DNA of 64,000 nt from contig KQ965759.1 of the NCBI GenBank assembly GCA_001574975.1, forward strand, positions 310,715-374,714, written 5' to 3'. The notes under the pieces were generated by a model. That model was not told where the DNA came from, did no database searches, and saw only the letters and a program-made list of their open reading frames with translations. Origin of the DNA: Gonapodya prolifera JEL478. Its lineage: Eukaryota; Monoblepharomycota; Monoblepharidomycetes; Monoblepharidales; Gonapodyaceae. Within the stretch, counting starts at the first letter, position 1. Every line of letters starts with the position of its first letter. This document shows positions 1-64,000 of the stretch, one piece after another. The position numbers and the translations under genes are program-made.

Positions 1-430
1 ACCATCGCCCCTCCCAAAGACAAGTTTGTTCGCTTTGGAGTCCAAATCCACGCTCTCCCAAGCCACATTCGGATCGCCCTTTCCGGCAGCTTTCCTGCTC
101 TTGGGNTCAGATGGATTGTACGAGGCCGATACGGCCACGAGTCGGCCCCATGCCCGTCTCGGGAGGTCGTCAAGTTGAGCATCCCTTGCGTCCTCTGCGT
201 CCGAGCCGGAATCGTCGAGGAGGTCGTCGACGTCGAGCGTTCCCGACGTCACGTCTGCGTTCGCGTTATCGGCGGACATCGGATTTCGGAGGAAAGTTTG
301 GAATTCGTCGGTTGTGGCAAATCGTGGCCGCAGATTCCAACTCCAAGGCCTCAAAACTCTGCCCCCGTTCCATCACTGACTGTCACTCCGAACACTTCCT
401 CTCCACGCCACCCGCGAAACACTCTTCCAA
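1..430. other. 5' edge of window, no gene recognised
   Basis: This GC-rich stretch has one ambiguous base near position 106. The last ~60 bases before 431 resemble the sequence just upstream of the second seven-pass membrane gene at 5548, so they are probably the 5' untranslated leader of the first copy. I see no supported coding sequence in the rest. Confidence 0.4.
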
Positions 431-1803
431 CATGTCCGTACCGTCGTTCCCCGACCCACCCAGGTACTCTCCCACCTCGCGTCCTCCCGCCACGGCCGTC
501 ATGTCCGATGAGTCAAAGGTCCGCGCTGCCGAACCGTGGGCCGTGATCGACGTGAAGGTGGAGGGAATTGTCAAATCAGCGCCACTCTAGAGCGTCGGGA
601 TGGAGGTGGAGCATAATGAGGGGAGGCGTGGCGTGAGTCCCGACGCTGTGTCGTGCGATGGGGGCTTTGTGTTGACGTCACTTGTCTGATTTCTTCCCCC
701 TTTCTCCACTTTCAAGTTCAGCATCATGTCCCACGTGCTCGCACACATCACCCACCCAAGCACCATCCTCCTCACAACCCTGCTCCTGTACCTCATATTC
801 CGTTTCACATCGCTCAGTTCCACCATCGCCGTGAGCTCGCCGGGCATCATATGGTGGCTTGGTGGCGTCAGCGCGGTGCTGGTGGTGGGAGTTGTGGGTG
901 GGATTATGGGTGGGAGTGTGTGGAATGCGCTTTGGGGCGGGGATGGGGAGGGAGGAGATGTGGAGGGCGGCGAGATCGAGGACGACACTGAAGCCGCCAA
1001 ACACGTCCAAAATCAGGGATCGAACGGACGCGTGGAAGACGGTGCTGACGGCTCTTGTCGTGCTGTGCGTCATGGGTCTGGTCAGTGTTGGGACGGTTGC
1101 GGTGGGAGACGGTGTGTTGGTTGTGAGGTGAGGTCTCTTTCCTCTGTTTTGGCGACATTTAGTCTTCTCTGGGTAGAAGATCTCTTAGACTGACCCTTGC
1201 CCCTCCCCCCTCACTTCTCCAACACACTCCCGTCTTCAACGCCGCACTATTCCTCCCCGTCTACATCCTCCTCCTCACCCTCGGACACACCTTTACTACC
1301 TACCAACACGACACGAGCGAGCACTGGCAGACCGGCGTGGGTGAGGCTGTGGGCGTGGCGGCTGTGCGAGTCGTGGGCGCGAGTGTGTTGGAGGTGGTGC
1401 GTGTTCTGATACGGCGTAGACCTTCCTCCAAACCCAAGTGATTTTGGGAGTGTCGACTGAGGCTGACGTGATGTGTCGTTGTGTGGACAGATGGCACACC
1501 CCCTCGCAACGACGATTTCGGCTTTGGTGACGGCGCTCGTGCTAGGGTTGTTCTTCTTCCAGACCGCGTTGGACGTTGCTACTGCCGCGGATGCAACTGA
1601 AAGTGCAAGTGCACGTGTTGGGTACAGAAGTGTCAGGGCTGGGATGGTTGTTGTGAGTTTTACGGGGTGAGGGAGTGACTGTAGTGCCTGACTGTGGGAA
1701 TTTGCAGTACCTCGATGTAATCAACGTCTACTTGGCGATATGCAACATTTTTGTCCTTGGGCGTGGTGCTGTGATGTTGGGTTGGTGGCCTTGGCCGAAC
1801 TGG
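431..1803 (+). pseudogene. Decayed copy of seven-pass membrane protein gene
   Basis: This aligns exon by exon with the intact gene at 5548-6964: start at 431, the PWAVIDV segment, hydrophobic exon 2 (from about 722), the ALFLP exon, the TISALVT exon and the final YLDV exon. Several differences would abolish the product. The codon pair CTG-GAG of the intact copy is CTC-TAG here (about 584), an in-frame stop. Exon 2 has a net 14-base loss near 1010, which shifts the frame. The acceptor AG of exon 3 reads AA at 1238-1239. The final TAG is TGG, so the frame runs on to about 2028. The 3' flank still matches the intact copy, including an AATAAA at 1902-1907. I call it a pseudogene by comparison within the window. 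A shorter product from a different start cannot be excluded. Confidence 0.7.
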
Positions 1804-1901
1804 TGTCCTCTGGTTTGCGGGGTGTGCAGTTGGTTCGAGGAAGTGGGGAGACACACGGAGAGAGTTTCTGAACCGACGGGTTTTAGTTACTACAAAGCGA
1901 G

Positions 1902-1907
1902 AATAAA
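1902..1907 (+). promoter_or_regulatory. Polyadenylation signal AATAAA of decayed copy
   Basis: The hexamer lies in a block (TTTTAGTTAC...CAAAGCGAGAATAAA) that is nearly identical downstream of both membrane-gene copies, so the 3' end was part of the duplicated unit. Confidence 0.5.
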
Positions 1908-2029
1908 CTACCAGCGGCCCAGATCTACCTTCCCACTAACCCCAGCCAGGGAAAGAAAGTCTCACCCGCTCTCCACATTGAGCGTTTCCCTCTCCCGCGC
2001 TCCCAGCCATACAAGCAGGGAAAAATAGA

Positions 2030-5000
2030 GAAAGTAAACCAACGTCTCCAGAACGTGTAATTCCACAAATCACGACACCAGCGCATTGTGGGTGTGGTCT
2101 GGAGTCTGGAAGAGCACATTGGTAACGAATGTCGTCTGATACCTCGGCATACAGATAACCAGGCATTGAGTGATGTGTTTTACTAGAACGTAAAATCACT
2201 TGAGTTTTTACAGTTGCTAACAAAGTACGTCTCCTTGTTAATTGGTGATGACGTGTGCTGACCATCCCGCCCAAACGTCTCGCACGGAATTCCACTCCAA
2301 GGACTACTCAGCTGAATAAGCAGCATTTAGCACAATTGGCCTGTTGTGGTTCCTCACGGCGCAGCAACATGGGGGTGACGCTCATCAAGCCGGGGGGGGT
2401 AAAAAATAGTGGTAGCACGTCAAACAATCAGAGCTACATGTCAGTTAATTGCTTCAAGGAGGACTGCAGAGGGTGGTGCTGCAACTTCAAAATTCGACTT
2501 TGCTAACATGCTTCAGCTGTAGTAGTGCGTAACGTTGCCCAAACGAGTAGTCAACGTGGTCTCGCAGTACTTGGTGATGGCAGAATGATCAGAACGTCCA
2601 GCACTCGACCTATCTGCAACCTGGTTGTGAGACCCAGATCTGAAAATCGTTGAGTGTAATCGAGCGCGTTCAAAAACGCTTGAACGTTGTTGAACGTCTG
2701 AACGTGCTGCGGCGCAGGTCCCTATGTTTGAAGTCAACTTGAGCGCAACCGTTCAGCATGAGTTCGAGCTTGGTGTCGCTTTCAATCGGAAACAGATGAA
2801 TCAGTATTGAGCACTTCCGATATCTATTGGGCAAATTCAATATATACGTCCAAGTTTCAAATAAATTACCGTAGATACCGGTGGTGCGTGAATTTGAATA
2901 CGCGCCGCCCGTCGGTCGGTAGACTGACGGGAGCAAAATGCGCTAGTGTCAGAACACACAATAAGCCACATAAAATGAACTTTCTTACCTAAGGTAGCAC
3001 CTTTGTGAGAGAGTACAAGATATGTTGGTACTTAACAACGTAAAATCTTGGGAGGGAAATATGGGTGCAGTACTTCAATAAAACGGGCTGGCAACAAGCG
3101 AAAAACACCTGGCGAACTCACATTCCCAGCTCCACGTTTGCAAGAAGAGGTTTATGGTTGTAATGCGTCATTGTTCGAGGCGGTGATGAAAACTGTCGTG
3201 CGAATGGTCAAGCTCGACAAATCACCAGTTTGAAACCTCAACCGAAAGTGCTGAGTCTTTCTCGGTGGATAAAAATGCACCTAAAAACTCACATGGACCC
3301 ATTTCGCCTGCCGAAAATCCTCAATCAAGCGGTTCCAAGGTGTATGAACAGGGACTCCAACAGCGGGTCGGCGCAGGTCGCCAATTCTCCTCTACCCCGT
3401 CACCAACTCCCAGCATATCCGGCGTCGGATCGCCCGACCCAAACAACGACCCGCCCCGTCCCACTCCACAGACGCTCCCATCCTTCCCATCCTTCCCACC
3501 TTACCCGTCTTTTCCTTTGCTCCTTCTCCTTTCCCTCTTACTGCCACGCCCACCTTCACTGCCACGATCCCCAGAGCCAAGCTGAGAAGATCACAATGCA
3601 GTGTTACTACTTTCTGCGAGCGTGCCCGTTGTTGGCGACGTGGCAGCAAAATAGACTCATCCATCGACGAAAATCGTGAATCAAAGATTTATATGGCTCG
3701 CCTTCAGTATCCGATACAAGGACCGAAAATTGTTCCTCCGTGAGAGCTTTCTGAACTTGCGATAATCCCATCCCAGCCAATCTCCATTTCTGCACCACTC
3801 CGTGGGACGAAACTCACAGTATCCCTCCAAAAATCAGCTATGCGTTTTCTTGGGCCTCGGCGGCTTCAACGCGGTGGAAATGGATAATCTGCGTTCTGGG
3901 GGCTTTTCGTGAAAGCCTCCGAAAAAACCGGCAGCAGCGGCGAGGGACGTCGTCGTCGTCATGAATAATGTCGCAGCAGAGATTTCCGCGAGGCAATCAT
4001 GCGAAAATTCGGTGGGTTTGAGGAGAAGTTGGATTTGTGGTATGTCCTCATATTTCTCATGCCGAGAGTTCAAGCATCTTAGTTGATATCGCGCCCAATT
4101 TCGAAATGAGGTTATATTCGCTTTGATAACTCACGTAATAATCCATTTTTGCTGTCGATTGATTTCCTTGCTTTTCATCAGCTTCGATGTCGGCGGGACG
4201 ACAAACTTCACAATTTTCTAGATGCACCACATCGCCAAACCCCCCGTCCAAAGTTCTTCTCGCCACATCACAAAATCCTTCGCATTATATCATATTTCAT
4301 GGTAGTTGCGGTTGATCCTTTACTTTGCGAGTGTATTGTGACGTCCACCCAGTTTTAGACGTTTTTTGACTTTGTAACATAATGGAACGTACCACGCTGC
4401 AAACAAGGACGTGAACGTTGATACGCTGCACCCGAGTACACTAAAATTCAGTACCTTGCGTTCAAAGAAAGGTCCCTCGTTCAAATTCCGGTCTTCGTGT
4501 TTGAATGCGTTCAACAACGTTCGAACGCACAAGTGTGACATTTGATTAACACTCTGACTTACGTTTGAGTGAGTTCAGCACTCAGCTGTGTTCAGCAACG
4601 TTCAAGCCCAGAGGCGGTTTTCAGATGCAGTCCATCTGCGTCGTAAAACATGAGCTCTGAAGCGGCATTCTCAAATCACGTGACAACCGAGTGGCAAGTA
4701 TGCCCCGATGGGTCGATACTCTTTTTTTTTCAAGGGGACAGGGTCGCATCTCGTCCTTGTCGTGACGACATTTTAAAACGCCGGGTTGCAAATTCAACTC
4801 GCATACAGATTACCAGTCGCTGAAAGACCTTCTTCTGTGTAAAACGTAAAAGGACTTTTGAGCTGCTTTTTATGACAGTGCATCTCTTTGGCGATGACGT
4901 GCACCAAATGTTTCTCATGGAATTGGTCGCAGATGATTAAAGCCAAAAAGGAGGTCTTGCGCCCTTTGAGAAACTTTCTCATCAGTGCTATATTGACATG

Positions 5001-5450
5001 AAGGTGTCATTATCGCGCTGAGGGGCAAAACAACAAGCGTACACATATGGAGATCAAAGTAATGCGTTCTGGTAATTGCTGTACTAGCGGCTGCAGAGGG
5101 TGGCGCTTCCATGAAAGTCTCACATCCCACGTAAATTGAATGACAAGTCTCTTCAATCTTCGTCATCCAATCAAGTGGGCAAAAACACTTAAAACAACAG
5201 CTTTTCCATAGCCAGACTACGTAAGGGTCCCCACACAACATAGCATGACCCAAAGAGGTTCAAAACATGGTCTGACAGCACGTGATAATGGCCTCGACAA
5301 GTACACGTCGAGCTCGACCAACGGACAAACAGGCTCTGAGAGACAGTCCTCCGTACGTTGTAAAAGACAAAAAAAATGTTTGAAGCGGCCTTTTACAAGT
5401 CATGCGACGAGTGGGAATGGCACATTTGGTTGAAATTTCGAGTTTCGATG
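2030..5450. other. Intergenic region with diverged repeats, no gene recognised
   Basis: No convincing coding sequence is seen between the two membrane-gene copies. Short open stretches near 3265-3585 and 3834-4266 lack recognisable domains or supporting splice structure. Two diverged direct repeats are visible: 2146-2270 resembles 4799-4920 (shared GCATACAGAT.ACCAG and AAACGTAAAA), and about 2440-2480 resembles 5070-5110 (TAATTGCT...CTGCAGAGGGTGG). Around 2680-2700 a GAACGTTGTTGAACG block is the reverse complement of one near 4507-4521. They look like remnants of an old mobile element or of the gene duplication. Confidence 0.45.
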
Positions 5451-5547
5451 GGGATTGTTTTCTTCGCGACTCGTTGTGCCTCTGCTCTCGTACACTGTCA
5501 CCCGCACACACCTCCTCTCCATGCCACCCACAGATCCCTCTTCCACC

Positions 5548-6964
5548 ATGTCCTCACAACAGTTCCCTCACGTACCCACGCACTCTGTCTCCTCGCCTCC
5601 TCCCACCAAGGCCGCCGGGTCCGAGGAGACTGCGCTTACCAAACCGTGGGCCGTGATTGACGTGAGCGAGGTCGTCAAATCAGCGCCACTGGAGAGCACG
5701 AGGAAGGAAGAGCATGAGAATGGGAGTCATGAAGTGAGTCCTGCCACTGCCCGCTGCGTGTCGTGCGATGGCGCCGTTTTGTTGACGTCACTCCCTCCAC
5801 CTCTTCCCCCTTCCTCCCACCTCATCAGCCCACCAAACCCACCACATTCACCACCTTCCCCATCCTCGCCCACTTAGCCCACCCAAGCACCCTCCTCCTC
5901 CTCACCGTCCTCTTGCACCTCATCTTCCGTCTCTCGTCAACGCACACCTCGCTCGGCGCCACCATCAAGCACATCCTCGTGACCTCGCCCGAAGTGAAGT
6001 GGTGGCTTGTGGGCGTGAGCATGGCGGTCGTGGTCTTGGTCGTGTGTGGGGGGGTGTGGAGTGCGGTGTGCGGCGGTGCGAAGAATGGGGATGTGGACGC
6101 AGTCAAGGTCGACCTCGAAGCCGACAACGACACGGAAGTGGCCAAACACCACGATCACGACGACCCCAAGACCAGTGATGGAACGGGTACATGGAAGACA
6201 GCGCTTACAGGATGTGTGGTTGTGTGCGTCATGGGCTTGGTCAGTGTCGGGACAATCGCGGTTGGAGTGGATGTGTTGGTTATGAGGTGAGGCCACTTCG
6301 CGTTTCCTCGGCGAGACTTTCGAGTTCTCTGCAATATCACCTTGGGCTTACCCTCCCCTGCGCTCCCCTCCCGGCCCCCCTCACTTCTCAAACCCACACT
6401 CACGACAGCGCGGCGCTCTTCCTCCCCACCTACCTCCTCCTCCTCACCCTCGGACACACCCTGACTACCTACCCACACGATACGCGAGAGTACTGGCAGA
6501 GAGTGGTGGGCGAAGCTGTTGGCGTGGCGGCTGTGGGAGTCGTGGGCGCGAGTGTTTTGGAAGTGGTATGTACTCTGCAAGGCGTAGGCCTTTCTCCGAG
6601 TCTGTTTGGGAGTGAGAGACAAGCAGTACTGATGTGCCACATGTTCGTCGTGGTGGTAGATGACACACCCGCTCGGGCCTACGATCTCAGCTCTTGTGAC
6701 GGTGCTCGTCCTGTGCGTGTTTTGCTTCCAGACTGCTCTTGATGTTGCTACCGCTGCAGACGCAGGTGTCGCGGGAGGTTACAAGAGTATCCGAGCGGGA
6801 ATGGTCGTTGTGAGTGTTTTGCGGGGTGCGGGAGTGGCCGACTGTCGACTGACTGTGGGAATTCGCAGTACCTCGACGTGGTCAACGTCTACTTGGCGAT
6901 ATGCAACATTTATGTCCTTGGGCGTGGTGCGGTGATGTTGGGTGGGTGGCCGTGGCCGAACTAG
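5548..6964 (+). CDS. Seven-pass membrane protein, unknown family, 348 aa
   Basis: I reconstruct five exons: 5548-5733, 5829-6286, 6409-6565, 6660-6809 and 6869-6964. All junctions are GT-AG and the phases agree, giving 349 codons including the TAG stop. The start has a good context (TTCCACCATGTCC), and the same site is conserved in the decayed paralog. The first 62 residues are hydrophilic and contain PWAVIDV. Seven hydrophobic segments follow: PSTLLLLTVLLHLIF, the VKWWLVGVSMAVVVLVV region, the TALTGCVVVCVMGLVSV region, ALFLPTYLLLLTLG, the GEAVGVAAVGVVGASVL region, the TISALVTVLVLCVF region and the YLDVVNVYLAICNI region. A His/Asp-rich loop separates the second and third. Seven passes recall a receptor, but I see no GPCR or rhodopsin hallmark and the family is unrecognised. 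AATAAA lies about 100 bases downstream. Confidence 0.75.
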
Positions 6965-7068
6965 CATCCTTTGGTTTGCGGGGTGAGGAGTTGTTTTGAG
7001 GAAGGCATGTGGAGTGGGGACACATGCGCAGTTTTGGAACCAAGCAGTTTTAGTTACAACAAAGCGAG

Positions 7069-7074
7069 AATAAA
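7069..7074 (+). promoter_or_regulatory. Polyadenylation signal AATAAA
   Basis: It lies about 105 bases after the stop of the intact seven-pass gene, in the block conserved with the first copy. Confidence 0.5.
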
Positions 7075-7242
7075 GGAAGAGTTTCTAGCGGTGAATGTGC
7101 CAGAATTTGTGATTCGTAATCTCGGCCGAGATCGACCCGAACTTGTGGCCGCAGCCAGGGCAACACTCTCACTCTCCACTCACTCTCGCACCTTCTTCCC
7201 GTCCTTTTCCCACGCTCTCGCACCCTCGCGTGTGAATCCGCG

Positions 7243-9120
7243 ATGTCGTCACCCGTCCCCACGCTCTCCGCCCTCGACAGCGACCCCACGCTCTCCTCCG
7301 AAGCCGCGCCAGAGACGGGCGGATTTGCCATCGGATTCGCGGTGCTCGCCTCGTTCATGGGTCTTGTCGCCGTCGTGGCTGTCGTCGTCGCGTTCTGGAA
7401 AGCAGTGCAGGTGAGCTGGGTGCGGTAGGGCGCGGGTTGGGGGATGGGTGCTGTCTGGTCCCTGACCTGGTTCGGTTCGATAATACCCCGGATCACGGAT
7501 GCCCACATCGCCCACTCCCCCACGCGCTCCGTCTCCCACACACTCCCACCTCAACAGTACTCCCGCTGGCGCCGCGCGTACCTCGAACAGCTCATCGCCC
7601 GCTCCGCAGCTGCAAAGACCGCAGTCCTCACACCCGCCCAGCTCAACGCCCTGCCAGTCTTTGTATGGGTCTCTGAGGATCATTGGTGGAGCCAGGTCCA
7701 GCATTTGGTTGAGAGGCCCGGTCTTGCGGATAGTGGAGGGGGTGTTGGTGGCGAAAGTGGTGCGACGGTGACGGTGTCGAGGACCGGGTCGGCAGGCGTG
7801 GGAGTGGTCAGCGTGCACGACGAGGAGGAAGTAAAGTTCTTACCAGAAGACGGCGTCGATACAGTCGCAGTCGCGGGCAAGGGTTCTCTCCTGTCTCGGC
7901 TCGACATCTCTGGCATAACAAGTGCTGATACCGGCGCAACATCATCCAGAGCTGTGTCGTCAAAGAAACTGCCCCGAGGAGGAAAGGACCGCAATGTAGT
8001 CGACCAAGAAGCCGCAAAGTACCTCCCCGACGACGACGCACACGGCAGGTTCGTTACGGACTCTATCCTGCCCAGGTTAGACACTCGCACAGCAGACGCA
8101 GATGCAACCGCCGTCAAGGACGCATTCTTGGACGGTTTGCCATCACCTGAAGTCGACGTCGGCGGCGCGTTTGGAATGGTCGAGTTCACTCGGGGCTCCG
8201 AGGCTACGCTTGGTCGGACTTCGACTGCTTCCCCGAATGGCACGACGACTTACGCTGCATCAACCGCCGTAACACCGCAAGCGACACCAACCCCGATCCA
8301 CCGCGCCCAAAGCGCCACCACCTTCCAACCCCAACCGCAACCGCTCTCACTCCGCCGCAACGTATCCCTGAACCGTCTCGCCACGCCTCCGCCCCGCCCA
8401 TCCTCTGCCAACATGCGCCTGCTGGACGTACCCTCCGTCTCCCGGACGCACACAGATGGAGAGGGAGACGTCTCACCCGTATCACCCGCGTCGGCATTCA
8501 CGGACGCCGGCGCAGTGTCGCCCTCGAACGTGCCACTGCTGAGCGGGATCGCCGTGCCACTGCCTATTTCGGTGGCGGGCAAAAAGGGTAGCGTGGGGAG
8601 TGTGGCGACCTCGTGGTTGGGTGGGGCGGGCGGGGGCGGTGGCGGCGGTGGTGGGGTGGGAAGTCGATCTTCCACGCCCACACCTGCCCTTGACCAAACC
8701 GCCCCACGGTCCCGCTCCACCCACACACGCACCACGTCCTCCTCATGGCGCCTCTCTCTCGCCTCGCTACACCCTTCTCTCGCGGCATCCCTTGTGCCCG
8801 CTTCCACACGCCCATCCACCCCAGCAGCGCACCCCACATGCGCCATCTGCCTCACACCCTTCATACCCCACTCCTCCATCGTACGCACGCTTATTCCGTG
8901 CGGACACGTGTTTCATCGCGCGTGTGTGGATCCCTGGGTGGGCGGGAGGAGTGGGACGTGTCCGGTGTGTAGGGGGGTTGTTGGGGGGACGAGGGGGACG
9001 CAAGGGGTTGGTGGGGTTGAAGGGCAGGAAGAGAGGGAGGGTGGTGGTGAGGATGCAGGTGCAGGAGGAGCGGGACGGGATATGGTGCAGGGGGAAGTGA
9101 GGCTCGCGATTGACCAGTAG
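7243..9120 (+). CDS. Membrane-anchored RING-H2 E3 ubiquitin ligase, 576 aa
   Basis: Two exons, 7243-7410 and 7558-9120, join in phase 0 across a 147-bp GT-AG intron. A single membrane anchor (the GFAIGFAVLASFMGL region, about residues 27-52) lies near the N-terminus. A long low-complexity Ser/Thr/Pro-rich middle and a glycine tract follow. The C-terminal RING-H2 finger spans about residues 484-527: CAIC, then CGHVFH, C and finally CPVC, a C3H2C3 zinc pattern. The layout (anchor near the N-terminus, RING at the C-terminus) is that of ATL-like membrane ubiquitin ligases, which pass ubiquitin from an E2 enzyme to membrane cargo. The substrate cannot be inferred. The linker is poorly constrained, so small errors there would go unnoticed. 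Confidence 0.8.
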
Positions 9121-11438
9121 CCTTTCGCACCCGCCTTACTTCCTGCGACTCCTAACCTCGTGTCGTTGGACTTGTACGTCGTGAGTTACACAGTTTCGTG
9201 GGATAATCAGAATTTGGAATACAGAAACCGCCTGCCCTGCCCAGTGGTCCCGCTGAGGCGACTCGTGGCTCCTGGACTTGGGACAATGAGGTGTACATTT
9301 GAGTCACAGGATTTTTGCAGTAGTAGTATATGTAGCTAATCTTTGTCGGATGTGGTGTAGCATACATTCAAACAGTTACGTTTTGCGGTCTGGCTAGTCT
9401 TCCCCACTCTCACCCCTTCTGTCTTTATTCCCTCGACCAATCCCAGATTCTGTTCTCTGGACCTTCCCTCCACCTCGTTTCTCTCCGACCCGGCGGATCA
9501 AAGCACATAACTTGACGCACAGAACATCGCTATGAAGTCAAAATTGTGATCGCAACTGCGGGGTGTGTAGGTCCACATCCACCGGGGTGATCCAAAAAAT
9601 TTAGGACTTGAACCGGCTGGCGTGATGTTATTTAGGCTTGTCCCGTGAATCAAGACGGGGGCGAGGTATCCCAACACATCACAGCACGCTCACTTGCCAC
9701 ATGGTATTCATGACTGAAAAATGATAGAAGTGGTACTGATAATGACAATACATCGTTTTCTTGTATCACTAGGCATTTGGTAATGCTTACTTTGATCTTA
9801 TTGGTGACGTCACGAGCCACATTAAAACATTGAGCCGGTGATTGTGAATGCAGTCCACGCTGCCATGCAAAGTCAACCTTGATGGCAATTGTGGCGATGT
9901 TCGCTCCCTTTTTTTGTCCCCCTCGGTTGCATCTCCTGATCCCTCCCAACTGTTCGACAGCTCTACGCACACAACAACACACACAACATCGCACCCATCG
10001 TTTATGATCACAGTTTCTGGTGCGCTGGGACACGTTTGTCACAGGGATGATCCAAAAGAAAATTTTTAATTCGCAAAGGCAGCAGTGAGAGCATAGGAGC
10101 TCGTCAGCTAGACGTGACTGCCGCCCGATCACTATACTTCCTCAACAACTTCGACCAGATTTAAATCACGTCGCCGCGCGGCCTTCCGCCTCTCCTTAAG
10201 ATAGGGAGCCGTGGAATTTCCGACTGTTCGAAAGGTGACTGATCACAGTGAAGGTGAGCAGTGTCGCAGCTGACTCGCATTTGTCCCTAAAGCGATCCAA
10301 AAGTTACGAGCGAATTGCGGTGGCGCCAGGGCCAGGCAAAAAAAGTAGTGATGCACATTGATGTAGCCGGTATTGTCAAAGACCATACATAAAAACTCCA
10401 AAGTCATCTAATGACTACATCCGATTCAGTTTTGAGACACGAGCCGACTACTTTTGAGGAATCGTTCGTAGCAGGTCAACAGTGCGACAGGTTGCCATCT
10501 GAATAGGCAGTGCACGGTCCTCCCGCCCAACGTGTTCGACGCATGTTAATTATTAACAATCGAACCTCAGAAGAGTCTGCGAGGGGCCACGTGGCAACTT
10601 TAAGAGCAAAATATGCGGGTTGCAGTGCCAAGAAGGTCGGGAACTGGACCTGTAGTCCTGTACAAAGCACTTCCCCACATTCCACACAACCTGATTTGTT
10701 GCAGACAAGGCTGATGATGTGGTGGTTCTGTTACTAACAGTGAAGGGAACTCATTATCAACATGATCTAAAAGCATTTGTATTGGAAAATTTACGCTGAA
10801 AAGAAAGTATGGATGTTAGATACTGCCTGAAAGTTGCACCAGGTAAGTTACACGGAGTGGAATAGAGTAAAGCGGTTGGAAACTTCATGTCATTGTACCA
10901 TTTACACACATCTTCCAATTGATGGCCATATTGCCAAGAAAGACCTCATACAAGATTCACTTTTTATTTGCAAAACGTGGTGATCAGGTGATCAAAGTTC
11001 GTTGAAACGTCGAACAAATCAAAAGTTAGACTCATACAGCAAGAGTACCAACTAATTTGCGTGGGTACACCAGTTGTCAAATAATAACTTCTGAATAGCG
11101 TGGAGGGAGTCACATGGTGAGATGACAGAGGCACCCCTTCACAATACGACGCGTGGAACATCTATAAACTATGTGCGGTATCGCTTGTCTGCCAAGCGCA
11201 GCTTTCCCTCCCACTTTCCCGGAATTGGGCGTTTACTGCAAGTTGAAGTGGAGCCACCTGACACGTCAACACGCAGTCAAAACTGGGCATTTATCAAGGA
11301 GTGAAAGCTATCTTCGCATGCTGAAAGAGGTGCGGAAGTTGTCCGGGGCGGCAGAGGTGTGTGCGTCGAGCATGTGCAAATATGGCTTCTCTGTTTCAAA
11401 CAGTAAATATATTCTACACTCTTCTCTGTACCTAGTCT
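9121..11438. other. Long intergenic region, no gene recognised
   Basis: About 2.3 kb between the converging RING-finger and GMC genes. Base composition is more AT-rich than the neighbouring genes and open stretches are short and unrecognisable. A GATCCAAAA word recurs near 9590, 10048 and 10292, once close to a TTTTTAAT tract. I see no RNA gene or convincing coding exon. Confidence 0.4.
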
Positions 11439-14335
11439 CTACTTTGCTAGCCCGTGCTCTTCCTTGATAATATCAGCCGCCTAGAAGAATAAAATCATGT
11501 TGGCGACGAACACACGTGACCTAGTTGCTACAGCCGATAACTCACCCTCTCGGCTACCGCGTATACTGGAGCGTTTGTGTTTCCCTGCGAGATCGATTTG
11601 TGTAAGACCAACCACACAGCAAACGGAAGTTGTTTATTTCTATGACTTCAACTCACCATCACAATGTCTGGGAAGACGGAAGCGTCAACGACTCGCAGGT
11701 TCTTGACCCCCTTCACTTTCAAACTAAGATCCACGACGCTGTTTCGGTCCGAGTCGGGGCCCATGCGGCAGGCTTGATGTAACAGAAAACAAGTCAGCGC
11801 ATGCTCTCATTGAGGCGCATCGAAGGGTTTAGACTCACTTGACGCTAATAAATGAGAATATCGCAAGATGGAAAAGGGGATTTTAGCTAAGCAGTCTGCA
11901 CGATGGAGATGTTAACTTTTGACGGAATGGCCAACTCACTGGGATGGTACACCGTCACAGCCTAAAGAAAAAGCACAGAAGATTAAGCGATTGCACTCGC
12001 GCCAGACACTGCTCGCAAAGCGCCGAACCCACCTTCGACCGCACGAACTTCTCCATATACTCCCTACTATCCGATGCGCCCGCCGTCTTCAGCAGGTCCT
12101 GATCCAAAATCTCCTCCGTCGTCAACCCCTTGAGCGGCTCCGTCGCCGCAGCTTTGCGGCACAGTTGCATCCCGCGGATCAACACTTCCACGTCGTCGGG
12201 GTGCTCCAGGAACCGGTGCTCTACGATCGGGTACTCGATGGGGTCGGAGCTCTTGAGTGTCACGCTCCCGGCCGATTTGGGGTTCAGGAGTGTGGGCATC
12301 ATGGTGTACGCATAAGGGTACTTTCCAGTAGGGTCGATGGGATTGACGTTGGAAGCTTTTTTTACGTCGGCAAAACTGTTGGCAGGGCCGCTGATGTCGG
12401 GAAGGTAGCGTTCGTAAGATTTATAAGTCACTGCAAATAGCGGACAGGCACAAATGGAACCTACGCAATAAAGAGAGGCATTCCGTAGATTTGAAGATCG
12501 GGTTTCAGTTTCTTGGGGTCAACTCCCGAATCCGTGTGAACAATGACTTGGTACTGCGATAAATACGATGACATGTAGCCAAATTGTGAGCAATCAACAC
12601 CCATTTGGACAAGACAAAGGTACTCACAGGCAGGTACGCAGTGAACCCACGACCCCTCACGAGGCCATCAAACGAAGCCTGGATCATGTCCAATCCCGGA
12701 CGGTAGACGCTGAAAATTTGTTGGTTGGTCGCGAAGGGTACGCTGACGTAGAGGTGGTCTTTCAGGTTCTTCCCAACTGCCGGAAGGTCAACCTAGACCG
12801 GCGAAGTGAGGCGGGGTTTAGAGTCAACGGTGTTGGCGAAGTTTGATGGAAATTGCACTTACGATGGGTCGGATTCCGACGCTTTGGAGTTGAGACGCAG
12901 GGCCGATTCCCTTTCAAAGCCAAACCAGCAGTGTTATCAACCTCATCTCAATACAAACGTACACACCAACACCAACTCACCGAAAGCAGCAACAACCACG
13001 GCGACCCATACGCTCCTGCCGACAAAATGACTTCCTTCTTCGCCTTGACGACCTGGTCCTTTGCCTTGCGCAGCTCGTCCGAGGTTTCGCCCTGCCGGAG
13101 TTGCACGCCCGTGGCGGTCTTGCCGTCAATCACGATTTTGGTAGCTTGTGAGCACTGCGAGAGAAGGGTAGCGAGGTGAGTGGGATGGAGCGGTGATGGG
13201 GGCTCGTCATTTCAAGGGAGACGGGAACTTACAGGAACGACAGTGAGATTCTTCCTATCAATCGCGCCCGTCTTCTTAATCCACGTCGTGAACGAATCGG
13301 CCCTAATCCCGCGATCCACATTATGCTGCGTCACCGCCACACCGCGGAAATCGCCGCTGTGGTAGTCGTCCGTGGCCTTGTCGATCCCGGCGTTCACGAA
13401 CGAGCGGTAGATGTGCCCGATCCAGGGCGAGAGCTGCTTCTCGGCCTGTTCGAGCGTAAAGTAGGTCACGGCGAGCGGTCCGTCATTTCCATGGGCAGGG
13501 AGTTTGACGGGGTTACCGCTTTCGTCCTGAAGGCGCTCGGATTTCATGAAGTAGGGAAGGAGGGTTTTGTAGTCCCAGCCTTTGCAGCCCCACTTTTGAG
13601 CCCATTCCTAGTAGTTTTGGTGGCAGCGTAAACACGTTGCGAACGGGAAATGTCATATGAAGGAAACCCACGTTGTAATCTTCCGGGGGACAGCGGACGT
13701 ACACCGCACCATTGATGGATGAGGATCCACCAAGAGCCTAAATCACATATGTAGGTAAGGTTATCAGGAACTGGTCACAACAATACGACTAACCTTTCCG
13801 CGGGGAAGATAGTGCACCCGACCGTTTGTCGATTTTTCAGGTTGAGAACGGAAGGCCCAGTCGAACGCGGTATTTTGAAGCTGAGCGACTCGCCTACGGA
13901 AGATGAAATCATCGGCACGGGTGAGCACGGTGTCGGATGTGGTTCAACTCCTGAGCGAAACATACGACATGTGGTGGACGTCAAAGTGGTTGTTGTCCTT
14001 GCCAGCTTCGAGTAACAGGACGCTAACGTTGGGATCCTTTTGGAAAATAGAGCAATTCTCGATGAAGTCGCCACCTCAAACATGTTCGTCGAGAATCCCA
14101 CCTCCGACAACCGCGAAGCCAACACGCTCCCCGCAGAGCCAGATCCGACAATGACAACTTCATTCAGTCGGACACAGCACCGTGAGTCGGTTGAAAACCA
14201 TGACGTCCTGCTCTGTTCCGTTCACTCACAGTCGTACTCTTTGCCATCCACTGGAGTAACCGCCGGTCCACCCCACCCGAAGAAAGAGACTCCAGCTGCT
14301 GCCATGAGCGCCGGTACGCGTGTTCGGATGCTCAT
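11439..14335 (-). CDS. GMC family FAD-dependent oxidoreductase, copy 1
   Basis: A multi-exon gene on the minus strand. Starting at 14335, exon 1 (14230-14335) ends in KEYD and joins an exon starting at 14157 that encodes the FAD dinucleotide-binding motif VIVGSGSAGSVLASRL. Downstream come YLPRGK followed by LGGSSSINGAVYVR (GMC signature 1, about 13680-13800), a GAYGSPWLLLLS block (signature 2, about 12990-13030), and a C-terminal domain with AVTVYHP (probable active-site His), CRMGPDSD and GNTNAPVYAVAE. The final exon is 11439-11480, encoding AADIIKEEHGLAK then TAG. GMC enzymes oxidise alcohols or choline with flavin; I cannot assign the substrate. The family motifs are intact. About 520 bp separate it from its tandem paralog. 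I did not resolve every internal exon. Confidence 0.85.
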
Positions 14336-14857
14336 CGTGGGTCAGGTGTTCTGCAGAAACTGGGGGACAACGGAAAACGGTAACGTAGAATCAAAACGTG
14401 GAATCCAGGGATCCCAAAGATGATTGCACACGCACGCTTACAAGGATGAGAGGCGAGGGAATCGTTCGCGGACTTTCTCGTGGGTTGCGAAGTGCTGGCG
14501 TCGGGTGACCATTTGAAGAAATGCCGCGAGAGGATTCACCTCCGGATGAATTCTCGGCGTCCGACCCGTTGGAGCAACCGAAAAGTTGTCTTCGCGCGGG
14601 ACTTGGAGTCACTGAAAAGCGGAAAAACACTATGATTAAGCGACTAACAAACACTTTGATCGATTCCTTGCGGACTCTTCTCAAAAGAGCGACAGGTAGC
14701 GGATGAAACTCCGCCGACGGCTGCGGTACGTCAGACCAGGTCAGACCAACGAAAACCCCGAAGGCAAAAATAATCGTTTGAGTCACGAATAGTTGTTTCT
14801 ATTTTAAATATGTTTAAGCTTACAAAACTATATTTGACTACTGATCGGTGTTTCGTT

Positions 14858-17851
14858 TCACGCCGATTTCAGTCCATGGTCCTCCTTGATCACATCCGCC
14901 GCCTAAAGTAAAGAAAAACAACGTCAGTACTCATTCTAGAGCGAACCTCAAAAAGTCTTAACTCGCCTTCTCCGCAACCGCCAAGACGGGGGCATTCGTG
15001 TTTCCCTGTTTTGTGGAGCACGCGCACAAATGTCACAACGATGCCCAGAGAAAATTTTGTATGGAACTTGACGTACCATTGGGATGTCGGGGAAGATAGA
15101 CGCATCGACGATACGAAGCTTTTGGAGTCCTTTTACTTTCAGGCGGAGGTCGACCACGGTGTTGGGGTCGGAGTCAGGGCCCATACGGCAAGCTGAAAAA
15201 GTAGCAGATAATGGCGTGAGCGAGACAAGCGACGAGTTCAATCAAGTCGCCCGAACTTACTGGAGGCTGGTGGATGAGGAAAAGTCGAAACGTACATCAT
15301 TTACGTCAAAAGAGATATCAACGTTGCATGCATCAGTCACTTCGAAAATAGTGTTGTGCGGGTTAGATATTTGAGAGTGCAGACTCACTGGGGTGGTACA
15401 CGGTGACAGCCTTGTGACAATACCCGAGATTCAACATGATCAGACTTCGTTTCACAGCGTACGCACAATCACCACCAAACTCACATGCGACCTGACGTAG
15501 CTCTCGATATAAGCGTCGCTTTCTGGGGGGCCCGCCTTACTCGCGTGCTCGTCGATGATCTCCTCAGTCGTAAGGCTCTTCAACGGCTCCGTCGCCACAA
15601 CCTTCCTTGTCATCTTGAACCCCCTCACAAGCACCTCTACGTCTTGCGGGTGGCCGAGGTAGTTGTGGTCGATCAGGGGGTACTCGAAGGGATCAGAGCT
15701 TTTGAGGGTGAGACTCCCGACGGACTTGGGGTTCAGGAGGGTTGGGAGGATGGAGTACGCAAAGGGGTATTTTCCCTTGGCGTCGACGGGCTCGATGTTG
15801 AATCCTTTGCGCACGTCGATGAAGGAGTTGGGCGGGCCGCTTTTGTTGGGGTTGGGAACGGGTTACGTGTGCTGATGTCCAGCATCCAAACGTGGAAAGG
15901 GGTGGTTTCGTTCTCACTTGTAGAAGAAGCCCATGGCGTAAAACTGGATGTCCGGTTTCGTCTTCTTGGGGTCCACACCGGAGTCGGTGTGTACGAGGAC
16001 TTGGTGCTGAGGAGGTGCCGTTGCAGTGTCAAATGGGTGTCCATCGACGAATTGATAGACGATGTGGCACTCACCGGAACATACGCCACAAACCCTTTCC
16101 CCCTCACGAGCGCATTCAAGGTAGCCTGCGCGAATCCCAAATTCGGCCTGTACAGACTGTAAATGTCCTTGTTGGTCCCGAAGGCGATCGTGAGGAAGAG
16201 GTGGTCCTTGAGGTTCTTCCCAACGGCGGGGACGTCGAGCTTTCAAGGGACGTGAAGGTCGGGAGTGGGTGAGGAGCGATGAAGATGGGAAGTGAGTGCG
16301 AGGATACGTACCACGGGCTTGATCCCGACGTTCTTGAGGTGTGCTGCAGGTCCGACTCCCTGTGTTTCCCCCACCAAAATCATTGTTCATTCAATCAATC
16401 CAATCATCACGGGTACCACGCCACACCACCCCACTCACCGACAACATCAACAACCACGGCGTGCAATACGCCCCCGCCGAAAGAATAACCTCCTTTTTAG
16501 CCGTCACAACCTGATCCTTGGCCTTCCGCAGCTCGTCCACGTTCTCGCCCTGCCGCAGCTGAATGCCCTTGGCAGTCGTACCCTCGAGGACGACTTTGGT
16601 TGCGTAGGTGTGCTGGGGGGTGATGTGGAGCGGTGTGGCGATGTCAGGGCGAACTGAGCAGCGATGAAAATGGACGCACAGAGACTTACAGGAACGACAG
16701 TCAAGTTGGGGCGATTAATCGCGCCCGTGTTGACAAGCCACGAGCTAAACGCGTCTGATCTTGTTCCCTTGGCAACCGTATGCTGCGCGACCGCCACCCC
16801 TCTCATATCGCCAATCTTGTTCAAATCGTCCGTCGGTTTATCAATCCCCGCGTTCACAAACGAGCGGTACAGGTGTCCGTTCCACGGGTTCAGTTCCTTT
16901 TCCGCCTGGTCCAGCGTAAAGTANNNNNNNNNNNNNNNNNNNNNNNNNNNNNNNNNNNNNNNNNNNNNNNNNNNNNNNNNNNNNNNNNNNNNNNNNNNNN
17001 NNNNNNNNNNNNNNNNNNNNNNNNNNNNNNNNNNNNNNNNNNNNNNNNNNNNNNNNNNNNNNNNNNNNNNNNATACGTGGCAAGAATTATGGTCAGGAAA
17101 CAGCGCTCAGAAGCCAAGTCCGCGGACTCTCACATCATAGTCTTCCGGGGCACATCGAACGTAGAGAGCGGCGTTGATGGAAGAGCTCCCTCCGAATGTC
17201 TGTCAATGAATGGGATAGAAATGGTGAAGCTCAGTTGACCGGCTCGAAACTCGTTGGATGGCGAGTGGCCGGCACTCCCATAAAGAACGTACCTTTCCAC
17301 GGGGAAGGAAGTGAACTCGGTTATAAGTTTCCTTTTGAGGCGTCGAGCGGAACGCCCAGTCGAAGGGGCTGTTCTGAAGATCGGCAACACGTCTTTATGT
17401 TCGGTAACGCAAGATGAGTCACATCTACAGATCGAAGAGGAGCAACGGGATCGAGACTTACCCCATGTTTCGGACATTGAAGTGGTTATTGTCACGTCCC
17501 GCTTCAATCAATAACACGCTGACGCTGGGGTCCTGGTAGTGAACAGATGTACAGGGAGACATTTCGGATCGACGACGACGACGGAACCACACAATCAAAT
17601 CACCTCTGTCAAGCGGGATGCCAGCACACTTCCTGCAGACCCCGATCCCACAATCACGACTGTTTTTCGAGTGAAAATCAGTGAGTTGTTGGGAAACAGA
17701 AACACCGCCACAGCGACGTCTACCCACAATCGTACTCCTTCCCGTCCAGTGGGATTGGCTTTGACGATCCCAGTCCAAACATGGACGATGTCACACCGAC
17801 TGCGGCAAAGAGGGCCGGGAATCGCGCGCGGCGGAGATGAGAGGCAAACAT
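14858..17851 (-). CDS. GMC family FAD-dependent oxidoreductase, copy 2 (assembly gap inside)
   Basis: This is a tandem paralog of the GMC gene just downstream. The start at 17851 opens MFASHLRRARFPALFAAVG, a weakly hydrophobic N-terminus ending KEYD before intron 1. It is followed by VIVGSGSAGSVLASRL (FAD binding), a LPRGK exon, then FGGSSSINAALYVR (signature 1, just left of 17210). The C-terminal half has AVTVYHP, CRMGPDSD and a final exon 14858-14902 (ADVIKEDHGLKSA, TGA). Exon order and splice positions parallel copy 1. A run of 149 Ns (16924-17072) falls within the domain just after signature 1, so that part of the protein cannot be read. Substrate unknown. Both genes look functional apart from the gap. 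Confidence 0.8.
16924..17072. other. Assembly gap (149 N)
   Basis: Undetermined bases inside the second GMC oxidoreductase gene. Tandem paralogy is a plausible reason for the assembly break. Confidence 0.98.
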
Positions 17852-18178
17852 CGGAGAAGACTTTGAGACGGAGAGAGTAGCGAGTTGAGTTTGTGGTAGC
17901 GCTGCGGGTAGGAGACGAGGAATTGCACCTTGCAAACGTAAGAATTGACAACGTGGGTCGGGTGAGGTGTCCGGTGGTCGGGAGGCAGGTGCCGCAGGTG
18001 AAGAACTTCTGTGTTTAGCCGATTTAGCCGGATCAGTCTTCGGACACCAAACCATTACCCGGTGATTGTCATATGACAAAAAGGTCACGCTATGGATAAA
18101 CTCTAGAAATGCAGGTACACATTATGTACATACTCTTATGACTCATGCTACTCTGTTCCTCCAGTACGAACACGTCCA

Positions 18179-20015
18179 CTACCGCGAAACAGCCTCGTCC
18201 ATCAAAGTCCATGTGAAATAGGCGAATGGTACGCTCAGGAGGTAAGAGTCCAGTCTGTCCAACCAACCACCGTGCCCAGCGAAAACGTCGCCAGAGTCTT
18301 TCACACCGGCGGCGCGCTTGATAAACTGTAAAGGAGGTATTTACCTCAGTGAAGTGCGGGCAGCAGTGGGTGTGACGAAAGTAAAGGCGAGCCAACTCAC
18401 GCTTTCGGCAAGATCTCCAATGACGCCCGCAGTTGATCCAAAGATCCCCCAGACGAGGCAAACCCACTCCACCCTCATCAGTGAGGGAAGCACTTTGGCG
18501 ATTGCGGGCACGTTTCGGATTGCGAGTATGAGGAAGATGGGCGGCGCGAGTATGTTGCCCAGGAACCCTTCCAGTGTTTTCTTCGGGCTTGATGGTTCAT
18601 CAAGTTTCAATAACTCGAAATCTCCTGTCAACAAATTCCAAGTAGTACTCACCTAATCCCAGGAACTATATGAGTCCTCCCAAAAGCCCGTCCGAAAAAG
18701 TACCCCGACGTGTCTCCCAAGGCGGTAAAAACGACAATGACGAGGAACCGGAAAGTTCCGTTCTACATCAGTCCACGACCCGTGAAAGAACGACAAAGGA
18801 ATCAGATTCCCCGAAACCGAAACAACTAAACGCCCAACCAACACTCACCTCATGCCTCAGCATAGCAACCGCATCCCCCATCGCCACCGCAATCCACACA
18901 AATCCAAACACCCTCCCCCCCATCTCCAACAACACCGTCTCGAACCTCCGCACTCTCATCCCCGGATCGTTAATCTTCTCTTCGGGGGGGGCCAACTGCA
19001 CCAGGTGCGCTAGGACGAGCAGCATAAACGAGATCCCCTGCCACGCCTTGATGTAGAACGGGATCCGGTGTTCCGGGACGCCGAAGAATGTGGAGAGGAG
19101 GGCGGGAATGGTGGGCAGGATGGTGCCGAATGTCATGAGGACCAGGTCCGGGGAGGTTTCGATCGCGGGGAACAGGAATAGAGCGCGTTTGATAAGGCGG
19201 CGGAGGGAGAAGAAGGAAGATGGGACGGCGACGGGTTCCCGTCCCGCGCGTTGGGGGGTGGAGCGGGTGGGCGCCTTGGCTGGGGTGGAGGGTTTCTTGC
19301 TCGAGGTCGAACCGTCTACATCCTGTCCATCGTCCGGTCCGTCTCTCGCGCCCGACGTCGGCGCCCTATGCCTCACCGCCTGCTCCCCGCCACCATTCGA
19401 ACTCAAGCCCATAAACGCGCTCGGTCCGACAGGACGTGAGTCCCCCAATGGGGGACTCTGGGACCGCGAAATGGCGGCTGAGGACTCCTGGGACGTGTAA
19501 GCGCTCGAAGGTGGCGGGAGAGGCTGGAGAGATGTAAGGCTCAGAGAGCCCTTTGCGGCGGAGGTGGAGGGGCTGGAAGGGCCCAGGTTGGGTGTTGTTG
19601 CCCAGTCCTGAACGTGTCAAAGAGGGGTGACCGTGAGCGTGATTGGCGGTATCAGAGCGACAATCGAGGTATCACTCACAGTTTCGGTATCGTCGTGATC
19701 ATGCCCCGCGTTCCTCCTCCCTCCATTCGCCCCATTCACGTTCGCTTGCGGTACCTTCACCGGAGCCGCAATCTCATTCACGAATCCAAACGGAAACGGC
19801 CCCAACACCGGACTCTCGTAATCCTTCCCATATAGCATCCTTCTTTCCCTCAAAAACGTCCTCGTGTGCGCCAGCACCTTGCGGTATTCGACCAGGAGGG
19901 CGAGACAGACCGCGCCGAAAAAGAAGGGCTGGAGCTGGGGAACGAGGGAGAGAAGGGAGAAGGGGATGATCCGTAGCGCGGTGAGAATGCGTTGCTGCGT
20001 GCCGGGGGAGAGCAT
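18179..20015 (-). CDS. CdsA-type phosphatidate cytidylyltransferase, 512 aa
   Basis: Five exons on the minus strand: 19680-20015, 18849-19607, 18653-18762, 18401-18587 and 18179-18325. All are GT-AG, and the phases sum to 513 codons with a TAG stop. The enzyme makes CDP-diacylglycerol from CTP and phosphatidic acid in a membrane. The family signature is complete near the C-terminus: S-F-I-K-R, then [19 protein letters not shown]. The upstream SPKKTLEGF motif is reconstituted exactly by the splice at 18587/18653. Several hydrophobic segments and a long Ser/Pro-rich insert (about residues 115-220) precede the catalytic part. KDSG and DRLDS look more like bacterial CdsA than typical eukaryotic Cds1, so I give no fungal symbol. 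A start 75 bases upstream (20090) is possible. Dolichol kinase-like enzymes are a less likely alternative. Confidence 0.85.
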
Positions 20016-20211
20016 CGTGGGTAGGTGGGGTTGGTCGGGAGAATTGGGTGATGTTTTCCAAGGAATATGTACACTCAAAACAAAATTCAACGTTGGATGT
20101 TGGGGGAGATGTTGGGGAAAATACGTTGCGTGTGAGTAGAGCAGCTTTCCATTATTTCAATTTCTACATTATCAAATTCTGAACGTTGCTTTCTCGTATC
20201 CAGAGTCCACC

Positions 20212-21120
20212 CTACAACTTCTGCCCGCGCCCACGTTCCAGCACCCCCTTCCGTCTCTCCTCAACCGACGCAGCAGTCACTTTAACGTTATCTCGCACAG
20301 CGGTCTCCTTCTCCAACTTCATCGCATATCCAAACGACAGATCGATTGTACCGTTGAACCATATCCGGGTCGATGCTGGCGATATCTTTTGCAAGCTTCT
20401 TGACAGCTGGGAGAAGTTCGGCAGGGGTTACAACGCGGTTGAGGAGGCCCCATGATACCGCGCTTGAGGCGGGGAGGAAGTTGCCAGTTAGTGAGAGTTC
20501 CTTTGCGCGTGAGATGCCAATGAGCCGGGAGAGGTGCTGGGAGAGTCCCCAGCCGGGAATGACGCCTACGCGGGCGTGTCTAATGGGACGTGGTGGACGT
20601 GAAGTGGTCGAACATGGTACTAAAAGCAGCCATGAATGAAATCACTCACGTGTCCGCAAAGCTCGCATTCGTTGACCCAATCAGAATATCACACGCCAAC
20701 GCCAGCTCGAGCCCTCCCGTAATCGCCACTCCATTAATCGCCCCAATGACCGGGTTCTTCATCGCCTTGATATCGTCTTCACCGGGTCCTGCCCGAACCC
20801 CCGCGCGACACCCGACTACAACCCAGTGCGGCCAACTTCCTTGAGGTCGTGTCCGGCCGAAAAGACCCGCTCGCCGGCCCCGGTCCGGACCACGGCGCGG
20901 ATCGAGTCGTCGTGTTCGACCTCGGCGAGGATTTGGGCGAGGCGGAGTTGCAGATCGCGGGAGAGCGAGTTCATCGCCTAGAGGGATGGGGTTAGGAGGT
21001 TGGTTTTGGAGCGTGCGGGCGTGTTCGGATGCGAGGGAGGAAGTGGACACGCACCTTTGGCCGATTGAGCTATACGACCGTGATCGAGCCGTCCCTCTCC
21101 AGGAGCACCATATCGGACAT
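20212..21120 (-). pseudogene. Enoyl-CoA hydratase/isomerase pseudogene
   Basis: Crotonase-family sequence is clear: MSDMVLLERDGSITVV, LNRPKAMNSLSRDL (spliced), FSAGHDLKEVG (oxyanion-hole region), KNPVIGAINGVAITGG, then FADTHARVGVIPGWGLSQ (spliced) and a crotonase-like C-terminal tail ending GRGQKL. The gene is broken. TAG lies in frame at 21070-21072, just before LNRP. A further stop and frame change follow LKEVGRTGL (about 20825-20845), and another frame change falls near 20345, before the IDLSFGYAMKLEKE tail. Splice sites of the two clear introns are intact. The crotonase fold normally handles beta-oxidation intermediates in mitochondria or peroxisomes. It sits between two intact genes on the same strand. 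Sequencing errors could explain one lesion but hardly all three. Confidence 0.75.
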
Positions 21121-21318
21121 GGCGGCGATGTTGGTGGCGGTGGGTCGCTGCAAGTGTAATCGGAACCAGCTTCCCGATCAACTTCTGAAGAGGTAAGCAA
21201 CACTTTCAATTCTTTGTATTCCCACCTCAGTAACCTCAAGGTGCACGATAGCAGCGCTTTTCCATAATAAAATTACAGTATTAGCAAATTCAGCTCTGTG
21301 GAAACCATTCATTGTTCA

Positions 21319-22662
21319 TCACAACTTGGGTCCTTCTGCCCCACCCTCCTTTCTCAAAATCTCCTCCAGCTCCTCCCACAACTTCTTCCCCACCGTCCCA
21401 TTCCATGCGTCCGGGTGAGGATCCTCAACTTTGCCCAAATGCACATAGACCGGCACGTCACCACTCCCCTGCAAACTCTTCCTCGCTTCCTCCCATTTCC
21501 TTTCATCCGCCGTCATGAGGTAAAACACGGTCGCAGCCGCACCCTTTGGTGACGGCAAGCACGGTCCCACGACGTACTCAGCCGCGAACCTTGCAAGCGC
21601 CCATTCGCCAGCAGCAGAGGCCGCGATGTTGGTCCGCATGGCGCCCGGGCAAAACGCCGCAAACCGTGGCGTGGGGATGTTGGGCGTGGGATGGTGCCGG
21701 CGGAACAGCTCGGCCAGCCACGCGAGCGCGAGGAACTTTGACCGAGCGTACGCCAGCTGCCCGCCGTCCCACCCGTACTCCCTTGGCACCATGAGCGAAT
21801 AGCTTTTCGGGCTCGCGAAGAAGTCGGGTGGAGGAGGATCCCCCCTGTGTGCGTCCGAGGCCGTGAGGAGGATCCTTGTCGTGTTGGGACAGACGAGGTT
21901 CTGGGAGATGAGGGAGCGGACGAGCTGGTGGTTCGCGAGCACGTGTAAGTGGAAGAGGCGGTCGAGTCCCGCGGAGGTTTTGTGGAACGAGAGGGTGACA
22001 GCGCCTGCGTTCAGGAATAGTGTTGTGAACGGGGTTGAGGAGGGGATAAGGCGTGGGAGGTCGTTGTGGAGGAAGTTAGTGAGGGAGGAGACGGAGAGAA
22101 GGTCGACTCGGGCAAGGTGGAGCGTGATAGTGAGACGGGGCGTGGTGAAGCGGGTGGTGAAGACGTGGTCGAACAACGCTGGCCGTGGGGGGTCTGAGTC
22201 CGCGCGGCATATCGCAGCCACGTCAGTCACAAGATTCAAAAAGTGCTCTGGCTTGGCCACGTCCAATGCCACGATCGTAAGCGTCCGTTTCCGCTCGTCT
22301 GTTCCACCAATCGGCCCCGCGACAGACGCAACAGCCGCCTCGACAGCCGTCAAGACAACTTCCCTGCCCAACCCTGACGCGGCTCCCGTCACGAGTACTC
22401 TCTGGTCGATGATCCCTCCCACGTCCGTTCGCGATACGGGAAGCCGCGATGCATTGAGGGGATGGGACGACGGGAGAGTAAAGGATTCGAGCGAGTCCAG
22501 AGCCACGTCGTATAGCCCGGCAAAGAAGGCGAGGGCGGTGTAGCGGTATCGGAGCCAGGCGGAGGGCGATGGGAAGTCGGTGGTCGGCATGGAATGTAAT
22601 TGTTCAGCAGTGTGGCGGCTGAATGAGTCATTGCGAATGCTTGCAATACCTTCCATAACCAA
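21319..22662 (-). CDS. Short-chain dehydrogenase/reductase, 447 aa
   Basis: A single uninterrupted frame, unusual among its intron-bearing neighbours. The Rossmann nucleotide-binding motif is VTGAASGLGREV (about residues 90-101), NAG lies near the middle, and the catalytic Tyr/Lys pair is YARSK (YxxxK) within GGQLAYARSKFLALAW. At 447 residues it is longer than classical SDRs (~250) because of an N-terminal extension of about 85 residues that includes a hydrophobic stretch (YTALAFFAGLYDVAL), and of insertions between strands. This resembles membrane-associated retinol-dehydrogenase-like or NADPH-dependent lipid reductases; the substrate is unknown. The start at 22662 could instead be the Met at about 22590 (MPTTDFPSPS). 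The stop is TGA. Confidence 0.85.
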   Translation of the reverse strand: MVMEGIASIRNDSFSRHTAEQLHSMPTTDFPSPSAWLRYRYTALAFFAGLYDVALDSLESFTLPSSHPLNASRLPVSRTDVGGIIDQRVLVTGAASGLGREVVLTAVEAAVASVAGPIGGTDERKRTLTIVALDVAKPEHFLNLVTDVAAICRADSDPPRPALFDHVFTTRFTTPRLTITLHLARVDLLSVSSLTNFLHNDLPRLIPSSTPFTTLFLNAGAVTLSFHKTSAGLDRLFHLHVLANHQLVRSLISQNLVCPNTTRILLTASDAHRGDPPPPDFFASPKSYSLMVPREYGWDGGQLAYARSKFLALAWLAELFRRHHPTPNIPTPRFAAFCPGAMRTNIAASAAGEWALARFAAEYVVGPCLPSPKGAAATVFYLMTADERKWEEARKSLQGSGDVPVYVHLGKVEDPHPDAWNGTVGKKLWEELEEILRKEGGAEGPKL

Positions 22663-22692
22663 TCAAGTTAAAAGCAGACTGACTAAATATTG

Positions 22693-23724
22693 CTACAAGG
22701 AGTCCCTCGGTCCAGATGCGACCCAGGCTATGAGCGTGTATGCTCGCTCTTCGCCGTCTTCGTCGATTTTGGCGAACTCTGTCACGACGTGGGAGTGAAT
22801 ATCACGAAATATTTGCGATAGTAGGTCCTGTATTGGATGGTCGAACAGGTCAGGCGGACGGAGGGAGCAATCGAAGTTTCGTCGATTCCGAAACAGACAA
22901 TTCAACCCACGATCAATTTCTGTCGACCAAACCCATCCGGATGCGCCACTTTGACACCACCCTGATAATCAACATCCAAACTCCCATCTGGCGCCACCAC
23001 CGTCCCGTAGAGTCGTGGCGTCCAGTGGAAATTGCGTGAGTGGGCGGACTTCTCGTAGTCGAGGATGATGAGAATGCCACCTGGGTGGGTCTCGGACGGT
23101 GGGCGCAGAAGAGAGGAGAGGAGGAATATCATGTGCGGGAGGTCGGGGAGGTGGTGGAAGGTGAGGTGGGAGAAGATTACGTCGCAGAAGAAGCCGGGTG
23201 ATGAAGGTGTGATTTGTAAAGGGTGGCCTCGATAGGCCGAAGGTAATGCAGCACGAATGGAAGACTGCAGCGATGTGGTGGTGCTTTCCGAGTCCAGGCG
23301 ATATCGACAGGCAATGAGGTCACCCTTCAAAAGAGTCGACCAGGAGTAGAACGATTATCATGCACAACGATATCATCACAAACAAGCCACAACATACACT
23401 TGCCCATCGAAAGATTTCTCTCTTCACTTGTAACGCCCTCCCTCGGGTTCTGAACTCCTGTAGTTGGTCTTCGTCCTCATCCAACCCAACAACCACAGGC
23501 TCCACACCACCAATACGTGGCAACGACCCGCTCAGTATAAGACGTTCTGCTACCAGACCTGAACCGCACCCTACGTCGAGCGCTGCGAAAGGGCCATCCC
23601 GTGGCGGGGTGGAGTTTGGATTGGAAGAGAGCGAGCAGGAGAAACGATCTCGAATGGCGGCGACGATGAGCGATGCGGACGCGCCGACAAGAGCGGAATA
23701 AACCTCAAAGCTGCTACACGCCAT
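22693..23724 (-). CDS. Class I SAM-dependent methyltransferase, 291 aa
   Basis: Three exons, 23398-23724, 22911-23324 and 22693-22827, join in phase 0 with GT-AG introns and total 292 codons including TAG. Motif I of Rossmann-type methyltransferases is ALDVGCGSGLVAERL (about residues 40-54). An acidic VGLDEDEDQ follows, consistent with S-adenosylmethionine ribose binding. Exon 2 has FFCDVIFSHLTFHHLPDL (post-motif strand 4) and GGILIILDYEK. The substrate is not predictable. A start at 23760 (MPDIHGSDCKSL...) would add 12 residues. It is divergent to the LRR array that begins about 100 bp away, so the two may share a promoter region. Confidence 0.75.
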
Positions 23725-23819
23725 GAGCGACTTACAGTCACTTCCATGTATGTCCGGCAAAATATTACCATATTCTGCCGGCTACTATTTCGATTCTTCT
23801 TCAACAAAAAGAAAACGGC

Positions 23820-25404
23820 CTTCGTGATAGTGAAGCCCGTGTGATTGCAGATGCAATCAAAAATGACACAAAACTTACAACACTAGCGATTAGAAGTGAG
23901 TACGGCGTAAGATCACCGGTGGAGAAGAGTCGTATTGAGGGAATACTGACACAAACTACCGTTCGTTACACTCATGCAAACTTCATATTCGACCTGCTTA
24001 CTGGCGAATCGGAGATAATGGTATCACTTCTGACGGTGCACGGGCGATAGGAGAAGCTCTCACAGTGTACTTACAACGCTTCATTTGACAGTGAGAGCAA
24101 CTCTGTGTCAAGTCGTTCTTCCCTTGCCGTATTCAATGAGCTCTCTGTTCCCTCTCTAGACAACAATATTGGAGCTGACGGTGCTTGGGCGCTTGGGGCA
24201 GCGCTCAAAGTGAACTCTGTACTCACAACTCTTGGAGTTCAAAGTGAGTAGATGTACGCTATCTCCGTACTGCCCACGCTCTGTCTCACGGATTGATTGC
24301 CCTCCTGCACCCCAATTTTTTTCTTCTCGTCAATTTCTGCCCTGAAATCTCCAACTTTCACCACGGTCGCAAAAGTCGAATTCGCAGAGAATAGCATCGG
24401 AGCTGACGGCGCACGTGCAATCGGGGATGCCCTCAAAGTGAACAACGTGCTCCAATATCTCGACATTGATAGTGGGTACAGCTGCTCCTGAAACCACTGC
24501 CAGTGATCTGACCTGTACTTCCTTCATTACCACTCGACCGAATACATTCAAAGAAACGGAATCGGTACTATTGGCGCCTTGGCCATTGCGGATGCCTAGA
24601 AAGTGAACACCGCTCACACGAAACTGCACTTGGATATTGAGTATTCGCCTGCACTGATCCCTTCTCCTCCATCTCTCGATATCAATAATTTTCCCATTCT
24701 TTTCGCCCTCCTGCAACCCACTGCGGTGGTATTGTGAACGATATCACAGCAAACAATATTGGTCCCGAAGGTGCTGTGGAAATCGGGCGTGCTCTGAAAG
24801 TAAACGCTACGCTGACAAACCTGGAATTAGACCGTGAGCACGACGCCTTGATGCTCTGTCCATGTCTCCATTCTGTATCTAATCTGCAACCCTATTCGAC
24901 AACATGTTACATACTGATAAATGGGTCATCTCGGCTTTTGCTCCGACTTCCACTCTTTTACCGACTTCCCACACCATATGACTGAAGACAACGGCATCGG
25001 CGAAGCTGGAGCGCGGGCGATAGCCGACGCGCTGAAAGTGATTTGCACACTTCAAAGCGTGGGATTGAACAGTGACTGCACCAGCCCACGCCAAGCCGCT
25101 TTCCTCGCCGTATCATCGCCACTCTCTTATCGTCATCTTTTGCAACTTTCTCGATGGGTCTCCCTTACCTTGCAGGAAACAACATTGGGAACGAACGAGC
25201 CCGTGCTCTCGCTGAAGCGTTGAGGAGGAACACGACGCTCATATCAGTTTAAATGGCAAGTGAGTTGATTTGTAGGGACGAAGGGGAACGTAACACTGTG
25301 CTGACAGAGTCTTTCACACTTCTTGTGAAGATAATGGCGTATCTGACGATGTGAAGAGGTTGCTGCGGTCTCTTGCAAAGTATGGACGTTCTCTTGATTC
25401 ATAA
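23820..25404 (+). pseudogene. Decayed leucine-rich-repeat gene, one repeat per exon
   Basis: Nine successive segments encode ribonuclease-inhibitor/NLR-type leucine-rich repeats of the form NNIGADGAxALGxALKVNxxLTTLxL. Most are flanked by AG...GT splice signals. The best-defined exon, 24160-24243, is exactly 84 bp, i.e. one 28-residue repeat, and the others match it. Segments begin near 23820, 24016, 24160, 24381, 24550, 24750, 24987, 25177 and 25330. The fifth has GCCTAGAAAG where others read GCCCTCAAAG, a stop, and it lacks a normal donor. The second and eighth carry frame changes near their ends. No start or N-terminal effector domain is seen before 23820, where the opposite-strand methyltransferase begins. 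I infer a truncated, decaying gene. Such LRR proteins act in protein recognition; partner unknown. Confidence 0.65.
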
Positions 25405-27086
25405 ATTCGGTTCATATTATTACCAGTGGTGCCAAGCTACTTGGTAGATGTGCGATATTTGAATTGTGGTGAGTTCGTCTTGGCTCCCTGACCCCTCCCC
25501 GCGACCCGCTACACCCGGCCCTTCAACAGCATCGCTCCAATTGCACAGTTATATGCATGGCGCATTCTACCGAGTCCTGCCGCGCCGTTCGTCATCCAGC
25601 CCACGTTTCTCTTGACTTGTGCGTGCAGTGGCGAGTCCACGCCCAGATTCGCCGGCGCCATGCCCTGACCGTTTCCAGACTGCGCTGTTGCGCGCGTACC
25701 CAGTTTCCGGCGGAAGGAAAGGTGCCCGCCATGCCTCCCGGGTTGACGTCAAAGATGGGCGTTGAAGGCCCAGGAGAACCACGTTGGCGACGGGGATACC
25801 GAGATAAGTGATGCGGAGATTGACGGGGCGAGCGCGCGGGGTGGAGACGTCGACCGCCCCGCGACTGGGCCATCGCAGCCGCCGGGCATGTGCGAGCTGC
25901 GGTTGATCTCGCCGCGTGTGATGATGGACAAGCGGGTGTCGGTCGCGGGTCCGCGATTGTGATTGTCAGTGCATGTTGCTGTGAGTGCAAGTAATGAGTG
26001 AGGAAGCCGTGGACCCGCCAGCGGGTACGGCCACGGAGGCAACCTGGTAGTGGGCCCGCCCTGGTGCATTCCGCGGTACCCCGCGATTACGCCTGATGGC
26101 ATGGACGTGACGGCTCTGGGCGCTCAGGCGTTGAGGTGTACGGATGCTGGGTAGCTGTCACGGATGAGACGCCGTCGAGGGAATGAGATGTGGAGGACGG
26201 GAGAGAGACGAGTGCGATAGAGAAGAGCCTGGGATCTGCGGCATAGCAGACGTGTGGTTCTGGCATGTCGCCGAGGTTGGGAGCAGTCGAGGTGTACGAT
26301 GACTAGGTGTCGAAAACGAAGAGAAGGGCACGCCGCCTCGTAAAATGGGCAGGTGCTGTGCTTGCTCAGGCGTCGAGACTGCGACGATCAGTGGTAGCAC
26401 GAAGTTAGCGAGACTGGAGGACGTCAGAGCGAGAAGTAAGCATACCGAGGGATGATGTGGTCGACTTATACTTTGGAGTTCTATTAAACAAGCCCCCAGT
26501 GATATTGGTCGGACGTGAGGAGGTTCGCAGTATGCAAGAGCGCATTTCAGCCGATGCGAGTGTTTCTCCTCTCTGAGTATGGCGACACTCTCGGAGCCAG
26601 GGGACGGTGTTGGGAGTTGCCATGCCGGAGAGGAGTACGATCGTCGCATACGAAGCGCTTGCATGTACGTGGCAAAGACGTGCTGAGAATGCGGGGAGTC
26701 GCGTTTGCGTGGAATCGAATTTGTGTCTCTTGTGAACGATTCATGAGAGGTAAAACAAGATTTGCCGCCCTGACCCACCTCGAGCAGATGACTACATTCA
26801 TGTGATAAAGTTCTTTCGAAATGAGGTCCATCGAGTTATTCGTAATTGAATGCAATAGGGAAGTCTTCTTACCCCAAGGGATTCAAGTTCAGCAAATTTG
26901 AAGGAAGGTCGAAGATATTCAAATTTCCACACTCCAGGAATGTTTGATTTGGATTTCGTTAGACTATTCCTCGCATAACCAGTAAATGAAGTCTTGCAGG
27001 TCGAATCTGCAGATGGGATCACATGTTGGCCACATGTGTTGCAAACCCTCTTCTGGAACCCTCTTCTGGAACAGTTCGTCCTCCTC
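25405..27086. other. Intergenic, no gene recognised
   Basis: 25.5-26.1 kb is GC-rich with overlapping open stretches on both strands and no recognisable domain or clear splice structure. 26.2-27.0 kb is more AT-rich and holds nothing I can name. A hidden small gene is possible in the GC-rich part. Confidence 0.35.
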
Positions 27087-28784
27087 ATGTCCCCTTCCAG
27101 TATTTCTCTGCTAAGAAAACTCTACGCTGCCACAGAGAGGCACTGCGAGGGACAGAATGTGTCGGAAGACCTCTCCGCGACCTTGGAACAGTGCCGACGG
27201 TATTTGCGATCGATCGAGACATCGCCAGCGAGTCGGGCACCACCAGAGGTGCTTGATGCCATCGTAAAACACTTGAGATCGAGGGATGTGATGACTGTCA
27301 CGCGTGTTTCGTGAGTGACTGTCGTGCCGGATACATCGGCAAGATTGATGTTCGAATATGTCGTCGATTTCAGTGTGACTTGGAGCAACAGCGCCCGACG
27401 AAAGCTTTGGGCGACCATCGATATTGACAAAATGAGCATTCAGGAAAGGCGCTTGATCAATCGAAGCTCTGCCAAGGCCTTGGGAGACCGCGGTCGGCTT
27501 TTGCCAATGTCAGAGTTCCCCATCAAAACGATTCTGAGAGATACATCTGGAAATTCATGGAAGTACGAAATAAGCAAAGAACTCCGCTGTACGACAACAG
27601 TCACTAAAGTCATCTATCGCCGGTCAACGGACAATCCCATTCATTATTCCACCCCCGAGACGTACCCTGTTTTTCTGGAGAGTTTCTCCAGACTGACGGA
27701 GCTGGAGATGATCTGGCCGCTGTTTGATACACGTGCCGCACCTCGTTCTTTAGCCTGTCGGGACCCTTTGGCCGCGATGGCCGACAAAGTCACATTCTTG
27801 AAACGACTTACAATTGTCATGTACTGTGGGCTCTCTGGAGGACCATACTATGATGAGAATGGCAACAACTGGGATTACGTCGGCTTCAAAGACATTCGCA
27901 AATCCCCTCTTTGTCGTAGCGTGGAGCACCTGACGATCAAAGAACGGGCGGTTGACCACAACACCCTTGGCCCACAGAGCGAGCTGCGCCTGTGGTCGGA
28001 CTATGACCGAGAAATTCTTTTTTCTGGAATATTGAGTCAGTTTGGACACCTCAAGAGTCTCGCGGTCGGAGCATTTCGAGAAAGATTGCAAATGCAAGTG
28101 CCCTGGATGAACAGCGCACGAGCGCACATCGAAACGTTTTTGGATAGGATGGACTGGCGGAAAATGGAGACCTTGTCTCTGGAGGCGTATTATGGAGCCG
28201 AAAGCGTGGACCTCGCGGAGAGATTTTACCAACAAATCTCGGAGCAATGTCGACGATTACGTTCACTCAGCTTGTACACATTCACGCACGATTTTGGGGA
28301 TGATGCTGGCACCCCAGGCATGTCGCTTCTTTCTTTACTGACAACACTTCCTTCGCTGGAAGAACTTCATCTTTACCCAACCGTAAGCCGCTGGAACCAC
28401 GAGAGGGAGTTCCCACAAAAGCAGGATTCACTTCGCCAGATTTTGTTGCATCATTCGTCAATGAGAGCATTCTCTTTCGGGGTATGCTCCCTTTTCGATT
28501 CCACTTCCCTTGAAATCCTCACCTCCACTTGTCCTCACCTCACGAGTCTAACCCTGGATCGCGTTGGTAGAATACCAGCGGCGGACCTGACAAACACCGT
28601 TGGACGGCTCTTATTCCTCGAGGACTTACGTATTGAGTTGATGATCGGGTTAAGACCAGTTGAAATGGCGCACGCCAAAGCCTTGGTGGATCATCCGAGG
28701 CTGATGTCGCTTCGGTACAGCGAGTATGACCTTGCTGGTGAAGATGTGCGAGACGTGCTCTTTCAAAGGTTTACTGGGAAATGA
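27087..28784 (+). CDS. F-box protein with leucine-rich repeats, 544 aa
   Basis: Two exons, 27087-27310 and 27374-28784, are split by a 63-bp GT-AG intron that falls inside the F-box. Phase 2 joining gives TRVS followed by VTWSNSARRKLWATI. The N-terminal part is a basidiomycete/chytrid-style F-box (APPEVLDAIVKHLRSRDVMT, about residues 53-90), preceded by a short coiled segment. The C-terminal 400 residues have irregular leucine-rich repeats: LKRLTIV, VEHLTIK, METLSLEAY, LRSLSLYTF, LEELHLYP, LTSLTLDRV and LEDLRIEL. F-box proteins bind Skp1 and recruit targets to SCF ubiquitin ligases; the target is unknown. An upstream in-frame Met at 26994 is a possible alternative start. Confidence 0.8.
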
Positions 28785-29437
28785 GTTGCTTCGCGCTGGA
28801 GACTGTGCGAATGCTATCAGACAGGACATGTCTGTGACTTCGCGGGGTAGCTCATGCTTTTCATTCATATGCATAAAGGTGATAATGTTTTTCATACATG
28901 AAATTTTTATTCAAAATCGACTATAAACCTACTCCAACGCTCATTCAATTGCCCACTCCACACAATTTTCATTAAGACTTCGTTCGGCGCTTTCTCAGGT
29001 TCCGGAGTCGCCCGCCGAGGGGTCCTGGGAGGTCGGCATCGATGTCTGCAGAGGACGACGCACCCGGGAGACCCTCTGCTGGCACTGTCGGTTCCACGGT
29101 GAGCACCGTCGGGCGCAGATTTTGGGTTCTGCAACATGGCTAAGCCATCAGAAGTCTTCATCTCAAACGTTCTGAAAAATTCAATTGACTTGTACTCACC
29201 ACTTCGGGGACGAGTTCACGCAACGATAACCGGCCACCCTCGTCCTCGCCATCTTGGTCGAATCCAGCTTCTTCAGGAGACCTTTTCCGCCCTGAGCTTG
29301 TCTGCGACAGTTGCCCAGGAATCACTTCGAGTACTTGTTTCGTTACGATCACGGCAGGAATATCGGCGAAGACAGGAAAGCAGTGACAAGCGAGATGAGT
29401 TAGGACGAAGTCGTTACTACCAAAATGTGATATCTTC
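28785..29437. other. Intergenic between converging F-box genes
   Basis: A minus-strand open stretch (29158-29448) overlaps the end of the decayed F-box-like gene in another frame and may be part of its tail. Nothing else is recognised. Confidence 0.35.
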
Positions 29438-31279
29438 TCAAGCACCATCGCTTGCCAATCCAGTCAAATCAACCTTGACTAGGCCCGCCGCTGATATTGC
29501 GACGGTAGAGACTCCTTGTTTGAGCGGATGCGGTTTCCCACGCTCCGCCACCACTCCAGAATCTACAACATCTGGCGTTTCATTCAGGTGCCTGTTCACG
29601 TCATCAATCTCACCGAGATCGGGTGAATCTGACCCGTGGTGGTTTCCGTTGCTCCCTTCAATCGACAGCACCGGACGAAGCCCCAAGTAGTCATCTGTGG
29701 AAGCAGGGAGTGCAGCAGGTGCATTTGGAGATGGAGACAAAGCGGTCTGCATATGCTCCGCTTCATTCGAAGAGGGGATAACAGATTCAGAATCCACCAC
29801 GACCAGGGGGTTCATTGATAAGTCATTCGAACCCGGGAGGTCGGAAACAAAGACTGACTCTTTCTCGGGTTCGGCAGAAGACCCCGAAGAATGTCCAGTC
29901 GCTGGGGTTTCATCGACATCGCACAGATTCTCGAATTCGCCACCATCCTCATCCTAATCTTCGTCCTCATCCTCGTCGTCGCTCAAGGGTGCTGGTGCAA
30001 ATCGTCCGGCAGTAAATCGCGCGGCAAACAGCTCGGGGTTCGGCATCATGACCTCATTTGGGTCAAACGGTGAAGTTGGTTTGGATGATCGTTCCTCCGT
30101 ATCCGACTCCCACCCGTTCACCAATTCGTTAGATGGTTCCGCAGATGCATGAGGTACTCCGGCTAGCGCTCTGAATTCCTGCCCAACAATCGAAGATTCA
30201 TGCCTCTTTCGATCGATGGCATTATCCAGGGCCTTTTCGACTGATGCTTGTGACACGGACTCGAATCTCACGAAACCCTTGACGCACTTCCTGACTTCGT
30301 CAGTCCTAAAAGCGCGGGGAAGCTTTGGAAGAGGTGTATGTCCGAGTGACTCCGTGACTTCCATGTAACGCACGGCAGCGTCAGGGTCTAGTACGTTCAT
30401 CGTGAAAATATCGCGCACATCTGCTTATTCAACGGGCTCCACGACACCATATCCGCGATCTGCGAGAAGCTTCTCCACAGCCCTTTTCTTAAAAAAACAT
30501 TGGTTGTGGCCAATAACCAGGTGCATGTGGGGGGTCGCAAAGCTGCAGCGATCGGGCCCTACCCACTTCCTCAACACACTCAAGATTGCGTCGCGCATGT
30601 TAAAGTGGAACCCCAACTTTGCTGCCGCGTACACGGCCCACTCGACGTCCAGAGTGTAGTCATGTACAATGCGCCGGGCGAATTCGCTCTTGTGTGCTCT
30701 CCGAAGGTCAACTCGGAAGTGAAGCTATTCGTAGTAGATCCAGGACTGGCTGCTGGTGACACCCGGAAGAGGCATAAATGCTGCCTTGAAACGGAATATC
30801 TTCCTGTATGTCGCGCAAGGCGTTGCGGTTTCATCGGCGAATGCGTCCGCTGTCGCAACAGTGGTGAGCGAATATGGAGCGGTAAGGCAGCCGGGGCAAA
30901 AGAGCACAGGCGATGTCAAGTACTTGAAGGAGTACATCGCTTTACACTGTACACACTCGTCGGTCTCCGCGGGAAGTGTGGTAGTTTTGTTGTCAAAACC
31001 GTCTTCATCGTCACCGTCTTCGTCGACGTTAGCCATCATTGTGATTGCCGCCGCAATGTACCTCAGGTACTGCTCCACTGCGCTGTCTTCGAGCCGCGAC
31101 ACTATGAGCCACGCCAGTTTCGGCGCGATGTTAGTCTGGTCCACCACTTTCTTCATGAGCTCAATCTTCGGGGGAAGGATAGCGTTGACCAGCCGAGAGC
31201 TTCGTCTCGCCGAGAGCGCATCCTCCAGAGAAAATGTCCGGCGCCGAAGTAGGATACGTTCCACAATTCCGGTGGGCAG
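29438..31279 (-). pseudogene. Decayed F-box-like gene
   Basis: Reading on the minus strand from a GTAG-type acceptor at 31280-31282, a single frame runs for about 600 codons to 29438. It opens LPTGIVERILLRRRTF, which resembles an F-box start. It continues through a CVQC...CPGC pair (possible zinc ribbon), a segment rich in aromatic residues (RKWVGPDRC, HMHLVIGHNQC), and an acidic low-complexity tail (SDDEDEDED). Three in-frame stops interrupt it (about 30725, 30425 and 29954), yet the frame is otherwise maintained, so decay is recent or the stops are bypassed. I do not recognise the family beyond the weak F-box resemblance. Origin from a mobile element is an alternative. Confidence 0.45.
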
Positions 31280-32440
31280 CTACGTCGAGGGAGGTTCCGG
31301 TGTTGCATCGTGGGGAAAGCAGAGGAGAGCTTTGATGGAAGACAATTTTCGGCGTGCGTGTGCGGGCGGGAGGCGGGAGGAGGTGAGGTGGCGGATGGGT
31401 GCGCTTCCGCTGCTGCTTCTGAGCAAGTGGAGGTCTGGTGCTGCTCAACACTTTATTGGGAACAACTCTTTCCATCGACAGCACCAATGATTGCTCGCCA
31501 TCAGAGGAGCTACGCGCGCGCACTTTCGGGCCATGTGAGTATCTCTGTCGCCTCTCCAGCAGAAGAGCGCTCCGGCTGAGTTTGTCTCTTTGCATCCCTG
31601 CGCCGTCGTTTGATGGCATCGACGAACAGGGCGGAACGGTGAATTAGTTTTCCCTCGCTGGACATTAGACATCGACGGCGACTTCTCACGAAACAGTCGG
31701 TTCGTGTAGTCTATACCTCGGGACAGATTGCCCTCTCACCCTCCTCGCCTACAGGTTGAAAGGACGAGGCGAGCCGTTGGCGCTTCCCTACCTCGCCTTA
31801 TCGTGGGACATGAATCCTCCAGAAAGTGGTCTCGAACCCTGCAGAAGCCCAGCTTCTGGCGCGTCTTCGACACGTCCTCTTTGACTTGTCCCCTCGAGAA
31901 GTTCAAGAATCCTGAAGGTATACCTAGAATGAACCGCACCATTGGAATGACCGATAAGGGGTGACTGGCCTGGTGCGGGGACGGAGTGAGTTGCCCCCTT
32001 GTTTTGCGTGGTAGCACTAACTGGGGTGCTGGTGGCTGCCTCCACTCGGCGCACCCCGGGCAACGGCCGGCCTCTTATGCTGGCGACTTTGTCGGTGTGC
32101 TTGGGGCCGGACAGCTTTAGCCACCATTCCCATCGAAGTGATCGAGGAGAGCGGGACGGGTGGAAGGGTTTAGTCCTCAACGTACTGGTACAAGAATGTG
32201 TACTGAACCAGATTATATTCCCTGTGTTGCCACCGACGTTTCCTGTCCTTTGACTTATGCCGGGGAATGTTCTTCGACGGGTCGAATGATCGAATACTTC
32301 TTTTGGGGGGAATCATCGACTGTCAGTCACTCTAGTGTATTATTGCTCTTCACATCTCCAACGAATAATGCAATGAACTCAAAACTGTCAATATATATCA
32401 TTGTATCCCCTCGAGCTGGCGGTATCAAAAATGCATTGTA
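31280..32440. other. Intergenic, no gene recognised
   Basis: Possibly the 5' exon of the decayed F-box-like gene (31.3-31.6 kb, minus strand, basic residues), then about 800 bp without recognisable features up to the golgin stop codon. Confidence 0.35.
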
Positions 32441-35400
32441 TCATCGGACGAGCTTCTGCATGCGGTAGACTGTTTCCGAAAGGCAGAAGAAGTAAGAACG
32501 TCTCGCTTACTTTTATCAGTCAAATCAAATTCAGCTCACCTTCTTCGGGCGAGTATCGCAGTATCATTCCCAAAACTGGTATGAGACTCTTCTATTGAGC
32601 CGAAAGAGATCATGGAGTGACGCAAGTGAAGCGACGGGGGATTGAAAGGGTGGGGTGCGTGCGTGTTGAGTATGCGTGTCAGAGATGAAGAGCCCTCGTG
32701 CTCAAGTTGTATCATCATGAACTCACCCTAAACTCCTTCTTCTCCACGAACTGAATCAACACCTGCTTCAAATAATCCACATTCACCTCATCGGGCCCCA
32801 CGACGATCGAAGCAGGTCCACCTCTGTTGGGGCTCGCTATACCCGGCGAGTTTCCAAACGACATGCGAGGTTGACGTGACGTGGGCGATTGCGGTGCGGA
32901 TTCGGTGGCGAAGGGAGTCGTCGTTGCCGTGCGTGTGGTGTCGATCTGCAAAGTTGCCGTGGCGCCGGCGGGTGAGGGTGCGCGGTAGGGTAGCGCACTG
33001 GGTCGTGTGGATACGGATGCGACAATGCTTGCGGCGATCGCGGCAAGACCCTCCTCCGAGGCAGACCGAGGTCGCTCACGAGCGGATGTGGCGGCACTCG
33101 ACCGCTCGAACGAGCGTGGCTGGTCCGCCGATGCGCGGCGGCTAAAAGGGGTGGTGGGCGATGTCATGGAACGAGTCAACTGGCTCATGTTGGGTGATGG
33201 TGATGGCGAAGGGGGGTTGTCGAGACCTCCAAGCTTGCGATGGAGTTTTCGGATTTCGTCTTTGAGGGTCTACGTTTGTGAAAGCAAACTCAGCTTCGTA
33301 ACGCAGGTCAACCCATCATTTTAAAGACGAACCTTGTTCACTGCCTTGTAATGGCCTTCCCGAACCTTGTAGTCTTCCGCAAGCCGCTCGCTCCGCTCCT
33401 GCAGCTGCCGCGACGAATGCTCGGCTGCCTCGAGACGCTCTGTCAGGTTGGAAACGGACGCCTGATCCCAAACCGTTTTGTTCAGTAATGGGCTCACGCT
33501 ACTCGGTAGATTTCACTCACCTCCTTAGACTCCACATCAGCCAAAAGACTCTTCTCTCGCGTTGCACTGTCCGCAATTCGAAGTCGAAGTTTCTCCAACT
33601 CGACATTCGCAACGTCCAATTTCGCCCGCTCCTCCTCCAAAGCACGATCCCCCTCCACCACCTTCCTTTCAGCCTCCTTGATCTCAGCATCTTTTCGCTT
33701 GAGCTCTCTCCCTTTGCTCACCACCTCCCCCTTCAAGTCCCGTAAGTCCTTGACGACACCCTCCAACTCCCTCTGTAATCGATCCCTGTCTTCGGTCATC
33801 TCGTATATCCGTCCCTCCAGCTCTGACACACGAACACGGAGCGAGTCATTCTCGACCGACTTGGTCTGGAATAGCCGCTGCGATGTCTCCAGCTCGGTCT
33901 CAAGTGTTGGTATTCTGCTCTCCAACATGGCTACTTTGGACTGGGACTCGCGGAGTGACGACTGCGACGCAACAAGCTCCGCCGCCTTCTCTTTCAGCTG
34001 ATCTGAGAGTGACGATATCGTAGTCGCATGGCCAGATATTTCTGTCCTAAGATCGGCATTCTGCGCCACCTGGCCATCAAGCTGCGCCTGCACAGTCTGA
34101 AGTCTGAAATCAACCTCCTTGGCTGCATTGTTCGCTTCCTGGATCGACGCAGTGGCACCTTCCGCCTTCGCAATGGCCGTCTGCATGTCCAAGAGCGCCT
34201 GCTCCCGCTCCTTCTCCGCTGTCTCTGCCGCCTCCTCCCGCTCTCTAACTTGCGCACGTAGAGCTTCCATATCGGCTTTAAGCCGTTCGATCTGCTCATC
34301 TCTGTCTTTGAGCTCGGCTTCGATCTTGAGAATCCTGGACTTGGAATTGCGAAGGAGCTGAATCGACTTGTTCTTGGTCTCTTCCGCCTCCTGTTGAAGC
34401 TCCTTCATCTGCTGTAACTCTTGGTCCCGTTCGTTGAGTTCTGACTTGCACAATTTCAGAGATTCCTCCAGATCAGCAATTCGCTTCTCCTTATCTGCCT
34501 TCGATTGCTCTAATACAGGAACGGCCTCTGCAAGTTCGTCCCTCTCAGTCGTTACCGCGGCAAGATCCTCCCGTAATTTCTCCAACTCATCTTTGAGCGA
34601 GTCACACTTCTCTTCAAACACCTTGAGCTTGTCGCCCAGCTCTTTCATTCCTCCCAACGTTGCCTCTCTCGCCAACTCCAATGTCTGCACCTGATCCAGC
34701 AGGCGCTCTATCCCTGTATCCCTCTCCCGCACGGCTACCTGGGCTCGAGCAATCTTCTCCTCCGCCGCCGCAAATGACGCCTTCGTAGCCATCAACTCAT
34801 CGGTTGTCGCAGCCAAAGCTGCCTCGCGTCCTGCGTGATCTCGCATTGCGTTGTCGTACTCTGCTTGGACTCTTCTGACCTCTTCTTGCAGCTTTTGAAT
34901 CTCTTGCGCTTCCTCTTCAGTCTTCCTGTGTGCGTCTTGGACTTTCTCTTCTGCATTCTTCCAGGACTTCTCAACCGCCTCGAGCCTCTCAGTTACTGAC
35001 TTCAATTCCGCTTCCCGGGCATCCACAGCTTCGGCAAGGTCCGAAGAGCTGCTGGCGCCCGCCCGAAGTTGATGGAGCTCCACATCTCGTGTGGCCACTT
35101 CTTGCTTTAAAAGTCCCATATGACGTTCGAGCTCCTCTGCCCGTGCGACTCCTGCTTTCAACTCTCTCTCCAAGTTTTCAATTTGACCATCCCGCAATCC
35201 GATCTCTGCACTCAAGTGTTCAACTTGGGCCTCAAGCGATTCATGTGAAGATTTCTCCTCAGATTGTGCTCTACGTAGGTCCTCATTCGTGGATTGCAAT
35301 CTCAAAATGTTAGCGTCCATTTCGGCGACGCGTTTCTCTGCCGCACTTGATTTCTCATCCACCTCACGCAACCGCGCTTCTAACTCTCTCACTTTGATTT

Positions 35401-38400
35401 CTTGGGTGTCTCTATCTTGCCTCACGTTTGAGAGTCTCTCCTCCGCTCTTGCCAAGGCCTCAGTACCTGCTCGCTCCATCTCCAACAGCTTTGCACCCTC
35501 CGCACTCACACTCTCCAACTCTTCTTCAACCTCTGCCAGCCTCATTTTCGCTTCCTCCGCGTCTCGTGATAGTCTCCGCAACTCTTCCTTCAAAGACGAC
35601 AGCTCCTTCGCTGTGGCGACCGCCTCCGATGTTGATGTTTCCCTCTCCAATTCCATTCTAGCGGCTTTAGAGTCAGCTTCAACCATCCTTCTCTCCATAG
35701 CCCTCCACTCGCCTTCAACAACCTCGAGCTGTTCTTTTACTTCGTCCAACTCTTCCCGTAACGCTTCCACCTCTTTCTCCTTGCTTGCGAGTTGGTCTAA
35801 CGCGTCCCCTGAGGTATACACGCCAGATCGTAGTGAAATTAGTTCAGTTTCGCGTGCTGACAGGTCGGATCGTACGCGGGTGAGAAGTCTTTCCAGCTCG
35901 GCAGATCGATGAGTGGCGACAAGGAGTTTCTCTTCGAGGTCAGTGACTGTTTGCTTCTGCATAATCAGCTCAGCTTCCAGTTCTGTTGATCGTAGCTTCA
36001 GGGCGTCAGCCTTCTCCAGGCTATCTGCAAGTGTCTTCTCGACATCCTTCACTGCTGCTTTGTGAACCGCGACTTCCTCAACCAGTGTCGCGGCATCCAT
36101 CTTCACATTCTTCAACTCCATAGTTGTCTCGCTCAACTCCGTTCGCAAAGCTTCAACTGTGGCATTCTTCTCGCTTTCGGCCTCCCTGACTCGAGCTTGC
36201 CAATTGGCGACCTCCAAAGCGTGCACCTCATTCATCTCAGCCCGTACTTCGTCCACTTTCACTCGTACTTCTTCACCTGTTTGTGTTTCCACAGCGCGCC
36301 TCTGTTCCTCAATGTCTCGCACAGCGGCATCCCTTTCAGCCCGTGTTCCGTCCAACTCGCTCTTCAACGTATCCAACTCCTCCTCCAACGACTCAATCCT
36401 TCTTCTCGAATCTTCTAGGGCCCTTTGGTCCACCGCCGCAGCTTTCAGCGAGACAACCTTCCTTTCCGCCGTTGCGAGGTCTCCCTTAATAACCGCCAAA
36501 CGGCCCTCCATTTCATTCGCGCGGTCCTCCGCGGATCTTGCTACTCGCTCCAAATCGGTCAAGGTAGTCTTTTTCGCTTCCAAATCGGCACGTAGCGCTT
36601 CCACTTCGGCAGTACGATCGCGCAGGTGGGACCGCAGCTCGGACTCATGGTTTCGAACACTTGCAATCTCGGTCCTCAACTGGGCTGCATCTGCTTCAGC
36701 ATCGGCCAACTCTAACCTGGTCTTATCAAGTTTCTCCTTCGAATCGACAAGCTGTGATTCCGTGTCCACAACACGTGCACTCGCCACTTCCATTTCCCGC
36801 TCTAGTTCACCGACTCTTTGTATCATAGTCTCCAACTCTTTCTCCATCGCTGAGGTAGTGCCGACCTTCTCTGCCACCACAGCCTCCAAATCCTCAACTC
36901 GATCCCTGGCCTCAAGCAACTGTCCTGACATGTCAAACATTAGAGCTTCTCGCCCCTTGATGTCCTCCGTCAGCTTCTGGACCTCTGCCTCCTTCTCAGT
37001 AAGCCGCCTTTCCATCTCGTTTAGTGTGGAAGTGCGGGAGCTAAGCTCATCCACCGTGACCACCATTGTCGCGAGTTGCGATGAAGTTTCAGTCAAGGTT
37101 TCCTCCCGCAAGCGAATGTCTGCTCGAAGACGTTCCACTTCCTCCACCTTATCACGCAACTGGGTCTGAGTGTCCGCCAAGGCTGTCACCTTGCTCTCTA
37201 AGTCGTCTGCTTTATCCTTCGCGACTTGCAACTTCGCAGTCAATTCAAGAACCTTTACCTCTTTGGACGACACTTCCCCGCGGAGTTGCTCGACTTGAGC
37301 TTCAAGGTCAACGTTCTGTTGTCTAGCCAAGTCTAAATCATCCACATGAGAGATCGAACCACTGACCATCGATTGGTTCGTTTCGTCGCCTTGCCCAGGG
37401 TTCTTCGTGAACTCCTCCAACCTCCCTGCCGCCACCGCAAGCGCAATTTCAAGATCAGCAAGCCGGGTGTTTAATGCTCTGGCGTCCACTTCTGTGCGTC
37501 GCAAGACCTCCTCACGTTCTGACAGTTGAGTTTCCAACACAGCAGCTTTCTCCAGTGCCTGCTTGAGCTCCTTCTCACTTTGGGCCACTCGGTCCTTCAA
37601 TTCAACAACCTGTGTCTCCACGTCTTCCAACTTGGAGACCTTGGCTTCAAGTTCCTCCACCTTGTCGGATGCGTCAACGAGATGGCCAGACATGTCGAAC
37701 ATTAGGGCCTCCCGTCCCGCCATGTTCACTCTCAGCTTTTCGATCTCTTTTGCTTTCACATCCAGAAGCACTTCTAGTTCGTCAATCCTCATCTGGATGT
37801 TGCACACGCCGCCAAGCCGACTTGCAACATTCGTCTCCACATCCACCAAACCAGTCAAAGCGTCGGAGAGGATGGAGTCGAGCTCGATGAGAGATGTAGC
37901 TCCCACAATTTCGAGGTTTTCCGGCGACTTCACCGAGAGAGCAATGGTTACTTGCTCAGCAAGACGAGCTTCGGACTCCGTGGCACGAATCAGGGCCTCC
38001 TCTGCTTGTCGTTCAGCATCTGCAGCACGTCTTTCCGCCTTCTGTAGGGCCTCCCTGGTATCAACAAGCGCATTCTCTACCTCACGGAGTTGGGCATTCG
38101 CAACTTTCAACTTGGTTTCAACAAGGTGTGCACGGTTCTCTGCTTCGCTTGTCCGAGCGTCTGCCTCAGAAAGCCTCGCCTCGGCTTCTGCCTCCCTCTT
38201 CGAAGTCTCGGCGGTCTTCACTTCGGCCTCTCGAACACTCGCCTCAGCCTCTTCCGCTCGAGATTCAATAACCTTCACCCTTGCCTCAGCTTCGGCCGTC
38301 TTTCGCTCTGCGTCCTCCGCTCTGACGACGACTTCTCTGGCCCTCGTGTTTGCTTCCTCCAAGAGCCTTTCCGCATTGCGGATTCTCTCTTCCGCTTCTT

Positions 38401-39753
38401 CAGCCCGGCGCCCCGCCTCCGCCCGTGCCACGCGCTCTTCCATAACACGCTGCTCCAACCCTTCCACGAGCGCAACCGCCTCTTCACGTTGGATCCGTGC
38501 CGCCTCCGCACGAGACTCCAGCTCTGCAATTTTTGACTCGAGTTCGGTCACGTGGGACTCGGTCGCTAGTAGAGTCGCGCGGTTGTGGTAAAGTTCGGTT
38601 TGGAGAGAGTTGTGGTCTGGTGGTGGCGGCGCAAGAATATCGTCGGACGCTTGCGCGTCAAAAGGTTGAGAAATACTAGGATGTGGGAGAGAGGTGAGAG
38701 AGGATTCCGCGGTGGAAGGAGCAGGGGTTGAACGGAGTGAGGAGAGTTCCTGAGTCGGATTATCAAGTGGAAAATGATGGATTTGTGGTCGGGCTCCGAG
38801 CACGGAACCAATGTGACTCACCTCATCTTTAGTCTTGAGCTCTTCTTTGACCTTTTCGAGCTCATCCTGTCGTTCCTTGGCTGTGCTTTGCGTGGCAGAG
38901 AGTTCCGTTGTGAGTCGAGAAACTTCAGAAAGCGTGAGCTAGTGACGCCAATCAGTACAGACAGGAAACATTAAGGAGTCCCTTCAGAAACGTATGAGCG
39001 AAAAGAGACCCACCGATGCCTTGTCCCGCATACCCTTCAGGTAGGACTCCAGCAAGTCGACATCGTCTCTCGTCTGGATCCCCTGAAGCGGCGTAGCGTC
39101 TCTGAGAACTCGATCAACCATTTGCGACTTCGTGACAAGTGCCTTGTGTGTGCGAAGGAGCTCTGTCAACGAATGGGAGCAAACTCGGTGAAGACGAACA
39201 GCGACAGCACAAGACATTCTCACTCACCTGTGAGTTTCGCCTCGTACTTCTTCACCTTTGCTGCCAGCGCCGCATACGAATCATCCGACGACGTCGATAA
39301 CCGACCATTCTGAATGCCCGAGTCCTGAGGCTGCGAAGGAGTCGAGGGTGTTGCTGGACGTGAAGACGGGGCGGAATCTCCGCCCCCGAGGGGATGCGAG
39401 CCCACAACGACTGAGGGTGACCGAACGTGCGTATTTAGAGCCGGTGATTGTTGCCCGGACGACTCTGTAGCAGTGATCGTCGACGGTGCCAATGTCGTCG
39501 ACACAGCCAGTCCCAGGGCTGAAAAAAGCGAAGGCACAACCGACGACGTTGCTGTCGGCGTCGCCTGTGACGATGGTGGAGGTTCATTTGACCCGTTCGT
39601 CTGTCCTCCGGGTGAAGACTCTCCTGCTGCAGGGGCGGAGGAGGCTGGAGCCGTTTGCTGTCCCCCAGACGCGACAGCCGAGGGCGAGGAAGGTGAGGGT
39701 GCTCCCGCTCCCTGCACTGCACTTTGCAGCCGAGACTGCAGGTCTCGCAACAT
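32441..39753 (-). CDS. GRIP-domain golgin, giant coiled coil, 2281 aa
   Basis: Seven exons on the minus strand: 39228-39753, 39014-39162, 33521-38938, 33333-33461, 32727-33269, 32540-32591 and 32441-32469. Phases agree and sum to 2282 codons. The N-terminus (MLRDLQSRLQSAV) is amphipathic, followed by a Ser/Pro/Thr-rich linker. Exon 3 alone encodes about 1800 residues of near-continuous heptad coiled coil. The C-terminus, split over three exons, is a GRIP domain: NVDYLKQVLIQFVEKKEF, then LIPVLGMILRYSPEE, then VYRMQKLVR. GRIP domains bind Arl1-GTP on the trans-Golgi, and golgins of this type tether incoming vesicles. An internal duplication is visible: REALMFDMSG occurs twice in exon 3 (about 37.7 and 36.9 kb). 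A start at 39813 is possible, as is an extra intron beginning at GTGAGT near 38821. Confidence 0.88.
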
Positions 39754-40305
39754 CGAAAGTCCGTGGAGTGGATGGTGTGGCTGGCAACTTTCGGGACCGC
39801 AGTCACCCACCATTCCGGCAGAAGCCCCACTTGAAAAGTCTCGACATAACGTAAGTTTATTCGACTATTAACTCTTTGATAAATATATTGACTTCGGGAA
39901 GCCTTGGCAACGATGGAAGTTGAACGATTTGGGGAAGCCAGTTGGAACACAAGCGTAAATACATAAATACATTGCTGGAACTGGTATCCCCTAACGTGGC
40001 CGACTAAACGGGCAACTGACATTCCCAATCCACAGAGCTCAACTGGTCGACCAGGCAACAGGTTGACACTGTCGACCTTCTTCGGAACCATGCCATCAAT
40101 TAATTGTATAGTATTCAGTACCCTGAATAACGAATGGCTATTCCGTGAGTTCAAACGAACAGGACGCTCAAAGTAGTACATTCTCGCTCCCCAGGGCCGC
40201 CAACTTCCAGGAAAAAATTACTCGTTTCGCGGTCTACTGCGCTTATACGAGTCCGGGTGTGGCATGAAAAAACATTACACAATTGATGCAACCGAAAAAA
40301 AACTA
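39754..40305. other. Intergenic between golgin promoter and tRNA
   Basis: This contains the presumed golgin promoter. No coding sequence is seen. Confidence 0.4.
40293..40300 (-). terminator. RNA polymerase III T-tract terminator
   Basis: A run of eight T on the minus strand, six bases after the tRNA-Glu discriminator. Confidence 0.7.
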
Positions 40306-40377
40306 TTCCGACACCGGGAATCGAACCCGGGCCTCATCGGTGAGAGCGATGAATCCTAGCCCCTAGACCATATCGGA
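40306..40377 (-). tRNA. tRNA-Glu (anticodon CTC)
   Basis: The minus strand folds as a 72-nt cloverleaf without intron. The acceptor stem TCCGATA pairs with TGTCGGA (one T-G pair) and the discriminator base is A. The D-arm is GGTCTAGGGGCTAGGATT. The anticodon stem ATCG/CGAT holds loop CTCTCAC, giving anticodon CTC. The T-arm is CCGGGTTCGATTCCCGG, with the internal B-box GGTTCGATTCC. A T-run just downstream (complement of 40293-40300) serves as RNA polymerase III terminator. Confidence 0.95.
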
Positions 40378-41232
40378 ATGCGGGTATAAAAGCTGAATGA
40401 TTTGAAAATATACCTTTCTATAGTACTACAGTAACCTATATTAGCATGTGTGAAGTGTGTACTGTTGTCATCTGCAGTATGCATGATATTGCAGTGGATA
40501 TACAACTTATCCACATGATATTACACCACCAAAATGACATATATTAGTCCTGCTCCTCCAGCAAGTTTCTGTGGGGCATGGTCCAATACTTCTGATCCAC
40601 TCCAACTGGCACCTTAAATGGGGTGTTGTCAGAACTATAACGGGAGTGAAACAATAGGACCAGATGCCTACAGGGGCAACCTGCACTTGAAGTAATATTG
40701 GAAATGTGAAAATGGCGTGTGCAGAACAACTTTGCACCCAGAACATTCCCCAATTAAAGCAATGTCACCTATCCAGCTCACAGCTTATTGCCAAGTAGAA
40801 CCACATTCCATGACGCAACGGAGAGCCTGAGTAACACAGTGCACGACCTCATGGTATCTTATGAGAGAGCGCTGCACAAAGGGGCACACCAAGTGTCCAT
40901 GTGGCCAGAACATTCTTCAAAAGCTAGATATGTCATCAATCCTTCCAGACTGTTCCCAGGTAGAAACATGTCACATGTGACCCTATAACAGAAAATTGAT
41001 GCACTTTGACCCACATGGAGCGAGCACTTGGAATTCATTGTATCTTCATGCATACATGTCCAGCATCTTGAATCTTGTGAGTCTGGAGGAATCAGACCTA
41101 CTTGTGGTCCTCACTGGCATCCTCACCCTTGCAGTGGCAATCTCCACTGGGAACTCACTCAGACGGTCTCTTTCAGCATCAATTCACATACTGGACTCCT
41201 CTCTGCAAGGACAAGACTACACTTAGGAGGTT

Positions 41233-42406
41233 TTGGGTGGCAACAAGGGTTGGGCGCGCCGCCTGTTGCGGATAGAGCTCTCAACGTTCCACTGCCTGGT
41301 GGAACGCCTTCAGGAACCCCACAGGCCACTTGTTAACACCAAGGATATATCAGTGGAACAGCAGGTCCTGATTTCCTTGTTTGTTGTCAGGTGCAACTGG
41401 GCAACAGTTGACCTTGTGAACTGGTTCCAGCACAGTAGCAAGACTATTAATTGCTATGTTCATTGTGTTCTTGACGCAGTGGTTGCAATGGCCACCAACT
41501 ACATTGTGCAGCCTACTGGGGACAAGCCTGTTCATCAGAAGATCAGGTTTGACCCCTGCTATTACCCCTTTTTCAAGAACTGCATTGGTGCTGTAGACGG
41601 CACTGCCCCAGCATCCATTCCTGTGGGATTGCAGGCACCATTCTGTGACTGGAAGGGGAAGCTCTCCCAGAACATTTTGGCAGCTGTGGACTTCAATGGA
41701 CTCTTTACATACATCCTACCGTGGTGGGAGGGCTCCTCCCATGATGGGATGGTACTTAAAGACGCACTGGCAAAGGATTTCCAGGTGCTGAATGGCAGAT
41801 TTTACCTGGCAGATGCTGGGTATGGATTCACCCTGGGATTTCTGATCCCCTTTAAGTCTGTAAGCTTCCATCTTCAGGAATGGGGACTTGTGGGACAAAG
41901 GTAAGCCGCTCAAAGCGTGTTTTTGGCTTGATGCTGTTGCTATGTGTGTTGGTATGCCTGCAACACCCTGCAAGCTTTTCAACCTCTGACATGCTGCCTG
42001 ATGCAACATTGTTGAACAGGCATTTGGCATTCTCAAAAAGAGGTTCAGGATTCTTACCCAGGCTCCCATGTATTCTTTGGGCACCCAAGTGAACATTGTG
42101 GTAGCTTGTGCTGTCCTCCACAACTTGATAAAAACTGAGGGCAACAAGCCTGAGGACTGGCTGGTCCATCAATGGGATGAGCAACAGGATGCATTGGCAG
42201 CTGCCAGGAGAAGGGGGAGGATGGAAGAGGAGGCGGGTGAGGACTACGTCCCTGCCCAACCTAATGCAGACAAGGGATCTAGTGAGCATCAGGACAGCAT
42301 TACAAGCAAGATGTGGGATCAGTATCAGACTGTGGGTGCCAGCAAGCTGCCATGGGACCATGACATCAGGGTCTGGTCAGTGTGGCAACTGAACAACAAG
42401 GACTAA
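41233..42406 (+). pseudogene. Harbinger DDE transposase, decayed
   Basis: The transposase cuts and pastes the element with a DDE catalytic triad. The first Asp is in IGAVDGT (about 41590), the second in LADAGYG (about 41810), and the Glu in IVEQAFGILKKRFRIL (about 42010-42055), followed by the usual ACAVLHNL. A 75-bp GT-AG intron probably follows GLVGQ (about 41901-41975), leading to LFNL. Just after it, two codons expected to be Arg (CGA) read TGA, i.e. C-to-T changes at CpG sites. The triad itself is conserved. No clear N-terminal start is visible before 41233. Confidence 0.75.
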
Positions 42407-42588
42407 TAAAATCAATGGAGACTTATATTTCCAAGTATAACTACTTGTAGAAATAGGATATGTTGCTCCCCCTGTATCTGGTGGCCCCCTATGTCCATGT
42501 CCCACACCCCCAGTCTTCATGTACCCTGCATGCTCTCCACCCCACATGCCCAGCACACCCCCACAGGTACAACAAGCATTGCGCCCAT

Positions 42589-43819
42589 TCACCAGGCTAG
42601 AAATGCCTGTTGCAAGTTGGCAGTTTGTTGCCTGGCAAAAATTGTTGCTGCATTGGTGTCCTGGAAGAGCTCTGCCGCAAAGAGCATGTCCACGTGCAGG
42701 AGTCCGTCCTGCTGGACAAGATCCAAGGCCTGCTCCAGCAGCGTCAGCTGTTCCACCAGTGGCCTGAGGCGATCACTGATCACGCTTGCCAGTGCTCTGC
42801 CCATCTCTGTCAGCTTTCTGATCCCTGAAGCAGCACCCAACAAGGACCTACTTTGGAGCCGCTTCCTGGAGCTGCTGGTTGCCATCAAGTGTGCAGCTGA
42901 TGCTGAAGACAAGGGGCGTGACACCAGTGTTCCTGTGGAGGTTGTTAATAACAAGATGTCGCCACAGCTTTTATAACAAAATGACATAACATTCACTCAC
43001 TTTCTCCTGTATCATCGTCCTTGTCCCCTGAAACGTCCAGCAACTTGAGCTCCATGCTTGTCCACTTCCATTTTCTCCCATCCTTCAGCCACTCCAATGT
43101 CTGTCACACAATGTTGGACACAGTGACAGTGTTCTCACAAGTTGCTGTGTAACCATCGAATACCTGAGTGGCAAGGTGGTAGAGGGGCATGCCATATGTA
43201 CAAAAGCGTTTGATGCAGGGCACCTTGGGGTTGGTTTTGCCTCTCTTGGCGGCACTCCCACTCCCTTTTGCTGCCTGTTTCCAGTTCAATCAGCACTTCA
43301 AAGCTTGTGATAGTGCCACAGGTATGTCAAATACCTCACCTCAATCTCAGTGTCCCACTTGTCCTCTGGCACATCCAGAAATTGGCACTCCTGGTCATCC
43401 CAGCCCCATCCACTGAGCTTTTTGAGGTGCATTACCAGCTTCCACTCAGCCTGCAGCTGGTGGTAACAGTTGTGCATTCAGTCTGCATTGTACAGTGGAT
43501 CTGAGACCTTGTGGGTGTCCTGGACAACCTTTGCCACTTCATCCAGAGCTGTTTCCTTGAATCCACTGTCAGAGTGCCCGCCGTTGGCATTCTGCCATGT
43601 ATACGCCTCCAGAAGTGTCCTGTCCATTGCCGCGTTCCATGTGGCACGCCGGCCCTTCCACCGGCTTTTTGAGGCCTTTTTATCTGTTCCTGACGTGGAA
43701 TCCGAGCTGGATTCACTGTTGGACATGATTTCAGTTGGGAGAAACTGCTCGGGAGGTGTTTTTCTGTGCCCCCAATAATTGGTCAATATCTGAAAAAGAA
43801 AGTGGCCGACATTGGCCAT
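42589..43819 (-). pseudogene. Harbinger Myb/SANT-like second gene, decayed
   Basis: The second Harbinger protein binds DNA and brings the transposase to the nucleus and element ends. On the minus strand the N-terminal part (43478-43819) has a Ser/Asp-rich leader and a Myb/SANT-like helix bundle (RATWNAAMDRTLLEAY, then FKETALDEVAKVV). Downstream, WDDQECQFLDVPEDKWD lies before a GT donor near 43340. The C-terminal leucine-rich helix (PLVEQLTLLEQALDLV) closes at 42589. At least one in-frame stop near 43478 separates the N-terminal part from the rest. Confidence 0.65.
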
Positions 43820-44229
43820 CCAAACAGGCGTCTATTTCTATAATCTGACATTGACTGACATAGACCTTGTTATTGACACAGGGGCGCCGTACCAAATGGG
43901 ACGGCCTGGTGTATGTGAGCCAATTTCAGTGTCGCTCATGTTATTGACCATTATCGGTCTATAATACAAATACATTGGCTGAACCAAACAGGGCCTTATA
44001 AGAGCCCAGACGTGGAAGCTTCATCCTTGGTCTTCGGCCAGCCACACCCCAACAAAAGTTTTCAAAATTTATCGTCCATGATGACTCAACACATGACCGA
44101 AAATAATCATACAACAGTCTAGAATCTAATCCACTTCTTCATCAGCAAGATAATGGAACCAAGTGAATTGCAAGCACAGTCTCGTGTCTGTGTCTAGATC
44201 CGAAGTTGACGACGTGACGTGGCATCCTT

Positions 44230-45070
44230 CAAAGGGAGCAAAAGGAACATGACACGACGTGTTGAGGAACCCGATTCAGCTTAAAATTCGAACCAGAAAT
44301 CAAGAGATATACGTATTAGTGGCGTTTGATGCCTTCACGGCAAGAGCATTCTCCAAAAGCGACAACATCAATCCATCGCACGGCCTACGAAGTAGGGCAA
44401 TATGGCACGACTCGACGGGGAATCCGACACCAAGGGTGAAATTCTACTGAAAGGTGGCGTGCAAGAAGGCACTTTACACCTCAGCCTGCAGAAAATTCCC
44501 GGAAAGCGATGCCACAACTCTGTCGCACAGCCCATTCCCCGGTTAAAAACGTGACAGGACGCGATAGAAACACCGAGACAGGTCTCCCGTATGATGAGAT
44601 ATTGGCGCACAAGGAGGCGTTTGACGCGGCTTCACATTCTCCAAAAGCGATGACATCAAACCTGCGACCACACCACTTTCACAGGTTGAAGAACATGACA
44701 CCACGAGATGGGAACTCGAAGCAGAAGCCTCATGATGAGAAGGTGACATGTAGAGTTGCGCTTTACGCCTTCGCGGTCAGAACATTCTCCAAAAGCGAAT
44801 GACATCAATCCGCCCAAGCACACTCCCAAGTAGAACAACACGACGACACGACACAACGGGGAAAGCGACACCAGGATCAATAATTCAGTTAGAAAGTAGC
44901 GTGCAGGAGGGCATTACACGCCTTCACGGCCAGAGCATTCTCCAAGTAGAACAACATGCCGTGACACGACAGGGAACCCGAGCAGTGCAGTGTCTCTTAT
45001 GGGAAAGCAGCATTCAAGGAGCCGTGTGAAGCGGCTTCGCGGCCCGAATATTCTCCAAAACCGTTGGAAC
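44230..45070. repeat. Degenerate tandem array, ~145-bp unit
   Basis: About six diverged units each contain ACGCCTTC.CGG.C.GA.CATTCTCCAAAAGCGA. The CATTCTCC word recurs near 44345, 44634, 44788, 44931 and 45049 (ATATTCTCC), with a more decayed unit near 44480, giving spacings of roughly 118-154 bp. Units also share AACATGACACGACG...GGGAACCCGA. It lies between the Harbinger right end and the first LUD gene. No protein is evident. Confidence 0.7.
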
Positions 45071-45336
45071 GTGAAGAGCTACGGTCTTTTCCCAAACCCC
45101 TGCCTCTCGAAAAGCATAGTTCCGAAGAGACGTCAAATATTTCCTTCGTGGGGTGAACTAGCGGTCCCGCTTGGAGCCGCGGATGTGCGCATGGACGGGG
45201 TTGCTGTTGTGCAGACGTGAATTGTCAACCCTTTGGACGGGCTGCACTCCACCCAAGAAATTCAAAAATAACTGCACTCCTATTCCACACCTGACCCAGT
45301 ACAAGTCACATGACCAAAATAATCAAAATAAACAGT

Positions 45337-47062
45337 CTAGAACCCAAGCGACTCCTTCACGAGAACGATGTGGATCCGTTTGGGGCCCCAGGGGTTGGCG
45401 CCCGAGACGACGACTGGGTGATTGGGAGGATGGGGGGAAGGGGGAAGGGTGAGGAAGAAAGGTGGGAACGGTGTGTTAGTTATGAATGGAAGGAAGAGAA
45501 GGGAGACGAGGGACGTGTGTACGCACCGACGTTGTTAGCGGCGGATTTCTCGACGCCGAAGCTGCGGTGTGGTTTGGGTGGAAGGAAGGTGGAACGCAGT
45601 CAGTATCTGTATGGTCACGCGAGACAAAATCCCTACTACTGGTCGATACACGCTCCCCGATAACGAGGCACGTGACCAGGAGAATTCGCCTCCGGCACAC
45701 GCCTCGCTCTGAGTATATTCCGCTCAGCGGTTCACTCGCCTCCGGTCAACACCTCGCTCCGCTCGTATCCTCGGCATTAGACCTCTTTCCCCTTGGACAT
45801 CGACTACTCACACAAGGTGGGACCTCAAGCTCTCCAACGGCACCACGTAGTCATACAACCTCTTCAGCGCGGCGTCCTTCCCACCCTCGACAATCTTGTT
45901 GGATCCGGCGAGCAGGACCAGGTTGCCGGAGGGACCCGTTCCGGCCGTCTTGGTCCCCGTGAGGTCGGCGATCACGAACACGCCGTCGGAGCCGATGGCG
46001 TTGGGGGAGGAGAAGAAGTAGTCGGCGGCCTATCGGTGGTGGTGGGAGGGTTGGGATTGGGGTGAAGGGGGTTGAGGGTCGAGGGTTGGTGAGGGGAAAG
46101 GTTGTGAAGGTTGTGAAGGTTGTGAAGGTGAAGAAGGTTGTGAAAGTGAAGAAGGTGAAGAAAGTGAAGAAGGTGATGAAAGTAAAGAAGGTGATGAAGG
46201 TGATGAAGGTGATGAAGGTGATGAACGTGCAGAAAGTGAAGAAGGTAGAGACGTGAAGAAAACTCACGTATCCCTCTTGGCGGAGCTTGGCCTGCTTGGC
46301 CTGGTCCTGTTCGGCGAGGAGGAGGGCGTGGTAGTTCTTGTACTTGTCGGTGGACTGGAATGCGAGAGTGGGTGGATGGAAAGTGAGTCGATACGGACAT
46401 GGGTAACCAGGAGACAAGGACAACCAGGAGACAAGGACAAATCGCTTCACGATTCAATCGCCTCCGGCAGCTGGTACGCTCCGCGTGGGATAATTCGCCT
46501 CCGGCGAACACCTCGGTCAGCGCTGTCGCGCTTAGGCCTCGGAGTCCTCGCTACGCTCGGACGGCTCGACTCACCTTGAGGAAGTCAATGAATCCGACAT
46601 CGACCGCGGAGCTGGAGTATCCGTTGGCTGAGAATCGGGTCGCGATGGGATGGGATGGCGGGTTTGTTAGGGGTTTGTTTGACACGCTGGCAGAAACACA
46701 CGTTTTGCGCCAACTCACAGACACTGGCACCGGCAGGAGCGATGGACTTGAGCTTCTCGAGGGCCTCCGCCTTTGTGGCGACTGGGTAGACGACGAATCC
46801 AGCCTTTGTGAGCCCGTCGACGGCCTTTTGGAAGAGCGCGTCGGAGGCCGCGGGGGAGTACTTTGCGATGTCGACTGGATGGGGTGCGATGCGAGATGGG
46901 AAGGGGAGTGGGAGTGGGATTGGATTGGATGGAATCGGGTGCGAGGGGAGTGTGAGGAGTGCGATGGAAAGGCGTGGAAGCAAGGGAACACGCACTGTCT
47001 TTGATGAGGGCGTTGCCGGCGTGTGCCTTTGCGAGCTCCGCTCCGGTGAAGGGAATCGACAT
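45337..47062 (-). CDS. LUD-domain protein, short paralog, 230 aa
   Basis: Seven exons on the minus strand: 46996-47062, 46719-46874, 46575-46627, 46268-46354, 46029-45812, 45561-45527 and 45413-45337. They total 231 codons. The protein opens MSIPFTGAELAKAHAGNAL. It has VGFIDFLK, ADYFFSSPNAIGSDG, ADLTGTKTAG, LLAGSNKIVEGG and LESLRSHLVFGVEKSAANNV, and ends NPWGPKRIHIVLVKESLGF. This is the LUD (lactate utilisation, DUF162/LutC-like) domain; bacterial relatives serve in L-lactate oxidation, and the fungal role is unknown. Exon lengths 156, 53, 87 and 77 equal those of the paralog at 54873-56791. Its 253-nt exon is here split 218+35 by an extra 250-bp intron. Confidence 0.85.
45562..45811 (-). other. 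Extra intron in LUD gene with repeat motif
   Basis: A GT-AG intron (GTGAGT...GCAG) absent from the paralog. It contains two TCGCCTCCGG motifs 50 bp apart (45686 and 45736 on the plus strand), each followed by an ACGCCTCGCTC-like or ACACCTCGCTC-like word. The same motif pair, 37 bp apart, occurs in another intron of both LUD genes. Confidence 0.75.
46090..46250 (+). repeat. Imperfect GAAGGT-type microsatellite in LUD intron
   Basis: About 160 bp of GTGAAGGTT/GAAGAAGGT/GATGAAGGT units fill most of the 238-bp intron 46030-46267. Confidence 0.85.
46458..46504 (+). repeat. Paired TCGCCTCCGG motif, LUD short paralog intron
   Basis: TCGCCTCCGG occurs at 46458-46467 and 46495-46504, within the intron 46355-46574. 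The equivalent intron of the other LUD gene has the same pair at the same 37-bp spacing (55987 and 56024, opposite strand). Confidence 0.7.
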
Positions 47063-48990
47063 GGTGATGTTAGAGTGAGTGAGTGGTGGAGTGATGGAGT
47101 GAGAGAGTGGAGAGATTGCGGGCGGATGTCGCCTTTAAAGGACACGGGATCTCATAAGATTATGAGATGGTGCCGAGACAGGGCGGGTGGCGGGTGATTA
47201 GTTGACCCGCGGTGCAAACAGTACAGCACTTACTCTCCAAGATTATGGCGCACTAAAGGACGCCATGGCATAAAAACTCCGCATTATTCTGCCAAGTGCG
47301 CATTTCACTCGCCACTTGACTGCTAAGATGGCGACACATTGCGCCGGCGAGTCCTTTTCGACATATATCTGAGCAGCTTTGCCACCGTTCTTCCGGAGTG
47401 AACACTCAAGTGGAGCATCGACAAAAGATATATCCAATAAACATAGCTTCGAAGGTGTCCGATTGCCCAATGGATTCTAATGACCAACACTACATCACTT
47501 GGATACAACGCTTCTGTTGAAGTTTGGAAAGTACTTAATAAAACGAGGGAGATAACGAGCCGACAAGTTACAGTCCACGCCACAATGTTCGACAACACCG
47601 TGCAACCAGGATAACGATGATTGCCACAGACAAGGTGACCAGCCGAGCACCTCGCGACCGTCACACAAAATTAAATAGAAGCGCCTTGCTGACTTCATCG
47701 TAGGTTCACTTGTTCAGACACTCCTCGCCCAACCACCTTGATGATGAGACTTTGTCGTCGGAAGAGCTGCAGGCATCAACAATCGTAAACCAGGTGGTGT
47801 TCGGCACAGGGTCTCTTTCTTAACGAGCACCCTGCAACGGTGGCCAAAAAAAGAAAATTTGAATTTGAAGTGCCAGTCATCAGAGATTGGCCAAAGGTGA
47901 ACAAGTCTGTGCAGTTCATTTGATTCGTCAAAACGTGCTTCTTTAGCAGAACGTATTCTTGTGCAAGTCATTTGATCTCCTGAGATAAGGATTGAAGAAC
48001 GTCTTTCGAAGGTGTCGCTGGATGCCTTACCGCTCACAATTCAATTCAATGAATTCTTGGTCTTTCACACACCAATTGGAGCGAGATTCTGCGCGTAGGT
48101 TGGTGCGGTCTGTCGACATGATGCAGCCAGAGATTCAGTTTAATGTTTTTATTACCACTGTGGGGTGCTCGCCAGTTCTTGTAGCATTGTGTGAGGGGCT
48201 GGTTCTTGGTCCTACGATCGAGGGCGCTGCACGGTGCTGGTGGTGATGGGGAACCATCCGATCCTCACAGGGGTTGGAGTGTGGTAAGTGGGGTCGATCG
48301 GCGATGGAGGTGGAGTCGCGGGAGAGATCCGAGGGCCAGAAGAGACCACGCGAGAGACTAGAAGCGAGACGTGGTCGGGGAGATGGGGAAATGGATCAGA
48401 GTTTCACCGGGGGAAGTCTAGTCGTATTCTCTTGGTCACTACGATACAGGTCACACTAAAATACACCCCGATCCTAATCCTTATCAAAGTCCGGGGCCAA
48501 CGGTCCGTTCAGTTCCGCGATACGGTCCGTTCCGTCGCTAGGAGGTTGGGCTGAGTGTGTTGTGAGCCGTGTGGGGAGAGTTCGAAGTGCGGGGTGGGGG
48601 TCACGTGACTTAGCGAGCTTGTCAGTGCCGAGACCGAGCCCCTGACATTGTGCGGGCGGGCAAACGGAGTGATTCCTCGAGGCATTGCACTGGGTTGTCA
48701 ATCTTTGACATAGGCTAGAATGGCAGCGCTGTCCTGACCTTCAATACCTTTTTTTTTTGTTGGGTGGTCCAAAACTAAAAAATTCATACCGCACCAACCG
48801 CCCGTTGGATAACCCCGTTCCCCAATCAAAAATTCATGGAGATAGTCACATCTTTCGTTTGAGTCTATCTTCGGGGGCCAATCGCCGAGTCGAAGTTGGA
48901 CCTTTGTCTCTCAGCGGTATCGACGCCATTGTGATCTTTTTCGGTATTGGCTATCATTTTGGGTTCCGCTTATGTCAAGCACGCCTGGAA
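47063..48990. other. Intergenic, no gene recognised
   Basis: The first ~150 bp should hold the LUD promoter. The rest is of mixed composition, with no recognised domain, RNA gene or repeat. Confidence 0.35.
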
Positions 48991-48999
48991 ATGAGCCCT

Positions 49000-50383
49000 C
49001 GGGTGGTGGTGAAGAGTCTCCGCTGTCTGTTTGACGTTTCAACACAGGCACCGACAGTTTTTTCCAAGACATCGGCCCTTCGGCTGTTGCCCTCAAATCA
49101 CCAGCTCCGGTTAGCCCACGAGGGCGTCCGAAGAAGGTCGCTGGACCTTCTCCAATCAATGAAAACGTCTTTGTCCCATCGACACCGGTAACACCACTGC
49201 CCTCGAGGCCGGTACGTCGCCCGTTGGGTCCCCGCGAGACACCATTTCGTGCAAACAGACAATTTGCACGTTAGGAATTGAATGTATGCGTTCACATGAC
49301 CTGGAGGACGACTGGTTTGTTAATCGTCCGGCCAATGTTCTCAAACGCCGACATAATGAACCGGCGGACCCTCACGAAGCAAAGATTGAAGCACTCGCCA
49401 TCGTCAAAGAAAATCTAGAGGGATTTGTTCATCATGTTCTCAACGAAAGATCCAGAGTAGACGGTGTCCGCTTGCAACAGATCCTGATTGACGAGGCGCC
49501 GTATCATACGGCTGTAATATTGAGCCCGTGCTTTCAATTCACATCGCATATGAAGATAATAGGAAGGCGCTCGGACCTTTCAACTTTTTGCGCGCAAACC
49601 TGGGCAATTTGGGTTTGGACGACGTGCCGAAGATCCCACTATTCAAATTCTATCTGACACTATTGCCAAGGAGTAGACGTCGTTTTGGGTGAAGAATAAT
49701 GGGCCGTTGAACGTTGGGAAAATGTAACCGGAAGTTGTCGATGACATCAGAGTATCAAAGTACATTGAGGATATTCAGCAGCATGCACCGGTGACGAGGT
49801 CCGTCGTGGATATCTTGACACCCCGGTATACACGCAGGCAAACTGATTATCGTGATGACCATGTACAAGAGGACAGTAGTGTCAAGCGGTTCCAGAAGTT
49901 TGTGATTAATATCCCACCCAATGAATTTTTTCAGCGAGCGGTGCAATTATTTGGCGACTATAATAGGTCTCTACCTTGCTCCGTTGGTTGGTGTCAACAA
50001 ACAGGTACGTGATTGCTGCAAATTGCCAATATCTTTGTGTGTCACTAAGTCCCTGTTTTATGCACGTTACGATAGGTGTACACATTTTTAAATGCAATGT
50101 GTGTCACGCAGTGATACAGCGAGACCTGGAGAACTTTAGAAGAACTTCAAAAGGCAATTTGGCACGATTCAAAGCTCTTGTACAAAAACATGGACCACAT
50201 TCCTTCCGCATAATTGCGGATAACGTGAACTGGAAAAAGGCTGGGAAAGCTGTCAAAATGACAGCAGTGACAGCTGTCCGTCTTCAATATTTGAACCCGG
50301 GGGATGAAGATGGTCCCCTTAATGAACGCAAGCCAAGAAAGAAGATAGAGCACATGACAAAGAATACCGCATCGGCCTTCTGA
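49000..50383 (+). pseudogene. Decayed AT-hook coding region, origin unclear
   Basis: The DNA-binding AT-hook core PRGRPKK is readable near 49115, within a Pro/Ser-rich context. Open stretches without known domains follow at 49286-49657 and, after a plausible intron ending near 50079, up to 50383, which is basic and carries a CxxCH pair. The frame is interrupted several times. I do not recognise the family, and it could derive from a mobile element rather than a host gene, so I leave it unclassified. Confidence 0.35.
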
Positions 50384-51557
50384 TGCGATCTATAGCAACG
50401 CATTATCCTTAAAAGCGGGTACTCCATTACTACTTACCTGATGAAGTGTGCCCATATGGACCACCACCGCAACAAAGAAATATTTCCACTTCATTTACGT
50501 GCTGTTAAGCATTCCACTTGTAGAAGCCTCATTCTCGTAAATTTTATTTTGGCTTGTTACATTGACTCATACATAAGATCTTACTTGAACTCTTGTTACG
50601 TCTGCAGGTGACTGATTCCATTAATTCTGAAATAGGTTTTGAAGTCAACTTCAAAGGATCAGCCTTCGGCGAGAACATGATGACATTACTTCTCATTCAG
50701 AGAAGCACATGCAAGCCGCAAAAGTAAAAATTCATTTACCACTATCGGCAAGACGCTTGTTTCTCTCCATGGGCCCTGCCTGTATGCTCGTCAATGAAAC
50801 CTGGTAGTTGATGAGAAGCCCCACTGAAATCTGTCGAGCCGTCGACCAGCTAAAAGGGGCACCTAGACGCATCGGTCGCAAATAGAAGTAAGGCCTTGCA
50901 GTCTCACAAGAGGACTACTGCTATGTACCTATTTGCATCACGCACCTGACGTGTTGCAAGAAGAAGTACAGTGCTTCACGTGAAACCGAGACATTGTCTT
51001 GGCGTTATCAGTCTGTGATCGACACACTGTGAAGAATCCACAGTCACAAGGCGCGCGTGTCGCAAAAGGATGTAGATACCCCGGGGGTTGAAATGACGAC
51101 TTCACGTCCCTGTTTTCACTCAACGCCGCACATATTTCGCAAGGTGATTCGACACAAGGGCTGGGAGACATCAATCAAGCGCGTGAAGAGGGGGTCAGCT
51201 TCATTTTTATCTCTAATCTGTCTAGACGATTGAACCCGGTGGCTCTTTATATCTCCAAAGAATGCTTTACTATTAAATTCAGAATAGCAACAAGCCTGCG
51301 CGAATTAACTTCCAACCGGTGCGAATCAAATCATGCCGTTCATACTCAGCTTGGTCCTCGCACATGCTAAATCTGCGCTCGCTGGTGTAATTCAAACCAC
51401 AGGCGTAAGGAGCGAGCTATCCCTCCACGCTAGCGAGAGCCCTAACCGCCAGAAGGCTATGACCGAACTTTGTGGATCTGATTCATGTAATACACACTGA
51501 AAATACTACTCCAAACTTCCCGGCTGAGACCAGCCACCACTTCGCGCCCCTTTCCAA
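50384..51557. other. Intergenic, no gene recognised
   Basis: AT-richer DNA with only short open stretches. Nothing recognised. Confidence 0.4.
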
Positions 51558-53735
51558 TCACAAGCTCGACGCCTCGGCAGCCGTGGCCAGTTCCTCCTCC
51601 TGAGCGACGATCTTGGAGCGGTACCAGTACTGGATGTGGGGTGTAAGAGCAAAAGATGTTGCGGTACGACGCATGCCGGTTGTTAATGAGATTGGCCGGG
51701 CAAAGGAATCGCGTGGGAGTTGGGAAAAGGACAGGGAGAGGGAGAAGGACATAGGTTAAATTGAAGCAATGAACGCGAACGCATCCTCCACTCGTCTCCT
51801 CGACGAAGAAAACGTGCTCCAGTAACAAGTCGGAACCCGCCAACGGTTGCCACAATCACTTATTTGACACCCCTGATACTCAGAAAGAAAGCCCATTCGA
51901 CAGACCCCGAAGCAGCTATGTCGTGAAAATCCACCATAAGCACTCATTGGACGCATCGACAAAAGTATTGTCCAGGAAGCAGTCACAAGACGGGGCCAGA
52001 TTGCCAAAGAGAGTTTCGTAACCCAGTGCGAACGTTTCATAAAGAAAAACAGAGTATAAAACTCAGGGACGGTCGTCGACAAGAACTCAAGATTCTCGGC
52101 GGCAAACACGTGTGCCTTTTGGAGCACCTCATGAGCAACACCGCTAGCATCTGTTGAGATTGAAAAATGGAGCGGGGATGCAGCACTTTATATCGGTCGC
52201 AAAAAGTGTGGTCCCAAAGCGTCAGAGGTACTCAGAGGGCTCACAGGCTCCACGTCACGATCTCGGTGCACAGACAGATCGTCTGATAGCGCTACTCGAC
52301 AGTTCACGCCGTGCGCCACTCGCCAAGAGCACCACGTCCGTGTCGGAAAAAACAAAGCGAAATCCGGGCAATGCAGCAGAGGTACCACATCCCCAGCGAT
52401 TTATGACAGAAGCGTGGGGAACCATCATGCACCAAGGAGATAAATGAAAAGCCTGCGCCCTTGGTTCAGAGGAGCAGTGAGTGCCGCGTCCCGTCCCGTC
52501 AAAAAAAGCACTTGAAGAGTCTGGACCAAAAAAAGTTCCCGATTTTGTGTCCCATCCGGTTGATGCCTCGCGGCACAGATGAGCGAGGGCAAGGAGTCCC
52601 GAAGACGGAAAGCAGCATGCCTCGACCATTCACGTAGAATCGCACGTAATATCATGCGTCAGTGTGAGCGTCTACGTTTGGTCACAAAAGATGTTGGTTC
52701 TCCTCAACTGGACGACCATGGCCTGGGCATTCGACTCCTATGTTCGTGTCCGCTCTATCGGATGTATGGGGCAAGAGAGACCCCGCGAGGCCCACAGTAG
52801 ATGCAAGAAAGAGATCTGCGTTGATGGTCGTCGTCGTGCTGGACAGCCATGTCCACAGCGCCCGAGTTCCGTCACAAAATGGTGTTCGCTTCCATTACCT
52901 AGACGTGCGCTCCAAAGCTCCGCCAACCCTTCGCGTCCCATTCACCACTTCGCCGTCCCTTTTCGATTCCCAAATCCTCTTGAGTGCCTAGGCGCACTCC
53001 AGCTGCCCTCGACCAGAACATCCCCCCCGCCCCTCCAGGATACCAACCCACCTGGCAAGAGCAGCAGAGTAAAAAGAACACGTAAATCCCAGCGCCGATG
53101 TAGCACGACATCCCGATGTTCTTATAATTGACGTCGGTGCCCGTGGTCAGGAGGAGCATCTCGGAGCCGGCGGACCAGAGGCCGCCCAGGATGAGCTGGT
53201 CGGTGCGAGGAGAAGGAGGAGAAGGAGGGGAAGAGAGGGGAAGCGAAACGGGGCGGTGAGTGAGGGGGCAGATGATGGAGAGTAAGAGCAAGTGGGCAGG
53301 AGTCGTGTAGGTCGAAGAGAAGTCTCAACAGCGAGCTTGGAGAGTTAAGTGTTGCTCCTTCGAACACCAACTCCAACTGTCCGCACCGGTCTATCACATG
53401 GAGCTTCCAGCCTCGCCAGTGACTATGCCGAGAACTCACCAGGAACCATATTCCGAAGAAGCTCGTGATGGTGCTGTCGTTCCGCAAAGTATGACACAAA
53501 GCTGGTCAGCTCACGTCGCCCCACATACGAGACGTTCACCCACCAGCACATGGAGCAGTTCGGGCCAATGAGCGACAGGCGGCGATTGTATGCTACAGAG
53601 GGGACGGTGGGTCGGGTTAGCGCTCGATTGGGAAGCGAGGAGGACAGCGCGACACGCCACGTCGAGGTCGGAACGGGAGAGGGAGGAGCGAAGAGATAAT
53701 ACTAAGTATGGATGGGGGTGAGACTCACGAGGCAT
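51558..53735 (-). CDS. Small membrane protein, 106 aa, 7-nt first exon
   Basis: I reconstruct five minus-strand exons: 53729-53735 (ATGCCTC), 53529-53592, 53440-53473, 53052-53195 and 51558-51629. Phases agree, giving 107 codons with a TGA stop. The protein opens MPPYNRRLSLIGPNCSMCWW. It has two hydrophobic segments (ITSFFGIWFLLILGGLW and IGAGIYVFFLLCCSC) around a loop with TTGTDVNYKNIG, then an acidic tail (VAQEEELATAAEASSL). The family is unrecognised; the topology suggests a two-pass integral membrane protein. The last intron (51630-53051, 1422 bp) is several times longer than any other here and may hold an insertion. Exon 1 is very small, so the start is the least certain part. Confidence 0.6.
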
Positions 53736-53779
53736 GTTCGCGTGCGTGTCGGTGCGGGAGACAACTGTGAGGTGAGGCT

Positions 53780-54560
53780 TATGCACAAGAAATGTGGCAG
53801 GTGCAAGGGATTTTCACTAGCTTGCTGAATGTCTCAGCTGACCCCACACTCAACATTCCACATTGTACTCTCTAATTTTCAACCCCCAAAGCCTTCAATA
53901 TATGAAATGCTGGAAAAAGAAAGGGTGAACCCTATGTGCAGCAGCTCCCAACACTGAGTTAGCATTTGTGTGAACCGTTCATTACAGTAATGCAAGACAA
54001 CGTCCAACAGATCAATATCAAAAGGTCTTGAAGCATAGCAAGTAGTTTGAAGGAAGGTTCAGCCTTGATGGCACACTGCGGCAGTGTGCTTTTTTGCAGC
54101 AAAGCATTGCAATCCACATCACAATGGAGATCTTGCACTACAAAAACAACCATGGACATTGTTGACAAGCAAGCATCCAGGCACTTCAAAATAAATTACA
54201 GAACCAACAAAAAAAATGCCTTTGAGCAAATGAAGCAATTAAAGTGGTGATATGTCATAACAGCAGAACACCATGGTATGCAGGTCACACAGTGGATTGT
54301 TCCCTGCAACGTCACAAATGTCACGCAATGGTATCAATTGACACTTCAAAGTGATTGCGTGGAGAGAAACTGTAACAACATTGTTGCAGTTGCCAAACAA
54401 GTGGGGCTGCGAAAAGAAAATGCGCAACACAAGAAATTGTGACATGTGTCCAGTATAATGAAAAACGGCTTCCGCGGTTAAATTGTGCAAAGTTGGCAGT
54501 TGAAATAATGACGCGTGGTCAACAATGCCCAGTGAGACCGTCAACTTAGTAGGTTAATAT
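53780..54560. other. AT-rich, CpG-poor segment, possible decayed element
   Basis: Between the small membrane gene and the second LUD gene the sequence becomes AT-rich and poor in CpG, like the transposons at 40.4-44 and 58.7-62.9 kb. No transposase or terminal repeats are recognised. It may be a non-autonomous or relic element. Confidence 0.35.
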
Positions 54561-54872
54561 GTCTTCAGCGAGAACCAGGTTCAGTTCTCGCCATCACGAA
54601 CGAAACGTTAACTCCAAAATAATATTGCGTGATAATCAAACCTCGCGTACCTGGTACCAACAAAAATCTGACTGATGCGCGGCAGAAGTAGAATACGCGA
54701 CAGGGTTCTCTGTGAGGGATCTTACCAAACGACGCCACCATTTTCCATCTGCATCCGCCATCGACACGCACACCCCGCCCAGGCTTGACTGCACTCTGCT
54801 CACTGCATCCAGGCACCTGCAATCGCACTCCATCGTCACTCTCTTCTCTCCTCTCTCTTCTGACTCTCCGCC

Positions 54873-56791
54873 ATGTCCGAGCAGACTCCAATCAAAAACT
54901 TCTTCAGGCGTCTGTCACAGAAGTTCAACCTGTGCGTACTCTCTCTGCCATCACACTCCCGCTCGTCCCCACTGACCATTCCATTTCCCCGCCACTCTCC
55001 CCATTGTGTGTCTTCGCCGCAGTGACAAAAAATCCACTCCAGCTGCCTCGTCCCCTCTTGCCGCAGTGAAGGAGGACAAACCAGCGACCGCTGAACCCGC
55101 GGGTGAACCATCATCAGCGGATGCTGCTGCTACCAAGGAGGTCGAGGTCGCCGCCGCCCCTGTCGCGGAGGCCCCCGCCACGCCTGCTGCTGAACCAGCC
55201 AAGGAGGCAGAGACACCTGCTGTCACCGAACCCGGGAAAGCTGTCGAGGCTCCCGCGGCAGAGACCGCTCCAGTGACTGAGGCGGCAAAAGAGGAAGTGA
55301 AGGAAGAAGTCAAGGAAGAGAAGAAGGAGGAGGCGAAGGAGGAAGCCGCCCCAGCTCCCGAAAAGAAGATCCCGGTCTCTGCCGCCGAGTTCCAGAAGGA
55401 GTACAAGGACCACCCTCTCATCGCCGACGGTATGTTTTTACCTCGCCTTGCCATCACATGATGAAACCGTATTAACATTCACCCCTCTTACTCTCTTCAC
55501 CTCTCTTCACCTTGCCATCACATGATATACCGCGGTAACATCCACCTCTCTTCATCTCTCTTCACCTCTCGCCCCACTCACAATCCAGCCGACTTCGCCA
55601 AGTACAACGCACCCGCCTCTGGCGAACTCTACGCCGAGGCCGTCGAGGGGCTCACCAAGGCCGGATTCATCGTCCACCAGGTCGCCACCAAGGAGGAGGC
55701 ACTCGAGGTGCTCAAGGGACTGGCACCTGAGGGGGCTAGTGTGTGTAAGTTCATGCTTTGGTTGTGGGCGGTCGGTGGAGGAAGGGGTATCGAGGAGGAT
55801 CAAGTGGCTGACTACTTCGCCGTTCTCCATTCTCGACAGCTAACGGATCCAGCACTGGTCTTATCGAGGTCGGGTTCATTGACTTCCTCAAGGTACGTCG
55901 TCGTCTTTCTGACGAAGTCTGGATTGCGAGTGCGAAGCACACAGGACCGAGTGGTGTGCCGAGGGCGAAGCGCGAGTGATGGGCGGACGGAGGCGAATTA
56001 TCGCGCACGGAGCGTATCAACTACCGGAGGCGAAAGGAATGCGGAGCGGGAGCGATGTATCCTTGTCTTTGGTGTTCAACGTCCACATCGACTCATATCC
56101 CATCTACCCCGTTCTCGCATAACTGCAGTCCACNGACAAGTACAAGAACTTCCACGCCCTTCTCCTCGCCGAGCAGGACCAGGCCAAGGCCGCAAAGCTC
56201 CGCCAGGAGGGTTACGTGAGTCTCTCTTCCCGAGCTTCTTCGTCGTGCTGCGTTCCCCACTCATACTCGTACTTCACCCTACCACCCCGGCCCTCAACTC
56301 TGCCCCCNCCCCCCGCCCCCCGCCTACCCAGTCCGCCGACTACTTCTTCGCCTCCCCCAACGCCATCTCCTCCTCCGGCTCCCTCATCACCGCCGACCTC
56401 ACAGGCACCAAGACCGCGGGCCTCATCGCCTCCTCCAACGTCGTCTTCTTTGCCGGGTCCAACAAGATCGTCGCTGGGGGTATCGAGGAGGCGCATAAGA
56501 GGGTTGAGGACTTTGCGGTAAAGGTGGAGAGCTTGAGAGCCCATTTGGTGTATGGCGTTGAGAGATCGGTTGCGAACAACATTGGTGGGTTCTTCTATTC
56601 GGGGTGTGAGGGTGCAAACCCTCTGTTGGGGAGATTTCTGCGGTGCAGTGTGTTGACACAAATCTCTTTCCATCCTCTCCAATTTCGTCGCGGACCACCT
56701 AACCCACCAACCAGTCGTCCTCTCCGGTTCCAACCCATGGGGTCCCAAACGCATCCACGTCGTCCTTTCCACGGAGGCTTACGGATTCTAA
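54873..56791 (+). CDS. LUD-domain protein with acidic N-terminal extension, 363 aa
   Basis: Seven exons: 54873-54931, 55023-55429, 55589-55744, 55840-55892, 56129-56215, 56332-56584 and 56715-56791. They are in phase and total 364 codons ending TAA. Residues 1-20 (MSEQTPIKNFFRRLSQKFNL) form a basic amphipathic start. Residues 21-140 are an Ala/Glu/Pro/Lys-rich, probably disordered stretch absent from the short paralog. The LUD domain follows: FAKYNAPASGELYAEAVEGL, VGFIDFLK, ADYFFASPNAISSSG, ADLTGTKTAG, FFAGSNKIVAGG, HLVYGVERSVANNI, and ending NPWGPKRIHVVLSTEAYGF. Two ambiguous bases occur, one in a codon (56134) and one in an intron. Function in fungi is unknown; bacterial LUD proteins act in lactate oxidation. 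It lies opposite in orientation to its paralog, 7.8 kb away. Confidence 0.85.
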
Positions 56792-58702
56792 ACGTCCCCT
56801 ACGCCGCGCTGGACGAGTGGAGGGTTCCAACAACATATGACAGGTTTGACATAGAAGGACGGGAGACGTACGGTACTTGTTTTTGTTATGTGAGGGAAGA
56901 AGGGAAACACAACCAGTGTCCGGAGCTTGGCGGCGGAATGTGGAAGTGGGTTGCTACGGACGGTGTATACTGTATCTGTCACAGAAAAATTTCCTTTGTG
57001 AAACACTCGTGGAAATCAGATTCATACTGCGGAAAGAAATCAACTTGTGAAGACGGTCCGCGTGGGGTTGCAAGAATTAGCTTCGCGTGTGATTTTTTGC
57101 TCAGTCTCAACATGAACTTTGAGCTCCATTCCACGCAATCTCAATCGCTCTTCGCGCTTGTCAATTCACCACGACATTCTCTCTGTCCGCCTTTCTGGAC
57201 GCCCACCGTGCTGCCTGCGCGCAGAAGCAGTTCGATGCAGAGACCGTCAATCCTCCTCCTTGGACTTTGTTGGATCGAATCAAGCTGCGGCGAACTTGTA
57301 ACGCATGTAAATCCTTCAGCGTTGAGCTATGCGTCCTCCCTTTGAAGCGCGTATCAGGAAACCCTCGGCATTACTCTTATTGTACTGCATTTATACAGTT
57401 CGGGATTGTCAGTTTGGGGTACCTTACATAATGCTTTTGCCGCCGCGTCCTACATTAAACGCTTTGAGTATGACACTCTGGCTTGTGCGTCGAGATACGA
57501 AAACTTATTGTTTATTGAACACGGTGTCGCAAGGTGACAAATATCACGGTCGTACAACACTCTCTTTCAGTTTCCCCCGAGCACTTCACGCCTTCTTGTA
57601 CGAATAAAGCCCTGCACCGGCGTTAAGTAACAGTCCTTGCGCACTCCAAGCCACTGCATAGCTGTGTACCGCTTGTCTCCGCCAGGCCATTTCCTCGTTG
57701 ACAGCTGGTGCCGCAGACTATAAAGCTGCCTGTACGTACATGACAATCAAGACACATGGTGAGGTAAACCGCGGGGCTCGAAAAAAGGAGGGGGGGAAAT
57801 GGGGACGTACCACCTATGACCCCATTATGGTGTGGTACGTGGACGGAGAAGGGAAAGACCTACCATGAGGAATGGCGAAAACCTGTCAAACCACGAGACC
57901 GACAAGAAGCAGTGCAATTAAGTGATTCGTTTTCATGGCTGAGCGCATGGAGAAACTTGGATGCGCGATGCGTGTGGCTTAAATGCCCAAGGGTTTCCCT
58001 GTTTTTACCCCTCCCTGGCGGTGGAAAAAGGTACAACCAAAAACCCAAATTATGTTACCTGTAAAAGGATGCCGGCACTACTATGTGGGCATGGGAGGCA
58101 TCAATGGTGATAATTATAGCCCGCCGCGGGGCTGACTCCAACCAATGGGAAGCGGTCAAAGTTTTGATAACTGCGGCGCCTGGCAGTATTGTGACACGTC
58201 AAGCGATTGTGGCATGAGCAAATCGCAAGGAAACGGCCTTGTCAAAAAGGGCCATCGAGTTTAGCCCAACCTTCATCTGAGCTTAATCTCGATAGTCCGT
58301 CAAACGTCTATGCTGTTGCTTTTCCGCCACCTGAAAACAGCAAGTTTATTCATGTTTTTATTCCAATTTTTATTTAAAATTTATTCGAAATTTATTCCAG
58401 GTATCAAATTTCGAATAAAAAGGGGTTCAAAGTTCCAATAAATTGTGCCTCCGTTGCTGGAATAAAAGTTTCGTGGTATTTTGTTGCCTCGCCTTTGCCT
58501 CCTGATCAGTGATCAACACTGCTTGGCTTTGCAGCACGGAGTTCACAGCTCTGAGTCGCCCGCAACTTTGGAACACCACAAAATGCAAAATTTTGCTGGT
58601 CACCATGTTGCAGTGACACACGCCGGTGGTACAACCATGACAGGACACGTTGGTGATCAAGGGGCAAGTGAACTCATTCATGAAGGGGACTACTTGCAAT
58701 GA
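56792..58702. other. Intergenic, no gene recognised
   Basis: About 1.9 kb without recognised genes. It becomes AT-rich toward 58.3-58.4 kb, where a 14-bp perfect inverted repeat occurs. Confidence 0.4.
58380..58419. repeat. 14-bp perfect inverted repeat (hairpin)
   Basis: TTTATTCGAAATTT at 58380-58393 and AAATTTCGAATAAA at 58406-58419, with a 12-base loop, in AT-rich DNA. No adjacent transcript end is known, so a role as terminator is unproven. Confidence 0.6.
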
Positions 58703-59865
58703 TATGACTGAGTGAGTCTAAACTCGCTCACTCACTCACAACTTGCAAGTGCAAGTACAAGTTGACAATTGTGTGAGCAAGCCAAGTTTCAAGTTGCATA
58801 TGTAGCTGAGTGAGCAAGGTGTGATTTATGTATTTTATGAGTGAGCAAGTAATGAGTTTATAATATATAACTCATGAGTTAACTTGCTCAACTCGCTTGG
58901 AACCCAAAACTTCCCAAGTCAGGAATGAGAACATCTGTCACCAACGTTGATAGCAAATGGACCACTGTCAAACAATATGCTGCAGCCAAGCGGGAGTCAT
59001 CTTGGGTATTCTGGGATGGCCATTTTGAGAAACAGGAGAATGGATCATGGAAGAGGGCCATCTGCCTCCAAGCGGGACAGAATGGCTGCAAAGGAGTGAT
59101 GTAAGTTCTTTTCTTGCTTTTTACTTTTTCACTAGCATTGTTGTAACGTTCTCACTAGGTACAATATGACAAATCAATTGTCAACTTTGACTCTCCTTTT
59201 GCACACCATCCAATTTCACGCAGATTCCATCAAGGATTGTGACACTTGGACAAACAGGACCAAGTCAGATGACTCTTGCAGACATACTAACTGTAAAGCA
59301 GAAACGTGAAGCCATTCCTGCTACACAACCTAGGTGAGCTGCACGAGCCTGTAAACTGCAGGAACGTGTATGTGTGATCAAATATACATAACAAGTCATA
59401 ATGTGCATGGAACTCACCTGCAGGAACGTGATGCCAAACTTAGGGCACGTCCTGCAGGTGTGCACATCTAAACCCGCGGCCACAGTAGTGGCACAGTAGC
59501 TAATACCCAACACTCATACTACACTATATACTCCACGTTAGTGGATGTCAGTGTGACAATTCCAGTGAGTGACACTCAAGACTTGACCATGACTCAAAAT
59601 TGTTCACAGGTATTCAACAAAGAGGCCTATCAGGCGGCTGTGCTCAATTGGATCATAGCCTCTGACCAGCCTCTCTCTGAACTGTCAAAATGGTGGATTT
59701 TGAAGATGCTGGCAGTAGCTTGCCCTGAAGCGCCCCAAATTTCTGCTGACATGACTTGCTGGGACATTCCTGACAAAATGGAGCCACTCAAAAGATAGGT
59801 GACCAGTCAAACTTTTCCAACCAGATGGGATTCATGAAATGTCTGCATACCAAGTAGTCCATGAT
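58703..59865 (+). mobile_element. hAT transposon fragment, inverted relative to neighbour
   Basis: This begins with the hAT terminal sequence (TGACTGAGTGAGTC) and subterminal AACTTGC/GCTCACT repeats. It encodes on the plus strand a BED-like zinc-finger region (SWVFWDGHFE, then ICLQAGQNGCKGVM, about 59000-59100) and further N-terminal transposase sequence up to about 59798. It aligns in inverted orientation with the left part of the element at 59866-62893 over roughly 850 bp. It lacks the rest of the transposase, so it is a truncated copy. The 230-bp repeat at 59321 interrupts it. Confidence 0.7.
59321..59550 (+). repeat. ~230-bp interspersed repeat, copy A
   Basis: It starts CTACACAACCTAGGTGAGCT and ends GGATGTCA. 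Alignment of the two hAT copies shows it is an insertion here: the flanks CATTCCTG and AATTCCAG resemble an 8-bp target duplication with two differences. It has no coding capacity. Confidence 0.7.
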
Positions 59866-62800
59866 ATGAGTGAGTGAGTTACTCACTACTCCCCCACAAG
59901 TCAGGTGCCAAACTTGCAACTTGGCTTGCTCATCAACAGAGGCAACTTGCTACTTGCCCACTCCAGGGGAATGGCAGCTTGCAACTTGCAAGTTACCTTG
60001 CCCAGTGTTAAAATTAGTTTATGCATAGCCCAAACATTCAATTCACCCAATTGCAAAATATTTTGTACAATTTCAAACCAACAGATAATAAAAATTGCTT
60101 TTATTCATCATTTTCTCACCATTATTACAGGAAACTCTTGTTTCCACTTCTTTAATAACATTAAGCTTCTAATCATCCCCACACCTAAACGCGCCCTCTT
60201 ATCACCAATGACATTCCTACCTGCTGAGAAGATCCTTTCTGCCTCTGCACTTGTTGCTGGAATTCCGAGGTAGTCCCGTGCCATCCACTGGAGTCCAGGG
60301 AGGTCACTCCTCCCTTTCCAATATTCCAGCAGGTCCGTCTTCCTTGGCCTACATGCCTTGCCAAGATACTGGTCCAGTTCTCCCACCATCTCGTCATTGT
60401 CAAAAAGGTTTGACAAGAGGAGGTCCTGAGACATTCATTTGCACCGTCCCCGTCCCATGTCTGACCCAGCATTGGAGTATCCTGCCTGATACACCGTCCG
60501 CCTGTCGGACATATGCAGACTCCCACTGTTGTTCCTGCATCCACAACAGCTTATAGGCAGGGTGTAGAACTTCCACACTGATTAGTGTTTCAGATGAGAA
60601 AGTTGAATCCCCTTGGGGGAAACTCACCTAGTGCAATCCAATAAAGCTTTGAATTGTCTGTCTTCACATAATATTTCCACAGTACATCCACAATGCTTGC
60701 CCAAACTGCCACAAGAAGTGGCTCCAAGTCCAAAACCTTGTCCTTGAGCCTGTCCATGATGATGTTGAAGAGCGGGACCACCATTACAAGGGCTGGGTAC
60801 ACTGCACCCTCAACAACCGACAGAGCTTCAGCCATAGGCTGGTTGCTGGAATCAATGAACATAAACAATTGAAAAACATTTCCACACTCACCTCAAGCAG
60901 TTTCCTGACCTTCTCCAAGTAGTTCCACTCATCCTCTGATAGCTTCAGTTCTCAAAGACTCCTGTTGCTACACAACCTAGGTGAGCTGCACGAGCCTGTA
61001 AACTGCAGGAACGTGCATATATATGATCAAACATCCATAATATGTTGTAGCACACACAGAACTCACCTGCAGGGACGTGACACCAAACTTGGGGCACGCC
61101 CTGCAGGTGCACTCATCTAATTACATGACCACAGTAGTGGCACAGCACTTAACACCTCACACTATATATACCATGTCAATGGATGTCACCTGAGGCTATG
61201 GTGACACCTGTTGGATGCCAGAAGCTTCTTGACCTCCTTCCTGTCCTGCATGGCTTGGGTAATGGCATTGAAGTCCAACTTCCACCAGGTACCAAAGGGA
61301 GCAACCAGCTCCCAAGCCTTAGAGGGGTTGAAAAACTGTGAGGCATATAGCTCGCAAGTCTGTGGATACTTACAAACCTTGAAAATAAGCTTGTACAGCT
61401 TGCCATTCATGGGTTAAAGCAATAGTCAGCCACACAAAATCGTACAAAACTTGAACTCACCTTTTCCACTGGTCCACCACTCCCACTGGTCACATCTTCC
61501 CCCTTGAATTATGGAAGGTGAAGCGTGGCCAGACCAGCGTGGACAGTGAGGTGGAGGATGTGGGTGAAACACTGGACCAAGGAATCCTCTGAATCAAAAT
61601 CCTGAGGGACATCTGGTGCAGCCATGAAAGTACATCATTGTCTGTTGTGAACAATAGGAGCTTTGTTCAATCAATGGGTTTCCCAAAACAAGAAAGTCTG
61701 GGTAAAAGAACAGCTCCAAAACTCAAAAATAAAATAGAACTCACCTTACTAGTGAGACCCCTCTTCCTCAGAGCTCCCAATATAATTGATGCAACGTTGT
61801 CCCCAGAATGTTGACCCTTCACATGAATGAAGTCCAGTAGGACCTTCCTCATAGTCCAATCTCGTCCCCCCCAGTGTCCTGTGACAGCAGCAAAGCTGTG
61901 TAGCTGGTCCCGCATAGTCCAGACATCCATTTTGCATGCAATTCGCATGCAGTCCTCCTGAATAGGGGGTCAGAAATGGTTTGATCAACAACTTCAAACC
62001 TCCAACAGCTTGTACAGGATTCCGTCCAGTCACTCCATTTTGTCTAAAATATCCCCTCAAATCCAGGGCACTTCAGGGCAGGCTACCACCATCATCTGCA
62101 AAAACCACCAGTTTGATGGCTCAGAGAGAGGCTGGTCAGAGGCTACGACCCAATCAAGCACAGCTGCCTGATAGGCATCTTCCTTGAATACCTGTGAGCA
62201 ATTTTGAGCAATTTTGAGTCACAGAAAAGTCATCTGCCTCAAGTGTCATTCACCAGAATTGCCACACGTTTCCGCTTTGGTGCAGTTTGCATGTCCACTA
62301 GGGTCATCTGACTTGGGCCCATTCTTTTCTTCTCATCCAGCTTCTTACCAGTCTTGGGATCCTTGATTGAATTGGCATGAGATCAGATGGTGTGCGAAAT
62401 GAGAGTCGAAGTCAACAATTGGTTTGTCATATCATACCTAGTGAAAACATAACAAACATGATAGTAACAAAATAAAAAGCAGTGAAAGAGCTTACGTCAC
62501 TCCTTTGCAGCCATTCTGTCCCACATGGAGGCAGATGGCCCTCTTTTGTGATCCATTTTCCTGGTTCTCAAAATGGCCATCCCGGAACACCCATGACAAC
62601 TCCCGCTTGGCTGCAGCATATTGTTTCACAGCGGTCCATTCACTATCAACATTGGTGACGGATGTTCTCATTCCTGACTTGGGAAGTTTTGGGTTCCAAG
62701 CGAGTTGAGCAAGTTAACTCATGAGTTATATATTGTAAACTCATTACTTGCTCACTCATAAAATATACAACTCGCAACTCGCTCAATCAACTATATATTC

Positions 62801-62893
62801 AGCTTGCAACTCGGCTCGCTCACACCTTTGTCAACTAGTACTCGCACTCGCAAGTTTCAAGTGAGTGAGTGAGCGAATTTTGACTCACTCACT
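59866..62893 (-). mobile_element. hAT DNA transposon, decayed
   Basis: Ends begin TGAGTGAGTGAGT in inverted orientation at about 59866 and 62893, with many subterminal ACTTGC/GCTCAC words. The transposase reads on the minus strand: BED-like finger (about 62505-62700), an RNase H-like middle (HSFAAVTGHWGGRDWT and KGQHSGDNVASIILG, 61667-61948), and the C-terminal dimerisation domain with the family hallmark (ATSAEAERIFSAGRNVIGDK, 60108-60434). These lie in separate frames, with stops and the ~220-bp repeat at 60968 between them, so it is not functional. I could not confirm an 8-bp target duplication. Confidence 0.75.
60968..61188 (+). repeat. ~220-bp interspersed repeat, copy B
   Basis: The same repeat as at 59321-59550, in the same orientation although the two hAT hosts are inverted, so the two insertions are independent events. 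Both share CCTGTAAACTGCAGGAACGTG and CCACAGTAGTGGCACAG. Confidence 0.7.
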
Positions 62894-64000
62894 CATAACA
62901 TTATCAGTTGGGGACGGCTGAATGGACACCCAGTCCAGTGGGAATACGCTGCTCAAGAGGGCCGCACCCAGCACTGCGTTCACCTCCTTGATATTCAAGA
63001 AGGCGCGCGTGGACAGTGGGGCTAGGACGGTGGAGAGGAATGAGTTGGACGAGTGGGTTCTGGTTGCTTGGAAGTGCTCTAATCCTTCAAATTTTACCAT
63101 CCCCTCAACCTAGATACTGGGCCCTTCAGCGTGACGACCAGGAAGTGGATCCGCTTGGATGATCACATCGACACTGCCCATCTGGTGGGAGAGCTCCGCG
63201 GGGTATGGTTGATAGTTGTAGCTCCTTCCTGCCTAGTGGGATGCAAATACAATTATTTTCATTGGTGCAAGAAACGTCAACGAACCTGATAACCCACCCC
63301 GTGAAGGTGAACAACGGCGCCATTTGACCTATAATGTTGAAAAACGTTCGCCTGGACAATGTCAGCTGGGACGCCTTCGATAGTTTCCTATGTATACGCG
63401 TTCAAGAATCGAATTAGGTTACCTAAGTGATACGCCTTTCATCGTTAGTGTGACATCGTTAGTGTGAGTAACGTGACCCTTTTCAAATCGAGTGTGGCAA
63501 ATCAGACCATACAAGTGCAGCGAATATACGGACATCACGTAGGCATTGTTTTCATACCATTACGTTCAAAACAATGTACCCTTACTGGTTTCGTAATTTC
63601 ATGAGCTCACAATAATTACTGCCACGAAACCCGGCAGATTTTGACATGCGGGATCCGAGTATACCCTCGGGAAAGCGCCTCATTGACGTGAAACGCCGCG
63701 TTGTAAAGCCTCCATCATCCAGTACATCGCAAGATGGACAAGTTCCAGAGTCAACGTCGTGCACGAATCACGGTCGGGATCACATCGATTTCTCCGAGCC
63801 ACGCTGCTCAACAAAAATACATGTACTCATATCATGCCTAACCCACTCTAGATGTGCAAAAGTCCAACAGCAAAAAGCGAATCTCTCCAACGTCCGAAAC
63901 CAAATATTCAACACGATTCCCGCATTGATTGTCGCCGCCACCGCGCCACCGCGCCCTGGGGGGTATACTACTTCCCGAACCGTTGCTTGCTTCCACCGAA
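62894..64000. other. 3' edge of window, no gene recognised
   Basis: A short open stretch at 62922-63113 (MDTQSSGNTLLKRAAPS...) has no recognised domain. The rest shows nothing I can name. Confidence 0.35.

Follow-up and report, generated by a model that had tools for sequence, protein, structure and literature searches.

An introner-like family of intron-resident hairpin arrays in Gonapodya prolifera, with a decayed member in a LUD-domain gene

The window analysed here is a stretch of 64,000 nucleotides of Gonapodya prolifera JEL478 (contig KQ965759.1, positions 310,715 to 374,714), in which two LUD-domain genes lie on opposite strands. The minus-type gene (45337–47062, minus strand), delineated by translation, Pfam and a home-made gene model, has seven exons of 67, 156, 53, 87, 218, 35 and 77 nt. 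These are in open frames and bounded by GT-AG introns, and the protein matches the Pfam LUD_dom at 5.6e-19. The plus-type gene (55043–56791, plus strand; translation and home-made gene model, 5′ end provisional) has exons of at least 70, 156, 53, 87, 253 and 77 nt, likewise in open frames and separated by GT-AG introns. Its 253-nt exon (56332–56584) is unbroken, while the minus type carries an extra intron of 250 bp (45562–45811, minus strand), which reads GTGAGT...CAG, splits a Val codon and contains a decayed hairpin array. The exon lengths of both genes and the extra intron, as given in the initial annotation, were confirmed by translation, GT-AG boundaries and open frames. The intron had been assigned to one paralog only; it is indeed absent from the plus type, but it occurs in both minus-type copies, on contigs C29 and C93 (264 bp in C93). 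Comparing intron positions among the LUD copies of this one genome, we found it in 2 of 2 minus-type and in 0 of 3 plus-type copies, the third plus-type copy being a decayed fragment on C27 that was read by eye; no outgroup LUD gene was found from which to polarise the change.

An older intron, common to all four LUD genes, lies at 46355–46574 (minus strand) and holds a hairpin array at 46438–46575 (minus strand; nhmmer best E 4.3e-26). The array includes, all on the minus strand, the hairpins AGCGC-GACA-GCGCT with a GNNA loop (46519–46532), TTCGCC-GGA-GGCGAA with a GNA loop (46494–46508), inside which most of the TCGCCTCCGG motif falls, and ACGC-GGA-GCGT with a GNA loop (46476–46486). The first 60 nt of this shared intron are 97% identical to the first 60 nt of an intron in an unrelated YPEH2ZP-family gene (L059). 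Its plus-type counterpart (55893–56128, plus strand) contains a diverged array, recognised by alignment and by a profile match at 55988–56034 (nhmmer E 8.6e-4). When the two types are aligned, the 3′ half of the shared intron matches and the 5′ half differs in content, which indicates that the content of an array changes within an intron that stays in place. In the extra intron, the repeat profile matches two adjoining stretches at 45647–45756 (minus strand; nhmmer), with a best E of 1.8e-5 in 264 kb, against a best E of 7.2 in reversed sequence.

The motif pairs that had drawn attention to these introns are mostly exact: TCGCCTCCGG is found at 45686, 45736, 46458 and 46495 on the plus strand and at 56024 on the minus strand, but position 55987 has one mismatch, so that of the two copies in the plus-strand gene one is exact and the other a variant. 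The five copies in the window compare with 0.14 expected from shuffles. The remark that the motif had not been seen elsewhere in the window is right, but TCGCCTCCGG is a genome-wide repeat, found 714 times in 47.56 Mb, where the reversed pattern occurs 77 times. Longer modules compare with their reversed controls as 362 copies against 1 for GAGGCCTA-N8-22-GACCGAGG and 49 against 0 for GGAGGCGAATGATC-N8-24-GAAT. At E<1e-3 the repeat profile recognises 65 stretches in the 264 kb sampled and none once that sequence is reversed. The repeats are modular arrays of short hairpins joined by conserved linkers; the mean column identity of 16 aligned array cores is 52%. A viral origin was considered and abandoned: a 14-mer of the repeat matched 25 viral stretches, yet the profile reached there only a best E of 0.061, and the longer module pattern had no exact match in viral and prokaryote collections.

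In the 264 kb sampled, with introns and genes taken from the home-made gene model, 29 merged repeat stretches were obtained at E<0.01. Predicted introns, which make up 16.4% of the remaining sampled sequence, contain 21 of them; 8 lie outside predicted genes and none in a predicted exon. The earlier suggestion that the motif common to these introns belongs to a dispersed repeat is borne out by the genome-wide counts, by this distribution and by the sense orientation of the arrays wherever Pfam supports the host gene. According to the gene model, 18 of the intronic stretches are sense and 3 antisense. Pfam turned one antisense call into sense (the RRF gene of L013), and since the home-made model had thus miscalled the strand at least once, the claim on orientation rests on the Pfam hits: the arrays are sense in 12 of the 12 gene families where Pfam supports the host gene. 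One array called intergenic (L015) lies between Cyt-b5 and acyl-CoA dehydrogenase ORFs, both on the array strand by Pfam. After Pfam, the assignment of 9 stretches is still provisional, namely the antisense L010 and L023 at 5677 and seven outside predicted genes. Around L010, L011 and L012 at 7758, the closest Pfam-matching ORF lies 0.7–1.4 kb off and is encoded on the strand opposite to the array (Pirin, serine carboxypeptidase and aldehyde dehydrogenase). Five sense stretches out of 18 lack domain support: one at 1855 in L012, one in L016, two in L020 and one in L022; of these, L020 at 4896 and L022 were queried against Pfam and gave no match.

Similar introns occur in unrelated genes, as judged by Pfam domains of different families. 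The domain alignment spans the exon junction in 8 of 20 proteins tested (L018, L059, L060, L061, L069, L071, L074 and L075), and continuity of frame and domain suggests that the array introns are spliced. Matches between introns numbered 1426 in plus and 12 in minus orientation, a count that is not an independent test of orientation because antisense-called introns had been excluded beforehand: the 12 introns drawn from the sampled 10-kb loci omit the antisense-called L010, L013 plus and L023 plus, as well as L016 and L024. The same selection underlies the loop and stem counts in array introns and the comparison of intron 3′ ends given below.

We then come to how the arrays are bounded inside their introns. 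In 15 introns that had not been picked by their donor, similarity to introns of other genes starts at a median of 25 nt after the donor (within 10 nt in 2 of the 15) and ends at a median of 120 nt before the acceptor. All 34 introns examined have an unshared 3′ part of 24–322 nt. A second set was chosen for GTGAGT near the repeat: 20 loci were picked by eye among the matches listed, and a junction could be placed in 16, leaving out L056, L058 (a LUD copy), L066 and L072. Pfam queries covered all of these 16 but six (L057, L062, L065, L067, L070 and L073), and the reading frame was chosen by eye over the automatic choice in L062, L067, L073, L074 and L075. We also noticed, by eye, GTCGA/TCGAC words near both ends of some introns; a reading of these as terminal inverted repeats GTCGA...TCGAC was dropped, as TCGA also occurs in internal linkers.

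Taken together, we consider it probable that these repeats are a family of hairpin arrays that reside in introns in sense orientation, begin near the 5′ splice site and stop short of the 3′ portion of the intron, with the extra LUD intron as a member. The data themselves show the family and its copy number, its place in introns for most of the stretches sampled, its orientation where the strand of the gene is known, its hairpin and loop signature, and the membership of the LUD introns. Against this reading count the provisional stretches, the five sense stretches lacking domain support, the donor that is no fixed part of the repeat, the partial compensation in the stems and the absence of folding beyond shuffles. 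Our verdict on the family is that it is introner-like, an intron-resident hairpin array. The modules may pass between introns in the direction of transcription, the simplest route being a non-template DNA strand in single-stranded form, or an RNA copy, folded into these hairpins, and they might be edited by hairpin-templated repair or by inversion.

A true introner, whose repeat would insert into exons together with a donor of its own and thereby create a new intron, so that the extra intron of the minus type would be a gain of this kind, is plausible, if on balance somewhat doubtful. In its favour are the sense orientation wherever Pfam supports the host gene, the uninterrupted exon of the plus-type LUD genes, and the 92-bp P450 intron (L069), 65% of which is repeat. 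In the donor-selected set, similarity runs from base 0 in 14 of the 16 junction introns, and GTGAGTCGAGC stands at the donor in five loci (the shared LUD intron, L056, where no exon junction could be placed, L057, L059 and L060). This shared sequence had suggested a fixed 5′ end at the donor, which is weakened by the finding that, for one 5′ module, just 3 among 35 copies have GTGAGT directly upstream; the donor is therefore not a fixed part of the repeat. The 3′ ends also speak against a true introner, since they are unshared: among 11 pairs matching in the last 80 nt, 7 join one LUD copy to another, and the matches in the remaining 4 span 14–22 nt. Moreover, an empty site was sought for two non-LUD genes, and only their own exons were matched.

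The reverse history, in which an old intron was lost in the plus-type lineage and the array is a later passenger growing in existing introns, is to be held just as tentatively. It agrees with the restriction of similarity to the 5′ and middle parts of introns, and with the shared LUD intron, whose 5′ half differs between types while the 3′ half aligns. On the other hand, it requires a precise loss in the plus lineage, and alone it explains neither the sense orientation nor the start of the arrays near the donor.

For the LUD locus itself, the extra intron is a decayed member of this large intron-resident family. Its birth together with the array is about balanced between belief and doubt, leaning slightly to doubt; later colonisation of an already existing intron, left open by family similarity that stops short of the 3′ splice site, is credible without being favoured, and some other origin is improbable. 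The initial annotation had also proposed copying from the older LUD intron, which was not upheld: by a small margin, a permease intron (L075) is the better match to the extra intron, the local scores being 55.0 to L075 and 49.5 to the shared LUD intron for the C93 copy, and 46.5 and 45.5 for the window copy. The older LUD intron was accordingly rejected as the specific source, other introns matching equally well. The repeat in the extra intron is a lead on intron growth or origin and no proof of intron novelty.

In 31 array introns, C-GNA-G hairpins with a stem of at least 4 numbered 41 against 1.5 expected, and GNNA-loop hairpins 17 against 1.8, with other-strand loops at 0 against 0.9 and 0 against 1.1. 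There are 11 distinct loop-proximal 4-bp stems, and the hairpin of the search motif itself contributes 14 of the 58 counted. This strong excess of GNA hairpins belongs to the array introns and is modest over the whole 264 kb (160 against 130–152 in shuffles for all GNA hairpins; 78 against 39–52 with a C-G closing pair). Judged by sequence, the sense-strand loops fit the rule of stable GNA/GNNA DNA mini-hairpins, C-GNA-G or C-GNNA-G on a G-C-rich stem. The stems vary with partial compensation: 63 distinct hairpins show 19 double-sided changes, 25 GU and 40 broken pairs, and when stem halves are swapped at random, 1, 74 and 282 of 2000 shuffles pair as well as the real hairpins in the three length classes. 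This analysis started from 100 hairpins listed of the 362, took 98, omitting two tandem cases, and used the 90 with lengths of 13, 14 and 16.

A stronger version, in which DNA mini-hairpins alone are the self-propagating unit, forming where transcription exposes the non-template strand of an intron, being copied from one intron to another in transcription orientation, keeping their stems by hairpin-templated repair and inversion, lengthening old introns and sometimes seeding new ones through donor-adjacent sequence, seems to us unlikely. Still less likely is a functional intronic RNA whose hairpins are selected as a splicing or processing signal. Sense orientation, the recurrent loop consensus and some paired stem changes would suit it, but GNYA loops exceed the RNA-stable GNRA loops by 13 to 4, and no Rfam family except a tRNA reached gathering score in 114 kb. 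Nor do the arrays fold in excess of shuffles, the mean z over the first 230 nt of 12 introns being −0.51 for RNA and −0.29 for DNA, so that a global RNA or DNA structure was discarded; the extra intron alone gave z +1.86 as DNA and +0.24 as RNA, and RNAalifold on the 16 array cores found only 7 pairs, one of them changed on both sides. Finally, array parts differ between the C29 and C93 minus-type copies by 4.3% and 8.1%, about like whole introns (1.7–9.9%), without the clear slow-down that selection on the arrays would have suggested. A chance motif or plain microsatellite, to which one might ascribe the few 10-mer copies of the sample that lie outside any array (L009, L021, L026 and one in L028), is refuted by the counts of 714 against 77 and 362 against 1.

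The source of new and long introns is a long-standing question, and introner-like elements are known from few fungi. In this ciliated fungus, the hairpin-array family relates what introns contain to a DNA structure that is short and easy to recognise, with a GNA/GNNA loop rule known from chemistry, and so makes it testable whether hairpins of single-stranded DNA connect the direction of transcription with the growth of introns. An end-to-end introner search would discard this class of array as an insertion in an old intron.

Introners have been defined as similar introns in unrelated genes, whose similarity starts no more than 10 bases into the intron at the 5′ end and reaches near the 3′ boundary (PMC9860276). 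The present family falls outside this definition, as its 3′ ends are unshared and the donor appears to be no fixed boundary. Like the introners of Gozashti et al. 2022 (PMC9860276), it is dispersed through introns of unrelated genes in hundreds of copies, some of which share sequence from the first intron base, and its host has a motile cilium and probably an aquatic life. It differs in that similarity stops before the 3′ splice boundary and that its copies have diverged and are built of modules; target-site duplications and terminal inverted repeats are at most putative. The introner-like elements of Dothideomycetes (PMC4457414) and the symmetrical stwintrons of Hypoxylaceae (PMC8469720) are, like the arrays, fungal and intron-bound; a structured or inverted-repeat character has been reported for both, and the stwintrons are genuine introns on the coding strand only (PMC8469720). 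Those elements, however, are whole introns, many near-identical, with one terminal inverted repeat, whereas the arrays share the 5′ and middle part only and are chains of tiny hairpins; instead of near-identical full-length copies, the mark of fungal introner-like elements, the 16 cores show 52% mean column identity. The mitochondrial hairpin or double-hairpin elements of Allomyces and sponges are also dispersed, short and sometimes tandem, but they are mainly intergenic or in rRNA and are reported to stay in transcripts and to vary most in their loops (PMC2800124), whereas the arrays are nuclear, in predicted spliceosomal introns, and vary in their stems. Among the papers listed by a literature search, none described a genomic repeat family built from GNA/GNNA mini-hairpins. 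The closest likeness in the hairpins themselves is to d(GCGAAGC)-type DNA mini-hairpins, extraordinarily stable and described as oligonucleotide chemistry (PMC4686876), with which the arrays have in common the C-GNA-G and C-GNNA-G loops and the G-C closing pairs.

The short-hairpin modules of the LUD introns belong to a family dispersed over the whole genome. The 10-mer TCGCCTCCGG gave 714 matches in the 47.56-Mb assembly, against 77 for the backwards pattern; about 70 clusters, counted by eye, occurred among the first 100 of these 714 places listed, which suggests ~450–500 10-mer loci genome-wide. Two conserved modules, GAGGCCTA-hairpin-GACCGAGG and GGAGGCGAATGATC-hairpin-GAAT, were present in 362 and 49 copies (controls 1 and 0, respectively), and a longer module pattern had no exact matches in the prokaryote and viral collections. 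A repeat profile, built from 18 seeds, was searched in 264 kb, namely the window plus 20 ten-kb loci of contigs C1 and C2 picked in order of motif position, where 65 stretches scored E<1e-3; the reversed sequence gave none at that level. In the window, five of the copies claimed in the initial annotation are exact (0.14 expected); the sixth, at 55987, has one mismatch.

Most of the sampled stretches are intronic, and they lie in sense orientation wherever the host gene is supported. A simple gene model trained on the same 264 kb recovered the minus-type LUD gene exactly. It placed 21 of the 29 merged repeat stretches (E<0.01) in predicted introns, 8 outside predicted genes and none in predicted exons, with predicted introns accounting for 16.4% of the remaining sequence. 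The median length was 508 bp for introns with an array (n = 20, three antisense models counted) vs 134 bp for the others (n = 173). By the strand of the gene model, 18 intronic stretches were sense and 3 antisense. When the host strand was set by Pfam searches on flanking coding sequence, arrays were sense in 12 of 12 gene families: LMBR1 (under its Pfam cut-off) and RRF (known from its downstream exon alone), one per strand at locus L013, ubiquitin (L014), Cyt-b5/acyl-CoA dehydrogenase (L015), F-box (L018), HIG_1_N (L019), glycosyltransferase 2 (L023, under its cut-off), short-chain dehydrogenase (L024), MFS (L025), EF-hand (L027), EF-Ts (L028) and LUD.

The Pfam searches overturned both the antisense call of the gene model at RRF and its intergenic call at L015; after correction, antisense models remain at two stretches, L010 and L023 (5677), and seven stretches lie outside predicted genes. 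At L010, L011 and L012 (7758) the nearest Pfam-positive ORFs (Pirin, serine carboxypeptidase and aldehyde dehydrogenase) are 0.7–1.4 kb off on the opposite strand and do not necessarily represent the host gene of the array. At five stretches (L012 (1855), L016, two in L020, and L022) the sense orientation is predicted by the gene model alone.

To these were added 20 loci of 900 bp each, taken from matches to GTGAGT-N0-30-CGAGGCC, the repeat-like ones being chosen by eye; this pattern gave 114 matches (backwards control 61) and the mirrored CGAGGCC-N0-30-ACTCAC 55 (control 47). An exon junction could be placed at 16 of these 20 donor-selected loci. Twenty junction proteins, drawn from both sets of loci, were compared with Pfam, and in eight of them the domain alignment continues across the junction (F-box, YPEH2ZP, short-chain dehydrogenase, saccharopine dehydrogenase, P450, PAF acetylhydrolase, TLC and xanthine/uracil permease). 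Therefore, these array introns break conserved domains, and their removal is required to make the protein.

In each of 34 array introns, the LUD copies among them, the resemblance to introns in other genes breaks off 24–322 nt short of the acceptor. For the 15 that were not donor-selected, it begins 0–70 nt downstream of the donor (median 25), and 54–322 nt at the 3' end (median 120) are unshared. Over its first 60 nt the shared LUD intron matches the start of the L059 intron at 97% identity and that of the L060 intron at 83%. The repeat is modular, with a variable 5' edge and no fixed donor, because only 3 of 35 copies of the module BNNNNNCGAGCNGTCCGAGCG sit directly on GTGAGT; upstream of the others we found GAAGAC (9) or CAAGAC (3), the end of another module, or mixed sequence.

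Translation of hand-placed exons bore out the annotated structure of the LUD genes: the minus-strand gene (45337–47062; 67, 156, 53, 87, 218, 35 and 77 nt) and the plus-strand gene (55043–56791; (70+), 156, 53, 87, 253 and 77 nt) are both open to the stop codon, and the extra intron of the former (45562–45811, minus strand) measures 250 bp, has GTGAGT...CAG ends and splits a Val codon. The profile recognised the extra intron with E = 1.8e-5, and the shared one with 4.3e-26 in the minus gene and 8.6e-4 in the plus gene. The alignments did not support the older LUD intron as the specific source of the extra intron: beyond its own copy, the extra intron aligns best with a permease intron (L075) and next best with the intron shared by the LUD genes.

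The search for LUD genes turned up two of the minus type and two of the plus type, on C29, whose positions 310715–374714 make up the window, and on C93, besides a decayed plus-type fragment on C27; the extra intron is present in 2/2 minus-type genes and in 0/3 plus-type copies, the fragment counted. It is not very recent, since 17 of 130 fourfold sites separate the minus-type copy on C29 from that on C93. The fragment (L083, C27:420326-420544) is frameshifted and has no extra intron. C29 and C93 each carry both types as a divergent pair, so either this region has been duplicated or two haplotypes are present in the assembly. Comparison of 55893–56215 with the plus-type copy on C93 (L079) showed that the two are identical over the 3' portion of the shared intron and that the same codon holds an N in both (CCACNGAC), which points to an assembly effect or gene conversion. 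In the minus-type shared intron, TTGTCCTTGTCTCCTGG occurs twice in C29 (46407–46440, minus strand; a 17-bp tandem duplication) and once in C93. The window also contains a tRNA gene (40306–40377, minus strand; Rfam RF00005, 56.7 bits).

The arrays bear a GNA/GNNA hairpin signature on the sense strand. Counting stems of 4 bp or more in 31 array introns (10.2 kb), we found 41 C-GNA-G and 17 C-GNNA-G hairpins vs 1.5 and 1.8 in dinucleotide shuffles, counts which are not independent events, as copies share descent; the opposite-strand loop types TNC and TNNC were both absent from these introns (0.9 and 1.1 expected). Among the 58 hairpins, 14 are CGCC-GGA-GGCG, from the very motif used to find the loci, and the C-module hairpin was likewise part of locus selection; the loop-proximal 4-bp stems are of 11 different kinds, and GNYA tetraloops (13) exceed GNRA (4). 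Folding of whole arrays was no better than that of shuffles. Across the arrays generally (for example at L018, L025 and L028), two hairpin types show symmetrical purine mismatches, GA/GA and GGA/GGA, between G-C segments, as in GTCC-GA-GC-GNA-GC-GA-GGAC, which may form tandem G-A pairs.

Stem changes are partly compensated. The 63 distinct hairpins of a single module showed 19 double-sided changes, 25 GU pairs and 40 broken ones; the observed pairing was matched by 1, 74 and 282 of 2000 swapped-half shuffles in the three length classes, respectively. At L060 the hairpin GTCCGAGCGTAGCGAGGAC, within the first 30 bases of the intron, is inverted in place, and its flanks keep their orientation. 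As a hypothesis, the repeat would spread in the orientation of transcription, the exposed strand being the non-template strand of the transcribed intron; hairpin-templated repair plus inversion would, with no need for functional selection, give rise both to stem changes that stay paired and to hairpins inverted in place.

Ribosomal protein L3 had its best PDB matches in chains taken to be from yeast and other fungal ribosomes, one of which bears the molecule name 'yeast L3'. A radial-spoke protein family was found in the genome (best exon E 8.7e-15), and we take the host to be a fungus that has a motile cilium. Enrichment of introners in aquatic lineages is reported in PMC9860276. On the sequences compared, the family would not be classed as an introner under the published definition, because its arrays depart from the 3' criterion of that definition. 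Among the matches listed in the open-licence literature there was no description of such intron hairpin arrays. Very stable DNA mini-hairpins follow, according to PMC4686876, the rule that a loop of GNA or GNNA is closed by two or more G-C pairs, and the loops of the array hairpins agree with it. We hypothesise that this rule fits single-stranded DNA better than RNA.
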